DNA from: Bacteroidota bacterium
GTDB lineage: Bacteria > Bacteroidota > Ignavibacteria > Kryptoniales > JAKASW01
Reading direction: 5' to 3'
Length of the DNA stretch: 64,000 bases
NCBI GenBank assembly: GCA_021812985.1
Contig: JAKAMG010000017.1
Coordinates: forward strand, 1-64,000
Below, piece by piece: positions 1 through 64,000 of the stretch. The notes under the pieces are model-generated. The model saw only the letters and a program-made list of their open reading frames with translations, made no database searches and had not been told where the DNA came from. A program made the translations under genes and the position numbers. Within the stretch, counting starts at the first letter, position 1. Every line of letters starts with the position of its first letter.

Positions 1-228
1 GAATCGCTAATACCGAGACATCTTGAATTTCAAATATGGAAGATGCTCCTCGAAAGCAACGCCGCCGGTGAGGGTGCAAGGATGGCGGCAATGGACAGCG
101 CGAGTGAGAACGCCGGTGAGCTGATTTCCACGCTTTCGCTTCAGTACAATAATGCGCGCCAGGGTGCGATAACCAAGGAGCTACTTGAAGTAGTCTCCGG
201 TGCGGAAGCCCTGACAGCGCAAGGCTAA
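1..228 (+). CDS. atpG: ATP synthase gamma subunit, C-terminal fragment
   Basis: The reading frame is open from the first base and ends at TAA 226-228, so only about the last 75 residues are present. They match the C-terminal helix of F1 gamma, the rotor stalk: a Glu-Ser-Asn-Ala-Ala stretch, then Ala-Arg-Met-x-Ala-Met-Asp, then Tyr-Asn-Asn-Ala-Arg-Gln-x-x-Ile-Thr-x-Glu-Leu and a final Gly-Ala-Glu-Ala. This order is strongly conserved in gamma subunits. A strong terminator follows at once, so atpG is the last gene of its transcript. The 5' part lies outside the window. Confidence 0.93.
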
Positions 229-254
229 TAACTGGCAGGATACGCGTTTAAAGT

Positions 255-290
255 AAAAGCCCCGTTCCATGGAACGGGGCTTTTTGTTTT
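255..290. terminator. Bidirectional rho-independent terminator between atpG and arginine decarboxylase
   Basis: A perfect palindrome (255-284, core GCCCCGTTCC/GGAACGGGGC) is followed by TTTTTGTTTT on the plus strand and by TTTTACTTT on the minus strand. It lies between two convergent genes and can end transcription from both. Confidence 0.92.
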
Positions 291-313
291 CTGAATCTTA
301 TTTGAGGGATGAA

Positions 314-865
314 TCAGGGAAGTAGTATGCCCGCGGCCACGACGGTCGTCCAAATGCCGCGCTTGTCGCCTTCGGCTGACTGTGTGATGTTGAAGCTCCT
401 GACGATCTTACCGCTCATCTTATAGACCTTCTCACGCTCGTCCCAGTCAGCGTTCGGATCGAATTCTATTCCGAGCGTGGTGGCAAGCATTGTTGCGGCA
501 AGGTCCTCTGCATATTCTCCGGCCTTCTCGTCGGTCTCGCCGAACGGGTGATGCTCCGAAAGGTATCCGTACTGAGAAGACTCGTTTGGTGTCGCGACGC
601 CGATTGACGCGGCGACCAGCCTGTTGGGCTCGTTCGTGGAATTTCGTGCCATGACGCAAAACGTAATCTGGCCGGGTTGTAGGAGCTTTGTCCCTTCGTC
701 GAGGGGGATACGCCTGCAACCTGCGGGAAAAATGCTCGATACTGTGACGAGGTTGCACTTCTCTATCTTGGCGTCTCGCAGGGCCAGCTCAAAAGACTGC
801 AGATAGTCACGGTGACGACCTACCCCTTTTGTAAAGAATATCTTTGTCGGGACATACAATTTCAC
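314..865 (-). CDS. pdaD: Pyruvoyl-dependent arginine decarboxylase
   Basis: Converts arginine to agmatine, the first step of polyamine synthesis by the agmatine route. The proenzyme cuts itself between two serines to make a pyruvoyl cofactor. Here the site is VSSIFPAGC with Ser43-Ser44 (numbered from the GTG start). The N-terminal [12 protein letters not shown] and SFELALRDA motifs are typical, as is the length (183 aa). The longest frame starts at GTG 863-865, but the AAGGAG box ends only 2 nt before it. TTG at 857-859 sits 8 nt from the same box and could be the true start, giving two residues fewer. It follows tyrS on the same strand with a 10-nt gap, so it is probably co-transcribed with smpB and tyrS. 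Confidence 0.93.
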
Positions 866-875
866 ATCTCCTTTT

Positions 876-2090
876 TCATCTTCTAATCTTGTAGAATTTT
901 CGTTTGCCGACCTTGAGAACGAATGGTGCGTCGGTGTCTATGTTCGAGTTAGCGTCGGCGATCTTTGTGCCGTCAATCGTCACGCCGCCCTGATTGACAA
1001 GCCGGCGCGCTTCGCCATTGGATTTCGCCGCGCCTATATTAACAAGTAACTGCAAAAGGGTCAAATGCCCCGTCGTATCACCAAGCACGACCTCCTCGAT
1101 TTCGTCGGGAGTCTCCTTGCGGATAAAAATCTTGTCGAACTCCTCTTGTGCCTGCAGGGCGGCATCGGCGCCGTGGTAGAGCGCGACAATCTCTCTACCA
1201 AGCCTTCTCTTTAAATCGCGCGGGTTCACAGAGTGTGACTCGAGCTGCTCCTTTATCGAAGAAAGCTCCTGGATTGCGACGTCCGTAGCAAGGAGGAAAT
1301 AATTGTAGATTAGCGCGTCCGGGATGGAAAGTGTCTTTCCAAACATCTCCTGCGGAGTGTCGGTGATGGCTATATAATTCCCGAGTGACTTGGACATCTT
1401 CTCGACACCGTCTGTTCCGACCAGAAGCGGCATCGTAAGAATCACCTGCGGCTCGAGCCCATACTCCCTCTGAATGTCGCGTCCCACTAGAAGATTGAAC
1501 TTCTGGTCGGTCCCTCCGAGCTCAACATCTGCCTTTATTGCGACGGAATCCATAGCCTGAGCGAGAGGGTAGAGAAATTCATGAACACTTATGGGAACCT
1601 GGGTACGGAACCGTTTCTCAAAATCGTCCCGCTCCAGCATTCTTGCAACCGTGTACTTACTGGCCAGCCTGATGACTTCTTCGAACGACATCTTGCCGAG
1701 CCAGTCGGAGTTGTATACTATCCGGAGTCTCTCCTTTGAGAGGATGCTGGAAGCCTGCTGGAAGTAAGTCTCGCCGTTCTGTCTGGTTTCCTCGAGGGTC
1801 ATGGAAGGGCGGGCCTTGTTCCTTCCGGAAGGATCGCCGATCATTCCCGTGAAATCCCCGACGATGAGTATCGCCGTGTGTCCAAGATCCTGGAACTGCC
1901 TCAGCTTGCGGAGAACGACTGAATGGCCGAGATGCAAATCGGGCCGACTGGGATCACAGCCAAGCTTGACGTTAAGAGGAGTTTTTTCCTTAGTGGCTCG
2001 TTCGAGTTTACGGGCGAGCTCTTCTTCCGGAATTATTTCGGCGGCGCCCCGCTTGATAAGGTCTAGCTGTTCGTTAACTGATGGAAACAA
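876..2090 (-). CDS. tyrS: Tyrosyl-tRNA synthetase
   Basis: Class I aminoacyl-tRNA synthetase that charges tRNA-Tyr in the cytosol. HIGH-type motif HLGH is at residues 53-56 and KMSKS at 231-235. The [14 protein letters not shown] and [10 protein letters not shown] stretches of the active site are present, and a C-terminal S4 RNA-binding domain covers about residues 340-404. The 404 aa length is normal. The start is TTG at 2088-2090, because no ATG precedes the conserved N-terminal region. It lies 47 nt after smpB and just before the arginine decarboxylase, and is likely an operon member with both. Confidence 0.95.
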
Positions 2091-2137
2091 CCCTTGCTAT
2101 CTCTCTCCTGCGATGTATGGTGGTGGGCATTTACTTT

Positions 2138-2593
2138 TCAGACTTCCGCGTCTTGCTGGCGGTACTCTCGTTCCTGGTCGCGCTGCTTGATGGTTTCACG
2201 CTTGTCGAATGAGCGTTTGCCTTTCGCAACAGCAAGTTCAATCTTCGCGAGTCCGTGTTTCCAGTAAAGTCTGATGGGGACAAGTGAGAGTCCCTTCTGA
2301 CGAATCTTTCCAATGATCTTTCGGATCTCTCTCCTGTGCAAAAGAAGCTTTCGCGTCCGTCTCGGATTATGATTGAAGGGACCTGCGTTCTCATAGGCAG
2401 CGACATGCATGTTGTGTAACCACACTTCACCATCTTTAACCGTGGCAAAACAATCACTGATATCCACCTTGCCCTGGCGGACAGACTTAACTTCACTTCC
2501 TTTTAAGACTATGCCCGCTTCAGTTGTCTCGAGGATTTGATACTCAAACCGCGCACGGCGATTCTGAGCTACCGTTTTTTCCTCTGGCTCCAT
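2138..2593 (-). CDS. smpB: SsrA-binding protein SmpB
   Basis: Small basic protein (151 aa) that binds tmRNA and brings it to stalled ribosomes for trans-translation. Family hallmarks are the early Asn-Arg-x-Ala-x-x-x-Tyr segment, GIVLKGSEVKSVRQGKV, the HNMHVAAYE stretch and the basic tail (KRETIKQRDQEREYR). The start ATG at 2591-2593 has an AAAGG box 4 nt away. First gene of the minus-strand block smpB-tyrS-decarboxylase. I found no ssrA gene in the adjacent intergenic region. Confidence 0.95.
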   Translation of the reverse strand: MEPEEKTVAQNRRARFEYQILETTEAGIVLKGSEVKSVRQGKVDISDCFATVKDGEVWLHNMHVAAYENAGPFNHNPRRTRKLLLHRREIRKIIGKIRQKGLSLVPIRLYWKHGLAKIELAVAKGKRSFDKRETIKQRDQEREYRQQDAEV

Positions 2594-3006
2594 TCAACCT
2601 TTCCATTTTTTTTGTTGATCCTTGGGCGTTCACCCTGTATAACCATCCGAGCGTCAGTCATAGGACGACTGCATATAAAAATGCACAAAAATACCTTTTA
2701 AAGTCAAGATAATGTTGAAAGTTTTTTACCTGGAAGTACCGGGAAGTTGTGCGGGAAGTCCGCGTTTCAGGAGCAAGCCAGATGATTTTATTCCATCGGA
2801 ATTAGTTCGCCGAAATTTGAGTGGCAGATACTAAGTTCGATGAGAATGCCTCTTGCAAGAGCACAATCTGTGTGTCTGGGAAAAAGGGATTCGTGCCGGA
2901 CTCTTCCGCTCGAAAATTGACTTTCCTACGCAATCGGGTTCGAAAACCACTGGTTCTTTGTGAATTTGGCCGCTTTTCATATATTGATTTAAAAAGCGAA
3001 AGAATA
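2594..3006. other. Intergenic region between divergent smpB and glyS
   Basis: About 410 bp without a convincing gene. The smpB-proximal half is A+T rich and should hold its promoter. A perfect 12-bp palindrome (CTCTTGCAAGAG, 2850-2861) and three GGAAGT copies at 2732, 2742 and 2754 are visible. I searched both strands for tmRNA ends and found none. A 62-codon in-frame open stretch upstream of glyS (2821-3006) is not counted as coding because it has no counterpart in GlyRS. Confidence 0.6.
2958..2985 (+). promoter_or_regulatory. Candidate promoter of glyS
   Basis: TTGTGA (2958-2963), a 16-bp spacer and TATATT (2980-2985) lie about 20 bp before the glyS ATG. Fit to the sigma-70 pattern is fair. 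Bacteroidota promoters can differ, so this is tentative. Confidence 0.33.
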
Positions 3007-4485
3007 ATGGCGCAACCTGTCAAATCTGATTTGAGTTTGGAAAAAATAGTCTCTTTGGCAAAGAGAAGAGGGTACGTTTTTCAGTCGAGCGAAATATATG
3101 GCGGGCTGAACGGCTGCTGGGACTATGGCCCCCTTGGAGTGGAACTCCTCAGAAACGTAAAGGATGAGTGGTGGAAGTCGATGACTCTGCGCGACAACAT
3201 AGAAGGCGTAGACGCGTCGATCTTGATGCACCCAAGAGTGTGGGAAGCATCGGGCCACGTCGAAAACTTCACCGATCCCATGGTCGACTGCAAACAATGC
3301 AAGGCCCGGTACAGGGTTGATGTGCTGTTGGACGAGCTCTCCATAAAGAAGAAGAAGGAAGTATTGAGGGAAATAAATCCCGAAAAATTCGCCGGCCAGC
3401 AGAAGGACGAAGTTATCCAGGAAGAATTCAGTAAGCTGATTGAATCGGACGTGGAGTCCGCTAAGCTCGTTCCTCTAATATCCTGTCCGTCCTGCGGAAA
3501 CAAGGGGACATTTACCGACGCTCGCAAGTTCAATCTGATGTTCAAGACATTCGTAGGTCCTGTCGAGGACTCATCCGCTGTTGTCTACCTTCGTCCGGAG
3601 ACCGCGCAGGGGATTTTCGTGAACTTCCAGAATGTGATGACTGCGTCGAGGCAGAAGCTTCCGTTCGGCATTGCCCAGATTGGGAAGGCCTTCCGCAATG
3701 AAATTAACACGAAGAATTTTCTCTTCCGCACGAGAGAGTTTGAACAGATGGAGATGCAGTTCTTCGTAAAGCCGGGGAGTGACGACGAGTGGTTCGAGTA
3801 CTGGCGTGAAGAACGGATGAAATGGTACATCAATCTCGGGATGAAAAAGGAGCAGCTTCGCTGGCACCAGCATCCCAAGGAGAAGCTCGCGCACTACGCG
3901 AAGGACGCGTACGACATAGAATTCCTGTTCCCATTCGGCTGGGGCGAGATCGAAGGAGTTCACAACAGAACCAATTTTGACCTGTCGAGGCACGAGGAGT
4001 ATTCCGGCAAGTCCATGAAGTATTTCGATGAGGAGAGCAAGGAGAAATACACCCCCTTCGTTATCGAGACATCTTCGGGTGCAAGCAGGTCGTTCATGGC
4101 CTTCCTCACAGGATCCTATCACGAAGAGGAGGCACCGACCGCGGACGGCAAGACCGAGACTCGCGTCGTTTTGAAATTCCATCCGAGGCTCGCCCCCATA
4201 AAGGCCGCCATACTTCCTCTCGTCAACCGTGACGGGATGCAGGAGATAGCCCATAAGATTGAAGAAGAGCTTCGCTTCCAGCATCGCGTGTTTTACGACG
4301 ACAGTGGTGCTATAGGGAGGCGCTACCGTCGCCAGGACGAGGTCGGGACGCCATTCTGCGTCACGGTCGATTCACAGACGCTTCAAGATCAGACAGTCAC
4401 CATCCGCGAACGTGATTCCATGCAACAGGAACGCGTGGCTTCCGCACAGGTGCAGGCTTATCTAGCCGACCGGCTGAGAAGATGA
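3007..4485 (+). CDS. glyS: Glycyl-tRNA synthetase (alpha2, archaeal/eukaryotic type)
   Basis: Class II synthetase that charges tRNA-Gly. Residues 1-60 contain the conserved SLAKRRGYVFQSSEIYGG and CWDYGPLG segments. Cysteines 95, 98, 160 and 163 form a Cys-x2-Cys pair set for zinc. Motif 2 (FRNEI...RTREFEQ, residues 229-246) and motif 3 (SGASRSFMAFL) are intact. From ATG 3007 the protein is 492 aa, the usual length of the single-chain form. The frame is open further upstream to a GTG at 2821, but those 62 residues do not look like GlyRS. First gene of a chain glyS-DUF2461-glycerate kinase-rlmD with 4-nt overlaps. Confidence 0.96.
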   Translation: MAQPVKSDLSLEKIVSLAKRRGYVFQSSEIYGGLNGCWDYGPLGVELLRNVKDEWWKSMTLRDNIEGVDASILMHPRVWEASGHVENFTDPMVDCKQCKARYRVDVLLDELSIKKKKEVLREINPEKFAGQQKDEVIQEEFSKLIESDVESAKLVPLISCPSCGNKGTFTDARKFNLMFKTFVGPVEDSSAVVYLRPETAQGIFVNFQNVMTASRQKLPFGIAQIGKAFRNEINTKNFLFRTREFEQMEMQFFVKPGSDDEWFEYWREERMKWYINLGMKKEQLRWHQHPKEKLAHYAKDAYDIEFLFPFGWGEIEGVHNRTNFDLSRHEEYSGKSMKYFDEESKEKYTPFVIETSSGASRSFMAFLTGSYHEEEAPTADGKTETRVVLKFHPRLAPIKAAILPLVNRDGMQEIAHKIEEELRFQHRVFYDDSGAIGRRYRRQDEVGTPFCVTVDSQTLQDQTVTIRERDSMQQERVASAQVQAYLADRLRR

Positions 4486-5252
4486 GACCGGCTAGGCCTG
4501 CAATCGCCGCTGCCTCACCCGGCGGCCACGAATTCAGAGGATTTTCAAGAGAGACTTTCAGATTCCTCGGAGAACTCTACACTCACAACTCCGTGCCTTG
4601 GTTTAACAAGCATCGTGCTGAGTACGAGGAGTTCCTTATGAACCCTGCGAGAGCCTTCGTGACGTCCATAGGACCTTTCATAAAATTCATTAACCCGACT
4701 CTGGATACCGAGCCGAAGTTCAACAGGACGCTCGTCCGGCTCAACCGTGACATGAGGTTTGCCAAGAAGCCATACAAGGATTTCTTCCTGATCAGGTTTG
4801 GGAAAGCCAAGTGGGACTCCGAGCTGTTTCTATATCTCGACAGAAACGGAATGGAAATCGGCTCGTTCGTGAACAACGAGAAGGCTGAAGGGCGGAGAAA
4901 GTTTGAGGAGAATATCGCGAATCACTCGGATGCGTTCGTCGATGCCTGCGCAAGATTCAAGATCGGCAAAGAGTTCTCGGCATACGAACTTCACACTGGG
5001 ACAGAACCGATCGCAGCCAAATTCAATGCCAGACGCGACAGGGCGAAATTCGCCGGCATCGATTACATAATTTTCGGAAAGGAGCTGGCGAAGACCAATC
5101 CGGCTGCTACTTCATCCGGCCTCCTAGCTCTGGCGATGAAGACGTATAACAGGCTTTACCCTCTCTATATTTTCGCTACTTCCGATAATCCGGTATCTGA
5201 ACTGCAGGCCTACGACAACCGTATCGGACTCCTAAAGATCTCGAGCAGATGA
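4482..5252 (+). CDS. DUF2461 (TIGR02453) family protein
   Basis: Conserved protein of unknown biochemical role, 256 aa, cytosolic (no signal or membrane segment). The family signature is visible: an N-terminal FSRETFRFLGEL and WFNKHRAEYEEF region, then NRDMRFAKKPYKDFF near residue 90, and a LFLYLDRNGMEIGS strand. A short Pro/Ala-rich leader of about 17 residues precedes the domain. The ATG overlaps the glyS stop by 4 nt (ATGA), so it is translationally coupled to glyS. Function cannot be given from sequence. Confidence 0.85.
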   Translation: MRPARPAIAAASPGGHEFRGFSRETFRFLGELYTHNSVPWFNKHRAEYEEFLMNPARAFVTSIGPFIKFINPTLDTEPKFNRTLVRLNRDMRFAKKPYKDFFLIRFGKAKWDSELFLYLDRNGMEIGSFVNNEKAEGRRKFEENIANHSDAFVDACARFKIGKEFSAYELHTGTEPIAAKFNARRDRAKFAGIDYIIFGKELAKTNPAATSSGLLALAMKTYNRLYPLYIFATSDNPVSELQAYDNRIGLLKISSR

Positions 5253-6583
5253 GTTCCGCCACCGATGCATCGTCGGAACATCTCCTCAGCAAGATTGTGG
5301 AATCATCGATAAAGGCCGTCAAACCTTCGGCTATTTTCGAGCGTTCCTTTCAGCTAAGTAAGAACAGACTTGAAGCCTTCGGCAATGTCATCGATCTCGG
5401 TGAGAAGGGGAGGATCAAGTGCGCCGCGATTGGAAAGTCTGCAGAAGCCATGGCACGCGAAGTCAGGAAGAGGTGCGGAGACCGTGCAACCGGTATCATC
5501 GCCACCCCCGTTCAAAAGCGAATGGATGTTCTGGGATTTCAATTCTTTCTCTCCGGGCACCCTTTGCCGGATGAAGGGAGCATGAGTGCGGCAGACGCGG
5601 TTGAAAATATGGCGCGGAGTGCGGGGCCAGACGATCTCTTGTTGTTTCTCGTTTCCGGAGGCGGAAGCGCCTCGATCTTTGCGCCAATTGGCGGAGTGAC
5701 GCTTGGACAGGCAAACGTACTCTTCAGGCTCATGTTCGACGGCGGCGTACCAATAGGCGGAGTAAACCTGTTGAGGCGGCATTTGTCTCGCCTTGGAGGA
5801 GGGAAGCTCGCCAGGTTGGCTTCAGGTGCAAGGAAGTTGTCTTTAGTTATTTCGGACGTTGTGGGTGACGACCTCCCTTCGATAGCCAGCGGACCTACTG
5901 TAATCGACAAGACCCTCCCGTCGGACGCGCTTGATTTTCTGAGCGAATCCGGTTTCGTTGATCGAACTCCGGAGGCCATCATAGATGCCCTTAAATCTGC
6001 GGGTGACCGCGCACAATCGGGTGAGATCCCGGACAACGAGGTGAAGATTGTGGCCTCTAACCGTGATGCACTTCTTGCCGCGCAGCGGTGCGCAGAGGAA
6101 AGCGGCTTCAACGTCGAAGTGATTTCAAGATTCTATGAAGGCGATGCGAGTGAGGCCGGGAGGCTTCTCGTCTCGATAGCAAGATCAATTGAGACTGACG
6201 GGCTTCCTTTCCAGCGACCGGCCGTGGTCCTAGTCGGCGGAGAGACTACCGTGGAGGTCCAGGGAAATGGAATGGGCGGGAGGAATCAACACCTCGTTCT
6301 GACAGCCCTGTCGGAGGCAGCGAAACTCAACGGGTGTGGAATGGAATTGGGGCATACGACTTTTTTTTCGTTCGGTACCGACGGAAAGGATGGGAACAGC
6401 GATTCTGCCGGGGCGTCAGCGTCTCTCGAAACGTTCAGAAGAGTCGAGGGAGGACTTGCGGAACTTGATGTCTTCATCAAGCGAAACGATTCGCATAATT
6501 TTTTTAGAAAGTTCGGTGGGCTGGTTACCACGGGGCCCACGGACACAAACGTTATGGATATTTTCGGGATTATAATCGAATGA
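5249..6583 (+). CDS. Glycerate 2-kinase (MOFRL family, GK-II)
   Basis: Phosphorylates glycerate to 2-phosphoglycerate, feeding it into glycolysis. The two-domain architecture fits the family: an N-terminal DUF4147 part with AIGKSAEAMA and GHPLPDEGS, a LFLVSGGGSAS loop near residue 135 and the NLLRRHLSRLGGGKLA and SDVVGDDL motifs. The C-terminal MOFRL part has VVLVGGETTVEV, GMGGRNQHLVL and FGTDGKDGNSDSAGA. At 444 aa it is the normal length. It overlaps DUF2461 and rlmD by 4 nt on each side. Family assignment is secure; substrate preference is inferred. Confidence 0.9.
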   Translation: MSSATDASSEHLLSKIVESSIKAVKPSAIFERSFQLSKNRLEAFGNVIDLGEKGRIKCAAIGKSAEAMAREVRKRCGDRATGIIATPVQKRMDVLGFQFFLSGHPLPDEGSMSAADAVENMARSAGPDDLLLFLVSGGGSASIFAPIGGVTLGQANVLFRLMFDGGVPIGGVNLLRRHLSRLGGGKLARLASGARKLSLVISDVVGDDLPSIASGPTVIDKTLPSDALDFLSESGFVDRTPEAIIDALKSAGDRAQSGEIPDNEVKIVASNRDALLAAQRCAEESGFNVEVISRFYEGDASEAGRLLVSIARSIETDGLPFQRPAVVLVGGETTVEVQGNGMGGRNQHLVLTALSEAAKLNGCGMELGHTTFFSFGTDGKDGNSDSAGASASLETFRRVEGGLAELDVFIKRNDSHNFFRKFGGLVTTGPTDTNVMDIFGIIIE

Positions 6584-8025
6584 TTTCTGTAGATGATATC
6601 GTTGAATTGCAGATTGACACTGTCGCCTTCGAGGGGAAGGCTATAGCACGGCTTGATGGCTTTGTCGTTTTCGTCGCGGGAGGCGTGCCGGGAGATGTTG
6701 TAAGAGCAAAGATATTCAAGAAGAAGAAAGACTATGCTGAGGCGAAGCTGCTCGAAGTCGTCACCCCGTCGCCGAGTCGGGTTGCGGCGCGGTGCGAGTA
6801 TTTCGGGGTGTGCGGCGGATGCCGGTGGCAACACCTGAATTACCTCGAACAGCTCAGATTCAAACGCCAGCACGTCGCGGACGCGATGGAGCGCACGGCT
6901 GGCCTGAGTGTAAAAGTGGAAGATATAGTCGGTGCCCAGGAAGCATACGAGTATCGCAATAAGATTGAAGTGACTTTTTCTGAGAGACCTTACTGGATCA
7001 AGGAAGGAGACCCAGCAACGGTTGCCCTCGGCTTCCACGCTCCCGGCAGGTTCGACAAGACGATCGATATCGGGCACTGTCATCTCGCTGACGGAAGAAT
7101 CAATGAAATTTTGAACTGGTTCAGAAACGCGATCGAGCCTGGATCAAGACTCCGCGATGAACTCGGACTTACGATTTATGAGTCTAAGCCGCACGTCGGA
7201 CTTCTGCGGTTCCTTACTGTCCGTAAGTCGTTCCATTCCGGTGAATATATGGTGAACCTTGTGGTTCTCAATGAAAGCGATGCCGTGGACAGGCTGGCGG
7301 AGCGACTTCACAACGACCTGCCGTTCGTATCGACTTTTGCCTCCATCGTTAACTCTACGAGAGCGCAGGTTTCCACCGGTGAAGTGAGGAAGATACACTT
7401 CGGAACCGGTTACATCACCGAAAGGCTTGGCAAGTATGAGTTCAGAATTTCACCGCTCTCCTTTTTCCAGACTAACACAATGCAGGCGGAGAAACTGTAC
7501 GACGCGGCAGTCGCCGGAGTCGGGGAAAAGCAGGGGATTATCTACGACCTCTACAGCGGGACGGGGAGCATCTCAATCTATCTGTCAGAACTGGCGGACC
7601 ACGTTTACGGATTTGAACTGATCGACTCAGCGGTGAGCGACGCCGCGGAAAATGCGAAGCGCAACGGTATAACCAACACGAGCTTTTTCCGGACGGACTT
7701 GTTGGAACTTTTCAAGGGGAGAGATCCGGTAGGTAATTTCGCCTCTCTAAATGTGCCGAAGCCAGACCTGATACTCCTCGATCCGCCGAGAAGCGGTCTG
7801 CATCCAAAGATCGCCTCGAACCTTCACTTGCTCGGAGCCAGAAAGATTGTGTATGTCAGCTGCAATCCGATGACGCAGGCGAGGGACGTCAAAGAAATAG
7901 TGTCTCATGGATACGTCCCGGTGAATTCACGGCCGGTCGACATGTTTCCGCAAACGTACCACATAGAGAATGTGATGACGCTTGTAAAGGTTCAGGGTAC
8001 TCCAGGGAGTGTAAACCTGGGCTGA
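6580..8025 (+). CDS. rlmD: 23S rRNA (uracil-5-)-methyltransferase, RumA/RlmD type
   Basis: SAM-dependent m5U methyltransferase of the TrmA/RumA family. A TRAM RNA-binding domain occupies about residues 1-60. Cysteines 72, 78 and 81 plus a later Cys near 167 (GHCHL) form the [4Fe-4S] ligand set. The SAM loop (YDLYSGTGSIS, about 320-330), LDPPRSGL (about 397-404) and the catalytic CNPMT motif (about 428) are intact. At 481 aa the length fits. The exact target uridine (RlmC, RlmD or RlmCD role) cannot be decided here. Last gene of the glyS chain, convergent with the glycosyltransferases. Confidence 0.9.
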   Translation: MISVDDIVELQIDTVAFEGKAIARLDGFVVFVAGGVPGDVVRAKIFKKKKDYAEAKLLEVVTPSPSRVAARCEYFGVCGGCRWQHLNYLEQLRFKRQHVADAMERTAGLSVKVEDIVGAQEAYEYRNKIEVTFSERPYWIKEGDPATVALGFHAPGRFDKTIDIGHCHLADGRINEILNWFRNAIEPGSRLRDELGLTIYESKPHVGLLRFLTVRKSFHSGEYMVNLVVLNESDAVDRLAERLHNDLPFVSTFASIVNSTRAQVSTGEVRKIHFGTGYITERLGKYEFRISPLSFFQTNTMQAEKLYDAAVAGVGEKQGIIYDLYSGTGSISIYLSELADHVYGFELIDSAVSDAAENAKRNGITNTSFFRTDLLELFKGRDPVGNFASLNVPKPDLILLDPPRSGLHPKIASNLHLLGARKIVYVSCNPMTQARDVKEIVSHGYVPVNSRPVDMFPQTYHIENVMTLVKVQGTPGSVNLG

Positions 8026-8035
8026 ATGACCTCTT

Positions 8036-8054
8036 GTGGAGGCTAGCGCTCCAC
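8036..8054. other. Hairpin at convergent rlmD/glycosyltransferase junction
   Basis: GTGGAG (8036-8041) and CTCCAC (8049-8054) flank a 7-nt loop and straddle the glycosyltransferase stop. No T-tract follows on either strand, so it is a weak terminator candidate at best. Confidence 0.3.
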
Positions 8055-9239
8055 TTGAGTCGCCTGATGAGCTCTGCGCCGGCGGATGCGCAGCGATTCT
8101 GCATTTTCCATTGCTGCTGAATACACCCGATCCAGGTCTACCATCTTCAAGCACTCCAGGTCATGAGGGCATTTCTTTTTCCAGCAGGGGGAGCAGAACA
8201 ATCCTTCAGGAACAAACTTTGCCCCCCTACCGTAGAGGTCTATCTCTTCGGGGCAACTCACTCCGAACCAGACAAGTACAACTTTCTTTAACGCGATGCC
8301 GAGATGCATCCCATAACTGTCTCCCGTGATGACAATGTCGGCCACATTTTCGAAAACGATACCGCGACGGAGTCCCTCGTCCGTGGGAGTGCTGAAAAGC
8401 CGCGTCATCATCTCAGGGTTTCGCTCCACGGCCTCGCCATAAATTCTACGGTTGCGTTCTGAATCTTCGCGTCCGCCGAGGAGGACCATCTTAACGTCTT
8501 TGTGTCTCCCTAATTTCTCGATGAGAGCGAGGTGCTGTTCAACTGTCAGTTTCTTATTGGGGTATAGGTCTGAGCAGCCCGTGTTAAATCCGACGACTAT
8601 CTCATCCTCACCTATCCCTTTCGAAGCTCTGTAGTCCGCTGTCGATTTCAATTCATCATCGGAAAGCTGAAGGACGTACTCGTCCCCTTCGTACGGCAGC
8701 TTGAAAGTTTCCGCGAGGATGTCCTGACCCGTCCGCTTGTTGACTCTGAACTTGAGATAATCGTCGATCCCAAGTTTAAAATTGTAAACAGCTTCCTTGT
8801 TCAGCGGGATTATCTGACCGTTATCGTTCAGACCGAACCCAAGTCTTTCTTTTGCTTTGAGCTTCATGGCCAGCGCAGCCGACCTTCTCGATTTGTCGGC
8901 ATTCAATATGAGGTCGAACTCGATTTGCTCGAGTATGAGCCAGCTCTCGGCGTCCCACGGAAAGACATCGTCTATGAAAGGGTTCCCCTCGAGGAGCGGA
9001 GTAGCGGACTTGAGCGTAATCCAGGCGACATAGCTCTCCGGGTATTTCCGCTTGATCGGAGCAAGCTGGGCGGTCGTCATGAGTACATCGCCCATAGCAT
9101 CCAGATTGATCACCAGGATTTTTGTTCCGAAGGGCTTGTCGGAGCGGGCGCACCCCTCGTAACATGTCTTGTAGGGAATGCAAGGTTTATATCCGCCGAA
9201 TCGCTTACAGTCCGGTATTTCCAGTCCGAAAGTTTTCAT
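8043..9239 (-). CDS. Glycosyltransferase family 9 protein with N-terminal cysteine cluster
   Basis: GT-B fold transferase of the ADP-heptose:LPS heptosyltransferase family, probably acting on LPS core or another surface glycan in the cytosol. The GT9 N-terminal signature (ILVINLDAMGDVLMTT) and the nucleotide-binding C-terminal part (GFNTGCSDLYPNKK, VITGDSYGMHLGIAL) are present. A C-terminal Cys-rich stretch (CSPCWKKKCPHDLEC) is common in the family. Unusual is a 40-residue N-terminal extension with four cysteines before the domain. I chose ATG 9237-9239, which follows the upstream gene's stop by a few bases; an in-frame start 17 codons earlier would overlap that gene. Co-transcribed with the next GT9 gene. 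Confidence 0.85.
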   Translation of the reverse strand: MKTFGLEIPDCKRFGGYKPCIPYKTCYEGCARSDKPFGTKILVINLDAMGDVLMTTAQLAPIKRKYPESYVAWITLKSATPLLEGNPFIDDVFPWDAESWLILEQIEFDLILNADKSRRSAALAMKLKAKERLGFGLNDNGQIIPLNKEAVYNFKLGIDDYLKFRVNKRTGQDILAETFKLPYEGDEYVLQLSDDELKSTADYRASKGIGEDEIVVGFNTGCSDLYPNKKLTVEQHLALIEKLGRHKDVKMVLLGGREDSERNRRIYGEAVERNPEMMTRLFSTPTDEGLRRGIVFENVADIVITGDSYGMHLGIALKKVVLVWFGVSCPEEIDLYGRGAKFVPEGLFCSPCWKKKCPHDLECLKMVDLDRVYSAAMENAESLRIRRRRAHQATQVER

Positions 9240-9243
9240 GTCT

Positions 9244-10305
9244 TTATGAGACTCCTTTAGAGGATGTGGACGCGGTCGCACCTGATTCAATTTTCACGAG
9301 AAGGGCCTGCAAGCGGCTGAATACGTTCTCCGGGTCAAGCTGCGTCATGCATAGGTTTCCAATCGGGCAGCGGGTGAGATTACATTCAAGGCAGTCGAGC
9401 TTCTCATTTCTGACAATCTCCGAGATGTTTCCGTATGGGCCCTGCAGTCGCGGGCTGGTGGGGCCGAATATGGCGAGAGTTGGTACGCCAAGCGCCGCGG
9501 CGATGTGCATTGGACCAGAATCGTTTGTAACGAGCAAATGAGAGAGCTTGAGAATAGCTCCCATTTCCTTAAGTGAGGTGGGGGGTGCGAGCACTGCCCC
9601 TGAAGACTCACATATTCTTCGTGCGTCTTCCACTTCAGATGGGCCATATAGCACGGCAACAGGTTCATGCAGTTCCGACTTTATCATCTTCGAAAGTTCA
9701 ACGAACTTGTCGACCGGCCACCTCTTGATGTTCCATCCTCCACCGATATTTATGCTCACGAACCGTCCTTCTTTAAGACCATGCGAGATCAGGAATCTAC
9801 CCGCGAAATCCAAATGTTTCTGATCGAGAAAGAACTGGGGCGATCTCGAGTTGACTGGTATGCCAAGCCGCCTCAACGCGTCGAGGTTGAATTCCACGTT
9901 GTGAACGCTCCCGCTTCGAGGTGGAACGAGAATGTTGTAGGCGTATCGGCGCCATTTGAATGGGAATCCCACCCTGACCCTTGCGCCGCTCAGCAGCGTG
10001 ATAACAGCCGTTCGCGGATTACCAAAAAGGTCAACCGCCATTTCATATTTGTTCTTTCTGACTTTCAATATGATGGAGAGTGACGATTCCTTGCGGGTGT
10101 CATACGTGATCACGTGGTCTATATTTGGATTGCTGAGGAGTACTTCTGACGCGAAGGACTCTACAAGGAAATCGATACGTGCGTCAGGATATGCCTCGCG
10201 AAGATTCGGTAGGACCGATGTGGAAAGTAGGACATCTCCGATGGCGCGCGGCTTTATTACGATTATGCTGCGTATTTGTGATCTGTGGTTAGTCAGGTTG
10301 TCCAT
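9244..10305 (-). CDS. Glycosyltransferase family 9 (heptosyltransferase-like)
   Basis: 353 aa GT9 protein, cytosolic face of the membrane, likely LPS core assembly. The N-terminal IIVIKPRAIGDVLLST motif, the central GGGWNIKRWPVDKF stretch (sugar-nucleotide phosphate site) and LLVTNDSGPMHIAAALGVP followed by ALFGPT-like IFGPTSP are all typical of heptosyltransferases. A C-terminal CLECNLTRCPIGNLC cluster mirrors that of its neighbour. It is the first gene of a two-gene unit and is divergent from the porQ-like gene. The sugar transferred cannot be told from sequence. Confidence 0.88.
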   Translation of the reverse strand: MDNLTNHRSQIRSIIVIKPRAIGDVLLSTSVLPNLREAYPDARIDFLVESFASEVLLSNPNIDHVITYDTRKESSLSIILKVRKNKYEMAVDLFGNPRTAVITLLSGARVRVGFPFKWRRYAYNILVPPRSGSVHNVEFNLDALRRLGIPVNSRSPQFFLDQKHLDFAGRFLISHGLKEGRFVSINIGGGWNIKRWPVDKFVELSKMIKSELHEPVAVLYGPSEVEDARRICESSGAVLAPPTSLKEMGAILKLSHLLVTNDSGPMHIAAALGVPTLAIFGPTSPRLQGPYGNISEIVRNEKLDCLECNLTRCPIGNLCMTQLDPENVFSRLQALLVKIESGATASTSSKGVS

Positions 10306-10325
10306 GAAATTGTTAGAAATATAAT
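10298..10325 (+). promoter_or_regulatory. Candidate promoter of the porQ-like gene
   Basis: TTGTCC (10298-10303), 16-bp spacer, TATAAT (10320-10325), about 50 bp before the ATG at 10375, in the gap between divergent genes. The -10 box is a perfect match. Confidence 0.42.
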
Positions 10326-10374
10326 CAATAAGCGTGGTCTTGAAAAATAGAGTTGACGCGGGTACATTTCGTCA

Positions 10375-11304
10375 ATGAAATCGGTTTGCCTCGCGATTAT
10401 TCTTCTTACTGCCGGGTCAGCATTTAGTCAGAGCGTCTACGAATTCCTTAATCTCGACGCGAGCGCCCGGGAAGCATCCCTCGCAGGGAGTTCGCTTGCC
10501 AGAACCGATGACCCAAGCGCCTTCTATTACAATCCGGCCCTCTCAGTGTCTTCAAAAGACCGCGCCGTCACCTTCGGTTATTTGAAGCATGTCCTCGATA
10601 TAAACGGCGGTTACGCCTTCTCCACTTTCAGGCTCCCCAAGGAGGGGTACTTCGGAGTCGGAGTCGGATACCTCAACTATGGCTCCTTTGAGAAGACGGA
10701 TCAGCTCGGAAATGAGTACGGGACATTCAGTGCGGGGGACGCGGTGGTAACATTGAATTACGCGAACTACCTGGCGACAGATTTCAGCTACGGCGTCAAT
10801 CTGAAGGGGGTGTTCTCATCAATAGACACCTATAGCTCGTCGGCGCTCGCGCTTGACCTTGGGCTCTACTACGATTTCCCGGATAACATGATGGGCATCG
10901 GCTTTTCGGTGGTCAATGCCGGTCGGCAGATGAGTTCATATGATGGCGTCATCGAGCCTCTTCCGTTCGACATCAGGCTTGGAGTTTCGAAACAGCTCGA
11001 GCATCTCCCCCTTATCCTGAACTTCGCCTTCCAGAGGCTGGGTGATCCGAACTTAAGCATCTCTGACAAAATGAGGTCGTTTGTGCTGGGCGGCGAGTTT
11101 CTCCTTTCGGACGATTTCCACGTAAGGATTGGCTACGACAATCTCCAGCATCAGCAAATGAAGGTCGGGCTCAGCTCCGGAATTGAGGGACTTTCTTTTG
11201 GCGTCGGCTTGAAATTCTTCGGCTATGGATTTGATTACTCTTACTCATCATGGGGCGCAAAAATCGGCGGCCTCCATCGCGTCAATGTGACAACGGCTTT
11301 CTGA
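10375..11304 (+). CDS. porQ: PorQ-like outer-membrane protein of type IX secretion
   Basis: 309 aa beta-barrel protein of the PorV/PorQ family. A signal peptide (about residues 1-19, ending AFSQS) leads into the PorQ start VYEFLNLDASAREASLAG, followed by DDPSAFYYNPAL, YLNYGSFEKTDQLGNEYG and a final aromatic residue (TAF). Alternating hydrophobic residues and a terminal Phe fit an outer-membrane barrel. PorQ helps handle cargo C-terminal domains during type IX secretion. No other por/gld gene lies nearby, which is usual because these genes are scattered. A sorting-domain cargo is encoded at about 30.6-32.2 kb. Confidence 0.82.
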   Translation: MKSVCLAIILLTAGSAFSQSVYEFLNLDASAREASLAGSSLARTDDPSAFYYNPALSVSSKDRAVTFGYLKHVLDINGGYAFSTFRLPKEGYFGVGVGYLNYGSFEKTDQLGNEYGTFSAGDAVVTLNYANYLATDFSYGVNLKGVFSSIDTYSSSALALDLGLYYDFPDNMMGIGFSVVNAGRQMSSYDGVIEPLPFDIRLGVSKQLEHLPLILNFAFQRLGDPNLSISDKMRSFVLGGEFLLSDDFHVRIGYDNLQHQQMKVGLSSGIEGLSFGVGLKFFGYGFDYSYSSWGAKIGGLHRVNVTTAF

Positions 11305-11405
11305 TAATACCCTGCAGGCCTTCGCAATGCGCGCTGAGACTCCGCCGTGCGAAGCGATAGCGCACGTCACAAGCACGGATACTAAGCGGTTGGATTGACC
11401 AAAGA

Positions 11406-12476
11406 ATGAATGAAAGAAGCGGAAAGTTTCTCATCTTCGTCGTCAACACCGGCTCCACTTCCACAAAAGTTTCACTATTTGAGAACGACTCAGCTCTAAG
11501 CTCGCAGACTTTTAGTCACTCGGGCGAAGACCTGGGGAGTTACAACGGGATCTGGGGGCAGTATGATTTTCGTTGCGAAATTGTTTTACGCTGGCTGAAG
11601 GAATCCGGCAGATCTCCCTCTGCTGTCGTGGGGATAGGAGGTCTCCTCAAACCTGTGAAGGGGGGTACGTTCAGGGTCAACGGAAGCATGATCTCGGATG
11701 CGAGGAGAAATGTTCAGGGAGAGCACGCGTCAAATCTGGGGTGTGCCATAGCCGCGGATGTGGCGGACAAATTCGGATGTCCCGCGTTCGTCGTCGATCC
11801 CGTATCCGTCGACGAGTTCGAATCTCTGGCGAGGTATTCAGGACATCCCCTTATCGAGAGAAGAAGTCTTTCTCACGCTTTGAACATTCACGCCGCTGCG
11901 CGACTTGCCTCCGCGCAACTCGGCAAGGGCATATCCGATACCCAGTTTGTCGTCGCTCACCTCGGCGGAGGAATTTCAGTGGCCCCGGTCAGGGGCGGTC
12001 GTATTATTGACGCTAACGATGCTTCGAGTGACGGGCCTTTCTCTCCTGAGAGGACCGGCGGACTCCCACTTCAGCAGTTTATTGACCTCTGTCTTTCGGG
12101 CAAGTTTTCGGAGCGAGAATTGAGAAGAATCGTGATGGGCAAGGGGGGGCTTGTTGCCTACCTCGGTACGAATTCGGCGCGGGAAGTAGAAGGCCGCATT
12201 GATGCCGGCGACTCTTCAGCCCGCGAAGTCTACGAAGCTATGGCGTACCAGATATCTAAAGAGATTGGCGGCATGTCAACTGTCTTAACGGGGAGATTAA
12301 ATGCCACTGTCCTGACAGGCGGACTTGCCGCATCCGAAAAGCTTGTCGGATGGATAAAGGAAAGAGTTGGTTTCATCGCCCCGGTCCTTGTCTTTCCGGG
12401 CGAGGATGAAATGAGAAGCCTCGCGCTCGGTGCTTTGAGAGTTCTCCGCGGTGAAGAAGAAGCGATGGAGTATTGA
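11406..12476 (+). CDS. buk: Butyrate kinase
   Basis: Transfers phosphate between ATP and butyrate (or branched-chain acids), giving ATP from butyryl phosphate. ASKHA-fold motifs are visible: VNTGSTSTKVSLF near residue 12, VAHLGGGISVAP (about 183-194) and VLTGGLAASEKL (about 300). The segment SPERTGGLPLQQ is typical of Buk. 356 aa is the normal size. It abuts the phosphotransbutyrylase gene, with Buk's stop directly before the next ATG, so the two make the classical substrate-level phosphorylation pair. The real substrate could be isobutyrate or isovalerate. Confidence 0.92.
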   Translation: MNERSGKFLIFVVNTGSTSTKVSLFENDSALSSQTFSHSGEDLGSYNGIWGQYDFRCEIVLRWLKESGRSPSAVVGIGGLLKPVKGGTFRVNGSMISDARRNVQGEHASNLGCAIAADVADKFGCPAFVVDPVSVDEFESLARYSGHPLIERRSLSHALNIHAAARLASAQLGKGISDTQFVVAHLGGGISVAPVRGGRIIDANDASSDGPFSPERTGGLPLQQFIDLCLSGKFSERELRRIVMGKGGLVAYLGTNSAREVEGRIDAGDSSAREVYEAMAYQISKEIGGMSTVLTGRLNATVLTGGLAASEKLVGWIKERVGFIAPVLVFPGEDEMRSLALGALRVLRGEEEAMEY

Positions 12477-13412
12477 ATGAAAAGAAAACAAATTTACAAT
12501 TTCAAAGAGCTCCTCGAGAGCGCCGTTAAGATCGATCCTAAAAGGGTAGCGGTGATAAATCCCAACAACCCTGAAACTTTCTCCGCCATTTCAGATGCGG
12601 CGACAGCACTTAAATCGAAGTTTCTCTTGTTTGGGGAAGAGAGCTCCATCAACAAATCCATCGCCGCGCTCCCATCGGTCGCTAGATCAGGTATTGACAT
12701 AGTCTCCGCCGGACACACTGGTGATGCGCTTGCGGGCGCCATCTTAGCGGTGAAGGAGGGCCGGGCTGATATCCTCATGAAGGGGGGGATAGATACGTCG
12801 ACCATGATGCGAGGCGTCCTTGCTGAATACAGTGGACTGAAGACGGGCCGACTCCTGACGGACGTTTTCGTCATGGAGTACCCTGATCGGGAAGAAAATC
12901 AGTTAGTCATGATAACCGACGGCGGGATAACCCTGGCGCCTGATCTCAAGGACAAGGTAGAGTTGATCAACAACGCCGCAGAAGTGGCTCATGCTCTAGG
13001 CAACATTAGTCCGAAAGTGGCGGTCCTCTCCGCGACGGAATTCGTCAACCCGAGTCTTCAATCCACCATCGATGCCGCAGCGCTTTCAAAGATGTGCGAA
13101 AGAGGACAGATAAAGGGATGCGTCGTGGACGGTCCTCTTGCTCTGGACAACGCGATGTCTCTCGAGGCGGCCGAGGAGAAAGGTATCAAATCGCCCGTGG
13201 CCGGGAAAGCTGAAATTCTTGTCGCGGCGAACATAGAAACGGCAAATAGCCTGGCGAAGAGCACGACTTACTTCGCGAATCTCAGGCTCGCTCACGTAAT
13301 CGTCGGGGCGAAGGTGCCGATACTAATCCCGTCCAGGTCCGACAAGAGCGACGCCAAACTTCTCTCAATCGCTCTGGGCGCCATCATGAGCGAGTACAAC
13401 AAGAGAACGTAG
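12477..13412 (+). CDS. ptb: Phosphate butyryltransferase
   Basis: Exchanges CoA for phosphate on butyryl-CoA to give butyryl phosphate, the substrate of the preceding kinase. The protein (311 aa) has the phosphate acyltransferase fold with ADILMKGGIDTSTMMRGVL, LTDVFVMEYP and GCVVDGPLALDNAMS, all Ptb signatures, and a C-terminal RSDKSDAKLLSIALG block. Start ATG 12477 immediately follows the buk stop. Order buk-ptb is reversed relative to many clostridia. Confidence 0.92.
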   Translation: MKRKQIYNFKELLESAVKIDPKRVAVINPNNPETFSAISDAATALKSKFLLFGEESSINKSIAALPSVARSGIDIVSAGHTGDALAGAILAVKEGRADILMKGGIDTSTMMRGVLAEYSGLKTGRLLTDVFVMEYPDREENQLVMITDGGITLAPDLKDKVELINNAAEVAHALGNISPKVAVLSATEFVNPSLQSTIDAAALSKMCERGQIKGCVVDGPLALDNAMSLEAAEEKGIKSPVAGKAEILVAANIETANSLAKSTTYFANLRLAHVIVGAKVPILIPSRSDKSDAKLLSIALGAIMSEYNKRT

Positions 13413-13551
13413 GTCGCCTCTCGGTCATCCATGAAGTACCTCGAACGGTCCCCGGTGACTTCAAATTCTCCTGCCGGAAGTGCAACGTTCATGAGTTCGG
13501 GCAGACTTAATCTTGAAATTCATTCCACGAGTGGATAGATTCAAAAACCCT

Positions 13552-14334
13552 ATGAGCAAAAGAAATAGTCTGTTTCAGAGAATATTATTTTCGAGAGCTG
13601 CAAAGACGCTCTATATCACGTTCGCCGTCATGGTTGTCCTATTCGTTCTAATGAACTGGGTGGTAATGCCCTGGTACGTCGAAGGAGGGGGCATAGTGAC
13701 TGTACCGGACGTAGTTGGAATGAAGGATTCCGCTGCCAGGACTGTTCTGGACACGGCCGGGCTCCAGCTTGAGATTGGCGGTACAAAGTCATCCAAACTC
13801 GCGCCGAATACTATACTCTCACAAAACCCCGAAGCAGGCTCAATAGTTAAGCGCGGCAGGCGTGTCTACATGATCCTCAGCGGAGGCACCGAGAGGGTGC
13901 AGGTGCCGAACCTGATCGGACATTCACAGAGGGAAGCGCAGTTCATGCTGGAACGGCTCGGTTTCAGACTCGGGAACGTCACATCGGATTCGTCGAGCGA
14001 GTATCCGCTTAACGTTGTCATGAGCCAGTCACTGCAGCCAGGTGGTATGGCCAACACGAGCTCTGCCATCTCGATAGAGGTTTCATCGGGTCCTGTCGAG
14101 GCCGGCGAAGTGTCGGTACCCGATCTGGTCGGCAAGCCCCTTTCGGAGGCACAGCGGCTAATTCTCAACTCAAACCTCGTACTCGGCAAAATAAGTTTTC
14201 AGCCGAGTAAGAAGCTTGTTCCCAACACCGTGCTTGAACAGTATCCACGCTCAAATGACATTGTGCCAAAAGGGACGGCGATAAATCTGTTTGTCTCATC
14301 TATTCAGACCCAAACACAAGGCCCGGAGAACTAA
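13552..14334 (+). CDS. Membrane-anchored protein with three PASTA domains
   Basis: Short basic cytosolic tail, one transmembrane helix (about residues 17-39) and three tandem PASTA repeats, each opening with a V-x-VPDVVGM / VQVPNLIGH / VSVPDLVGK motif and ending in a VKRG-type strand. PASTA domains bind peptidoglycan or sense the wall in penicillin-binding proteins and Ser/Thr kinases; here neither catalytic domain is present, so it is a stand-alone PASTA protein. ATG 13552 is chosen; a TTG at 13513 would add 13 residues and neither start has a clear Shine-Dalgarno. Its stop overlaps the rpe start (TAATG). Confidence 0.85.
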   Translation: MSKRNSLFQRILFSRAAKTLYITFAVMVVLFVLMNWVVMPWYVEGGGIVTVPDVVGMKDSAARTVLDTAGLQLEIGGTKSSKLAPNTILSQNPEAGSIVKRGRRVYMILSGGTERVQVPNLIGHSQREAQFMLERLGFRLGNVTSDSSSEYPLNVVMSQSLQPGGMANTSSAISIEVSSGPVEAGEVSVPDLVGKPLSEAQRLILNSNLVLGKISFQPSKKLVPNTVLEQYPRSNDIVPKGTAINLFVSSIQTQTQGPEN

Positions 14335-14978
14335 TGGCGCTTGTAGCCCCATCCATACTCGCTGCTGATTTCACGATGCTTCGCGACCAGATCCAAACTG
14401 CAGACAAAGGGGGAGCAGATTGGATACACGTCGATGTCATGGACGGTCATTTTGTCCCGAATATTACATTCGGACCGCTCCTAGTGTCGGCGGTGAACAG
14501 AATGACTGATCGGTTTCTCGACGTTCATCTTATGATTGACAACCCGGATTTCTTCATTGAAGACTTTGTTAAGGCGGGGGCGGATTCTTTAACAGTGCAC
14601 TATGAGGCGGTAGTCCACCTCAACAGGACAGTGAACAGGATAAAGGAGCTTGGAGTGAAGGTCGGCGTGGCTATCAACCCGTCCACTCCAACGGATATTC
14701 TAAAAGAAATAGTCAACGATGTCGACCTCATACTCGTAATGTCAGTGAACGCCGGCTTCGGAGGACAGAAGTTCATCGAGAGCTCATACCGCAGAATCTC
14801 CGAGGTAAAGTCCATGATACCGAAGGGGAAGGATGTCAGGATCGAAGTGGATGGGGGGGTGACCAGCGAAAATGCAGGAAAGCTCGTCAGCTCTGGTGCG
14901 GATGTACTTGTAGCGGGGACCTCGGTCTTTAAATCGGCGAATATACCGGCGGCCATAAAGGAGCTCAAGACCGCATAA
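14334..14978 (+). CDS. rpe: Ribulose-phosphate 3-epimerase
   Basis: TIM-barrel enzyme of the pentose phosphate pathway that interconverts ribulose 5-phosphate and xylulose 5-phosphate. Signatures: APSILAADF, HVDVMDGHFVPNITFGP (catalytic Asp34/Asp37 region), LDVHLMI, MSVNAGFGGQ and the phosphate-binding EVDGGV and AGTSVF loops. 214 aa, normal length. Coupled to the PASTA gene by a one-base overlap. Confidence 0.95.
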   Translation: MALVAPSILAADFTMLRDQIQTADKGGADWIHVDVMDGHFVPNITFGPLLVSAVNRMTDRFLDVHLMIDNPDFFIEDFVKAGADSLTVHYEAVVHLNRTVNRIKELGVKVGVAINPSTPTDILKEIVNDVDLILVMSVNAGFGGQKFIESSYRRISEVKSMIPKGKDVRIEVDGGVTSENAGKLVSSGADVLVAGTSVFKSANIPAAIKELKTA

Positions 14979-14988
14979 CCGCGGTCTT
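14967..14988 (+). other. Hairpin over the rpe stop codon
   Basis: AAGACCGC (14967-14974) pairs with GCGGTCTT (14981-14988) around a 6-nt loop that holds the rpe TAA. No T-run follows. It may stabilise the transcript end or act as a weak terminator. Confidence 0.35.
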
Positions 14989-15103
14989 CCGGGGGAGTGT
15001 TCCGTAAATCGCTTTGGACCTGGGAATTGTCCATCTGTCTCTCCTTAACATGCGACAATTCTCTCATTGTTAGTAGGCAGGTCCGCACCTAAATTCATTC
15101 GTT

Positions 15104-16954
15104 ATGAAGAAAACCGCAATATTACTTCTTGTTCTCCTAGCGGCTTCGGTCCCCGCTCTCGCGCAGTCGGCAGATGAGATGAACAAGTTCAGGATAGCTC
15201 AGGCGCTCGAGCAGGCTGGCGAATATCAGAAGGCCTTGGAGTTTTACAGGCAGCTTTACGATGCGACCCCCTCCAACTACGTCTACTTCGACGGTCTCCG
15301 GAAGACGCTCATGAATCTAAAGAATTACGCCGCGGCCGAGGGGTTGATCCGTCAGAGACTTGCCAGGGAGCCTTCTAACGTCACTCTTTACTGCGAACTC
15401 GGCGATGCTCTCTTTAAGTCGGGGGAACAGGATTCTGCCCTGGCAATTTGGAACAGGGGTCTCAACGTTGATCCGGGTAACAGCAGCGCATATCAGGCAG
15501 TCGCGGATATGATGGCACAGGACAGGCTGTTTGCAGATGCGATAGGAGTCTACAAGAAGGGGGAGGCGACGACTGATCAGAAGACCGGGTTCATTGTCCA
15601 GATCGCCAGGCTTTACTTTCTGAACATGAATTACGGTGACGGGCTTGCCGAACTCCTCAAACTTCTTAAGTCTGATAACGCCAGTTCTGCCATGGCATAC
15701 ATACAATCACAATTGGGTGCTTACAGCACGAGCATGGAGGCGGTAAAGGCTTTCACTGCCGAGATGAAGAAAAGAACTTCGGCTGATTCGGACAACCTCG
15801 CCTATAGGCAGATACTCGCTTTTCTCTATATGGAGCAGAAGGATTATGACGGTGCTTACGATCTCTATAAGTGGATCGACCGGCATCTGGGTTCTGACGG
15901 CGGGCAGCTTCTGGTCTTTGCCGAGCGCGCTTACAACGATGAGGCCTACGCGGTATCCGCTCGTGCCTTCAGGGAAGTTGCAGGTTTGTCGAAGATTAGG
16001 CAGATAGTCGCCGAGTCCTGGATCGGATATGCCAACTCTCTCCGCCGGCTGGGCGAAAAGAACTATGCAGATGATAACACCCCTTGTTCCCCAATGGACT
16101 CGCTGAAGGAACTCAATGCATCTTTGGCTGCCTACCAAACGGTTCTCTCGGATTTCCCGGAAACGGAATTCTATAACATCGCTGCTTTGAGCTCAATCGA
16201 GATTCAAATGAACTATTTTCGTGACCTGAACGCTGCTGAGAAATTGTTCTCCGGATTGAGGAATATGGAGGGTCAGTATGCCCGGGAGGCAGCATTGCTG
16301 AGAATGAAGCTATTCGTGATGGAAGGAAAATTCACTGACGCTATCTCCCTGGCTGAAAGCGAAATCAGTGCTGAAAGGAATGGTGGAATGTCTCCCGATG
16401 AGAACTACGCCGACCGGCTGAAGTTTGAGGCGGCACAGTCACTCTACTACACAGGAAAATTCGACAGCGCATCAGCACTGCTTAAGGACGTCATGGATAA
16501 TCCGATGTCCGATGCGGCAAATGAGGCGATACAGCTTTCTAACGTAATTGAAAACAACAAGCCGGTTCCTGACGCACTCATGGCGTACGCTTCTGCTGCA
16601 GCGTTGGAGGCCACCGGCAGGCTCCCCGAAGCCGCCGCGCAATACGAAGAGGTTATAAAGACATTTCCTTCGGCCCCTCTGGCGGACAACGCTCGATTCA
16701 ACCTGGCCGAAACGTATTGCAGAATCGGGCAGGTGGCGGACGCATTGAAATGGTACTCCGCCCTGGCGTCTGACAGCTTGGGCATCTACGCGGACAGAGC
16801 GCAGTTCAGAATCGCCCGTATTTACCAACTGACCCTGCACGACACTTCTCGGGCGACCAGTGAATATGAGAATTTCCTCGCGAGGTTTCCCAATTCCATT
16901 TATCAGGACAGGGTGAGAAGTATTCTGAGAGCTCTATTAGGAAACAATTCTTGA
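15104..16954 (+). CDS. Secreted tetratricopeptide-repeat protein
   Basis: 616 aa. A clear signal peptide (MKKTAILLLVLLAASVPALAQ) sends it to the periplasm. Several TPR units follow: early ones around residues 30-170 (for example EQAGEYQKALEFYRQLYDATP and LGDALFKSGEQDSALAIWNRG) and a second set after residue 440 (YEEVIKTFPSAPLADNARFNLAETY). The pattern resembles periplasmic scaffolds such as BamD or CpoB relatives, but it is much longer. Precise partner unknown. It is followed 22 nt later by another secreted-protein gene on the same strand. Confidence 0.82.
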   Translation: MKKTAILLLVLLAASVPALAQSADEMNKFRIAQALEQAGEYQKALEFYRQLYDATPSNYVYFDGLRKTLMNLKNYAAAEGLIRQRLAREPSNVTLYCELGDALFKSGEQDSALAIWNRGLNVDPGNSSAYQAVADMMAQDRLFADAIGVYKKGEATTDQKTGFIVQIARLYFLNMNYGDGLAELLKLLKSDNASSAMAYIQSQLGAYSTSMEAVKAFTAEMKKRTSADSDNLAYRQILAFLYMEQKDYDGAYDLYKWIDRHLGSDGGQLLVFAERAYNDEAYAVSARAFREVAGLSKIRQIVAESWIGYANSLRRLGEKNYADDNTPCSPMDSLKELNASLAAYQTVLSDFPETEFYNIAALSSIEIQMNYFRDLNAAEKLFSGLRNMEGQYAREAALLRMKLFVMEGKFTDAISLAESEISAERNGGMSPDENYADRLKFEAAQSLYYTGKFDSASALLKDVMDNPMSDAANEAIQLSNVIENNKPVPDALMAYASAAALEATGRLPEAAAQYEEVIKTFPSAPLADNARFNLAETYCRIGQVADALKWYSALASDSLGIYADRAQFRIARIYQLTLHDTSRATSEYENFLARFPNSIYQDRVRSILRALLGNNS

Positions 16955-16976
16955 GAATTGAAATTATTGTGGTGAT

Positions 16977-18245
16977 GTGATGATAAGACGACTTGTTCTA
17001 TTCCTCCTTCTTATGACGGGGTCCGGCTTTGCGCAGAACAAGCTTTTTATATACATGGATTTGAAACAGACAGATGATCTGAAGGCTTATGGACTAGCGT
17101 ACTACGCACTTGAGCATGGAGTAGAGGTCGACTGGCTACTAAACTATCGGGGCGGGTCGTTCATGATGGACTATCACGATGTCTTGGCAAACGAATGCAG
17201 GATCAGAGGAGTGGCTTTCGATGAGCTCTCGGCTGCCGAGGCGTCACAGATATACGCCACAGTACAGAACGTGGACAACAACATGGACGTGGTCAGGCTG
17301 GAGAAGGCGCCGAAGATTGCCGTTTACATCCCCCCGAATTACAAGCCGTGGGACGACGCTGTGACCCTCGCGCTCAACTACGCTCAGATTCCTTACACGC
17401 AGGTCTGGGACCAGGATGTCCTCGACGGAAAACTATCGAAGTATGACTGGCTTCACCTGCATCATGAGGATTTCACGGGACAGTACGGGAAGTTTTACGG
17501 CGCCTATTCGAACGCGCCATGGTACATAGAGGAGGTCGCGACGTATGAAAAGGAGGCGCACCGGCTTGGATTCAAGAAGGTGTCTGACGAGAAGAAGGCC
17601 GTCGCATTAGCGATAAAGAACTTCGTGGGAAGGGGAGGCTTTCTCTTTGCCATGTGTTCCGCGACCGAGACTCTGGACATTGCGCTCGCATCTCAGCACG
17701 ACGATATTTGCGAGTCGGTCTTTGATGGTGACCCTCCTGACCCGAATGCCCAGGAAAAGCTCGACTATTCTCAGTGCCTCGCCTTTCAGAACTTCAAAAT
17801 AATAGAGAACCCTTATGTCTACGGTTTTTCAGACATAAACGATCCCGCGAACGACCAGGTCCAGTTCAGGGATCCCTCGACGGATTACTTCACGCTCTTC
17901 CAGTTCTCCGCCAAATACGATCCCGTTCCAACCATGCTCACCCAGGATCAGGTGAACGTCATACATAACTTCATGGGGCAGACTTCGTCCTTCAGGCGAG
18001 GCCTCATCAAGCCGGATGTTGTGATCATGGGCCAGAAGGAGGGGACGGACGAGGTGAAATACATACACGGTGACTACGGTAAGGGAACCTGGACTTTTCT
18101 GGGGGGACATGACCCCGAGGCCTATGAGCATCTCGTGGGCGACCCGCCGACAGACCTATCGCTACATAAGAATTCTCCCGGTTACAGGCTTATACTTAAC
18201 AATATTCTTTTTCCGGCGGCGGAGAGAAAACCTCAAAAGACCTGA
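16977..18245 (+). CDS. Secreted protein of the so-called asparagine synthetase B family (name doubtful)
   Basis: 422 aa with a signal peptide (about residues 1-20, cleaved after FAQ). It contains KAYGLAYYALEHGVEVDWLLNYRGGS near the N terminus in pieces, a WLHLHHEDFTGQYG motif, and GGFLFAMCSATETLDIAL, where a Cys sits at a sharp turn as in class I glutamine amidotransferase/ThuA-like folds. I recall homologues in Bacteroidota named asparagine synthetase B, but there is no N-terminal Cys2 amidotransferase domain and no PP-loop, and the protein is exported, so that name is not supported. Role unknown. Confidence 0.75.
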   Translation: MMIRRLVLFLLLMTGSGFAQNKLFIYMDLKQTDDLKAYGLAYYALEHGVEVDWLLNYRGGSFMMDYHDVLANECRIRGVAFDELSAAEASQIYATVQNVDNNMDVVRLEKAPKIAVYIPPNYKPWDDAVTLALNYAQIPYTQVWDQDVLDGKLSKYDWLHLHHEDFTGQYGKFYGAYSNAPWYIEEVATYEKEAHRLGFKKVSDEKKAVALAIKNFVGRGGFLFAMCSATETLDIALASQHDDICESVFDGDPPDPNAQEKLDYSQCLAFQNFKIIENPYVYGFSDINDPANDQVQFRDPSTDYFTLFQFSAKYDPVPTMLTQDQVNVIHNFMGQTSSFRRGLIKPDVVIMGQKEGTDEVKYIHGDYGKGTWTFLGGHDPEAYEHLVGDPPTDLSLHKNSPGYRLILNNILFPAAERKPQKT

Positions 18246-18291
18246 TGGGTAGGATAGCGGAAAAAGGTGGGATCTTCAAATGCGAGCCCCC

Positions 18292-18333
18292 GACCGAGCA
18301 TGGGACTATCCGCCTCGTGTTAGAAGCTCGGTC
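18292..18333. other. Inverted repeat between convergent genes
   Basis: GACCGAGC (18292-18299) and GCTCGGTC (18326-18333) form an 8-bp stem with a 26-nt loop exactly between two convergent genes. There is no T-tract, so terminator function is uncertain. Confidence 0.3.
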
Positions 18334-18765
18334 TCAGGAACTCTTTCTCAATAATCTGCGATGCTCAACCATTATGCATCGGTTCATCACCACTTTGATG
18401 CCCGAGTCTGCCGCAAGACGAGCCGCGTTATAATTCTCGATCCCGAGCTGCATCCACAGTACGCCGGCCTTTGCGTCCGTGGCATCTCTCGCGGTCTCTT
18501 CCATGAATTCACTCCTGCGGAACACGTCCACGATGTCTACCTGCCTTCCTATGCTGGCAACTGTTGGATAACATTTTAATCCGAACAGCTCGTTGTACTT
18601 CGGGTTGACGGGTATGACGTCGTATCCGGCCCTGAGAAGGAACTGTGCTATCATGTTGCTATCGCGGCCGGGATCCGCAGATGCCCCGACGACGGCTATC
18701 GTGCGGGCATCTCTGAGTATCTCCCGAAGCTCGTCGTCTTCCTCTATCGTGACTCTGGATGTCAT
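18334..18765 (-). CDS. CoA-binding protein (YccU type)
   Basis: 143 aa single-domain Rossmann protein of the CoA_binding_2 family. [21 protein letters not shown] is the dinucleotide-type loop (seen here in pieces near residues 23-43), followed by [25 protein letters not shown] and the C-terminal [17 protein letters not shown]. It probably senses or binds CoA; cellular role is not established. Its start overlaps the end of gcvPB by 4 nt, so the two are co-translated. Confidence 0.87.
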
Positions 18766-20207
18766 TCCTTGAAACAGACGTTCACGTTCCTGGCGGCATA
18801 AGCATCGTCCAGTCGGCGGACTGGGGCCGTGCTTGGCGCCGACCGTACCACTTCGGGATTGGTTCTGATCTCTTCGTCTATTCTTAAGAGTGCATCCGCG
18901 AACGCGTCCAAAGTTTCCTTTGTCTCCGTCTCGGTGGGCTCTATCATCAGCGCTTCGTGAACGATGAGGGGGAAGTAAATGGTGGGAGCGTGGTAGCCGT
19001 AATCGAGAATCCTCTTCGCTATATCAAGAGTCTTGACGCCACGTTCCTTCTGCAAGTCAGCTGAGAGTACGAACTCGTGCATCGGACGGGCGCTGTAAGG
19101 GAGGACGAAAGCGCCACGGAGCTTGTTCAGGAGGTAGTTCGCGTTTATCAGCGCGTTCATGCTGTTTCCTCGGAGACCATCCGGACCATGCGAGAGTATG
19201 TAAGTGTATGCCCGGACAAGCATTCCGAAATTCCCGAAGAACGCATGTATTTTTCCGATAGATTTCGGTCTGTCGAACTCCATGACAAACCTGTCGCCCT
19301 TCTTTTCTATGACGGGGACCGGGAGGAAGTCTCTCAGCTTGTCGTTTACAGCGACCGGACCTGAGCCTGGGCCACCGCCGCCGTGCGGGGTTGAAAAAGT
19401 CTTGTGAAGATTTATGTGAACTACGTCGAAACCCATGTCGCCGGGTCTGACAAGGCCGACGATAGCGTTAAGGTTCGCACCATCCATATACATGAGACCT
19501 CCGACGTCGTGGACGAGTCGGCAAATCTCAGCTATTTGCGTCTCGAATATGCCCAGCGTATTGGGATTCGTGAGCATCATTCCCGCCACCTCGTCGTCGA
19601 GATGTTTCTTCAAATCCTCGATGTCCACCGTTCCGTTCGGATTTGACTTGATGCTTACAGATTTGTAGCCGCTGATCGCGACGCTGGCCGGGTTCGTGCC
19701 GTGGGCGGAATCAGGCACAAGTATCTTGCTCCGGACCTTTCCCTTGGACTCGTGGTACTTCCTGATAAGCATAATGCCCGTGAGCTCTCCCTGTGCGCCG
19801 GCGGCAGGTTGAAGAGAGACTGCCGTCAACCCTGCGATCTCAGCGAGCATGTTGGATAGGTTGTACATGAGCTCCAATGCTCCCTGTACCGCCTCGGGCG
19901 GCTCCATCGGATGAATGTCTGCATTTCCGGGAAGTGAGGACATCTTCTCGTTCACTTTTGGGTTGTACTTCATCGTGCACGATCCGAGAGGATAAAATCC
20001 CTTGTCGATGTGATAGTTCATATTCGAAAGTCGAACGAAATGGCGTACGACCTCGTTCTCGCTCACCTCAGGAAGCTCGGCTGCTTTATTGCGAAGAAGC
20101 TTCGCGGGGATGGACGCCGCGGGAGACATTTCCGGAACATCGTTTTTCGGCAATGTGTAACCTTTTCGGCCCTCGCGCGATATTTCAAATATGAGTTTCT
20201 CTGGCAT
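18762..20207 (-). CDS. gcvPB: Glycine dehydrogenase (decarboxylating) subunit 2
   Basis: PLP-binding subunit of the two-part P-protein of the glycine cleavage system. The PLP lysine is in [18 protein letters not shown] (Lys269). The conserved [31 protein letters not shown] and [11 protein letters not shown] motifs are all present. 481 aa is right for subunit 2. The partner gcvPA and gcvT/gcvH are not in this window. It is the first gene of its unit, divergent from lemA. Confidence 0.94.
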
Positions 20208-20332
20208 TGTTCTTTCTCTTTTTTATGAAAATAAAAGCCATCGGTTGATTAAGCAAGGGAAGCCGGATGGGGCTGCGTTTCTTGAGTTTATAATTACCCT
20301 TGTCTAAATTAAACAAAACAAAGGAGTCACTT

Positions 20333-20938
20333 ATGTCTCGAGGAGCGATAGTTGCTCTTTCAATTCTGGGCGTGTTCATCCTGCTCTGTCTTGCGATCGC
20401 GGGATGGGGCTTCGGCGTGTACAACAAGCTTGTCTCTTACGACGAAAACGTAAAGCAGTCGTGGGGGCAGGTTGAAAACCAATATCAGCGCAGATTCGAT
20501 TTGATACCCAATCTCGTCGCCACGGTAAAGGGGTACGCTCAACATGAAGCTGACGTGTTCGAAAAAGTAGCAGAAGCCAGGTCAAGCGTCGGAAAGCTGA
20601 CTGTGACTCCCCAGGTACTCGAAGACCCACAGGCCTTTAGAAGATTTCAGCAGGCGCAGGACGCGCTAAGCTCTGCGCTCTCCAGGTTGCTCGCGGTCTC
20701 CGAAAACTACCCGGACTTGAAGGCGAACCAGAACTTTCTCTCTCTGCAGGCGCAGTTGGAAGGTACTGAGAACCGTATTGCCGTTGAGAGAAGGCGATTC
20801 AACGAGGCGGTGCAGGGCTATAACACGCTGGTCCGCAGAATGCCGGCAGCCATAATTGCCTCGATGACCGGTTTCCACGAGCGACCATACTTCGAGGCAG
20901 TCGAGGGGGCCAGCGTCGCGCCGAAGGTGCAGTTCTAA
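20333..20938 (+). CDS. lemA: LemA family protein
   Basis: 201 aa membrane protein with one N-terminal transmembrane helix (about residues 5-27) and a long helical domain outside. The core LemA motifs are WGQVENQYQRRFDLIPNLVATVKGYA (in order, residues about 44-69), SRLLAVSENYPDLKAN and the RRRFNEAVQGYN segment. The start ATG 20333 has a strong AAGGAG box 6 nt upstream. It abuts a YgcG-type TPM gene, an arrangement common for LemA. Function in the envelope is not established. Confidence 0.92.
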   Translation: MSRGAIVALSILGVFILLCLAIAGWGFGVYNKLVSYDENVKQSWGQVENQYQRRFDLIPNLVATVKGYAQHEADVFEKVAEARSSVGKLTVTPQVLEDPQAFRRFQQAQDALSSALSRLLAVSENYPDLKANQNFLSLQAQLEGTENRIAVERRRFNEAVQGYNTLVRRMPAAIIASMTGFHERPYFEAVEGASVAPKVQF

Positions 20939-21739
20939 ATGAGACGCCGCTCCTTCTCTGTACGCAGCGCTCTTACGCCGGTTCTGTTTCTCCTATTTTA
21001 TGCCGCAGCGTTCGGGCAATCAGGCAGCGCGTCTGATTCTAAACTTCCCAGACTTACTCAGTTTGTCACGGATGAGTCAGGTGTCCTGACCCCTGACCAA
21101 CTGCAGGCCCTCGATTACAGATTGAAGGAATATCAGGATTCGACTTCTAATCAGATAGTGGTGCTCATCGTAAATTCTGTCCCGGATGGAGATATAGAGA
21201 CTTACTCCGTTGACGTGGCTGAGAAGAATGGCATCGGACAAAAAGGGAAGGATAATGGCCTCCTTTTTACCGTTGACGTCGGAGACCACAAGACAAGATT
21301 CGAAGTTGGCTACGGTCTGGAGGGAGTGGTCACAGACGCTTATTCGAGTTACATCATAGACGAAATTGTGATACCTCAATTCAAGTCCGGCAACTATTAT
21401 GCTGGAATTGACAAAGGTATTACCGCGCTTGCGGCCCTCATCGGAGGGACATTCCACGCCAATCCCAAGAAGGATCGCGACAACGCGAATTTTCTCCCTC
21501 TCATCATATTTCTCATAGTATTTCTATTTCCGATACTTTTTGGAAACAGGAGATATTCTGCAACCTCCCGTGGATCAGGAGCGGGCTGGCTTTTCCTTCC
21601 GCCGTTCCTTGGCGGGTTCGGTGGATTCCGTGGCGGCGGAGGATTTGGTGGAGGCGGTTTCGGCGGTGGTGGCGGATTCGGTGGCTTCAGCGGAGGCGGA
21701 GGCGGATTCGGTGGTGGCGGAGCTAGCGGAAGCTGGTGA
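20939..21739 (+). CDS. TPM domain protein with Gly-rich C terminus (YgcG type)
   Basis: 266 aa. A signal peptide (to about residue 27) is followed by a TPM_phosphatase domain (about 35-160; ESGVLTPDQLQALDYRL, NQIVVLIVNSVPDG and RFEVGYGLEGVVTDAY). One transmembrane helix lies near residues 187-202, and the C-terminal 50 residues are nearly all Gly and Phe. LemA plus YgcG is a known pair. ATG directly follows the lemA stop, so they share an operon. Confidence 0.9.
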   Translation: MRRRSFSVRSALTPVLFLLFYAAAFGQSGSASDSKLPRLTQFVTDESGVLTPDQLQALDYRLKEYQDSTSNQIVVLIVNSVPDGDIETYSVDVAEKNGIGQKGKDNGLLFTVDVGDHKTRFEVGYGLEGVVTDAYSSYIIDEIVIPQFKSGNYYAGIDKGITALAALIGGTFHANPKKDRDNANFLPLIIFLIVFLFPILFGNRRYSATSRGSGAGWLFLPPFLGGFGGFRGGGGFGGGGFGGGGGFGGFSGGGGGFGGGGASGSW

Positions 21740-21850
21740 AGACACTGGGAAGAAGATCTTCTGCCGAAAGTGCCGCGCCTCTGTCAATACCTGAAAATTG
21801 GCAGATCGTGGTCGACTGATTTCATAATTTAAAATTTAGAATTCCGAGAT

Positions 21851-22873
21851 ATGCTTATAATAATGGACAATGCCGCCACCGACGAGCAGATCGAGATTGT
21901 AGAAGACAAGATAAGGTCGATGGGGTGGACTCCTCACGAGATTCCCGGTGCACTCAGGATCGCCATTGGGATTACCGGCAATAAGGGAGCGGTTGATGCC
22001 GGTCTCTTCTCGAATTTGGCGGGTGTCGTCGAATGCATACCTGTAAGCAAGCCATACAAGCTCGTGAGCAGAGATGTCAAGCCCGAAGATACGGTGATTA
22101 AACTTCCTAACGTGACGATAGGCGGGAAGGAGTTAGTCGTGATGGCCGGGCCTTGCTCCGTCGAGAGCCGGTCACAGATCATGGAGGTCGCGGAATTCGT
22201 GAAGTCACAGGGCGCTCAGGTCCTGCGCGGCGGCGCGTACAAACCAAGGACTTCACCCTATTCCTTCCAGGGACTCAAGGAGGAAGGGCTGAAATACTTA
22301 CGTGAGGCGGGAGAGAAATTTGGGCTGAGCGTCGTCACGGAAGTCAAGGATACTGAAACGGTTCCCCTCGTCAGCGAGTACTGCGATATGCTCCAGATAG
22401 GCGCGCGGAACATGCATAACTTCTCGCTCCTCGAAGCGATAGGCCGTACCAGGAAACCTGTCTTGCTCAAGCGCGGGCTTGCTGCTACCGTAGAGGAATG
22501 GCTTATGGCGGCAGAGTACATTGCTTCACAGGGGAACTACGAGATCGCCTTATGCGAAAGAGGCATTAGAACTTTTGAAACGTACACCAGGAATACTTTA
22601 GACCTGAACTCCGTGCCCCTCGTGAAGCATTTGTCTCATCTTCCGATCCTGGTCGATCCGAGCCATGGAACAGGAAGCTGGGAACTTGTAGCTCCCATGG
22701 CCATGGCTTCTGTCGCGGCCGGGGCTGATGGTCTGCTTGTGGAAGTTCACCCTCATCCGGAGAAGGCCTTGTCCGACGGGAAGCAATCACTTCGCCCGGA
22801 AAAATTCGCGGAGCTGATTGAGAAACTTAGGAAAATCGCAGCATCATGTGACAAAAGCTTTGGTGCCCTATGA
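21851..22873 (+). CDS. aroF: 3-deoxy-7-phosphoheptulonate (DAHP) synthase
   Basis: First step of the shikimate pathway: phosphoenolpyruvate plus erythrose 4-phosphate to DAHP. This is the type I-beta (KDOPS-like) form of 340 aa with an N-terminal ferredoxin-like regulatory domain (about 1-70). The TIM-barrel shows [54 protein letters not shown] and DPSHGTGSW. The regulatory domain suggests feedback by an aromatic end product. Other shikimate genes of the window (aroE, aroK, aroB) are elsewhere. Confidence 0.94.
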
Positions 22874-23316
22874 CTGTGAAAATTCTGACTAATGAAGAAC
22901 TCAAAGCGCTGAGTGCCCAAATAGGGAAGATCGAGGGAAAGACCGCGGCCGAGATTCGGGTAGTGGTCAGGCACAAGAGGCATTGGAGTGAGCGCAAGCT
23001 CGATGCGAGACAGGTCGCTGAACGGGAGTTCCGGGCCTTGGGCATGACGAAGACGAAGGAGAGGACCGGCATACTGGTGTTCATCCTTGTCAGCGAGAGG
23101 AAGTTCGAGCTCCTCGCTGATTCCGGTGTCATAAGCGTCATCCCAGAGGAGTTCTGGAACAATCTTGCTGGTAAGTTGTCGGAGCATTTCTCAAGTAGCA
23201 GATTCTTCGTCGGACTCAATGAGTCGCTTATAGAAATAGGCGAAGTACTTGAGGCAAAGCTGCCGCCAAGAGGGGTCAATACCGATGAGCTCCCCAACAA
23301 CATCATTGAGGAGTAG
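22870..23316 (+). CDS. TPM domain protein without signal peptide
   Basis: 148 aa TPM_phosphatase-fold protein: [20 protein letters not shown], a long [20 protein letters not shown] segment and [18 protein letters not shown]. It has neither signal peptide nor membrane helix, unlike the TPM gene two positions upstream. The ATG overlaps the aroF stop by 4 nt and a nitrilase gene follows after 4 nt. Role unknown. Confidence 0.82.
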
Positions 23317-23320
23317 CGGA

Positions 23321-24163
23321 GTGGAGAAATTTAATCTGGCGTTGGCGCAGACGAAGCCACGACTTGGAGATCTGCGATGGAATCTCGACAGACATTTGGA
23401 AATTGCAGGGCAGGCGGCAAAAGATGGGAGAAGCATAGTCCTGTTTCCCGAGTTGAGCCTGACAGGCTATTCCGTCAGAGATCTGAACTCGGAACTCGCA
23501 CTGAGAGTCGATGACACCCTCCTTAACCCCATTAAGGATTTTAGCCGGAAGATTTCTATCGGAGTGGGTGCCGTCGTGAAGGATGAGAACGGCGGGCTAA
23601 GGAACGCTCTGATCTATTTCGAGGACGGACTCATCAAGAAGGTTCATTACAAGATTTACCTTCCAACGTACGGCATATTTGAAGAGCAGCGATACTTTAT
23701 TCCGGGAAGAAAAGTCGAAGCTTTTGACAGCAAGTTTGGACGTGTTGGACTACTTATTTGCGAGGATCTTTGGCATGTTTCACTCCCATACATTTTAGCC
23801 TTGCAAGGTGCAAAGTTGATACTCGGGGTAGCGGCCAGCCCAACCCGCCTATCTGGTAGTTCGGAGACTCATGCCGGGTTTGTCGTGAACAGCGAACAGC
23901 ACAAGAGCTTCGCGAGGCTTCTGAGCGTCTACCTCGCGTTTGTGAACAGGGTTGGATTTGAGGACGGTGTAAATTTTTGGGGGGGCTCAGAAATCGTTTC
24001 GCCACATGGGGAGCCGGTGGCCACGGCGGGTCTCTACGATGAGGCGCTCATCCATGCGGATATCGACATGGCTGAGGTAGACCGCGCGCGACTTTTCGCG
24101 AGACATTTCCTCGATGAAGATCCAGAGCTTGTCGCCGCTCATCTGAGAACGCTCGGTTATTGA
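23321..24163 (+). CDS. Carbon-nitrogen hydrolase (nitrilase superfamily)
   Basis: 280 aa amidase-type enzyme. The catalytic triad is clear: Glu44 (LFPELSLTGY), Lys111 (VHYKIYLPTYG) and Cys147 (LLICEDLWH). The Lys and Cys motifs resemble the glutaminase part of NAD synthetases and related cytosolic amidases, but no synthetase domain follows here. Start GTG 23321 lies 7 nt after a GAGGAG box. The frame extends upstream into the TPM gene, which is not used. Substrate is unknown. Confidence 0.87.
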   Translation: MEKFNLALAQTKPRLGDLRWNLDRHLEIAGQAAKDGRSIVLFPELSLTGYSVRDLNSELALRVDDTLLNPIKDFSRKISIGVGAVVKDENGGLRNALIYFEDGLIKKVHYKIYLPTYGIFEEQRYFIPGRKVEAFDSKFGRVGLLICEDLWHVSLPYILALQGAKLILGVAASPTRLSGSSETHAGFVVNSEQHKSFARLLSVYLAFVNRVGFEDGVNFWGGSEIVSPHGEPVATAGLYDEALIHADIDMAEVDRARLFARHFLDEDPELVAAHLRTLGY

Positions 24164-24247
24164 CCTAATCTCCTCGCCAGCGGGTCGGCGGTTTAAGTAA
24201 TGCCTGCAATCTCCCAAATTATAGTCGCTTAGAGGCGGGGCACTGCC

Positions 24248-24276
24248 TTGCAAGTCCTCATATGCATTGATAAATT
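24248..24276 (+). promoter_or_regulatory. Candidate promoter of htpX
   Basis: TTGCAA (24248-24253), 17-bp spacer, TAAATT (24271-24276), 27 nt before the htpX ATG in a 140-bp gap. Moderate sigma-70 likeness only. Confidence 0.33.
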
Positions 24277-24303
24277 ATTTCGTTAAAGAAGGATTTGAAG
24301 TCC

Positions 24304-25164
24304 ATGAAGAATACGCTGAAGACAGTTTTCCTGATGACCCTGATGATGGTACTGTTTCTCGCCATCGGGCAATTAATAGGAGGGAAATCAGGCTTGACGT
24401 ACGCTTTCATTTTCAGTCTGGCTATGAATTTCTTCGCGTACTGGTTTTCTGACAAGATGGTTTTGGCAAGTTATCGTGCGAAAAAGGTGAGCGAGGCGGA
24501 AGCCCCGCGACTCTACGCGATGGTTCATAGACTTGCAACCCGTGCCAACATCCCGATGCCTAAGCTGTATATTGTTCCAACCGAGACTCCCAATGCTTTC
24601 GCGACCGGCAGAAATCCCCAGCATGCGGCCGTTGCAGTAACAGAGGGGATCATGAGAATACTGAACGATGAGGAGCTTGAAGCCGTTATCGGGCATGAAC
24701 TCTCTCACGTACTCCACAGAGATATACTTACATCGACCATAGTGGCCACCTTCGCCGGAGCGATAACTTATCTAGCTCAAATGTTAAGCTGGTCCATGTT
24801 CTTTTTCGGTGGAAGAGGGAGAGACGATGACAGCTCAAATCTTATCGGAGAGCTTCTAATAATTATTGTGGCGCCCATCGCGGCGATGCTGATCCAGATG
24901 GCAGTGTCACGTTCGCGCGAGTACAAAGCTGACGAAGGAGGCGCGAAGCTTTCAATGAAGCCGCTGTCGCTTGCCAGCGCGTTGAGCAAGCTTCAGGCTG
25001 GAGCGCAGCAGATCCCCATGCAGGCACAGCCGTCGACAGCCCATCTTTTCATCGTTAATCCGTTGAATGCTCAAAGACTAGCAAGTTTGTTCAGCACGCA
25101 TCCTCCAACAGAGGAGCGCATAGCCAGACTCGAAGCTCTGGCAGCCGGCAGAAATCTCTACTAA
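24304..25164 (+). CDS. htpX: Membrane zinc metalloprotease HtpX
   Basis: M48 family protease of inner-membrane quality control. Two N-terminal membrane helices (about residues 5-25 and 30-48) precede the zinc site HELSH at 131-135, with the third ligand in [13 protein letters not shown]. Further helices lie near residues 147-205. The [10 protein letters not shown] motif is diagnostic. From ATG 24304, 286 aa; a TTG at 24295 adds three residues but lies too near the AAGGA box. Upstream neighbour is the amidase, downstream glutamate dehydrogenase. Confidence 0.94.
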
Positions 25165-25178
25165 AACATAGGAGAAAT

Positions 25179-26462
25179 ATGGATACGGTCACGTACAAAG
25201 AACCCGCTCCTATCGTGGACAGGGAAAATCCCTTTGAATCCATGATGGAGAGGTTCGATGTTGCAGCAGAACTTCTGGAGCTTGAGAGAGGGGTTTATGA
25301 GTATCTTAAGACGCCAGTTAAGCAGGTCGTGGTTTCCATCCCAATCCAGATGGATAACGGCGAAATAGAAGTGTTCGAAGGTTACCGCGTTATTCACAAT
25401 GATGCCCTTGGACCATCAAAGGGAGGTATCAGATACGCCCCCGATATCACAATCGACGAGATAAAAGCGCTTGCGGCGTGGATGACTTGGAAATGTTCAA
25501 TCGCGAATATACCGTTCGGCGGCGCGAAGGGCGGTGTGAAATGCGATCCCACCAAGTTGACTCAAGTGGAACTTGAGAAGATTACTCGCAGGTTCACCGC
25601 CAACATGCTGGATGTCTTCGGACCTGATAAAGACATCCCGGCTCCCGACATGAACACGAACGAGCAAGTCATGGCGTGGATCATGGACACATACAGCATG
25701 CATACACGTCGGACCGAGAATGCTGTTGTTACGGGCAAGCCGCTTATAATCGGCGGTTCGCTCGGCAGGCGAGAGGCAACCGGGCGCGGCGTGATGGTCT
25801 CTACTTTTGCAGCGATGGCTAAAAAGGGGCTCAATCCGAAGCAGTCGACGTGCGCGGTGCAGGGATTTGGGAATGTTGGTTCAGTGTCAGCGAAGCTGCT
25901 CAGCGAACAAGGCCTGAAGGTCGTTGCGGTCAGCGACGTCAGCGGAGGGTACTTCAACAAGAAGGGTATCAACGTCAACGCAGCGATCGAATGGATACAG
26001 AAACACCGGACGCTGGAAGGAAGCGGGATCGGTGATCCGATATCCAATGAGGATCTGCTTGAGCTCGAAGTTGACGTCCTCGTTCCGGCCGCCAAGGAAG
26101 ACCAGATTACGGGGAAGAATGCCGGCAAGATTAAGGCAAAGATCATCGTGGAGGGAGCCAACGGACCGACGACCGCAAAGGCCGATCCGATCCTCGACAA
26201 GAATGGAATTCTTGTGGTCCCTGACATACTCGCGAATTCAGGCGGCGTGACGGTAAGCTATTTCGAGTGGGTTCAGGACAGGCAGGGATTTTTCTGGACT
26301 CTCGATCGCGTAAACCGCAGACTCGAGAGGATGATGACGGACGCGTTCAACAACGTCTTCCAAACGGCGGAGAGGTACAAGGTGTCGATGAGGCTCGGCG
26401 CCTACATACTGGCCATCGACAAGGTGGCAAAGACACTCAAAGTCCGCGGAATCTATGCGTAA
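25179..26462 (+). CDS. gdhA: Glutamate dehydrogenase
   Basis: Oxidative deamination of glutamate to 2-oxoglutarate, or the reverse. The 427 aa hexameric-type enzyme has GPSKGGIRYAPD, the PFGGAKGGVKCDP active-site loop and the nucleotide loop VQGFGNVGSVSAKLL. The late ANGPTTAKADPIL and DILANSGGVTVSYFEW segments are typical. AGGAG precedes the ATG by 5 nt. The stop overlaps the next gene's ATG by one base. NAD versus NADP use cannot be decided from sequence alone. Confidence 0.95.
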   Translation: MDTVTYKEPAPIVDRENPFESMMERFDVAAELLELERGVYEYLKTPVKQVVVSIPIQMDNGEIEVFEGYRVIHNDALGPSKGGIRYAPDITIDEIKALAAWMTWKCSIANIPFGGAKGGVKCDPTKLTQVELEKITRRFTANMLDVFGPDKDIPAPDMNTNEQVMAWIMDTYSMHTRRTENAVVTGKPLIIGGSLGRREATGRGVMVSTFAAMAKKGLNPKQSTCAVQGFGNVGSVSAKLLSEQGLKVVAVSDVSGGYFNKKGINVNAAIEWIQKHRTLEGSGIGDPISNEDLLELEVDVLVPAAKEDQITGKNAGKIKAKIIVEGANGPTTAKADPILDKNGILVVPDILANSGGVTVSYFEWVQDRQGFFWTLDRVNRRLERMMTDAFNNVFQTAERYKVSMRLGAYILAIDKVAKTLKVRGIYA

Positions 26463-27076
26463 TGGTGTTACGCTCTTCTCTTGCAAGCCTGTTTATCGCC
26501 GTGTCTCTTGTGAATTCCGGATACGGGTCGCAGAAAGGTAAACCTACAAACTTAGAAGTTCTCAATTCGCAGATCGATTCGCTCTCAAATTCGTTAGCGG
26601 ACGTGCTCTCAGAAGAGTACGTCCGCTCTTTTCAACTGCGGACAGGGGAAAATACAATAGCGCAGGTTGTCAGACAGCGACTTCTTGAGAGATTTCTCTC
26701 AAGAAGCTACAAGGTCTCTTCCGATTCTGCCGGAAGGGCAGTGGTACGAGTACTCGTTCCTCTTGTAGAGGTCACCTACTCCTCGCCGGTTGCGTCGCAC
26801 ATATTTGGTGCTTCCGATGTGATGCGGAGCGTGCGGTCCGAGTACGACGTCGAAGTATCGGACAGCTCGAGGGTCCGTTTCGCTCGCTCCTTTTCCCTGG
26901 CCTTCCGCGATACGGTGTCTGAGAGCGACATCTCCGATCTGGAGGCAGGCTCTTACTCGTTTCTCAGGGGTCGAATAGAATCGCGGAGTTTCTTCGACTC
27001 TTTCGTTCAGCCCGTTTTGTTCGTGGCCTCCGCCGCGGTAATTGTTTATTTGTTCTTCACACTGAGAGGTTCTTGA
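26462..27076 (+). CDS. Uncharacterised envelope protein with signal peptide and C-terminal helix
   Basis: 204 aa, not recognised. An N-terminal signal-like segment (MVLRSSLASLFIAVSLVNSGYGS) is followed by a soluble region of about 150 residues. A single hydrophobic helix lies near the C terminus (VLFVASAAVIVYLFFTL). The start ATG 26462 overlaps the gdhA TAA by one base, and the stop directly precedes the bamD ATG. That position points to a role in outer-membrane or periplasmic work. The frame runs further upstream inside gdhA, but that part is only gdhA read in another frame. Confidence 0.72.
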   Translation: MVLRSSLASLFIAVSLVNSGYGSQKGKPTNLEVLNSQIDSLSNSLADVLSEEYVRSFQLRTGENTIAQVVRQRLLERFLSRSYKVSSDSAGRAVVRVLVPLVEVTYSSPVASHIFGASDVMRSVRSEYDVEVSDSSRVRFARSFSLAFRDTVSESDISDLEAGSYSFLRGRIESRSFFDSFVQPVLFVASAAVIVYLFFTLRGS

Positions 27077-27859
27077 ATGAGGATTAAACCATTCTTTGTC
27101 GTATTTAGTTCGTTGATGATTGCCATGTTGATCGCATCCTGCACTTCGACGCAAGAGCTCATTGTGCAGGGAGCCGGGGAGACGTTTCATGACGGACTTG
27201 ATCTCCTGCAGAATAAAGATTATGACAGGGCCAGGCAGGAGTTCGATGTTGTCGTCAAGCAGTATCCGGCGAGCGCGTATGCGGACAGCGCTCAGTTTTA
27301 CCTGGCCCAGACGTATTATGACACAGAACAGTATCTGACGGCGGCATTCGAGTTCGGGAATGTCTACCGGAATTACCCCTCCTCTAAGCTCGCGCCCGAG
27401 GCGCGCTTCATGATCGCAAAATGTTACGCGGCGCAGTCACCCCGCGTTCAGCTTGACCAGGAGAATTCAAAGAAGGCAATTGAGTCGTTCCAGACATTTA
27501 TTGACTATTATCCCTCCAGTCCGCTTGTCCCGAAGGCGGAACAGGAGATAACGAATCTGCGGAACAAACTGGCCGATAAGAACCTCCAAATTGCGGAACT
27601 CTACAGCACGATGGGTTATTACAAGGCCGCGGTAGTCTACTATGACGTTATCCTGGACCAATACCACGACTCCAACGTCGCAGACAAGGCCGCCTTAGGC
27701 AAGGTGAAGGTCCTAATAAAGCGCCATAAAGATGGAGAGGCCAGGGACGCATTAACGAAATTCTATTCCACTTTTCCGAACTCAGGTCTGAAACCTGAAG
27801 CCGATAAGCTGGCCGAGTCCCTCAAACTGGATTCCGGCAAGGGTGGAGGGGGCAATTGA
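27077..27859 (+). CDS. bamD: Outer membrane assembly lipoprotein BamD
   Basis: 260 aa lipoprotein of the BAM complex that folds beta-barrel proteins into the outer membrane. Signal with lipobox LIASC (Cys22), then TPR-like repeats: DGLDLLQNKDYDRARQEFDV, SAYADSAQFYLAQTYYDTEQY, and SKLAPEARFMIAKCYAAQSP with DQENSKKAIESFQTFIDYYP. These match the YfiO/BamD pattern. It directly follows the unknown envelope gene and overlaps the start region of the thioesterase gene. Confidence 0.9.
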   Translation: MRIKPFFVVFSSLMIAMLIASCTSTQELIVQGAGETFHDGLDLLQNKDYDRARQEFDVVVKQYPASAYADSAQFYLAQTYYDTEQYLTAAFEFGNVYRNYPSSKLAPEARFMIAKCYAAQSPRVQLDQENSKKAIESFQTFIDYYPSSPLVPKAEQEITNLRNKLADKNLQIAELYSTMGYYKAAVVYYDVILDQYHDSNVADKAALGKVKVLIKRHKDGEARDALTKFYSTFPNSGLKPEADKLAESLKLDSGKGGGGN

Positions 27860-27902
27860 TCGCGTCATCACACATGTGGAAGCAGCGAAGGAGAGGAGCC
27901 GC

Positions 27903-28430
27903 TTGAAATCCGAAGAAGCTCTGGCGACGGGGAAGCCTGTAAGCGATTCTCAGGTGGAGATGGCCGAACTGGTACTGCCTAACGACACGAACCAGCTCGG
28001 GAACCTTCTTGGAGGGAGGCTGATGCACTGGATCGATATAGCGGCAGCCATGGCGGCTACCCGGCATTCCAACCATGTCTGCGTCACGGCCGCGGTGGAC
28101 GAGATCAGCTTTCTCCATCCCATAAGACTCGGCGAGCTTGTGATATTGAAGGCAAGCGTCAATCGCGTGTTCAACACCTCTATGGAAGTAGGGGTAAAGG
28201 TTTATTCCGAGAATGCTCTCTCAGGCGAGAGAAAACACTCCAACTCGGCGTTTCTGACGTTCGTGAGCATCGACGCTGGGCGAAATCCAATTAAATCCGT
28301 GCCGGTGATTCCAAAGCTGCCGGATGAAGTCAGAAGATATGAGCAGGCGCTTTTCAGACGTGAACAACGGCTAAAGCATAGGGAAGAAGCCAAAAGACTT
28401 TGGTCCGAGGGCACCGGCAAAGAGGGGTGA
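27903..28430 (+). CDS. Acyl-CoA thioesterase (hotdog fold)
   Basis: Cytosolic thioesterase of the YciA/BACH type that hydrolyses acyl-CoA. The hotdog signature VEMAELVLPNDTNQLGNLLGG and GRLMHWIDIAAAMAATRHS (two overlapping pieces) and VDEISFLHPIRLGELV are typical, with a basic helical tail. The TTG at 27903 follows GGAGAGGAG by 4 nt and gives 175 aa beginning a few residues before the domain. A GTG at 27843 is also in frame but overlaps bamD by 17 nt. Confidence 0.87.
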   Translation: MKSEEALATGKPVSDSQVEMAELVLPNDTNQLGNLLGGRLMHWIDIAAAMAATRHSNHVCVTAAVDEISFLHPIRLGELVILKASVNRVFNTSMEVGVKVYSENALSGERKHSNSAFLTFVSIDAGRNPIKSVPVIPKLPDEVRRYEQALFRREQRLKHREEAKRLWSEGTGKEG

Positions 28431-28440
28431 CCTTGTTGCG

Positions 28441-30582
28441 ATGAGAGATCACGAGGGTACCACACGCGCTCAGACGTTCACGCGACTGACAGTCGCAGCA
28501 ATAATATCGCTGTCCCTCTCCGGTTCAGCTAGCGCTCAAATTTATGACCCCGTCTTTAAGACCGTGGAGATGCAGGCGACCATCGCGCCGCTGGGTGAAA
28601 TGGTGAGGGGGGAGTTCTACGGCCGAACAAGACTGGCGGCAATCTCCAGGACTGAAAAAGCCATCTATATTTTTGAGTCTGACTCCCTCGAGAACCTCAT
28701 CCTGACAAACGTGGTCACGCTTCCCGATTCACCCGTCGCTATTTCAAAGGCGAAGGAGATAGTTATCAGCAACACCGGGCAGAAGGAACGGGATGATCAG
28801 CTTGTCGTGCTTATGAAGCCGCATACCGCCGCGCTCATAACATTTGGAGAGGACGGTCTTCCGGAAGTATCCTCGAAGGTCTCCGTCGATCAGTACGCGA
28901 GCGCAATTCGCGCGGCGGACCTCGAGACCACCGGTAAATTGGATATCGTGACGTACGGAAAGTTTTCGCTCGGGATTAAGATTGAGAAAAATCTGGGAAA
29001 CGGAAGATTCCGCGAGGCGCAATCTTCGCCAAGCCAGCTGGGTAATGTCCCCTTCAGCGATATCGCGTTCACCGATTTTAACGGAGACCTGGTTCCGGAT
29101 CTCGCTGCGCTTGATTGGGTGAACAGGAAGCTTTTGATATTTTACGGAAGAGGAGATGGAACGTTCGCTCAACCGGTGACCTTCCCGCTGAAGGCGGAAC
29201 CATCCACGCTTTCAGTAGCGGATCTGAACGGGAACGGGTATCCTGATATCGTGGTAGGCTACGCGCGCCTTCCCCAGATCGACATTTTCAGCGGCGACGG
29301 GTTTGGCAGATTTTTTCTTCGGCAAAGCATTAAGACTGATGCCCCGGTTTCGAAATTCGCGATCGCTGACTACACCGGCGACGGCACGATGGACATCGCC
29401 GCCCTTAGCAGGCCTTCGGACGAAATCATGCTCTTTGCGTTTGACCCGTTGTCGAAGAAGTTCCAGTATTCCGGTGTGATCGGAATCGGACGACAGTATG
29501 AGGACATAGTTCCGTTTAACTTCTCCAATCGGATACGTGCGGATCTTGTGGCTTCCAGCCCGTCGAGAAAATATCTGAAAATTTTCAAGAGCACGACAGT
29601 GTTTCCCCATCGGCCGGAGATGCAAATCCCGGTATGTCCCAATCCCGAGTTTGTCAGTGTTAGCGGAAATGATTCTTCAAGTTTCCTGGTCACGGGGAAT
29701 GGTACCGGACTGGTCAATCTCAGGTTCTCCAGAGGAATAATGCTTTCGCACTCGCGTTCCTCGGTAGATTGGCATTCGGAAGGGAGTCCGGAGGTAGTGA
29801 AGGTCCTTTCGGATATTCCACCTAAGCTTTTGATGTCCTACAATAACGCGGATATGATTAGCATGTACCAGATCGGAGCCGCGGGCGCCTCCGAATCAGC
29901 TGCGATGACCGCATTTCTTCCGTTTGCAGTTAGTGGCACGGTGACTGGCGATTCCGCGGCACTCGCAGCTGCTTACATGATACGCCCCGACAGTATGGTC
30001 GGTATTTCCTTCTTCACATCCGTAAAGGGAAAAAATGAGTTTCTCGAACATGACTTTTCTGTTTTAGATTCGCTAAAGTATTTAACCTCGCAGTTAGTCA
30101 TATCTCCCGTGTTAACCTTCCTGAGGGTTTGGAAACCGTCAAAAGACAGCATCGAGCTTGCATCGACATCTCTGTCTGCAAGCGGCTCATCCTACGTCCG
30201 TCTGCCTGGGAGCGACGCAAAGCTCTTTGATGTCGAGGGCGAGTCGATCCTAGCACTCATGGGAAAAGATACGCTGAATCTTTTCTCCGTCCAGCTCGGC
30301 GCGCTGAGCGGACTCTCCCTGGACTCTGTGTGCACAATGCCGCTTGACTCTGACTACTTCAGAAGCGTGAAGGTGGCTTCTCTCGATTCGACTTATTATC
30401 TCACCTATTTGAACCGGACGGACAGATCTGTTTTCCTTTACTCTGTCGATGATCAGCGGTTACGTTTTGTGAAAGCGTGGCGGGTGAATGACATCCCGAC
30501 GGACGTGAGTATATCACCTTTGATGCGCAAGGTTTATTTTCTTAATTCGGATGAAGCTTATGTGTCGATTCACTCATACTAG
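28441..30582 (+). CDS. Secreted FG-GAP/VCBS repeat protein
   Basis: 713 aa with a signal peptide (about residues 1-33, ending GSASAQ). FG-GAP-type calcium-binding loops are visible as DFNGDLVPDLAAL, DLNGNGYPDIVVG and DYTGDGTMDIAAL (about residues 212-320), predicting a beta-propeller. The C-terminal third looks like further propeller blades. There is no type IX sorting domain at its end (SIHSY), so its export route beyond the periplasm is unclear. Its 3' end overlaps the metalloprotease gene by 32 nt, so the two are co-expressed. Confidence 0.82.
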   Translation: MRDHEGTTRAQTFTRLTVAAIISLSLSGSASAQIYDPVFKTVEMQATIAPLGEMVRGEFYGRTRLAAISRTEKAIYIFESDSLENLILTNVVTLPDSPVAISKAKEIVISNTGQKERDDQLVVLMKPHTAALITFGEDGLPEVSSKVSVDQYASAIRAADLETTGKLDIVTYGKFSLGIKIEKNLGNGRFREAQSSPSQLGNVPFSDIAFTDFNGDLVPDLAALDWVNRKLLIFYGRGDGTFAQPVTFPLKAEPSTLSVADLNGNGYPDIVVGYARLPQIDIFSGDGFGRFFLRQSIKTDAPVSKFAIADYTGDGTMDIAALSRPSDEIMLFAFDPLSKKFQYSGVIGIGRQYEDIVPFNFSNRIRADLVASSPSRKYLKIFKSTTVFPHRPEMQIPVCPNPEFVSVSGNDSSSFLVTGNGTGLVNLRFSRGIMLSHSRSSVDWHSEGSPEVVKVLSDIPPKLLMSYNNADMISMYQIGAAGASESAAMTAFLPFAVSGTVTGDSAALAAAYMIRPDSMVGISFFTSVKGKNEFLEHDFSVLDSLKYLTSQLVISPVLTFLRVWKPSKDSIELASTSLSASGSSYVRLPGSDAKLFDVEGESILALMGKDTLNLFSVQLGALSGLSLDSVCTMPLDSDYFRSVKVASLDSTYYLTYLNRTDRSVFLYSVDDQRLRFVKAWRVNDIPTDVSISPLMRKVYFLNSDEAYVSIHSY

Positions 30583-32233
30583 ACTGACGTTTGCGCTGAT
30601 GTTGCTCGTCATGTGCGGGAGTGAGATGTTTGCGTCGAATCGGCGTGGTGACGTGAACCGAATGTTCGAATCATACAACGTCAGAGGGTACAATAGATGC
30701 GGTTTTCATATTGTGGCTCATTATTTTTCACTCCCCGGCGCTGATCCGGGGGTGAAGTCGGTGCTTCAGACCAGACCGGTAAATGACACAAGCATAGTAA
30801 GCTCTCTCGGACACTTCAGGATTCATTTTGACACGACCGGCTTCAACGCCCCTGTACTTTACAGCTCGACTGGTCAACCTGTTCCGAACAGCGCGTTTGC
30901 GTATGCGGATACTGTGGCAGGCATATGTGAGCATGTATATTATGTGGAGGTGGACTCGCTCGGTTTTCCGCCGCCCGCGTCAGACAGCGGAGCCGGGGGA
31001 GGGAACGAGTACGACATTTACATCCAGTCACTTCCGATCGGAGAATACGGTTACACGGATTGGGACCCTTCCCACCCGATAGTAAACAGGACAAACGCTA
31101 CATACGCTACCTGGACTGTAATTAGGAACGAGTTTGAGTCTGCCTACACTAGGGGGATACCTGCTATGGAGGTCACGCTCGCTCATGAATTTCATCACGG
31201 TATTCAGGTGGGTAACTACGGCCTTTGGGAGAACGACCTCTGGTTCTACGAGCTGACCTCCACGTGGATGGAGCAGGTCGTCTATCCCCAGGTTAAGGAT
31301 TATTACCAGTACTTACCGAGTTTTTTCCAGAACCTCTCTCAGCAACCCTTTGACGAGTATGAGCCGAACTCGTATGCCGGTTATGAGCGATGTGTCTTTG
31401 GAATATTCATTCAAAATGAATATGGGGCTTCATTGATGAAGTCAATATGGGAGGATATGTCTCGGGAAAGGGCCATCCCCGCCATAGAAGATGCCTTTAA
31501 GTCGAGGAATATATCTCCATCCGTGGCCTTCGAGCTATTTTCCCAATGGAATTATCTTACAGGATACAGGGCCGCGACCGCACCCGGGCTTGGGGTGACC
31601 ACATACCCGCTTGCTCCTGCTTATCCAGTTGCCGGGGTCGATGGAACGGGGATTCTGTCTTCAAGTGGAGTGAGCTTTTCAGGCAGAGCACCTCGTCTGA
31701 CGGAGCATTTTTTTCAGGTAGATAACGGAGGGGATACGGCGGCTATTCTCATTTCAAACAACAATTTCTCAGTTTTAGCGGCCCCGGATACCGCGACCTA
31801 TCCGTTCTCCGTCGGTATCTCTCCGGGGGCGTCCAATTGCATACGTGAATTAACGGGGGGGTACTGCCTTTTCTTCGATGTTCCCGATTTTCTAAACTGG
31901 TCGGTGTTTCCTCTTGTCGCCGGGTCATCGCTTGTTGCTCAAAGCAATGTTGTGTTTCCGCAGCCGTTCGACCCTGCAAACGAAACCGTAAAAATACCGT
32001 ATCCATATCAGCAAACTAACAGCGCAAGTCTTTCTATTTACGGGATTTCCGGAAATTTAGTTGATGAACTGTCGGGTGACGCGAATTTGTCGCATTTCCT
32101 GAGAGGTAGTTACTTCGTTTGGGATGGCCAGGATGCGGCGGGAAAAAAAGTGGCGAGCGGTGTTTATATTTATGTCGTGAGCGACGGTTCGAAAAGCTCC
32201 GTCGGAAAGATTGCTGTAGTGAGGAATAGATGA
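30551..32233 (+). CDS. Secreted metalloprotease (MXAN_6640-like) with type IX sorting domain
   Basis: 560 aa. Signal peptide to about residue 29. A zinc site HEFHH lies at 212-216, with a Glu of STWMEQ about 25 residues later as likely third ligand. The last 85 residues form a type A sorting domain: a PQPFDPAN start, SLSIYGISGNLVDEL, WDGQDAAGKKVASGVYIYVV and a final basic IAVVRNR. This marks it as type IX cargo. MXAN_6640 naming rests on my recall of the family. It overlaps the FG-GAP gene by 32 nt and the ABC ATPase by 4 nt. A second ATG at 30560 is possible. Confidence 0.82.
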   Translation: MKLMCRFTHTRLTFALMLLVMCGSEMFASNRRGDVNRMFESYNVRGYNRCGFHIVAHYFSLPGADPGVKSVLQTRPVNDTSIVSSLGHFRIHFDTTGFNAPVLYSSTGQPVPNSAFAYADTVAGICEHVYYVEVDSLGFPPPASDSGAGGGNEYDIYIQSLPIGEYGYTDWDPSHPIVNRTNATYATWTVIRNEFESAYTRGIPAMEVTLAHEFHHGIQVGNYGLWENDLWFYELTSTWMEQVVYPQVKDYYQYLPSFFQNLSQQPFDEYEPNSYAGYERCVFGIFIQNEYGASLMKSIWEDMSRERAIPAIEDAFKSRNISPSVAFELFSQWNYLTGYRAATAPGLGVTTYPLAPAYPVAGVDGTGILSSSGVSFSGRAPRLTEHFFQVDNGGDTAAILISNNNFSVLAAPDTATYPFSVGISPGASNCIRELTGGYCLFFDVPDFLNWSVFPLVAGSSLVAQSNVVFPQPFDPANETVKIPYPYQQTNSASLSIYGISGNLVDELSGDANLSHFLRGSYFVWDGQDAAGKKVASGVYIYVVSDGSKSSVGKIAVVRNR

Positions 32234-32871
32234 GATTAATTGCAAGAGACCTGAAAAAGGTTTTTAATAGACGCGTGGTATTCAGAGATCTCTCCTTCGA
32301 AGTGAAATCCGGGGAAGTATTGTCGATTACAGGCCCAAACGGAAGCGGAAAGTCAACCGCCTCAAAAATAATATGTGGAGTGCTCTCCCCAACGTCCGGC
32401 GAGATCGAGTTCTCTAATGGCGAAGAAAAGGTTGACAGGGAAGAAATCTACAAGCGTGTGGGTCTGGTTTCGCCGTACCTTGAATTGTACGGGGAATTTA
32501 CGGCACTTGAAAATTTGTTGATTGAATCGAAGGCCCGCAATCTGGCCAAGGAGGCCGAAGAAAGAGCAAATGAAGTCCTTGAGCTTGTGGGATTGTACGG
32601 GAGGCGAAACGATGAGCTCCGTGGATTTTCGTCCGGAATGAAACAGAGGTTGAAATATGCTGCGGCGCTCATACACGATCCCGACGTATTAGTACTTGAC
32701 GAACCTACTGCGAACCTCGACACTGCCGGAACTGATATGGTGTTTGCTGTCATTGAACGTTACAGGCGGGAGAAGATAGTTGTCCTTGCCACAAACGACT
32801 CGGATGAGGCCGCGTTAGGGGATGTTAAGGTGGTGCTTCAAAAGAGCTTAGGTAATAGTAATGGAAGGTGA
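32230..32871 (+). CDS. ABC transporter ATP-binding protein, possible CcmA
   Basis: 213 aa single nucleotide-binding domain. Walker A is GPNGSGKST (about 34-42), the signature is FSSGMKQRL (about 138), Walker B is VLVLDEPTANLD. No membrane subunit is encoded beside it. CcmB, a permease normally paired with the ATPase CcmA, lies 7 kb away on the opposite strand in a ccm cluster that lacks ccmA. This protein is the only candidate in the window. Coupling to the protease gene (4-nt overlap) and overlap with copA by 11 nt place it in the envelope/copper run. The CcmA role is inference. Confidence 0.8.
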   Translation: MRLIARDLKKVFNRRVVFRDLSFEVKSGEVLSITGPNGSGKSTASKIICGVLSPTSGEIEFSNGEEKVDREEIYKRVGLVSPYLELYGEFTALENLLIESKARNLAKEAEERANEVLELVGLYGRRNDELRGFSSGMKQRLKYAAALIHDPDVLVLDEPTANLDTAGTDMVFAVIERYRREKIVVLATNDSDEAALGDVKVVLQKSLGNSNGR

Positions 32872-35167
32872 TTCTCCTCGATTTGAAACCGAAAAATTGG
32901 GAAGGATAAAGCTTACTCTCCCGGTTCAGGGGATGACTTGCGCCAGCTGTGTCCTCCGAGTCGAAAAGGCTTTGAGCGGTGTAAAGGGGGTTGAGAAAGC
33001 TGTTGTCAATCTTGCCACAGAATCAGCGACAGTCGAGATAGTGCCGAATTTTGTCGATCTCAGCGTTCTGAAGAGCGCTGTTGAGGATGCAGGTTACAAG
33101 GTCATCGATACCGCAGACGAGGTCGAGGCGCTGAAGGCGGAATCGGAAGAGAGACTGCGCCATTACAGGAATCTGTGGAAAAAATTCGGGGTCGGAGCAG
33201 CGTTAGCTCTCCCTATCTTGACAGGGAGCATGCCGGAGCTCTTTCCGTTCGTCAAGCTGATTCCACGGCAATTGGTCGATGGCGTGATGATGTTGCTTAC
33301 GATCCCGATTCTGTTTTACGTCGGCGGTCAGTTCTTTAAGGGGTTCTGGGTGGCGCTCAAGCACAGAACTGCGGATATGAATACCCTGGTTGCGGTGGGC
33401 ACATCCTCGGCCTTTATCTACAGCAGTGTAGCGACTATCTGGCCAGAGCTTTTTGAATCGACCGGAAAGGCTGCGCAGGTTTATTTTGACACGAGCGCCG
33501 TCATAATAGTCCTGATCTTGCTCGGAAAGATTCTTGAGGCGAAGGCAAAATGGAAATCGTCTGAGGCGGTCAGGAAACTGTTGGCGCTTCAACCGTCGGC
33601 CGTTCACCTCATCCTGAACGGCGAAGAGACAGATGTTCCGCTTACTGCGGTCCAGGTCGGAAGTGTTTTGAGGGTGAAGCCCGGAGAAAGAATACCTGTA
33701 GACGCGACGGTGACTGACGGGTTCTCTACCGTGGATGAATCTGCTTTGACAGGGGAGAGCATTCCGGTTGAAAGAACTGTTGGGAGCTCAGTGCTTGGCG
33801 GTACCGTCTGCCTAGACGGAAGTCTTGTTCTGAGGGCGGAGAAAATAGGAAAGGAAAGCTTCATCAGCCGGATGGCGGCATTGGTTGAAGAGGCGCAGAC
33901 GACGAAACCTCCTGTGCAGAGGTTGGCGGACAAGATAGCTTCCATATTCGTGCCGGCAGTTATGGTCGCCGCGATCTTATCAGCGGCACTCTGGGCACTT
34001 CTTGGGCCTTCGCCCGTCCTCGTCCATTCACTGATGGCATTTGTAGCCGTTTTGATCATCGCGTGCCCCTGTGCTCTGGGTCTCGCAACACCTACCGCGA
34101 TCATGGTAGGGACCGGGCGTGGCGCGGAAATGGGTATACTCGTCAGGGGGAGCGACGCGCTTGAGCAGGCAGGAAAGATCACATCTGTGGTTTTCGATAA
34201 AACCGGGACTCTTACGGTAGGCGAGATGCGCGTAGCCGAGATTATGGTTCGGGATGGCATTACTGATAATGAGCTACTCGGATTGGCAGTCCTGGCTGAG
34301 GTTAATTCCGATCACCCCATCGCAAAGGCGGTCGTCGAGGAGGCGAAGCGGCGTGCCCTAGTGGCGGGAGCCGTTGTCAGTTCCGGCTTCAGGAATTACT
34401 CCGGAAAAGGTGTGGAGGTAAATGTACGAGACACGAAGGAGTCTTCCATCCTCAGAGTCGGGAGGCTTGAATTCGTAACCGAGCAGACCGGTGAAGATGA
34501 GGTTAAATTGTTCGCGGAACAAGTCTTCGCACAGGCTGAAGAACTTGCGGCGACGGTACTCTTCGTTTCGCGTGGCTCCGCGCTTCTGGGGGCAATCCTG
34601 GTAAGCGACTACATAAGGGAAGGGGCGGTGGAAACTGTCAGGAGTATGAAGAAACTTGATCTGAAGGTAAGCCTTTTGACCGGAGACGGCGAGGCTGCGG
34701 CCAAAAGGGTCGCATCACTGCTTGGCGTCGACAATTTTTTTGCGAATGTCGCCCCCGACGGCAAATTCAAATCGGTAAGGCAACTTCAGGACTCAGGGGA
34801 GATTGTGGCATTTGTCGGAGACGGCGTGAACGACGCGCCGGCGCTTGCGCAGGCCGATCTCGGTATCGCCATGGCCTCGGGGACAGACATAGCCATCGAA
34901 GCTTCTGATATAACTCTCGTCAGAAATGACCTGAACTTGGTGCCGTTGTCGGTAGGTTTGTCCAGGCGTACGTTGAGGGTGATAAAACAAAATTTGTTTT
35001 GGGCGTTTTTCTACAATGTTATCCTGATTCCTCTCGCGGCCGGGGCGCTCTATCCTGTGACGGGGTGGCAGCTTAATCCAATGATTGCCTCGGTCGCGAT
35101 GGCGCTGAGTTCGGTAAGCGTTGTGAGTAACTCGCTCCGGCTCAAAAAATTATCGGCTCGACCATAG
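32861..35167 (+). CDS. copA: Copper-translocating P1B-type ATPase
   Basis: 768 aa copper exporter of the inner membrane. An N-terminal HMA domain has GMTCASC (Cys27, Cys30). The actuator has TGES (297-300), the transport helix has CPC (402-404), and the phosphorylation motif DKTGT is at 446-450, followed by DHPIAKAVV and the GDGVNDAPAL hinge. About eight membrane segments fit the family. One HMA domain, normal length. It is followed by a separate copper chaperone gene. Copper export beside cytochrome maturation fits a respiring organism. Confidence 0.94.
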   Translation: MEGDSPRFETEKLGRIKLTLPVQGMTCASCVLRVEKALSGVKGVEKAVVNLATESATVEIVPNFVDLSVLKSAVEDAGYKVIDTADEVEALKAESEERLRHYRNLWKKFGVGAALALPILTGSMPELFPFVKLIPRQLVDGVMMLLTIPILFYVGGQFFKGFWVALKHRTADMNTLVAVGTSSAFIYSSVATIWPELFESTGKAAQVYFDTSAVIIVLILLGKILEAKAKWKSSEAVRKLLALQPSAVHLILNGEETDVPLTAVQVGSVLRVKPGERIPVDATVTDGFSTVDESALTGESIPVERTVGSSVLGGTVCLDGSLVLRAEKIGKESFISRMAALVEEAQTTKPPVQRLADKIASIFVPAVMVAAILSAALWALLGPSPVLVHSLMAFVAVLIIACPCALGLATPTAIMVGTGRGAEMGILVRGSDALEQAGKITSVVFDKTGTLTVGEMRVAEIMVRDGITDNELLGLAVLAEVNSDHPIAKAVVEEAKRRALVAGAVVSSGFRNYSGKGVEVNVRDTKESSILRVGRLEFVTEQTGEDEVKLFAEQVFAQAEELAATVLFVSRGSALLGAILVSDYIREGAVETVRSMKKLDLKVSLLTGDGEAAAKRVASLLGVDNFFANVAPDGKFKSVRQLQDSGEIVAFVGDGVNDAPALAQADLGIAMASGTDIAIEASDITLVRNDLNLVPLSVGLSRRTLRVIKQNLFWAFFYNVILIPLAAGALYPVTGWQLNPMIASVAMALSSVSVVSNSLRLKKLSARP

Positions 35168-35199
35168 AATATCGTCACAAAGATACCTGGGAGGTTCAC

Positions 35200-35421
35200 T
35201 TGTTTGGAATTGGATCTAAGAAGAAGTTGCTGAATGTCGAAGGCATGACCTGCCACCATTGCGAGATGACTGTTGAGAAAGCGTTGATGGAAATTGAGGG
35301 CGTGAAGATCGCAAAGGCTGATCACGCCAACAAGAGTGTCGAGGTGCAGTACAAGAGCGAACTCGATATGAAGAAGGTAAAAGAGCAGATAGAGAAGGCG
35401 GGATATAAGCTCGTCGCATAG
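35200..35421 (+). CDS. copZ: CopZ-like heavy-metal chaperone
   Basis: 73 aa HMA-domain protein with GMTCHHC (Cys18, Cys21), the MxCxxC metal-binding loop, followed by the expected beta-alpha-beta pattern. Likely delivers Cu(I) to the ATPase encoded 32 nt upstream. The start is TTG, supported by GGGAGG 5 nt upstream. A bidirectional terminator lies just beyond. Confidence 0.9.
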   Translation: MFGIGSKKKLLNVEGMTCHHCEMTVEKALMEIEGVKIAKADHANKSVEVQYKSELDMKKVKEQIEKAGYKLVA

Positions 35422-35450
35422 TCATTGCTGTCCATCCACCGCAAAAATGC

Positions 35451-35476
35451 AAAGCCCCGGCATTTGCCGGGGCTTT
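35451..35476. terminator. Bidirectional terminator between copZ and ccmF
   Basis: A 12-bp perfect stem (AAAGCCCCGGCA / TGCCGGGGCTTT) with a 2-nt loop, followed by TTTCTGTTATTT on the plus strand and TTTGCATTTTT on the minus strand. Sits between convergent genes. Confidence 0.9.
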
Positions 35477-35504
35477 CTGTTATTTAAGACAAGTGATGCG
35501 ACGG

Positions 35505-37880
35505 CTAAGCGGGTTCTTTCAGGAGCTCCTCCCGTCTGCGTCTCCAGGTCACAATGAATCCGATGACCATTATGATGACACCGCTCCAGACCAGGTTGAT
35601 AAAGGGTTTTATCGTTGCCTCTATCACCAGCACCTGCTTGCTGCTTTGCGGTTGCTGCTGAGCTTCCTTGAAAAGGGCGAAGTCAGGCGAATTGCTGTTC
35701 GGCATATACGCCAGGTCAATGGATGCCTGTTTTGTCTGATTGTCAACGTGAACATCCGTAACTGTAAATTCGTCGCCTGATTTGGTGGCTACGGTATGCA
35801 GCTCAGATGCGCTGGAAGGGATGATCTTATTAGTGGGAAGTATTTTCTCAACTTTACCGTCTGCGGTTTGCAGCTTCACTATGGAGCCGAGCGAGAAGGG
35901 CTTTCCATCTATCATCGCCTGCCGCTCGTTCTCAGGAACCTGAAAGCCTTCGAAGGTGAGCGTGTATTTCCCGATCGTTACGGGTTGGTTCAACGTCAAG
36001 GGGATGGACATACCATATTGCGAGGTCTCTATACCGGTGCTCTGTTGCTCCAGTGATTGCGGGGATAGATAGAGGTCGCGAGTGAGCATGTTGCTTGCGA
36101 TGAAGGCGAGGAGTCTGGGGTGCGTGAACGCGTCGTAATTGACGAGGCTGAATATGTAGGGGTGACGCATGATCGCGCCGTCGTTATACGAGCTGGCATA
36201 CATGACAAGGGGCGCGTTGAATGAGCTAGTGCCACTCTGGACGGTCACGTTATATGCGGTCTTCTCATTGTCCACCTGCGTGGGGCCAGTGTAGGTTAGC
36301 TCATATCCGAACGCCTTAGCAGGCTGATTTTCCGGAAGCGTGAGTGTAACATGCTTGTCGTACCTTGAAGAGGCAATTATCCCGACAAAAAGTATAGCGA
36401 CGCCGATGTGTGAAAGGGAAGCGCCAAGGAATTTCGGGTTTCCCTTCGCAATCTTGTATGCTATCTCGAGATTCACGAAGAACGCAAAAGAGCTGGCGAT
36501 GAAGAAGAGTATCATCCCTATGTCGTGCATTCCGGCAAATATCACTATTGCCGTCACAATCGTCGAAGCAACGAACGGGAGTTGGATAGTCCTGAGGAGG
36601 GTCTGGGAATTTGATCTTTTCCACCAGAAGAGCTGACCCAAACCGATCATCGCGGCCATGAAGATTGCGAGGGGAAGATTTGTCTTTAGATAGTAACTCG
36701 TGTCTATCGCGCTCGGCTTGCCTTTGATGAGGTTCGTGATTAGAGGTGCGCTCGTGCCGATGAGCGTAAAACCTGCGATCACCACAAGAGCAGACGCGCC
36801 GAGGAAAAGCGCGAACTCGCGGGAAGTCAGCGTGTAATTGATTCTCTCCTTTGGTATGTTCCTGACCCGGAGAAGATACAGACCGAATCCGAGAATGGAA
36901 AAGAAGGCAATAAAGACAACGAGGAGTACATACACCCACATACCCGGTTTGACGAAACTGTGGACTGAAGTGTCGCCGAGCACGCCGCTTCGAGTGAGGA
37001 AAGTGCTGTAGAGGACGAGAAGAAATGGCATCATTCCCATGATGAAGTTTGCGCGCTTGAAACCACCCGTGCGTCGTTGAACCAGGAGCGTGTGAATGGA
37101 AGCAACGGCGAAAAGCCAGGGGATGAAGGATGAGTTCTCAACAGGATCCCATCCCCAGAAGCCGCCCCAGCCTAACGTTTCGTAGGCCCAGAAGCCGCCG
37201 AGGGTGATCCCGAATCCCAGCACTGCCGAGGAGAAGAGCGTCCAGGGGAGCGCAACTTTTGTCCATCGGTCGTGATCTTTCCGGAGGAGGCCGGAAAATG
37301 CGTGAGCGAACGGGACGGCGGTAGAAGCGAACCCAAGAAACAGTATGGGGGGATGTATCACGATCCAAAGATTCTCGAGGAGCGGATTGAGTCCCCGGCC
37401 GTCCGTTGGCATGAACCCCTTTTGCACTGATTGAGGCCATGTCTGCCAGACATGCTCGAATGGGTTCTTTGCCATTGTCATGAGGACAAGGAAGGCGGCA
37501 ATGGATGAAAAAATCCCCATGACAGAGGACTCGTAATGGTGTTTCCGCGAATATACCATCAGTATCAGTCCAATGATGGACGTGTACATCGTCCAGAGCA
37601 TGAAGCTCCCTTCCTGTCCGACGTAGAATGCAGAGATCAGCAGGGGAGGGTGAAGCTCATAAGAGCTGTAGCTCCAAACGTAGGTGTACTGGAACTGATG
37701 GGTGAGAATCATGTTCATGAAGTAGCCGGCCGTGATTATGACGGCTACTGACCCGACGTGGAAACCGCTTCTGGCGACCTTAAGGTACTTGTCCTCGCCG
37801 CTGAAGAAGCTGTATGTATATGCAAAAGTGGCAGTCAGCATTCCGCCGAATGCCACGTACAACAGGGCTTGGCCTAGCAT
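35505..37880 (-). CDS. ccmF: Cytochrome c maturation haem lyase CcmF
   Basis: 791 aa integral membrane protein that joins haem to apocytochrome c. The tryptophan-rich haem-handling signature WGGFWGWDPVENSSFIPWL is intact, with NPLLENLWIVIHPPILFLG and TFLTRSGVLGDTSVHSF nearby. About 14 membrane helices and a large periplasmic region (about residues 500-750) precede the final helix. It is the last gene of ccmB-C-D-E-F; the gap to ccmE is 12 nt. No ccmG or ccmH gene follows. Confidence 0.94.
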   Translation of the reverse strand: MLGQALLYVAFGGMLTATFAYTYSFFSGEDKYLKVARSGFHVGSVAVIITAGYFMNMILTHQFQYTYVWSYSSYELHPPLLISAFYVGQEGSFMLWTMYTSIIGLILMVYSRKHHYESSVMGIFSSIAAFLVLMTMAKNPFEHVWQTWPQSVQKGFMPTDGRGLNPLLENLWIVIHPPILFLGFASTAVPFAHAFSGLLRKDHDRWTKVALPWTLFSSAVLGFGITLGGFWAYETLGWGGFWGWDPVENSSFIPWLFAVASIHTLLVQRRTGGFKRANFIMGMMPFLLVLYSTFLTRSGVLGDTSVHSFVKPGMWVYVLLVVFIAFFSILGFGLYLLRVRNIPKERINYTLTSREFALFLGASALVVIAGFTLIGTSAPLITNLIKGKPSAIDTSYYLKTNLPLAIFMAAMIGLGQLFWWKRSNSQTLLRTIQLPFVASTIVTAIVIFAGMHDIGMILFFIASSFAFFVNLEIAYKIAKGNPKFLGASLSHIGVAILFVGIIASSRYDKHVTLTLPENQPAKAFGYELTYTGPTQVDNEKTAYNVTVQSGTSSFNAPLVMYASSYNDGAIMRHPYIFSLVNYDAFTHPRLLAFIASNMLTRDLYLSPQSLEQQSTGIETSQYGMSIPLTLNQPVTIGKYTLTFEGFQVPENERQAMIDGKPFSLGSIVKLQTADGKVEKILPTNKIIPSSASELHTVATKSGDEFTVTDVHVDNQTKQASIDLAYMPNSNSPDFALFKEAQQQPQSSKQVLVIEATIKPFINLVWSGVIIMVIGFIVTWRRRREELLKEPA

Positions 37881-37892
37881 TGTAGTCCTATG

Positions 37893-38303
37893 TTAGTTGT
37901 AGCTGGTCGATCCGTTTTGGGCGGATGCCTGAGGTCCCGTTTTGGATTGGTATTTGGAGGGACATTTGGTCAGAACTTCGCTGGCCTTGAAGACTCCGTC
38001 TTCGAAGCGCCCTTTAGCGACAACGTCGTTGGCGATTTCGAAGTTATTGGGCTTCGCGCCGGCGAGAACGACCGGGATAACCGTCTTCTGGTCATCCATC
38101 ATGTAGAAGTGAAATGTGTTGGTCTGGGGATCGTAAAAAGTCTTCATGTCTTTGACCCAGGATCCCTTCACCTGGACGGTCCGGTTGGTTTGTTCAGCGA
38201 CCTTCGCAGAGACATATGCAATGTTGTTTTGCATAAAGGAGATTGCCCCGAAAACTATAAAGGCAACTATTACCACACCGGCTACAATATATTTGGCTTT
38301 CAT
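37893..38303 (-). CDS. ccmE: Haem chaperone CcmE, Cys-type variant
   Basis: 136 aa periplasmic haem chaperone with one N-terminal membrane anchor (about 5-24) and an OB-fold domain. In most CcmE proteins haem is bound covalently by the His of an HxxxY motif. Here the place is taken by Cys114 in LTKCPSKYQ (CxxxY, Tyr118). This substitution defines the variant system I* known from some archaea and sulphate reducers. Start ATG overlaps the ccmD stop (ATGA). Confidence 0.88.
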   Translation of the reverse strand: MKAKYIVAGVVIVAFIVFGAISFMQNNIAYVSAKVAEQTNRTVQVKGSWVKDMKTFYDPQTNTFHFYMMDDQKTVIPVVLAGAKPNNFEIANDVVAKGRFEDGVFKASEVLTKCPSKYQSKTGPQASAQNGSTSYN

Positions 38304-38461
38304 CTCTTGTCTTCCTTTTCATTTGCAGTCTGCTCGTAGAGCTTTCCAACTCTCTTATCTAAACGATATAAATAGATAAAAATTCCCAGCCATATTACCA
38401 GGACAATCGTCAGGACGATGTAAAGTGTGTTGGTGTTCAGAAAATCGTAAAGGGAGCCCAT
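38300..38461 (-). CDS. ccmD: CcmD-like small membrane protein
   Basis: A 53-aa protein too short for usual gene calls. It reads MGSLYDFLNTNTLYIV, then a single membrane helix (about residues 13-32), then a basic Arg/Lys-rich tail ending KEDKR. This is the CcmD pattern, and its position between ccmC and ccmE is exactly that of ccmD. ATG 38459-38461 immediately follows the ccmC stop, and the TGA overlaps the ccmE start. CcmD helps release haem-loaded CcmE from CcmABC. Confidence 0.85.
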   Translation of the reverse strand: MGSLYDFLNTNTLYIVLTIVLVIWLGIFIYLYRLDKRVGKLYEQTANEKEDKR

Positions 38462-39139
38462 TTATTCTATCTCCGTGTGGTTTTGGTATGTCAGAATGCC
38501 GATCTTCGATCGAAGCTGGAAAAGCCAGACGTAAAGGAGGCTGAAGCCTACAAGAGACGCGTAGAAAACATATCTCATATTCGCGTCCATGTACATTTTC
38601 CCGTTCGCGTTAACTATGGGAGCTGGTGATCCTTCGCCGGGGTGAAGGCCGGTCATCATTCTCGGCATGATGAACACAAAGAAGGGAACCGTAATAAAGG
38701 CGACGATGGAATAGACCGCGGACAATGTCGCTCGTCTCTCCTCGACCTCCAGCGCGCTGCGTAGGGAAAAATAGGCGCCGTAAATAAGAAGAAGGACGAA
38801 AATCGATGTTTCCCTCGGATCCCAATTCCAGAAGCTTCCCCAATTGAACTTTGCCCATATCGAGCCCGTAACGGTCGCGAGTATACTGAAAATAAAGCCC
38901 AGTTCAGCCGCTGCGGCCGATTTGATGTCCAGCTTCATATCCTTTTTTCGGAGGTATGCTATGCCATACCACATCGACATGAAAAATGCCAGCACAGCGA
39001 GCCATGACATCGGCACATGGAAGAATATTATGCGCGCCTTTGCGCCTAGACCGGGGATGTATCCAATGGGCATCGCGATACCGACAGCGACCACAACGGC
39101 TATCCAGATGCCAATACCTATCTTCATCCAGTTTTTCAT
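38462..39139 (-). CDS. ccmC: Haem exporter protein CcmC
   Basis: 225 aa membrane protein with six helices. The tryptophan-rich motif WGSFWNWDPRETS (about 101-113) binds haem, with conserved His residues in IIFFHVPMSWL and GLHPGEGSP flanking it. It attaches haem to CcmE together with CcmD. Its ATG directly follows the ccmB TGA. Confidence 0.93.
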   Translation of the reverse strand: MKNWMKIGIGIWIAVVVAVGIAMPIGYIPGLGAKARIIFFHVPMSWLAVLAFFMSMWYGIAYLRKKDMKLDIKSAAAAELGFIFSILATVTGSIWAKFNWGSFWNWDPRETSIFVLLLIYGAYFSLRSALEVEERRATLSAVYSIVAFITVPFFVFIMPRMMTGLHPGEGSPAPIVNANGKMYMDANMRYVFYASLVGFSLLYVWLFQLRSKIGILTYQNHTEIE

Positions 39140-39802
39140 TCAATCTCTCCAGACAAAATCAAACAAAACGATGGCGGCAGTCGTGACGACTACCGCGTAA
39201 GAGAACATTATCTTGAAGTCGCCCAGCGCCTCGCTCAAGGCCGCTCCATCCACAGAAAGTCTCGTCGCGTCAATGACGCTCATTAGGAGAGGGAGGAGGA
39301 TCGGAAACGAAAGGACAGGGTAGAGCGTCCCTTTGGAGTTAGCCTTTGAGATTATCGCGGCTATGAAAGTCGACGCCGCTGACAGCCCAAAACTTCCCAC
39401 GACTATGGTCAGAAAAAATATAAGGGGCGATTTTACGATGAACGAAGGCATAGTGAGCATGTAGGCGATCACTATGAGGGCGTTGAGCACGTAGATCAGT
39501 AGTGAGTTGAAAAGGAGCTTCCCAAGAAGGACAGAGGAGGGGGCGACCCAAAGCTGGAGCGTCATAGACGTTCCGCGTTCTTCTTCGCTGACAAAACACC
39601 TGGATAGTCCGCTCATGGCGGCGAAGAAGATTATGACCCACAGGATGCCAGCTGAGAGACTTGGCGAGACTGTCTCACCGGCCGTTGAGAAAAGTATAAT
39701 TGAAAGGGTCACGACGACGAACATTACAAGCGAGTTCAGAGCATAACGAGTGCGCAGTTCGCTGTAAAGGTCCTTGCTGAATATTGCTGCTGCTCCTCTC
39801 AT
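39140..39802 (-). CDS. ccmB: Haem exporter membrane subunit CcmB
   Basis: About 220 aa, six membrane helices. The N-terminal FSKDLYSELRTRYALNS segment and FVSEEERGTSMTLQLW are typical of CcmB, the permease of the CcmAB transporter that releases holo-CcmE. I take ATG 39802; a TTG at 39838 would add 12 residues that do not fit the family. First gene of the ccm unit. The ATPase CcmA is not in the cluster; a candidate lies at 32.2 kb. Confidence 0.9.
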   Translation of the reverse strand: MRGAAAIFSKDLYSELRTRYALNSLVMFVVVTLSIILFSTAGETVSPSLSAGILWVIIFFAAMSGLSRCFVSEEERGTSMTLQLWVAPSSVLLGKLLFNSLLIYVLNALIVIAYMLTMPSFIVKSPLIFFLTIVVGSFGLSAASTFIAAIISKANSKGTLYPVLSFPILLPLLMSVIDATRLSVDGAALSEALGDFKIMFSYAVVVTTAAIVLFDFVWRD

Positions 39803-39957
39803 TGCCGATAAGATAGCCCCGGATGTGTTTATCTTCAAGGAACGTAAGGAGTAGAAGGTGACTTCGCTGCTAATTCCTCTTGGAGACCTCCGCTTGAAGT
39901 GTTAAATTTACACACTTGCGCGAGACAGGGGGTACTCCCGACGCGCAAAAACGCTTC

Positions 39958-40045
39958 GGAGAGGTGCGAGAGTGGCTGAATCGGCTCGCCTGGAGAGCGA
40001 GTTACCGCCAAAAGCGGTACGAGGGTTCGAATCCCTCCCTCTCCG
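39958..40045 (+). tRNA. tRNA-Ser (GGA)
   Basis: 88-nt class II tRNA with acceptor stem GGAGAGG / CCTCTCC, a long variable arm (ACCGCC/GCGGT) and T-loop GTTCGAA. Anticodon GGA lies in the loop CTGGAGA and reads UCC/UCU. Discriminator is G; CCA is not encoded. Confidence 0.96.
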
Positions 40046-40069
40046 CAGGTTCTTTTGAGATTTTTATAT

Positions 40070-40156
40070 GGAGAGGTGCGAGAGTGGTTGAATCGGCCGG
40101 TCTCGAAAACCGGAATACCCTCCGGGGTATCGAGGGTTCGAATCCCTCCCTCTCCG
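40070..40156 (+). tRNA. tRNA-Ser (CGA)
   Basis: 87-nt tRNA-Ser, 24 nt after the first. Acceptor and T arm are identical to the first copy. Anticodon CGA in the loop CTCGAAA reads UCG. The long variable arm differs (TACCC/GGGTA). CCA is not encoded. Confidence 0.96.
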
Positions 40157-40165
40157 CTCACCTGC

Positions 40166-40188
40166 GTTCCGCCAGGAGCGGGCGGAAC
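40166..40188 (+). terminator. Hairpin after the tRNA-Ser pair
   Basis: GTTCCGCC (40166-40173) and GGCGGAAC (40181-40188) with a 7-nt loop, 10 nt beyond the tRNA. Only TTCGTT follows, so it is a weak terminator candidate. Confidence 0.45.
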
Positions 40189-40238
40189 TTCGTTGAGCAG
40201 GGTCTGTGGTACTGTTTTACCCACACTGAAACATCATA

Positions 40239-40288
40239 GAAACTTGTGCCATGGCGTGAATCTACGGAAACTTACGCCCTGACGTCAA
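40239..40288 (+). repeat. Imperfect 22-bp tandem direct repeat
   Basis: Two copies, 40239-40260 and 40267-40288, both of the form GAAACTT-nn-GCC-n-TG-n-CGT-n-AA, agree at 17 of 22 positions with a 28-bp period. No third copy is seen. Confidence 0.5.
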
Positions 40289-40538
40289 TAACACCCCCAT
40301 CGAACCGCCTATCCTATCACGTTTGGCCGGTCTAAACCCGCTCGGTTTCTACTTTTCCATTCATCCTGGGACATCTGGGCCATTTTACTGACTGAATGAG
40401 CCGCACAGAAGGAATGGGGATTTTTTTTCCGAAACGATCACGATATGCTATGAAGTAAAGGGAAACAATCATGGCGAAACCGGATTCTTGATTTTTACTA
40501 TTGGCAGGAATATCTTGAAAACGTGTTTAGAGGCTCTC

Positions 40539-42002
40539 ATGAGTAATGACGATTTTGATTTCTCGTTCGAAGACGACGAATACGACGAGTTTGAGAAGCG
40601 CAACATAAACGAGGAAATAAAGCGACTTCGGAGGGAAGAGCCTACCTTCTCGAGCATTGCGGCGCTCGAGGAAATCATCGATTATTTCATGAGTCAGGAC
40701 AAGTACGAAGATGCTCTCTTCTTCGCAAACAAGCTTATTTCGGTGATGCCTGCCAGCGCCGAAAACTGGTTCAGGCGCGGTGAGATAAACGAGGCGCTTG
40801 GAAAATTCGAAGATTCCCTTGATGACTATTCAAAAGCGCTGGAATACAACCCCATTGAAATCGACGCTCTCATAGGGCGCGCAAGCTGTCTGCAGATGCT
40901 GGACAGGCACGAGGAAGCGCTTGAAAGCATAGAACGCGCTCTCGATGTGGACCCCGGAAGTTACGAGGCCCTCATGAACCAGGGGGTGATACTGGAAAAG
41001 CTGGCCAGGTACGAGGAGGCCTCCAAGGTCTTCAAGTATCTGACTGACCTAGACTCGTCAGACAAGGACGCCTGGTTCGAGCTGGCCTACTGCTACGATT
41101 ACCTCGACCAGCCTGAGAAATCGCTCAAGTGCTATGACAAGGTCATTGAGTACGACCCCTACAACTACAGGGCATGGTACAACAGGGGAATAGCGCTGAA
41201 CGCACTTGGCAAGTATCAGACGGCCGTCGAGAGCTATGAAATGGCCATAGCCATAGACGAAAAATTCGGTGCTGCCTGGTACAACAGGAGTAATGCACTT
41301 CTGAGTATGGGGAAGCTTCGCGAGGCCATCGAAAGCTACAAGACCACGCTGAAGTACGAACCGAAGGATGTCGCTTCATGGCACAACATGGCGACAGCAT
41401 ATGAAGAATTGGGGGAGTACCGAGACGCGGTCAGATGCTACACCGAGGCTTTGAAGTGTGACCCAGACCATGTCGAGTCTCTCTTCGGACGGGCTGTCTG
41501 CTACGATGCGATGAGCATGTATAGGAAGGCGCTCGTAGACTTCACGAAGGCGGCGGAATTGAATCCGGCGGATGCTGACATTTGGCACGCGCGCGGCGAC
41601 GTCGAGTTCACTTTGGAGATGTACGAAGACTCGATTGTAAGTTACCGAAAGGTGGTCGAGCTGCAGCCGGACAACGTCGACGGCTGGCTGGACCTGGGTG
41701 ACGCGTTGAGCGAATGCGATTCAAACGATAAAGCCCTTGAGGCATATGACAGGGTGATCAGCATTTCGCCTGACTGGAGCGAGGCATACTATCAGAAGTG
41801 CAAGTGCTGTCTCGCACTGGGCTGGTTCGATGAGGCGATACAGACCGCCAAGAAGGCCCTTGAGCTAGAGCCGCATAAGATCAACACATTCTTCCAGGAT
41901 TTCGGACAGATACAACATTCCAATCCGGAGATCCTGATAAAATTTGTCTTTCCTGTTTACGAATGGTTGGTAAATGAAAAGAAATACCGAGACCCACGCT
42001 AA
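40539..42002 (+). CDS. Cytosolic tetratricopeptide-repeat protein
   Basis: 487 aa made almost wholly of TPR repeats after an acidic N terminus (FSFEDDEYDEFE). At least eleven 34-residue units run from about residue 60, such as AENWFRRGEINEALGKFEDS and KDAWFELAYCYDYLDQPEKS. No signal peptide. ATG 40539 has AGAGG 5 nt upstream; a TTG at 40488 is in frame but less likely. Its last 29 nt overlap the aroE start, so the genes are coupled. A protein-protein scaffold; partner unknown. Confidence 0.85.
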   Translation: MSNDDFDFSFEDDEYDEFEKRNINEEIKRLRREEPTFSSIAALEEIIDYFMSQDKYEDALFFANKLISVMPASAENWFRRGEINEALGKFEDSLDDYSKALEYNPIEIDALIGRASCLQMLDRHEEALESIERALDVDPGSYEALMNQGVILEKLARYEEASKVFKYLTDLDSSDKDAWFELAYCYDYLDQPEKSLKCYDKVIEYDPYNYRAWYNRGIALNALGKYQTAVESYEMAIAIDEKFGAAWYNRSNALLSMGKLREAIESYKTTLKYEPKDVASWHNMATAYEELGEYRDAVRCYTEALKCDPDHVESLFGRAVCYDAMSMYRKALVDFTKAAELNPADADIWHARGDVEFTLEMYEDSIVSYRKVVELQPDNVDGWLDLGDALSECDSNDKALEAYDRVISISPDWSEAYYQKCKCCLALGWFDEAIQTAKKALELEPHKINTFFQDFGQIQHSNPEILIKFVFPVYEWLVNEKKYRDPR

Positions 42003-42882
42003 GATTGTAGGAATTATCGGACATCCGATCGGCCACAGCTGGTCCCCGTTGATTCACGAGACTGCCTTCAAGTTCACGAAGCAAAACTACAAGTATGTGG
42101 CATTTGACGTGCATCCGAAGAATCTTCGCGACGCCCTGAAGGGAATCCTTGCCTTGGGTGTCGTGGGCTGCAATGTCACCGTTCCGCACAAGGAGGCGGT
42201 AATTGAATTCGTCGATGAATTGTCTGCTGACGCCCGGCTCGTCGGCGCTGTAAATACCGTATATGCGGAAAACGATATGCTCGTGGGACACAACACGGAC
42301 ATCGATGGCGTCGTTGAGGCGTTGAAGCCCTACAAGGACCAGATCGTAAACCAGTCTGTAACTGTCTTTGGAGCGGGTGGTGGTGCGAGAGCTGTAGTGT
42401 ACTCTCTTATTTCATACTTCAGGCCGGAAGAAATCTTTATTGTCAACAGGGATACGTCCAGGGCAGAGCTTCTCAAGAAGTTTTTCGCTGACTCCCAGAA
42501 TTACAGAAACATCAAGGTCGACGAACTGCACAACCTGAACGAGGCCGACGCTGTGACAAAGAGCAAGCTGATCGTAAACGCGACCTCAGTTGGGATGTCT
42601 CCGATGGTTGACGAAACAATAATGGGTGAACATTCCATCGACCTTGACGGAAAGATCTTTTTTGATATTGTATATAACCCTGTGCATACGAAATTTCTCA
42701 GGGACGCAAGGAAGCGGAATGCGATAATCGTCAGTGGCCTGGAGATGTTGTACTTCCAGGCCGCGAAGGCCTTCGAGCTCTGGACCGGCATGCCGATGCC
42801 TTTAGAGAAAGTCAGAGCGAAATTGGATCAGCAGTTTGTGAAGGCAAGCTCGCCAAAGGAGCGCAAAGTAAGCGTTCACTGA
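41974..42882 (+). CDS. aroE: Shikimate dehydrogenase
   Basis: Reduces 3-dehydroshikimate to shikimate with NADPH. Signatures: GHPIGHSWSPLIHE (substrate Ser/His), NVTVPHKEAV with the catalytic Lys, NTDIDG with the paired Asp, and GAGGGARAV as nucleotide loop. 302 aa, about 20 longer than average because of a basic C-terminal tail. It overlaps the TPR gene by 29 nt and is convergent with the small gene beyond. Confidence 0.94.
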   Translation: MKRNTETHAKIVGIIGHPIGHSWSPLIHETAFKFTKQNYKYVAFDVHPKNLRDALKGILALGVVGCNVTVPHKEAVIEFVDELSADARLVGAVNTVYAENDMLVGHNTDIDGVVEALKPYKDQIVNQSVTVFGAGGGARAVVYSLISYFRPEEIFIVNRDTSRAELLKKFFADSQNYRNIKVDELHNLNEADAVTKSKLIVNATSVGMSPMVDETIMGEHSIDLDGKIFFDIVYNPVHTKFLRDARKRNAIIVSGLEMLYFQAAKAFELWTGMPMPLEKVRAKLDQQFVKASSPKERKVSVH

Positions 42883-42918
42883 GTGCCTCCGACGACCGGG
42901 GTTTTCAGGAGGGCACTC
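42881..42918. other. Hairpin at the aroE/small-gene convergent junction
   Basis: GAGTGCC (42881-42887) pairs with GGCACTC (42912-42918), extended by TCC/GGA with one bulged G. It fills the gap between two convergent stop codons. No T-run on either side. Confidence 0.38.
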
Positions 42919-43259
42919 TACCGCCGGATAGTATCGTCGGTGCCGAGGAGCTTGGCTATTACAAGTAGCGCGTCTTCTATCGGTGTGGTTGAAACAGACT
43001 TGCCCCCATCATATGCAACGCTCGCAGCGAGCCTGGTCGCGGCTGCTCGCACTTCAGAGGGAAGGTTTGCTGAATTGGAAATTTCCCTAAGACACTGAGT
43101 CGCGCTGATGTAAGGGGAGGTCCTTGGAAACAATTTCGAGAGGACAAACGCTTTTCCGACAGCTCTTCTCGCGCAGACGCGGGACTTCCCTTGGTTCCCT
43201 TCAACCTCGGCTTCACGCGCTCCCCTCAGCTCGTCTTCAATTTCCCGCGGGAGTTCCAA
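42918..43259 (-). CDS. Small conserved helical protein downstream of uvrA
   Basis: 113 aa, not assigned to a named family. An N-terminal helix with Glu/Arg pairs is followed by EGNQGKSRVCARRAVGKAF and a second helical half ending PIEDALLVIAKLLG. The overall shape recalls HEPN-like helical bundles, though I see no clear catalytic R-x4-6-H motif. Start is TTG 43257-43259, 23 nt inside the end of uvrA, so it is translated with it. No signal peptide or membrane helix. Confidence 0.65.
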   Translation of the reverse strand: MELPREIEDELRGAREAEVEGNQGKSRVCARRAVGKAFVLSKLFPRTSPYISATQCLREISNSANLPSEVRAAATRLAASVAYDGGKSVSTTPIEDALLVIAKLLGTDDTIRR

Positions 43260-46140
43260 CCGTCTTGTTCCCCATATAGTCCGCCAGATAGCGGCCGGTG
43301 TAGGACGCTTTGGTTCTTGTTATTGAATGAGGGGGGCCCTCAGCGACTATCGTTCCACCGTCTGCGCCTCCCTCCGGACCAAGGTCTATGATCCAATCTG
43401 CGCATTTTATTACGTCTAAGTTATGTTCTACAATTAGGACGGTGTTTCCTCTGTCGACAAGTTTGTGAAGCAGGTCAAGTAATATCCTTATGTCCTCGAA
43501 GTGAAGTCCCGTCGTCGGTTCATCAAGAATGTAAAGAGTCTTTCCGGTGGCGACCTTTGCGAGCTCAGTGGATAGCTTCACACGCTGGGCTTCGCCGCCT
43601 GAGAGGGTTACCGATGATTGGCCGAGCCGCAAATAGCCGAGGCCGACCTCGTTCATGGTCTCGAGCTTTCGCCTTATAGGCGGGATCTCCTCGAACAGCT
43701 TTAGGGCATCTTCGACAGTCATCTCGAGTACGTCTGCGATAGTCTTCCCTTTGTACCTGACGTCGAGAGTCGCTGCGCTGTATCGCTTCCCATTACAGAC
43801 TTCGCATTTGACATAGACATCAGGCAGGAAGCTCATTTCAATCTTACGCATCCCGTCGCCTTCGCAGGCCGGGCATCGTCCCTCTTGCACGTTGAAGGAG
43901 AATCGGCCTGGCTTGTATCCTCTCATCTTGGATTCAGGGAGCTGAGCGAATAGGTCTCTGATCGCCGTGAAGACACCGACGTACGTTGCCGGGTTGGAGC
44001 GGGGCGTGCGGCCTATCGGAGATTGGTCGACATCCACGACCTTGTCTATGTGTTGTATTCCAGAGATGGATTTGTAGGGGAGAGGCTGTTCCGAAAGCCT
44101 ATAAAATTTCTTTCCGAGTATGCGATAAAGAGTGTCGTTTATGAGACTCGACTTGCCGGAACCGCTAACCCCGGTTACGCACGTAAAGAGGCCAAGTGGG
44201 ATCTTGAGTTCGACGCTTTTGAGGTTATTCCCGGTGGCTCCGGACAGGGTGAGGAATGAGCCGTTCGGTTTTCGGAGCGTCTCTTTAGGCCGTACCGGTA
44301 TGGACTTGTCGCCGCGTAGATAGGCCGCGGTGAGAGAATCGTGATGTTCAGACAATATCTCCTGCAACGTTCCTGCCTTAACCACCCGCCCGCCATGTTC
44401 TCCCGCACCAGGTCCAAGGTCCACGATGTAATCGGCGTTTTCCATTGTCTCGCGGTCGTGCTCAACGACGAGGACTGTGTTGCCGAGGTCGCGGAGCGAT
44501 TTCAACGAATCAATCAGTCGCACGTTATCGCGCTGGTGGAGCCCTATCGACGGTTCGTCTATGACGTACAGGACGCCGGTCAATTGGGAGCCGATCTGTG
44601 TGGCGAGCCTGATTCGCTGAGATTCTCCGCCGGAAAGAGTGCCGGCTGGCCGGTTGAGACTCAGGTAATCAAGTCCCACATTCAGAAGGAACTTGAGCCT
44701 AGTTGTGATCTCATGAAGTATAGGCAGCGCGATCTTCTCGCTTCGTTTGGGGAGCTTGAGCTTGTCGAATGAGGCGGTTACGCGGTCGACGGAGTCACTA
44801 ACCACAGTATCAATAGTCAACTCTGATCCGCTTGCATCAACCACGCGTACGAACCGGCTCTCGTTTCTCAATCGTGTTCCGTTGCAGGTCGTGCACTGTG
44901 AAAGGGGGAGGTGAGCCTCGATTTCCCTGGAGTCTTTGCCAAAATAAACCTCGAAGTCGAGCTCGCGGAGCATTGGCACGAGCCCCTCGAATTTTGAATT
45001 GAGATTCGATATTGAGACCCCCGCGAACTTGATCCCTTTCCTGGAGTCCTTCTGATTCTTTCCGAAGAAGATGAGATCTAGGACGGTTTCATCGAAATCT
45101 TCGAAAGGTGTATTCGTGTCGACTCCATAGGGAAGGAGGAGACTGTTCAGGAGGCTGATTAGAAAGAAGTCATCCCTCTTCGGAAACAAGAGGGCACCAT
45201 CGGTTATTGACAACTTTTGATCCACTATGACGGCGTCAGGATTTATATCCCTGCTGAGTCCTGTGCCGCCGCAGGCCCTGCACATGCCAAATTTTGAGTT
45301 GAATGAGAACGAATTCGGCGCTAGGTCGGAGTAGCTCGTCCCACATTTTGGACACGAACGAAGTCGGCTGAAGAAATGGTCCTTCTTGAGATCGTGGTCC
45401 TGAACGATTATTGTACCCGATCCTCGTTCGAGTCCGAGCTTCAGCGACTCTCGGAGGCGGGAGACGGACTTCTTCTGCACTTTCAGTTTGTCGACGGCGA
45501 GCTCGATATTGTGAGTGCCGTACCTTGACAATTCCAATCCTTCATGAAGGTCACGTAGCGTCCCGTCAACCCTTGCCTGGACGAATCCCTCAGCCATCAA
45601 TTCCCGAAAGAGCTCTCTGTAGTGTCCTTTTCTTCCAACGACGAGCGGCGCGAGGAGGACAATATTACGTCCCTCGAATTTGTCCAGTATGTTTTGAATG
45701 ATCTGGTCAGGACTCTGCTGTTCAACAGGTATGTTGCATTTGACGCAAAATTGAGTCCCGACCTTGGCAAAAAGAAGGCGGACATAGTCGTAAATCTCAG
45801 TCACTGTTCCGACGGTGGAGTGCGGGTTGTTGCTGATCGTCTTCTGCTCGATTGCGACCGATGGGCTGAGACCTTCGATTCTGTCGACGTCCGGACGTTC
45901 TAGTATCTGTAGGAACTGCCGGGCGTAAGCCATCATCGTTTCAAGGTACCGCCGCTGTCCTTCCGCATATATCGTGTCGAAGGCAAGTGACGATTTACCG
46001 CTTCCGCTAAGCCCTGTTACAACTATGAACTTTTCACGGGGCAGATCGAGGTCGATCGATTTGAGGTTGTGTTGTCGAGCTCCGCGGACGATTATTTTGT
46101 CGACGGCAACTCCGGATATATTTGCGAATGTCTTCTTCAT
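43237..46140 (-). CDS. uvrA: Excinuclease ABC subunit A
   Basis: DNA-damage sensor of nucleotide excision repair. Two ABC ATPase halves are complete: Walker A GLSGSGKSSLAFDT near the N terminus and GVSGSGKSSLIND in the second half, with two LSGGE signature loops. Zinc-finger cysteines CPKC...CRACGG and CPACEG...CEVCNGK are present. From ATG 46138-46140 it is 967 aa; an earlier in-frame ATG at 46179 would add 13 residues. Divergent from the ATP-grasp-like gene. Confidence 0.95.
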   Translation of the reverse strand: MKKTFANISGVAVDKIIVRGARQHNLKSIDLDLPREKFIVVTGLSGSGKSSLAFDTIYAEGQRRYLETMMAYARQFLQILERPDVDRIEGLSPSVAIEQKTISNNPHSTVGTVTEIYDYVRLLFAKVGTQFCVKCNIPVEQQSPDQIIQNILDKFEGRNIVLLAPLVVGRKGHYRELFRELMAEGFVQARVDGTLRDLHEGLELSRYGTHNIELAVDKLKVQKKSVSRLRESLKLGLERGSGTIIVQDHDLKKDHFFSRLRSCPKCGTSYSDLAPNSFSFNSKFGMCRACGGTGLSRDINPDAVIVDQKLSITDGALLFPKRDDFFLISLLNSLLLPYGVDTNTPFEDFDETVLDLIFFGKNQKDSRKGIKFAGVSISNLNSKFEGLVPMLRELDFEVYFGKDSREIEAHLPLSQCTTCNGTRLRNESRFVRVVDASGSELTIDTVVSDSVDRVTASFDKLKLPKRSEKIALPILHEITTRLKFLLNVGLDYLSLNRPAGTLSGGESQRIRLATQIGSQLTGVLYVIDEPSIGLHQRDNVRLIDSLKSLRDLGNTVLVVEHDRETMENADYIVDLGPGAGEHGGRVVKAGTLQEILSEHHDSLTAAYLRGDKSIPVRPKETLRKPNGSFLTLSGATGNNLKSVELKIPLGLFTCVTGVSGSGKSSLINDTLYRILGKKFYRLSEQPLPYKSISGIQHIDKVVDVDQSPIGRTPRSNPATYVGVFTAIRDLFAQLPESKMRGYKPGRFSFNVQEGRCPACEGDGMRKIEMSFLPDVYVKCEVCNGKRYSAATLDVRYKGKTIADVLEMTVEDALKLFEEIPPIRRKLETMNEVGLGYLRLGQSSVTLSGGEAQRVKLSTELAKVATGKTLYILDEPTTGLHFEDIRILLDLLHKLVDRGNTVLIVEHNLDVIKCADWIIDLGPEGGADGGTIVAEGPPHSITRTKASYTGRYLADYMGNKTVGTPAGN

Positions 46141-46350
46141 TTGAATCCCGAATTTATCTTCAGCGTAGTCCATATTCAATCCAAACCGGGTTCTCTATCC
46201 GATTGGGCGGAAGGGCCGGCGCTTATTACAGAAATGCCAGGAAGTGTCGCTACGTTCCGCCGAATAATCCGCGGCAACTATGTTGGTGGATAATTTGCGG
46301 TTCACGTATAGGGAATTGCTGAACTCTTCTCCACGTTGTTAAATTATGAA

Positions 46351-47271
46351 ATGCAGATTGAGACGGTCGATTGCGCGATATTCTTCGAATGGGAGTATGA
46401 CGTTGATTTTGTCACAATGCTCTCAGACAGGCTGAGGACGCTTAAAATTCAACATGCTGTATTCAAACCGGGTGAGTTTAATGAACTTCGGAAGAGAGTC
46501 GAAGAGAAATCCCTTTTCATAAGAACAATAATAGACAGGGCCTCGGATGTGGACGAAGATTGCGCGGCGGCAGTGCTCACGCTCCAGAGGAGGGGATGCC
46601 GGGTGATCAACGATCCGACAAAGATTACGCACGCGTCCGATAAGGCTTCTATGCACCTGGAGTTTATTACGGCAGGAATATTTGTACCATACACCATGAT
46701 AATCTCCCCCTTTAACGCAGAGCGCGAAGTGAGGCTTGGCATTGGTGAGCTGGCAAAGCTGGGACGTCCGTTTATCATCAAACCGGCGAATACAACGGGA
46801 GGCGGGGTCGGAGTCGTTACGGGGGCGGAGGGACTGCAGGAGGTAATTGAAACGCGACAGCATCACAAGGACGACAAGTATCTCCTCCAATCTAGGATCG
46901 AGCCCGTCTCGCTCAAAGGAAGACGTGCCTGGTTCAGGCCGTTCTACGTCTTTGGAGAGGTCTTGATATGCTGGTGGGATGACCTGACGCATCTCTATGC
47001 CCGCGCGAGCGAGGAGGAAATCGTCGAGTTCAATCTTTCTGAGATCGCAAATATTGTCAGGAAAATTTACAAGGTGTGCCAGCTTGACTTCTTCTCAACC
47101 GAGATCGCGCTGACCCAGGAGGGAAAATTTGTCGTGATAGATTACGTGAACGAAATGTGCGATATGAGGCTCCAGTCGTTCCACTATGATGGGGTCCCTG
47201 ATGAAACGGTGAGGGCAGTCGCAGCGAGTCTTGCCCGCGCGGTCCGTCGCGGACTGAATAAGAGAGGTTGA
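46351..47271 (+). CDS. ATP-grasp-like protein of unknown substrate
   Basis: 306 aa. ATP-grasp features: ELAKLGRPFIIKPANTTGGG (ATP-binding Lys plus Gly-rich loop), YLLQSRIEPVSLKGRRAWFR and a C-terminal metal-binding style segment (FFSTEIALTQEGKFVVIDYVNE). The ATP-binding half is clear; the N-terminal half does not match an enzyme I know. ATG 46351 is preferred over TTG 46336. It abuts the exonuclease fusion gene (stop then ATG), so they share a transcript, divergent from uvrA. Cytosolic. Confidence 0.75.
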   Translation: MQIETVDCAIFFEWEYDVDFVTMLSDRLRTLKIQHAVFKPGEFNELRKRVEEKSLFIRTIIDRASDVDEDCAAAVLTLQRRGCRVINDPTKITHASDKASMHLEFITAGIFVPYTMIISPFNAEREVRLGIGELAKLGRPFIIKPANTTGGGVGVVTGAEGLQEVIETRQHHKDDKYLLQSRIEPVSLKGRRAWFRPFYVFGEVLICWWDDLTHLYARASEEEIVEFNLSEIANIVRKIYKVCQLDFFSTEIALTQEGKFVVIDYVNEMCDMRLQSFHYDGVPDETVRAVAASLARAVRRGLNKRG

Positions 47272-48927
47272 ATGGCGTACGAGATGGAAATAGTCGCGGA
47301 AGACGATTTTGCGGATACGACGTTTTGCGTCGTGGATGTAGAGACCACCGGATCCGCTGCCGCGAACGAGAGGATGATTGAGTTTGCCGCATACAAAGTC
47401 CGCAGAGGGAAAATATACGACCAGTTCGTGACGCTCCTCAATCCAGGTAGGCACATCCCGAACTTCATACGAAATATGACAGGCATAAGCGACGAGATGG
47501 TTTACGGCGCGCCTCAGATGAGGGAAGTAGCCCTGCAGATCTTTCAGTTCCTCGAAGGTGGCATTTTTGTAGCACACAATTCGCAGTTCGATTATGCTTT
47601 CGTAAAATCGGAACTGGAGAGGGCAGGATTTGGATTGGATGTCCCGCAGTTATGCACGAGGAAGCTGAGCTCGAGGCTCTTTCCGCACCTGCCGCGGAAA
47701 GCCCTCGACCAAGTCTGCCGGCATGTCGGCATAAGAATCAGCGACCGTCACCGTGCCTACGGAGATGCCAGGGCGACCGCGCATCTTTTGATCGAGCTTC
47801 TTGAACTTGTGAGAGAACAGCACGAAGTCGTGACGCTCGATGAACTCCTCAGGTTTCAGAATAGCCCGCAGAAGGTTGACAAGCATCGCAACCAGAATGT
47901 GTTCAGGAAGGCAATGGGCTCCGCTCCCAACACGCCCGGCGTTTACCGGGTCTACGACGCGGAGGATGAGGTCATTTATGTAGGAAAAGCGAAGAATCTG
48001 AAGTTGAGGATGGCGTCATACTTGACTGAAAACGCGAGAGATGCCGAGAAGGTTAGGAAGATGCTTGCGGCCGCCAAACGGCTCGATTACGAGATCACGC
48101 CTTCCGAGCTGAATGCCTTCCTGCGCGAGGTCCAGCTCATCAGGCGCTACCGTCCCAGGTTCAACTCCCAGCTGGTAAATCCAAGACGTTTTCCTTTTAT
48201 AAAGCTGTCAACGGAGAAGAGGTTCGAGCGGCTCGATCTTGTTTACGAATTGGAGGATGACGGACGGTATTACGGCCCGTTCGAGAGCTCCTTCGTGGCT
48301 GAGCAGGTCTTGTACGCAGCCGACAAGTATTTCAAGCTTGTGAAATGCGAGAAGGACTTTGCTGAGCCGTTCGACCCGTGCCTGTATTTCTATATCGACA
48401 GATGCGCGGCGCCGTGCCGGGGAAGTGTGACCGGGGAAAGCTACGGCCTCGAGGTGCAGGCTGTTGAGGAATTTTTGGCAGGCTCATTTGACAAACTCAC
48501 GACGGAACTGAGGTTCAGGCTTGATGAGCTCGCGAAGAAACTCGAATTCGAGGAGGCTGCGATGGCGAGGGACTTGATCGAGACGCTTGAAAGAACCTCC
48601 TCGCGGCTCAGGCTTCTCAATGGCCCGATTGGCGCCGCAAACTTCATTTGCGGATGGCCATCCGACAGGGGAGTTGAACTGTACAGAGTGATGAAGGGGC
48701 TGGTGTTCGGCCCGGCAGTAACTTCTCTCGATGAAGTAGGGCCTGGATTGGCGTTTCTGTACGGCCAGTCCGATCCGGTGGCATCTGATTATGTCCCCTT
48801 GCGGATACTATTAAATTACGCGTTAAAGAATCCCGCGGGCTTCTTTGTGTTTGGGACGAACGGTGGGGCTGACGGTCTTGAGGCAAAAATAAAAACCGCC
48901 GTCGGCCAGAAGGGGCAACGGCGGTAA
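47272..48927 (+). CDS. DnaQ-type exonuclease fused to a UvrC-like GIY-YIG nuclease
   Basis: 551 aa. Residues 15-180 are a DEDDh 3'-5' exonuclease: Asp22/Glu24 (VDVETTG), Asp107 (HNSQFDYAF) and His160...Asp165 (DRHRAYGD). Residues 215-300 are a UvrC-type GIY-YIG domain: GVYRVYD (Tyr225), YVGKAKNLKLR (Arg246) and Glu286 in FLREVQLIRRYRPRFN. A UVR motif (LDELAKKLEFEEAAMARDLI) lies at about 413. The C-terminal RNase H-like and helix-hairpin-helix domains of UvrC are absent. This resembles the Cho-like exonuclease fusions seen in actinobacteria. It probably takes part in repair with UvrA nearby. Confidence 0.9.
   Translation: MAYEMEIVAEDDFADTTFCVVDVETTGSAAANERMIEFAAYKVRRGKIYDQFVTLLNPGRHIPNFIRNMTGISDEMVYGAPQMREVALQIFQFLEGGIFVAHNSQFDYAFVKSELERAGFGLDVPQLCTRKLSSRLFPHLPRKALDQVCRHVGIRISDRHRAYGDARATAHLLIELLELVREQHEVVTLDELLRFQNSPQKVDKHRNQNVFRKAMGSAPNTPGVYRVYDAEDEVIYVGKAKNLKLRMASYLTENARDAEKVRKMLAAAKRLDYEITPSELNAFLREVQLIRRYRPRFNSQLVNPRRFPFIKLSTEKRFERLDLVYELEDDGRYYGPFESSFVAEQVLYAADKYFKLVKCEKDFAEPFDPCLYFYIDRCAAPCRGSVTGESYGLEVQAVEEFLAGSFDKLTTELRFRLDELAKKLEFEEAAMARDLIETLERTSSRLRLLNGPIGAANFICGWPSDRGVELYRVMKGLVFGPAVTSLDEVGPGLAFLYGQSDPVASDYVPLRILLNYALKNPAGFFVFGTNGGADGLEAKIKTAVGQKGQRR
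48885..48925 (-). terminator. Terminator of the CpoB-like gene, inside the fusion gene's 3' end
   Basis: On the minus strand ACCGCCGT and ACGGCGGT form an 8-bp stem with a 15-nt loop, directly followed by TTTTTATTTTT (48885-48895). This is a good rho-independent terminator for the gene at 48951-49739. It lies wholly inside the last 14 codons of the convergent exonuclease fusion gene. Confidence 0.82.
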
Positions 48928-48950
48928 AGGTTTGGTATCCGCGAAGAGAC

Positions 48951-49739
48951 TTAAAGCTGGCTTAAATACTGTTTAGCGCGGGCAACGTACTGGGATTTCG
49001 GATACTTTTTTATGAAGCTTTCCCATGTTGACTTCGCGTGGGCTTTATCGCCGAGCCGCAGATACGACATACCGAGCATTATGTACGCGGCCCCTTCCTT
49101 GTAGCTCTTTGGAAAGGTGAGGACGTTCTGGAATGCCTTAACAGCGTCAGGGTATTTCTGTATGGCGTAGTAGCATTCACCCATCCAGTAGAAGGCATTG
49201 CCAACCATCTGAGGGTCAGCCTTGCTAGTGCTCAGATTCTGGAATGTCGCCAGAGCCTCCTTGTAGTTGCGGTCCTTGAAAAGCTTTAAAGCAGAGTCAT
49301 AATTGCTTTTGAACTCGGCCTTCGTCGTGACCGTGCTCATACCGCTCCCCATCGACTCCTTTTCAGCCTCCGCGCTTTTCGCGCTCAAATCCCGGTTGAT
49401 TTGTTTCTGCACCGTTAGTTCGGAGTCGAGCTCATTTACGCGAGCCTGCAGATCCTGCAAATCCTGCCACTGCTGACTGCTCTGACCGAGCTTCGATGTG
49501 AGATCAGCGACTTTTGCGTTCAGGGCTTTCTTGTCCTGCTCCAACTGTGCCACTGTCTTCCTGAGCTGCGAATTTTCAGTAGACAGTCTTTGGTTCTCTG
49601 TGGCCATTGTCAGTGAATCGGCGGTCGCTTTCGCGCTGGTTGTCGTCTCAGCGCTGCTCCCGCATCCGGTAAGAAGGAGGTTGGTCGCAAACAGCAAAGC
49701 TACCAACATATAAGTTGCCCCGTGCAGTACACTTTTCAT
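48951..49739 (-). CDS. CpoB/YbgF-like periplasmic lipoprotein
   Basis: 262 aa. Lipoprotein signal with lipobox LLTGC, then a coiled coil (about residues 45-115, rich in Glu, Gln, Lys and Leu) and three C-terminal TPR-like repeats (AFYWMGECYYAIQKYPDAVKAF and similar). Coiled coil plus TPR is the CpoB/YbgF design, which couples Tol-Pal and peptidoglycan synthesis. GAGGAGG lies 8 nt before the ATG. No tol or pal genes are next to it. Confidence 0.85.
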   Translation of the reverse strand: MKSVLHGATYMLVALLFATNLLLTGCGSSAETTTSAKATADSLTMATENQRLSTENSQLRKTVAQLEQDKKALNAKVADLTSKLGQSSQQWQDLQDLQARVNELDSELTVQKQINRDLSAKSAEAEKESMGSGMSTVTTKAEFKSNYDSALKLFKDRNYKEALATFQNLSTSKADPQMVGNAFYWMGECYYAIQKYPDAVKAFQNVLTFPKSYKEGAAYIMLGMSYLRLGDKAHAKSTWESFIKKYPKSQYVARAKQYLSQL

Positions 49740-49778
49740 AAGGATTACCTCCTCGAAGTTTGTGTTGGAATCCGAATG

Positions 49779-49807
49779 AAATTAGACAAGTGTGCCATAA
49801 AAGTCAA
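49779..49807 (-). promoter_or_regulatory. Candidate promoter of the CpoB-like gene
   Basis: Read on the minus strand: TTGACT (49807-49802), 17-bp spacer, TAATTT (49784-49779), about 40 nt before the start codon. Confidence 0.42.
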
Positions 49808-49961
49808 GAAAAACGCCACTTGCGGAGGATGGTGTACCTTCTGAAGAAGAGCCGACCGAAATTGCGACACGGTTGATTTGTGCCCGGGTACATGGATTGC
49901 GATTAGCTTTTTTATGCCGGTTTGAATAGATTCCTTCTAAGATTTGAGGACCACTGACGAT

Positions 49962-52900
49962 ATGCCACCGAGCCGATCTCTGCGATATTTCAAGCATGAA
50001 TTCCACATTTCCCGAAAATCACGCGAAGCTTTCGGGTTTGATGAGACCTTCTTCTCCATCACCGGAGATGTAATCTTTGCGAACTCCCGCGCCGCACAGA
50101 CTTTCGCCGCAATTATTAACGATAAGAATAGGATACTTCATGGTGAAATCCCCGGCGCGCAAGTCTCTGCGAGTGAAATCAATGCTATGGGACTGTTCCA
50201 TGAAGTCCTCCACTTTGTAATCGATTCCTACATCTCGGAGAGAAACCCCGATGCCTTCGGTAAACTCGAAAGGTGGCTCAGTCAGAACCTCGGGGGAGAG
50301 AAGACGTTTCACACCGAACGTTCATTTGTTCAGTACTTTCCACCCACAGACGTTTATAAGAGCGGCCAACTGCCCACTGAATACCTTACGGGTGAATCGA
50401 GTGAACAACGCAGGTCGCACGTGCTCACTGAACTTCTCCTTCTCTGGATTGAGAACCGGAATCCGGCGTTCAATGCCATTGCCGAACTCATCGATGACTC
50501 TGATCTGAGGGGGGAGTCATCCTACGAAGATGTGATTGCGGAATCGGAACGTTTTTTTGAACTTCAGCCATCATTCGGCCCGGCTAACTCGACGCTCATA
50601 CAAATGCTTCTGGCTCCGATAGAGGCGCATCCGGATTCTATCCTTGACCAGCTTGATTTCATAGCTCGGAACTGGGAGAGCATAATCGGCAAGTCCGGTC
50701 TCTTGAGACGTCTGCTCGGTGCTGTCGATTTCATAAGAGAGGAAGGTAAGTATTTCATGATGATGTCGCAGGCCCTGGCGGAGAAGTCCAGAAGGCCTGA
50801 AGTACGTCAGGCAGACTTCAGAGGCTTCGGTGAGAGGGAGTCCCCCACGGTACTCACTTTCCGCGGAGCGGGACGGGAAGAGGAGCAGGAGAATTTCTCA
50901 CCGGACTTGAGCTGGATGCCGAGGGTCGTGATGATTGCCAAGAACGCCTTTGTCTGGCTGGACCAGCTCAGCAGGAAGTATAAGCGTAGCATCAACAGGC
51001 TGGATGAGATACCAGACGAAGAGCTCGATGTGTTAGCTGCGCAAGGATTTACTGGCCTTTGGCTGATAGGGATTTGGGCACGAAGCACCGCCTCAAAACG
51101 TATTAAGCAGCTGAACGGGAATCCTGAAGCGCTGGCATCTGCCTACTCTCTGACCTCCTACGACATCGCATGGGATCTTGGCGGAGAGGGGGCTTACACG
51201 TCCCTCCGGGATAGAGCGGCCCTAAGGGGTATTCGACTGGCAAGCGATATGGTCCCGAATCATATGGGGCTCGACTCGACGTGGCTTATTGACCACCCCG
51301 ATTGGTTTCTCCGTTCGGAATATCCCCCGTTCCCAAACTATTCGTTCTCCGGACCAGACCTGAGCAACGACGAACGTGTGGGTGTTTACATCGAAGATGG
51401 GTACTGGAGCAAGAGTGACGCCGCAGTAGTGTTCAAGCGCGTTGACAGGTGGACGGGAAGCGTGAATTACATTTACCATGGGAACGATGGAACGCATATG
51501 CCATGGAACGATACGGCGCAGCTAGATTTTACGAGGCCGGATGTCAGGGAGGCGGTCATCCAGACTATTCTCCACGTTGCGAAGAAGTTCCCGATCATAA
51601 GGTTTGATGCTGCGATGGTGTTGGCTAAGAAGCATTATCAGCGACTTTGGTTTCCTGAACCTGGCACGGGAGGCGCAATCCCTTCTAGATCCAACTTCTC
51701 GATGACTAAAGAGCAGTTCGACGCGGCTATACCTGTGGAGTTCTGGAGGGAAGTCGTCGATCGCATCCAGAGGGAAGCGCCCGACACGCTTCTCCTGGCG
51801 GAGGCATTCTGGCTCATGGAAGGATATTTCGTGCGAACATTGGGAATGCATAGGGTTTATAACAGCGCTTTCATGAACATGTTGAAGAGGGAAGAGAACG
51901 CAAACTACCGCCAGGTTATAAAGAACATACTCGAGTACAACCCTCAAATACTCAAGCGCTTTGTCAATTTTCTCAATAATCCGGACGAGGAGACTGCTAT
52001 CGCGCAGTTCGGCAAAGACGACAAGTACTTTGGCGTATGCGTGCTTATGTGTACCATGCCAGGTCTGCCGATGTTCGGGCACGGACAGATTGAGGGGTAC
52101 ACAGAGAAGTATGGGATGGAATATAGCCGGGCCTACAGGGACGAGAAGCCTGACGAGTGGTTAGCGGAGCGTCATAGCCGGGAGATTTTCCCTCTGCTGA
52201 AAATGCGACACTTGTTCAGTGAGGTAGATAATTTTCTACTCTTGGATTTCCGTTCGGGCGATTTTGTGAACGAGGATGTGTTCGCGTACAGTAACAGGGT
52301 AGGCAACGATGCCACACTTGTTGTTTATAATAACCGGTATTCTCACGCATCGGGGTTTATTAAGGAATCTGTACCTTACCGTGATGAGGAGGGGCGACTG
52401 GTCAGGAAGTCGTTGGCGGATGGACTCGGCCTTTCCGGCGGAAAGAATTCGTTCTGCGTCTTCAAGGACCTGACTTCCGGTCTCGAGTATATCAGGCCTA
52501 TAAGTCTAATGAGGAAAGATGGCTTTCACGTTGAGCTTGGGGCTTATAAGTATAATGTCTTTGTAAATTTTAGAGCTGTTCTTTCGTCAGCCGAAAAGCC
52601 GTACGAAGAACTTAGCACGGAGTTGAGTGGACAAGGTGTCCCTTCGATAGAGGAGGCGATTCTCGACCTGCGCCTGAAAGGAGTGCACTCAGCGTTCTAT
52701 GAAGCGATCAATTTGGGAAGCTTAAAGTACCTGCTGGAGAGCACGGAGGCGGCAAAGCCTGCTGAAGGGAGAGTCTCCGCACTCGGTGAAAAGACTTCCA
52801 AGCTCTTTAATGCACTGGCGGCGTACCATCATCGCCCAATGGGCACTCGAGTGGAAGAGGCGTTGGACGTCGTCAGGTATAGGAATCTGCTCGCGCTCCC

Positions 52901-53480
52901 CACAATGGGTGGAAATGGGGCGTGGAAGAGGTATTTAACTCTCAATCATAAGGGAGGATTGACTCCATCACTTGAGGGGTGGCGTGTCCTTTTTCTATGG
53001 CTCTTTCTGACGGATGTTAGGGAGAGTTTGAAAAGCCTTGGAGTCGAATGTGGGAGTGTTGTTAGTGAGCTTCGCCTGAGCGTCCAGATCCGAAACTGTT
53101 TCGCTGAGCTTGGAGTGGATTCCACGAAGGCCGACGACGATGCTTCCATCGCCGGCGGACTTGCGGATGCAGCCGAAATCCTAATCGTTAGTAGGCCTTC
53201 GTTGAAGACGGTTCAACTTCTACTTGAACGGGAATCCGCGCAATCCATCATCGATGTGCACTATCACGGTGGCACCAAGTGGTTCAGCAAGGAACGATTC
53301 ACCGAATTTGTCAGGTACCTTGTAATGGTGCTTGCGATCAATCACGTAAAGGGCGAGGAGGAAACCTCGTCCGGCAAGTCTGAGGATTATCACCGGAAGT
53401 TGTTGAAAGAAGGGCTTGAAATCGAAGAGCTGGCTGAGAAGGTTGGCTATAAGTTCGATGATTTCATGTCTGCCAAATGA
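49962..53480 (+). CDS. Very large GH13 alpha-amylase-family protein
   Basis: 1172 aa, cytosolic (no signal). The first about 340 residues match no domain I know. A GH13 barrel follows: region I DMVPNH (429-434), nucleophile Asp549 in RFDAAMVLA, acid/base Glu614 in LLAEAFWLME and region IV FLNNPDEETA (Asp675). In region IV the usual His before the catalytic Asp is replaced by Pro. MPGLPMFGHGQIEG follows. A further 400-residue helical C-terminal part has no recognised domain. Likely acts on glycogen-like or alpha-glucan oligomers; activity is inferred. ATG 49962 is chosen over TTG 49944. Confidence 0.85.
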   Translation: MPPSRSLRYFKHEFHISRKSREAFGFDETFFSITGDVIFANSRAAQTFAAIINDKNRILHGEIPGAQVSASEINAMGLFHEVLHFVIDSYISERNPDAFGKLERWLSQNLGGEKTFHTERSFVQYFPPTDVYKSGQLPTEYLTGESSEQRRSHVLTELLLLWIENRNPAFNAIAELIDDSDLRGESSYEDVIAESERFFELQPSFGPANSTLIQMLLAPIEAHPDSILDQLDFIARNWESIIGKSGLLRRLLGAVDFIREEGKYFMMMSQALAEKSRRPEVRQADFRGFGERESPTVLTFRGAGREEEQENFSPDLSWMPRVVMIAKNAFVWLDQLSRKYKRSINRLDEIPDEELDVLAAQGFTGLWLIGIWARSTASKRIKQLNGNPEALASAYSLTSYDIAWDLGGEGAYTSLRDRAALRGIRLASDMVPNHMGLDSTWLIDHPDWFLRSEYPPFPNYSFSGPDLSNDERVGVYIEDGYWSKSDAAVVFKRVDRWTGSVNYIYHGNDGTHMPWNDTAQLDFTRPDVREAVIQTILHVAKKFPIIRFDAAMVLAKKHYQRLWFPEPGTGGAIPSRSNFSMTKEQFDAAIPVEFWREVVDRIQREAPDTLLLAEAFWLMEGYFVRTLGMHRVYNSAFMNMLKREENANYRQVIKNILEYNPQILKRFVNFLNNPDEETAIAQFGKDDKYFGVCVLMCTMPGLPMFGHGQIEGYTEKYGMEYSRAYRDEKPDEWLAERHSREIFPLLKMRHLFSEVDNFLLLDFRSGDFVNEDVFAYSNRVGNDATLVVYNNRYSHASGFIKESVPYRDEEGRLVRKSLADGLGLSGGKNSFCVFKDLTSGLEYIRPISLMRKDGFHVELGAYKYNVFVNFRAVLSSAEKPYEELSTELSGQGVPSIEEAILDLRLKGVHSAFYEAINLGSLKYLLESTEAAKPAEGRVSALGEKTSKLFNALAAYHHRPMGTRVEEALDVVRYRNLLALPTMGGNGAWKRYLTLNHKGGLTPSLEGWRVLFLWLFLTDVRESLKSLGVECGSVVSELRLSVQIRNCFAELGVDSTKADDDASIAGGLADAAEILIVSRPSLKTVQLLLERESAQSIIDVHYHGGTKWFSKERFTEFVRYLVMVLAINHVKGEEETSSGKSEDYHRKLLKEGLEIEELAEKVGYKFDDFMSAK

Positions 53481-53525
53481 TGGAAACAATGCGATCAAGT
53501 TATCTAGATATAATCCAGGTATCGG

Positions 53526-54179
53526 ATGAGTGGAGCGAATAGAAATATTGAAAGATTGAGAAGAGACTACTCGGGCGAGGAGTTGGCGGAGTCTAATGTA
53601 AGCCCTGACCCATTCAAGCAATTCCTAACCTGGTTCGATGAGGCAGTCAATGCGGAAATATCTGATCCTCATGCCATGGTACTGGCTACGGCTTCGGCAG
53701 ATGGGAGGCCATCCGCGAGGGTTGTCCTGCTAAGAGGTATCGATGGCGACGGTTTAACTTTCTACACGAACTACGGTAGCCGTAAGTCTCTCGAGCTTGA
53801 GGCCAACCCGCGTGCCGCCTTAGTCTTCCCGTGGCACGAACTAGACAGGCAAGTCAGAGTGGAGGGAAATGTCTCCAGGCGCGAAGATCGTGCCTCGGAC
53901 GAATATTTCGCGTCAAGACCTCGGGCGAGTCAGATTTCCGCCTGGGCCTCGAACCAGAGCGGCTTTCTGAGGAGTCGCTCAGAGCTCGAAGAAAGGTTTA
54001 GAAAATTCGAGAGGGAGTTCGCCGGGCGAGATGTTCCACGTCCTGAGAACTGGGGGGGCTTCAGATTGTCTCCTGAGAGTTTTGAGTTCTGGCAGGGTAG
54101 GCCAAGCCGGATGCACGATCGCATATTATACGCGTTGCTGCCCGGAGGGGAGTGGAAGATTGAGCGACTTGCTCCATGA
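53526..54179 (+). CDS. pdxH: Pyridoxamine 5'-phosphate oxidase
   Basis: FMN enzyme that makes pyridoxal 5'-phosphate. Signatures: AMVLATASADGRPSARVVLL, GLTFYTNYGSRKSLELEANP, ALVFPWHELDRQVRVEG and the C-terminal PENWGGFRLSPESFEFWQG. 217 aa is normal. It directly precedes the CorC-like gene; the genes are likely in one unit with aroK, aroB and purM. Confidence 0.95.
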   Translation: MSGANRNIERLRRDYSGEELAESNVSPDPFKQFLTWFDEAVNAEISDPHAMVLATASADGRPSARVVLLRGIDGDGLTFYTNYGSRKSLELEANPRAALVFPWHELDRQVRVEGNVSRREDRASDEYFASRPRASQISAWASNQSGFLRSRSELEERFRKFEREFAGRDVPRPENWGGFRLSPESFEFWQGRPSRMHDRILYALLPGGEWKIERLAP

Positions 54180-54239
54180 ATGCGGCGCTGCCGCAGGAGC
54201 CTCATCATTCTTGGAAATTCCCGCTTTTTCAACAAACTT

Positions 54240-55505
54240 ATGAACGGCGTGGTTACAAAATTCCTCATCCTGGCGGCTCTGCTTGCTATCGCGTTCATTC
54301 TGTCCGCGGCTGAAGTGGCCCTATACACACTCACAAGCTCCGGGGAGCATGTCAAGGGAAGGCTCAAGGAATACTTCTTCAAATCGCCACAGGTCCTCCT
54401 GTCGACGATACTGGTTTCCAACGCCGTAGCAGTCTTCCTTTTTTCTCTGATCGGCGCTTCAGCGGCGTTGGACCTGGCTGAGAAACTGAAGATAAGCAAC
54501 ACGATCGCAGTGACCGCGGAAGTCATCATTATTTCAGGCCTGCTGATTTTCTTCGCTGATGCTGTCCCGAAAATTGTTGCCCTCGGAAATCCAAGGCTCC
54601 TTCTCGACATAAGCTTTCCGGTTGTTCTTTTGCTACTTGTCGTTGAAAGTCCCGTTGTTTATCCGCTTAACAGGTTTCTGTCACGCATAACATCCCGCAG
54701 GAAGCGGAACCCGCTCAGCATAGACAACGAGGGATTGAAGACGCTCTCTAAGATTGCCGGGCGAACAGGGGTCATCGACGAGAATGAGGCCGAGCTTTTG
54801 AGAAAGATATCGTTCCTTGGTGAGAGGAATGTGCGCGACACGATGACTACACGCGAAGAAATCGTCTCGCTCTCCAGGGATGCAGGTTTCGATGATGTCG
54901 TTGGCGCGTTTCGAAAGAGTGAGCACTCGAGACTCCCGGTATACTCGGAGTCCCCAGACAACATCGTGGGGATGTTATACGCGAGAGATGTCCTCCCGCT
55001 CTTGAAGAAGAAGACGTCAAGGAAACAATTCGCCGTCGGTCAGATTATGCGTTCTCCCGTCTTCGTTCCGGAGACTCAGTCTCTTGAGAAGCTTCTGGAG
55101 ACATACAGGGCAAACAAGGTGCACATCGCGATAGTTGTGGACGAGTTTGGCGGGATCTCCGGTCTTGTCACGCTTTCCGATGTGGTGCGTGAAATATTCG
55201 GTTCGAGTGCGGAACTCCCGCGCGAAGGGGCGCGCCTTCTGCGGCTTCAGGACGGTTCGATTATTGCCAAAGGGAGCACTCGGCTCGGGGAGCTTGCTGG
55301 TTACCTGGGCGCCTTTGGATTTGAATATGAGCCGGGTGACACAGTCTCATTGCTCCTTTCGACGACTCGCGGATCCGTACCGCGAGTTGGAAACAAGACC
55401 CGCGTCGGAAATCTTGAGTTCGAAGTGGTGCAAGCCACGCCTAAGGCTGTTTTGCAAGTCAGGGTCAGACAGTTATATTTTCAATCTGCGAACGACTATG
55501 ACTGA
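54240..55505 (+). CDS. CNNM/CBS-domain CorC-family membrane protein
   Basis: 421 aa from ATG 54240 (an ATG at 54180 directly after pdxH would add 20 residues). An N-terminal CNNM (DUF21) domain with four helices (about 1-150; ILSAAEVALYTL, VSNAVAVFLFSLIG), two CBS domains (DTMTTREEIVSLSRD near 205 and VDEFGGISGLVTLSDV near 300) and a CorC_HlyC domain at the C terminus form the CorC/hemolysin C architecture. Thought to take part in metal ion (Mg, Co) transport. The end overlaps the aroK start. Confidence 0.88.
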   Translation: MNGVVTKFLILAALLAIAFILSAAEVALYTLTSSGEHVKGRLKEYFFKSPQVLLSTILVSNAVAVFLFSLIGASAALDLAEKLKISNTIAVTAEVIIISGLLIFFADAVPKIVALGNPRLLLDISFPVVLLLLVVESPVVYPLNRFLSRITSRRKRNPLSIDNEGLKTLSKIAGRTGVIDENEAELLRKISFLGERNVRDTMTTREEIVSLSRDAGFDDVVGAFRKSEHSRLPVYSESPDNIVGMLYARDVLPLLKKKTSRKQFAVGQIMRSPVFVPETQSLEKLLETYRANKVHIAIVVDEFGGISGLVTLSDVVREIFGSSAELPREGARLLRLQDGSIIAKGSTRLGELAGYLGAFGFEYEPGDTVSLLLSTTRGSVPRVGNKTRVGNLEFEVVQATPKAVLQVRVRQLYFQSANDYD

Positions 55506-56049
55506 TTTGAAAAGGCTGGTCTTCCTTGCCGGTTTTATGGCAAGCGGCAAGAGCACAATCGGCCCAGCGCTTGCTCGCAGGCTCGGTTACGAATTCGTTG
55601 ACATAGATGATGTTATTGAGGCGTCGGAGGGGATGTCGATACCCGAGATTTTTAAGAGAAATGGTGAGGCTTATTTTCGCGGAGTTGAAAAAAGGGCGCT
55701 TGAAAGGCTGACCCGTGATGACCGCAAATTGATTGTCGCGCTCGGAGGCGGGACTCTGATGGACCAAGAAAGCAAAGGGCTCGTTTTGGCAAAAGGGATG
55801 CTTGTATACCTGAAGGCAAGTCCGAGAGACATTTTCGAGCGTGTTAAGAGGAAAAAAGACCGTCCCATGCTGCTGTCGCCGGAGGGACACCCTCTGGATG
55901 ACCAGCAACTTGCCGCTCGTGTGGCATCGCTCATGAGTGAGAGGGAAGCACATTATCAGATTGCGCACATTACCATCCATACCGCGGGGGCGGGCGTCTT
56001 AGATTGCGTGGAGGAAATTGCCTCCCGACTGAAGGGAAGAATTGCATGA
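55498..56049 (+). CDS. aroK: Shikimate kinase
   Basis: Phosphorylates shikimate at the 3-OH. Walker A is GFMASGKSTIG near residue 15; the shikimate-binding VDIDD, FRGVEKRAL (Arg) and LGGGTLMDQ motifs are present. 183 aa, normal. ATG 55498 overlaps the CorC-family stop by 8 nt and the stop overlaps the aroB start by 4 nt, so all are coupled. A longer upstream frame here is only the CorC gene in another frame. Confidence 0.95.
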   Translation: MTDLKRLVFLAGFMASGKSTIGPALARRLGYEFVDIDDVIEASEGMSIPEIFKRNGEAYFRGVEKRALERLTRDDRKLIVALGGGTLMDQESKGLVLAKGMLVYLKASPRDIFERVKRKKDRPMLLSPEGHPLDDQQLAARVASLMSEREAHYQIAHITIHTAGAGVLDCVEEIASRLKGRIA

Positions 56050-57131
56050 AACCTTTGAGTTACAGGGTTGGTGCGGCAAGAATACCTGTATTTATTGGCG
56101 ATTCGGATTCACCGCTGAAGAATCAACTTCGTCTCGCGCCGAAAGCCGCGGTCGTCGTTGACAAGAATGTGGCAGCGCTCTATAAGAATCTTTTCGAAGA
56201 CATCGGCTCCGCGGACGGAGCAGTGACAGCGGTTCTTGATGCCACGGAGGAGAACAAAAGCATGGAGAAGGCTGAGGAACTCCTCAGCTTCTTTCTTGAA
56301 AAGAACATCGGACGAGACTCCGTCCTTTTTGCAATCGGCGGCGGAATCACGGGTGATCTCGCGGGGTTTGTCGCGTCGGTTCTCCAGCGAGGCATCGGCT
56401 ATTGTCACGTCCCGACGACCCTCCTCGCTATGGTGGACAGCTCCGTCGGCGGAAAGGTGGGGGTAAATCATAAGGTTGGAAAGAACATGATCGGCGCGTT
56501 CCATCAGCCCAACGCCATCATCATGGACACGAGATTCCTCGAGACGCTCCCGAAACAGGAGCTCATCTGCGGGATGGGTGAGATTGTGAAATACGCCGTC
56601 CTCCGAGGGGAAGTATTTTTCGATTTTCTTGAGAAGAACCATACAAGGTTGCTGAATAAGGACAAGAAGACGCTGGAGCGAATAGTCAGGATGTCCGTGG
56701 AAACGAAGAAGCGTTACGTGGAGAAGGACACTAGGGAGGCTGGCGTAAGGGCTCACCTCAACCTGGGGCACACGATTGGACACGCGGTGGAGGCGGCAAC
56801 CAATTACACAAAGTTTAAGCACGGCGAAGCCGTTCTGATTGGCCTTGTCGCAGAGGCACATATCGCGATGCATATGAAGCTCCTCCGTCCTTCGAGCTTC
56901 GAGCGGATACTCAAAATGGTCAGGCAGATCGCCCGGCAGGCGAACGAGAAGGTCCCGCTCGATGACGCGCTTGGAAGGCTCAAGTATGACAAGAAGGTGA
57001 AAGCGGGTAAGGTAAGGTTTGTCCTCCCGACGGGGATCGGAAGGGTTGTTATTAGGGATGATGTCAGTATGAAAAATGTGGTCGACGCGATGAAGTTTGT
57101 GGCATCGGACGGCCTTATCTCGCTCAGTTAG
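56046..57131 (+). CDS. aroB: 3-dehydroquinate synthase
   Basis: Second shikimate step, making 3-dehydroquinate from DAHP with NAD and a divalent metal. 361 aa. Motifs: FAIGGGITGDLAGFVAS, VPTTLLAMVDSSVGGKVGVN, and HLNLGHTIGHAVE with metal-binding His. ATG 56046 overlaps the aroK stop; an in-frame start at 56004 lies inside aroK and is not used. Forms a pair aroK-aroB, ending 19 nt before purM. Confidence 0.95.
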   Translation: MKPLSYRVGAARIPVFIGDSDSPLKNQLRLAPKAAVVVDKNVAALYKNLFEDIGSADGAVTAVLDATEENKSMEKAEELLSFFLEKNIGRDSVLFAIGGGITGDLAGFVASVLQRGIGYCHVPTTLLAMVDSSVGGKVGVNHKVGKNMIGAFHQPNAIIMDTRFLETLPKQELICGMGEIVKYAVLRGEVFFDFLEKNHTRLLNKDKKTLERIVRMSVETKKRYVEKDTREAGVRAHLNLGHTIGHAVEAATNYTKFKHGEAVLIGLVAEAHIAMHMKLLRPSSFERILKMVRQIARQANEKVPLDDALGRLKYDKKVKAGKVRFVLPTGIGRVVIRDDVSMKNVVDAMKFVASDGLISLS

Positions 57132-57150
57132 TTTAACCGGAGTTCAGTAG

Positions 57151-58146
57151 ATGATCACCTACAAGAAAAGCGGCGTGGATATAGACGAAGCCGATAAACT
57201 GGTACAGAAGATAAAGCCTCTGGCGAAGAGCACTTTCAACAAGAATGTCATGTCCGAGATAGGTTTTTTCGGAGGATTTTATGACGCAAAGTTTCCCGGT
57301 TACAGAAAGCCCGTCCTCGTCTCCAGCGTAGACGGCGTTGGAACCAAGGTGAAGATCGCCATCGACATGGATAAGCACGACACGATCGGACGAGACTTGG
57401 TGAACCACTGCGTGAACGACATCGGCGTCGGCGGTGCAAGGCCCCTCTTCTTCCTCGATTACTTCGCATGCGGGAAGCTTCGAGCGGATGTCGCTGCCGA
57501 AGTTGTCAAAGGGCTCTCCCTGGCATGCCGGGAAAACGGCCTAGCGCTGATTGGTGGGGAGACTGCCGAGATGCCGGGGGTCTATTCCGAAAACGACTAC
57601 GACCTTGCAGGGACTATCGTTGGCGTCGTCGACAAATCGAGAGTCATCGACGGGAAGAAGGTGCGGAAAGGGGATGTGCTTGTAGGCATACCTTCAACTG
57701 GACTTCACACTAATGGTTACTCGTTGGCACGTAAGAGTCTGCTCTCCAAATACAAGCTTGATAGTTACGTCAGCGATCTGGGTGAGACTGTCGGAGAGGC
57801 TCTGCTCAAGACACACAGAAGCTATCTCAGTCTGATAGGATATGTCACCGGAAAATTCTCAATTCACGGTATGTCGCACATAACCGGTGGCGGAATCGTT
57901 GGGAACACCGTCCGCGTCATCCGCAAGCCCCACGCATTCAGAGTTTTCTGGGGTAACTGGGAAGTGCCGCCTCTTTTCAGGATGATACAGTCTATAGGCC
58001 GGGTGCCGGACGAGGACGCAAGACGAGCTTTGAACATGGGAGTCGGTCTGGTCCTGGTTGTACCACCAAAGGAAGTTGATCGATTGATTGCTGCCTTGAA
58101 GAGGAGGGGAGAGGAGAGTTTTGTGGTTGGGGAAGTAACTAAGTAG
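57151..58146 (+). CDS. purM: Phosphoribosylformylglycinamidine cyclo-ligase
   Basis: Closes the imidazole ring of aminoimidazole ribonucleotide in purine synthesis. 331 aa with VLVSSVDGVGTKVKIA, NDIGVGGARPLFFLDYFA, LIGGETAEMPGVY, STGLHTNGYSLAR and HITGGGIVGNT. GGAG 8 nt before the ATG supports the start. Last gene of the pdxH-corC-aroK-aroB-purM run, convergent with the M13 peptidase gene. Confidence 0.95.
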   Translation: MITYKKSGVDIDEADKLVQKIKPLAKSTFNKNVMSEIGFFGGFYDAKFPGYRKPVLVSSVDGVGTKVKIAIDMDKHDTIGRDLVNHCVNDIGVGGARPLFFLDYFACGKLRADVAAEVVKGLSLACRENGLALIGGETAEMPGVYSENDYDLAGTIVGVVDKSRVIDGKKVRKGDVLVGIPSTGLHTNGYSLARKSLLSKYKLDSYVSDLGETVGEALLKTHRSYLSLIGYVTGKFSIHGMSHITGGGIVGNTVRVIRKPHAFRVFWGNWEVPPLFRMIQSIGRVPDEDARRALNMGVGLVLVVPPKEVDRLIAALKRRGEESFVVGEVTK

Positions 58147-58174
58147 TAAGAGCGTAAAGTTTAAATCGGTTTGC

Positions 58175-58200
58175 GACCGCCAACGCGAAAGATGGCGGTC
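58175..58200. other. Hairpin between purM and the M13 peptidase gene
   Basis: GACCGCCA (58175-58182) and TGGCGGTC (58193-58200) form an 8-bp stem with a 10-nt loop in the convergent gap. T-rich tracts are absent, so it is a possible but weak bidirectional terminator. Confidence 0.4.
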
Positions 58201-58215
58201 ACAATCCGAAACGTC

Positions 58216-60282
58216 CTACCAGATTTTAGCCCTTGTATCTGCAGATCTATACATTGGGTCTCCCGGTTTGCATCCGAAAGCCTCATAGAACGGCGGGAAG
58301 TTTGACAACGGGCCGTTGCACCTGAACTCGTTTGGCGAGTGCGGGTCGACGATCAGGCGCTGTCTAAGTGCCTGTGGCCTGTCGTTCTCGCGCCACATCT
58401 GCGCCCACGCTAGGAAGAAACGCTGTTCCGGTGTGAAACCGTCGATCTTTGCCGGACGGGGTTTACCTTTCAGCGTATTCTCAAATGCCTGGAACGAGAT
58501 GGATACGCCGCCCAGGTCCGCAATGTTCTCTCCCTCGGTCAGCTTGCCATTGACGTGAAGCGAATCGAGCACCGTGTACGAGTCAAACTGTTTCACGAGA
58601 ACATCAGCCTTCTTCTTGAAGTTCGCGGCGTCCTCTTTTGTCCACCAGTCCTTCAGATTGCCTTTCGCGTCGAACTGGCTTCCCTGGTCGTCGAATCCGT
58701 GAGTCATCTCGTGACCTATGACGGCGCCCATTCCGCCGTAGTTCACGGCATCATCGGCGTTGGGATTGAAGAACGGCGGTTGAAGTATGCCGGCAGGGAA
58801 GACTATCTCGTTCATTGACGGATCGTAATACGCATTGACCGTTGGCGGAGTCATTCCCCACTCTGTGCGGTCCACCGGCTTCCCGATTTTGCTGAGCTCG
58901 AACTTGAACTCGAACGCCTCGGCTCTCATCACATTCAGGGCGTACGGGCCGCGGTTTATCACCAGCCCCCTGTAGCTCTTCCATTTGTCTGGATATCCAA
59001 TTTTGTTGACGATTGCCTTGAGTTTAATCAGCGCCTGCTTTTTCGTCGTTTCGCTCATCCAATCAAGGTTCTTTATTCTCTCGGCAAATGCGGCCTCGAG
59101 GTTGTGTACCATCTCTTCGGCTCTCGCCTTCGCCTTTGGTGAGAAGTGCTTTGCCACGTAAAGCTTTCCGAGAGCGAAGCCAACGGAGCGGTCTATTCTC
59201 TCGAGGACTCGCTTCCAGCGCGGTTGCAACTCCTTCGCGCCGGTCAGTACCGTGCCGTAGAAATGGAAGCTTTCGTCCACGAAATTCTGGCTGAGGTATG
59301 GAGCCATCCCATTTACCAAATGCCAGCGGAGGTAGACCTTCCAGTCGCTCAGGGGAATTTCCTTAAGCATTACGCCGACTTCCTTGATGAACTTGGGCTG
59401 CGCCACGTTGATTTTCCTGACCCCGGAAACCTTGAGATCTCTCAGATATGAATTCCAAGAGAAGTCAGGGGTTAGCGCGTTTGTCTGCGTGAGAGTCATC
59501 ATGTTATACGTCGCCTTGGGATCCCGTCGTTCGACCCGGGTCATCGAGGCTTCGGCGAGTCTCTTCTCGATGTTCATAACCGTCTTGGCTTCGGCAGATG
59601 CAGTCTTCTCGTTATCCCCTAACAGCGTAAACATCTTTGTTGTATAGGCGTTGTATTCCTGAAGTATCTCCTTCGACTGCTTATCGGTCTTCGTATAATA
59701 GTCCCGATCCGGGAGACTTAGTCCCGACTGATGCAGGCTGGCGATCATCATGTTGCTGTTCTTTAGGTCCTGTTCCGACGTGAAATAGAACAGCGCGTTC
59801 ACTCCATTGCTTTGGAGCATAGCAACTACGCTCTGGAGCTGCTTCAGGTTCTTGATGCCGTCTATCTTTTTGAGGTACGGCTCAAGTGGCTTTATCCCTT
59901 CCTTATCGGCAGATACTGTGTCCATGCCGCTGAAGTAGAAATCACCCACAAGCTGTTCGTCGCTTCCTTTTCGGAGATTCTTCTTCGCCGCCGCGTTCTC
60001 TGCTATTTCGTGTAGTATGGTGAGGTTACGGTCGTAAAGTTCTGAGAAGCTCCCCCAACGGCTGTAAGCGGCTGGTATCGGGTTGTTCTTTAGCCAGTTG
60101 CCATCTGCGTAGAGATAGAAATTCTGGCACGGCTTCACCGACGTGTCGATGTTTGCCGGATCGAGCGGTGGTATCACCGCTTCGACTGATTTTTCCTGTG
60201 CCTTCGATTTAGACGCCAGCATAGGAACCATCAGGAAAGGAACCACCAGAAGCAACGATAGAAAAGCACGAATTGTGTTCAT
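58216..60282 (-). CDS. M13 family metallopeptidase (neprilysin-like)
   Basis: 688 aa zinc endopeptidase, exported. Signal peptide of about 30 residues ending KSKAQ, then an N-terminal M13 helical domain and a C-terminal catalytic domain: INGHEMTH-type motif here VIGHEMTHGFDDQG, followed by ENIADLGG (third ligand Glu) and the usual C-terminal Trp (AKIW). Start ATG 60282 has AAGGA 6 nt upstream; five earlier codons are in frame but unneeded. Probably periplasmic peptide processing. Confidence 0.92.
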   Translation of the reverse strand: MNTIRAFLSLLLVVPFLMVPMLASKSKAQEKSVEAVIPPLDPANIDTSVKPCQNFYLYADGNWLKNNPIPAAYSRWGSFSELYDRNLTILHEIAENAAAKKNLRKGSDEQLVGDFYFSGMDTVSADKEGIKPLEPYLKKIDGIKNLKQLQSVVAMLQSNGVNALFYFTSEQDLKNSNMMIASLHQSGLSLPDRDYYTKTDKQSKEILQEYNAYTTKMFTLLGDNEKTASAEAKTVMNIEKRLAEASMTRVERRDPKATYNMMTLTQTNALTPDFSWNSYLRDLKVSGVRKINVAQPKFIKEVGVMLKEIPLSDWKVYLRWHLVNGMAPYLSQNFVDESFHFYGTVLTGAKELQPRWKRVLERIDRSVGFALGKLYVAKHFSPKAKARAEEMVHNLEAAFAERIKNLDWMSETTKKQALIKLKAIVNKIGYPDKWKSYRGLVINRGPYALNVMRAEAFEFKFELSKIGKPVDRTEWGMTPPTVNAYYDPSMNEIVFPAGILQPPFFNPNADDAVNYGGMGAVIGHEMTHGFDDQGSQFDAKGNLKDWWTKEDAANFKKKADVLVKQFDSYTVLDSLHVNGKLTEGENIADLGGVSISFQAFENTLKGKPRPAKIDGFTPEQRFFLAWAQMWRENDRPQALRQRLIVDPHSPNEFRCNGPLSNFPPFYEAFGCKPGDPMYRSADTRAKIW

Positions 60283-60582
60283 GCGTTGTCCTTCCAATTT
60301 GTGTTAACGGATTTGCGGACGACATTGCGCCCGTACGAGCGGCTCTCCGTTTGGCCGGAGTGTTTTTCGTTTGCCAAACGTAGACGCTGCGATTTGATGG
60401 AATTTTACTACTCACTTGTACTACTGAATACTAATCGAATGTTGTTTAGTGCCCGTAATTTACTAAACGGCAACTGAATAACAACCGTTTGGATAAAGGG
60501 GCTCTTTGTTTTTTTTTGTCGGGGGACTGCGTTTGAACCTCCTTAAATTGCTTTTTAGACGCTGTGCGAATAAATTTTTCAC
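60283..60582. other. Divergent promoter region of the M13 peptidase and SDR genes
   Basis: About 300 bp. It contains short inverted repeats (CTCCG/CGGAG near 60345-60360 and AAACGG/CCGTTT at 60465-60490) and a run of nine T near 60510-60518. No gene or certain promoter is seen. Confidence 0.5.
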
Positions 60583-61287
60583 ATGGTAAACGTCTCGGCG
60601 AAAGTCGCTATAGTAACAGGAGGGTCGGTTGGGAAGGAGTTGGCACGGGGATTCCTTGAAGCTGGGGCGAACGTTGCTTTCATCTACCGAAATCCCGCGA
60701 GAGGCGCGCTCCTGACAGAATGGTTTGCCGACTTTCCGGATTCCTTCCTCCCGCTTCAGGCGGATCTCGTCGACCCGGAGCAGGCGAAGCAATCTGTTTC
60801 GGCGACGACTGACCGTTTCGGCGGCGTTGATTTTCTCCTGAATTCCCTCGGCGGCTGGCTCGGAGGGAAGCGGCTTCATGAGCATACAAACGCTGACCTG
60901 CAAAAGATGTTGTCAATCGATTTGGTCCCCACCTTTAATATTATGGCTGCAGTTCTCCCCGTTATGGCCGAACAGAAGTTCGGGAGGGTGGTGAATTTCA
61001 TATCGACTCAGGTCTTTACGTCGGGGGGAGGCAATTCTGTTTACACCGCTTCGAAGGCCGCGCTCCTCGCTTTGACGCGAGCCGCAGCTGAGGAGTACAA
61101 GAGTTCCGGAATTTCAGTTAACGCGCTCGCTCCTTCAACGATAGACACCGAGAGCAATAGAAAAGCGATGCCGGCCGCCGATTTTGGGAAATGGGTGAAG
61201 CCGGGAGAGCTTGTGGACGCGGCCCTGTTTCTCTGCGGCTCGGAGAATTCACTGAATGACACAATCCTTAAATTTCCTGGAAGATAA
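60583..61287 (+). CDS. Short-chain dehydrogenase/reductase
   Basis: 234 aa Rossmann-fold NAD(P) enzyme. The catalytic Ser-Tyr-Lys set is present as ISTQVF...VYTASKAALL. The cofactor loop reads TGGSVGKELA, where the last Gly of TGxxxGxG is replaced by Glu, so binding may differ from the norm. Substrate is unknown. The ATG has no clear Shine-Dalgarno. yqeY follows one base after its stop. Confidence 0.85.
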   Translation: MVNVSAKVAIVTGGSVGKELARGFLEAGANVAFIYRNPARGALLTEWFADFPDSFLPLQADLVDPEQAKQSVSATTDRFGGVDFLLNSLGGWLGGKRLHEHTNADLQKMLSIDLVPTFNIMAAVLPVMAEQKFGRVVNFISTQVFTSGGGNSVYTASKAALLALTRAAAEEYKSSGISVNALAPSTIDTESNRKAMPAADFGKWVKPGELVDAALFLCGSENSLNDTILKFPGR

Positions 61288-61288
61288 A

Positions 61289-61741
61289 ATGAATCTTAGA
61301 GAGAAGATCAACGAAGATATCAAGCAGGCCATGCTAAAGAAGGAGACTCTCCGCCTCGAGACGCTGAGAATGATAAAGGCTAAGCTTCTCGAAAAGGAGG
61401 TTGAGAAGAGAGTGACACCTGAGGGGATGACCGACGAGGACGAGATGCAGGTCCTACTGAGTTCCGCCAAGATGAGGAAGGAGTCGATCGAAGAATTTGA
61501 CAAGGCCGGCAGGAAGGAGCTTGCGGACAAGGAACGGAGCGAACTTGAAATAATTCAGGAGTATCTTCCAAAACAGATGACTGTCGATGAGATAACGAAG
61601 CTCGTGAATGATCTCGCAGCCAAGCTTGGTGTACAGGGGCAGAAGGACTTCGGGAAGCTAATGGGAGCTGCCATGAAGGAGTTGAAAGGGAAGGCTGACG
61701 GCAAGCTGGTTCAGGATGTGGTGAAGGCAAGGCTCGGATGA
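61289..61741 (+). CDS. GatB/YqeY domain protein
   Basis: 150 aa, stand-alone YqeY-type protein related to the tRNA-binding tail domain of GatB. Signatures: INEDIKQAMLKKETLRLETLR (in two pieces), EFDKAGRKELADKERSELEI, IIQEYLPKQMT and FGKLMGAAMKELKGKADGKL. Start ATG 61289 follows the SDR stop by one base. It overlaps cvpA by 4 nt. Function is not firmly known. Confidence 0.92.
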   Translation: MNLREKINEDIKQAMLKKETLRLETLRMIKAKLLEKEVEKRVTPEGMTDEDEMQVLLSSAKMRKESIEEFDKAGRKELADKERSELEIIQEYLPKQMTVDEITKLVNDLAAKLGVQGQKDFGKLMGAAMKELKGKADGKLVQDVVKARLG

Positions 61742-62271
61742 GCGGCTTCGATATAATATTGATGGTCGCGCTGGCGGCTTTCATGGTCAATGGATTTACA
61801 AAAGGACTAATGGCGAAGATCCTCTCGCTTGCCGCGCTTGTTCTCGGAATCCTGGTCTCGGCAAGATATGGAAGAGAGCTTGCACAGCTGATAATGCATT
61901 ACACGGGTTTCGGAGAGACTTTCTGCGGAATGATAGGCATTGCGGCGATCTTCATCACCCTTTTTGTGGTCGCGAGTCTTCTTTCGAAGGCTCTTAAGAA
62001 GGTAGCCGTACTTCAGATTTGGGACAGGCTCGGCGGCGCACTGTTCGGCCTTCTTGAAGGAGGCCTCCTATTAAGCCTACTCCTTCTCTTCCTGGCGATA
62101 TTCGATATACCTGCCCAGGGACCGGCCTTGGAAAAGTCGTTCATGTATGAACCGGTGAAAGGATTCGCCCCGTCCCTTTACAGGATTTTCGTCGCCGGGC
62201 AGACCACTGAGAAGTTTCTCAATAAATTCTTTCTCCTGTCTCCGAAGCAACCCGCGTCAAAGTCGAAGTGA
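61738..62271 (+). CDS. cvpA: CvpA family membrane protein
   Basis: 177 aa with four predicted helices, starting DIILMVALAAFMVNGFTKGL and containing the CvpA motif ILGILVSARYGRELAQ. It follows yqeY with a 4-nt overlap and precedes mutS2. CvpA and MutS2 are often neighbours. CvpA was first linked to colicin V production, but its wider role in membrane stress is not settled. Confidence 0.88.
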   Translation: MSGFDIILMVALAAFMVNGFTKGLMAKILSLAALVLGILVSARYGRELAQLIMHYTGFGETFCGMIGIAAIFITLFVVASLLSKALKKVAVLQIWDRLGGALFGLLEGGLLLSLLLLFLAIFDIPAQGPALEKSFMYEPVKGFAPSLYRIFVAGQTTEKFLNKFFLLSPKQPASKSK

Positions 62272-62397
62272 TATTCCGGATATGTAGCAGCCCCCGACAC
62301 GTCGCGCTAACTGGTTCGACGCCGGTCATTTTAATTATCACGGGCAAAATTTCGCCTAAGGGCGCATCCGCATTCTGCCGAGGAGGAGGCCCTCGAT

Positions 62398-64000
62398 ATG
62401 AGTGAGCTCGATCCTGAGCTTCTCCGCTCACTCGAAAAGCTGGAATTTCCGAGACTGATTTCGTATTTGAAGTCTCTGTGTCAGACAGAGCTTGGAGAGA
62501 AGTACTTCGATGAAATAAAGTTTCTGAATGGGAAGTCCCTTCTCGAGATCGAATTTCGTCTTGTCGACCAGGCGCATTCGCTCGCTGTAAGGAATATCTT
62601 TCCGGATCTTGTCGGAGCAAAGGACCTCCGCGCGTCTCTGGCGCATGCCTCCAAAGAGGGGAGTCTTCTGCAGGGCAAAGAGCTTCACTCTCTGGCCGTG
62701 TTGCTGCACGTCGTGGAAGCGGCGCGAAAATCGCTCCTCAAGCACAAGTCCGAGCTCCCGGAGCTTTCTGATATAGGGTTTCAACTATATCCGGATTCCA
62801 TACTCGAGTTCAATATCAACAGAGCAATTGACGAAGAGGGGAATATCCGGGACGGCGCGAGCAAGGAACTTCAGGCCATAAGGTCCGGGCTCGACAGGAC
62901 AAGAGGGAACCTTCGCAAGAAGGTCATGTCTATCGCGAAGTCGTTTTCGGACATGGAGTATTCTGAAGACGATATATTTACGCAAAGGGATGGGCGCCTG
63001 GTTCTACCGATCAAGGCCGAGTTCAAGAGGCAGCTTCCCGGTCTGATTCACGGTGCAAGTGCGACTGGACAGACCGTCTTCATAGAGCCTTCGGCCGCAG
63101 TGGACCTCAACAATGAAGTCATATCCCTCCAGTTTGAAGAGCAGCGCGAGATTGAGAGGATACTGCACGACCTGACCGCGAGGGTCAGGGAAGCGGTGCC
63201 TAAACTGGTGCAGGATGTGGAAGTCTTGTCTCACCTCGACAGCCTTTATGCCAGGGCAGTATACATGATGAGGCTCGGCGCGATTGTTCCGCATGTCGGC
63301 GATGTCGCCGTTCCGAGGCTGGTCAGAGCCCGTCACCCCCTTCTGGCCATTAAGATTGGAACGGACAAAGTAAAACCGATCGATATGTTCCTAGACGATT
63401 CGACTCGCGTCGTTGTGATAAGCGGTCCGAACTCCGGCGGCAAGTCTGTCACTTTGAAGACAGTCGGCCTTTTCGTCCTGTGCAATTTGGCGGGAATTCC
63501 ACTGACGGCAGATCCCGGCACAGAGCTCCCCATGTACGGGAACATATTCACGGAAATCGGCGACGAGCAGTCGATCGAAAACGATCTGAGCACATTCACG
63601 TCCCGCATCAAACACTTCGTGCAGATCATCGCGAAGGCGGACAGCGGAAGTCTGGTTCTCGTGGATGAATTCGGCGAAGAAACGGAACCGGCGGAAGGGG
63701 CGGCGCTGGCTTCGGCAATGCTTGAGGATCTGCGCGATGCCGGCGCGATGACTTTTGTTACCACCCACAACTCCGGCCTGAAAGTGTTCGCAAGCGACGC
63801 AGATGGAATGTTGAACGCAGCAATGGAATTCGACCAGGCCACTCTCACACCGACGTACAAGCTGGTACTAGGCCGGCCGGGTTCCAGTTACGCGTTCGAG
63901 ATTGCCCAGAGGACCGGTATCGAGCGGGAGATTGTCGACAGGGCGCGAAAGTATGTCGGGGAGGGGCGGGACCGGCTTGAGAAGCTTCTGTTGAGAGTGG
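62398..64000 (+). CDS. mutS2: MutS2 family protein, 3' end truncated by window
   Basis: About 534 residues are visible from ATG 62398, which has GAGGAGGAGG upstream. The core and clamp domains run to about residue 300. The ATPase part has GPNSGGKSVTLKT (Walker A, about 342-354) and VDEFGEETEPAEGAAL near 422. The latter departs from the usual DELGxGTDPxEG in having Glu-Glu-Thr-Glu. MutS2 counters homologous recombination and acts on ribosome collisions in some species. The Smr nuclease domain lies beyond the window end. Confidence 0.92.
   Translation, partial: MSELDPELLRSLEKLEFPRLISYLKSLCQTELGEKYFDEIKFLNGKSLLEIEFRLVDQAHSLAVRNIFPDLVGAKDLRASLAHASKEGSLLQGKELHSLAVLLHVVEAARKSLLKHKSELPELSDIGFQLYPDSILEFNINRAIDEEGNIRDGASKELQAIRSGLDRTRGNLRKKVMSIAKSFSDMEYSEDDIFTQRDGRLVLPIKAEFKRQLPGLIHGASATGQTVFIEPSAAVDLNNEVISLQFEEQREIERILHDLTARVREAVPKLVQDVEVLSHLDSLYARAVYMMRLGAIVPHVGDVAVPRLVRARHPLLAIKIGTDKVKPIDMFLDDSTRVVVISGPNSGGKSVTLKTVGLFVLCNLAGIPLTADPGTELPMYGNIFTEIGDEQSIENDLSTFTSRIKHFVQIIAKADSGSLVLVDEFGEETEPAEGAALASAMLEDLRDAGAMTFVTTHNSGLKVFASDADGMLNAAMEFDQATLTPTYKLVLGRPGSSYAFEIAQRTGIEREIVDRARKYVGEGRDRLEKLLLRV

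Follow-up and report, generated by a model that had tools for sequence, protein, structure and literature searches.

The cytochrome c maturation (ccm) locus described here, from a member of the Bacteroidota, belongs to System I*, an already known variant that is widespread in this phylum. We are highly confident that it is a System I* machine in which CcmA, CcmB, CcmC, and CcmD load the haem chaperone CcmE, and CcmF ligates the haem without CcmH. The window (the whole 64,000-nucleotide stretch of DNA that was analysed) encodes a CcmE with a CXXXY motif as well as CcmA, CcmB, CcmC, and CcmF, and the genome that it comes from has neither a His-type CcmE nor a CcmH. The preliminary description of this DNA had proposed the name System I*. 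The CPSKY motif, the single CcmE, and the lack of CcmH and of any CcmG above the cut-off all support that name.

CcmE has a cysteine in place of the haem-binding histidine

The ccmE gene (37893-38303, minus strand) encodes a Cys-type (CXXXY) haem chaperone of 136 amino acids, and it matches the CcmE family of Pfam (PF03100) with 63.9 bits (E = 1.9e-17). The protein begins with a transmembrane helix (residues 3-26), which is followed by a beta-barrel domain. The conserved domain closes with the CPSKY motif (37950-37964, minus strand; ...VLTKCPSKYQ...), which runs from Cys114 (codon TGT, 37962-37964) to Tyr118 (codon at 37950-37952).

If the window's CcmE is aligned to that of E. coli K-12 (NC_000913.3), Cys114 falls exactly on the haem-binding His130 and Tyr118 falls on Tyr134. 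Together with the Pfam match, this confirms that the protein is a CcmE with cysteine instead of the haem-binding histidine, as first described. The preliminary description had also suggested aligning it with the Cys-type and His-type families. By profile comparison, the closest solved chain is 2kct, which is the Cys-type CcmE of D. vulgaris (PMC3884852). An AF2 model (mean pLDDT of 81) has a membrane helix, beta strands across residues 43-113, and a flexible C-terminal tail; Cys114 lies immediately past the last strand and ahead of the tail. We predict that Cys114 replaces His130 of E. coli as the residue that attaches haem.

The ccm genes are split around copA

The genes ccmB, ccmC, ccmD, ccmE, and ccmF are contiguous on the minus strand. 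ccmB (39140-39838; PF03379, 57.9 bits, and synteny) encodes the membrane subunit of an ABC transporter and is listed with a TTG start. ccmC (38462-39139; PF01578, 94 bits; TIGR01191; aligned to E. coli CcmC) encodes a haem-handling WWD protein; ccmD (38300-38461; PF20077, 26.5 bits; TIGR04391) encodes a 53-amino-acid member of the CcmD_alt family; and ccmF (35505-37880; PF01578 and PF16327) encodes a cytochrome c synthase of 791 amino acids. These matches bear out the earlier report of a ccmBCDEF set with no ccmG or ccmH beside it.

A search of the genome for ccmA had been proposed as a check. The gene had been missed, and it lies in the same window: it encodes an ABC ATPase of 213 amino acids (32230-32871, plus strand). 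TIGR01189 alone did not pick it out, as there are 35 matching ABC ATPases and the window's gene ranks third, with a score (108.6 bits) below the cut-off. Synteny decided. In sister families (L047, L050, L055, L058, L059, L063, L067, and many named Ignavibacteria and Bacteroidetes loci), genes for a thioesterase, an FG-GAP protein, a metalloprotease, and an ABC ATPase precede ccmB, ccmC, ccmD, ccmE, and ccmF, in that order. The four genes upstream of ccmB recur in the window on the plus strand (27843-32871), so we identify the ATPase as ccmA. The metalloprotease in this run (30551-32233, plus strand; a putative secreted protein of the MXAN_6640 type; NF045524 and synteny) is a conserved neighbour upstream of ccmA. 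It marks the ancestral operon and is not a Ccm component.

ccmA and ccmF are separated by a copA-type P-ATPase and an HMA-domain copper chaperone (32861-35421, plus strand; domain matches and synteny). The same split is found in L105-L107, which are the closest relatives of the window, so ccmA was parted from ccmBCDEF within the genus by a rearrangement around copA. In several relatives (L111, L126, L136, L139, and L176), copA follows ccmF on the opposite strand. The recurrence of copper genes near ccmF hints at a lasting copper/cytochrome neighbourhood. In one congener (L046; G260:C30:220000-239900), ccmF is missing after ccmE, and two CcmF genes are found on other contigs of that genome. Divergent from ccmB and upstream of it in the window are two tandem tRNA-Ser genes (anticodons gga and cga; 39958-40157, plus strand).

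The genome has no CcmH match and no CcmG above the cut-off

The source genome was assembled as a draft of 64 contigs (3.5 Mb, 98.95% completeness), so a missed gene is conceivable, but the pattern across the phylum (see below) argues against this. A search of the genome with PF03100 found a single CcmE and no second or His-type CcmE. No protein in the genome matched the Pfam family for CcmH, while four control genomes did give matches. The genome also lacks matches to a profile of the CcmH-like domains of Bacteroidota, a profile that has no external control. All of the DsbE/CcmG-type matches in the genome were below the cut-off. So the combination that defines classical System I, a His-type CcmE with CcmG and CcmH, which had been named as the finding that would speak against the variant, was not found in this genome. 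The TPR protein at 40488-42002 was considered as a candidate for CcmI; it matches 34 TPR-type families, and PF23914 scores well below the general TPR models, so there is no ground for that name.

Potential partners and substrates are encoded elsewhere. TlpA-type thioredoxins are found on contigs C42 and C47, and CcdA/DsbD-type membrane proteins are found on contigs C47 and C56. A CcdA-type protein and the TlpA-type thioredoxins are likely to be the thiol-reducing partners. The codon pattern for CXXCH (TGYN6TGYCAY) occurs at 378 sites in the genome, versus 132 sites for the reversed control, and the sites form dense runs on contigs C2 and C11, like those of multihaem cytochromes.

Cys-type CcmE is the rule in Bacteroidota

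We found CcmE in 264 of 393 genomes from the phylum (as defined by GTDB), and we inspected the protein from 92 of these: the 30 best-scoring loci (including the window's), 40 chosen for spread across families (eight of these genomes were already in the best-scoring set), and 30 that were weak or divergent. The cysteine is present in all 92, within CPSKY in every case except for one CPSRY. The weak or divergent group is important because it was chosen irrespective of the residue. We did not count another 80 named ccm loci as evidence about the residue because the search pattern itself required CPSKY. The named relatives of the locus are nearly all MAGs of Bacteroidetes, Ignavibacteria, Kapaibacteria, or Chlorobiota. 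Judging from these sequences, a Cys-type, CcmH-less System I is the rule in the phylum, and the cysteine form is universal among the sampled carriers of CcmE, so it is no oddity here.

None of the phylum's ccm loci whose neighbourhoods we inspected has a CcmH. In the phylum as a whole, 13 of the 393 genomes have weak matches to CcmH (PF03918), with six of them over the cut-off. We inspected the sequences from six of these genomes and the neighbourhoods from four. Each of the six proteins is a membrane protein that contains a CcmH-like cysteine-rich domain or a pair of them, and the four neighbourhoods are metal-efflux islands instead of ccm loci, so we set these matches aside. The genes in some members of the class (L101:9508-10314, L102:7844-8695, L103:9399-10220, and L104:13366-13815) encode zinc-ribbon or membrane-anchored proteins with one or two such domains (CGCGSC...YGG), and they lie in heavy-metal RND efflux islands, where a CcmH-like domain would not usually be expected.

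Two families have a tandem second CcmE-like gene after the Cys-type ccmE (L057:9415-9840 and L066:9432-9812). These second copies lack the cysteine and indeed the whole CPSKY motif. Also, a record titled Bradyrhizobiaceae bacterium (L175) has a Bacteroidota-type ccm locus and is probably a mislabelled or mis-binned MAG.

Alternative explanations

There is essentially no chance that CcmE is really of the ordinary His type and that the cysteine arose from a sequencing error, a possibility that had been raised, or from misassembly: two congeners of the source organism share the cysteine, as does every member of the phylum that we inspected (92 of 92). Another idea is that the ccm genes are a non-essential remnant and that System II (ResB/CcsA) makes the cytochromes. 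The genome does encode a CcsA/HemX-like membrane protein of 277 amino acids on contig C39 (L096:9045-9875, minus strand). However, its gene is directly upstream of hemA, hemC, hemD, and hemE, a run of hem genes that is the usual context of HemX, and no ResB-like protein is among the genes listed around it. Furthermore, all of the ccm genes are intact, the ligands of CcmF are conserved, and CcmF is kept in 108 of 109 genomes of the class. We consider a remnant of this kind to be very improbable.

Comparison to known systems

Allen et al. 2006 were the first to note the cysteine in CcmE, and System I* was reviewed in 2011 (PMC3601427). In that review, most of the bacterial genomes (25 of 36) already had CPSKY. 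It also listed Chloroflexi and Firmicutes with the cysteine form, so the preliminary description, which had this form established for a few archaea and deltaproteobacteria, drew its range too narrowly, as its universality in the sampled Bacteroidota also shows. Similarly, the proposed link to the loss of CcmH holds in this genome but does not define the variant: about a third of the bacteria with the cysteine form still have CcmH (PMC3601427), as do Metabacillus and Cytobacillus. We did not find any literature that states how Cys-type CcmE is distributed in Bacteroidota, although our coverage was incomplete and this does not prove that there is none.

System I* from Desulfovibrio (Allen et al. 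2006; Goddard et al. 2010, both via PMC3601427) shares the CXXXY CcmE, the presence of CcmD, and an operon without adjacent CcmG or CcmH. It is from another phylum, however, and ccmA is separated from ccmBCDEF in the window's genus. The window's CcmF also has a large insertion relative to the four CcmFs that we aligned from outside the phylum (see below). The streamlined Ccm of the archaeon Methanosarcina acetivorans (PMC9084895) shares the Cys-type CcmE and the lack of CcmH and CcmI, but its CcmF is in two pieces and it has no CcmD, whereas the window has CcmD and a CcmF that is a single protein. A plasmid operon from Metabacillus/Cytobacillus has a CPSKY CcmE, CcmF, and CcmABC. It also includes a TlpA gene and a gene annotated as CcmH, and its CcmF (660 amino acids) lacks the insertion. 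Classical System I from E. coli (NC_000913.3) has CcmA through CcmF with the same CcmF ligands, but its CcmE has His130, its operon includes CcmG and CcmH, and its CcmF is shorter.

Our results extend System I* from the groups in the reviews (archaea, deltaproteobacteria, Chloroflexi, and Firmicutes) to Bacteroidota, where it seems to be universal among carriers of CcmE. The system also offers a natural test of haem attachment without CcmH: the source genome encodes multihaem cytochromes but has no CcmH, and CcmF has a conserved extra domain across the phylum.

Proposed pathway

We propose that CcmAB, with CcmC and CcmD, would bring haem to CcmE in the periplasm. There, Cys114 is predicted to hold a vinyl group of the haem as a thioether, with Tyr118 as the probable axial ligand. 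Holo-CcmE would hand the haem to the WWD/P-His site of CcmF, which would then ligate it to the CXXCH of the apocytochrome without CcmH. The thiols of the apocytochrome would presumably be held reduced by the CcdA-type protein and the TlpA-type thioredoxins.

The covalent attachment and transfer of haem are proposed by analogy with experiments in Desulfovibrio and Methanosarcina. The Desulfovibrio ccm operon functions in E. coli without CcmG or CcmH, and its Cys-type CcmE binds haem covalently (PMC3601427). In M. acetivorans, Cys120 of CcmE is required for haem attachment (PMC9084895). On the other hand, the CcmE of D. vulgaris was reported to bind haem non-covalently via its cysteine (PMC3884852), so it is uncertain that the bond is covalent in the window's CcmE. 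We did not find any biochemical studies of Ccm from this phylum in the literature.

CcmF has a large insertion

The less expected feature of this system, and one that deserves the attention of specialists, is an insertion in CcmF. The WWD motif and the ligand histidines (H176, H263, H307, and H491) are kept in at least 97% of 87 homologues, and the protein matches CcmF from Thermus (6zmq, E = 2.1e-53). But it has 791 residues, versus 647 in E. coli, and the surplus is mainly one insertion within the periplasmic beta domain, at residues ~603-757 (35610-36074, minus strand; from alignments and AF2). An insertion of ~120-135 amino acids is present in every CcmF that we aligned from the phylum. 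From the conserved D-x-Y to the C-terminal membrane helix, there are 156 residues in the window's CcmF and ~118-157 in 87 CcmFs from the phylum (one has 258; the median is 142 and the minimum is 118), as compared to 22-24 in CcmF from E. coli, Metabacillus, Deinococcus, and Iamia.

The inserted region is predicted to be beta structure (pLDDT of 91 for the AF2 model of the domain). Weak similarity to ResB is seen in 17 of 50 members (best E = 3.2e-5). Foldseek found no match to the domain with E < 0.001: most of the matches were to beta barrels at low probability, the only match of high probability (0.96) was CcmF 6zmq, and the top 50 did not include a structure of CcsBA. A beta-stranded cap above the active site has been described for both CcmF and CcsB (PMC10663686).

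Metabacillus, which has a short CcmF, combines Cys-type CcmE with an annotated CcmH, so the insertion could plausibly take on some of the substrate handling of CcmH. A stronger reading is that the inserted domain took over this role from CcmH and that these bacteria have a distinct subtype of System I*. All 87 of the aligned CcmFs from the phylum are long in this segment, unlike those of the four outsiders; the ccm loci of the phylum lack CcmH; Metabacillus has the CcmH gene and lacks the insertion; and there is a weak resemblance to ResB, a subunit of System II that has no need of CcmH. However, one phylum may represent one evolutionary event, so the co-occurrence of the insertion with the absence of CcmH is weak evidence. 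The short CcmFs of Iamia and Deinococcus adjoin TlpA genes, and their surroundings contain no annotated CcmH; the Foldseek results lend no help. Also, the window's CcmF has no cysteine anywhere, so the insertion cannot supply the thiol chemistry of CcmH. Overall, we view a distinct subtype as possible but unlikely. Still more tentatively, the enlarged, two-part, and distantly ResB-like beta domain of CcmF from Bacteroidota might present the apocytochrome to the haem, which would make it a single-protein synthase that is independent of CcmH. If so, this synthase would be an intermediate between Systems I and II.

The source genome also contains a second full-length CcmF paralogue, alone on contig C29 (L095:7598-10030, minus strand) and away from the other ccm genes. 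At least two matches to CcmF occur in each of the 11 genomes that we examined from the genus, and the lone paralogue might be a specialised synthase.
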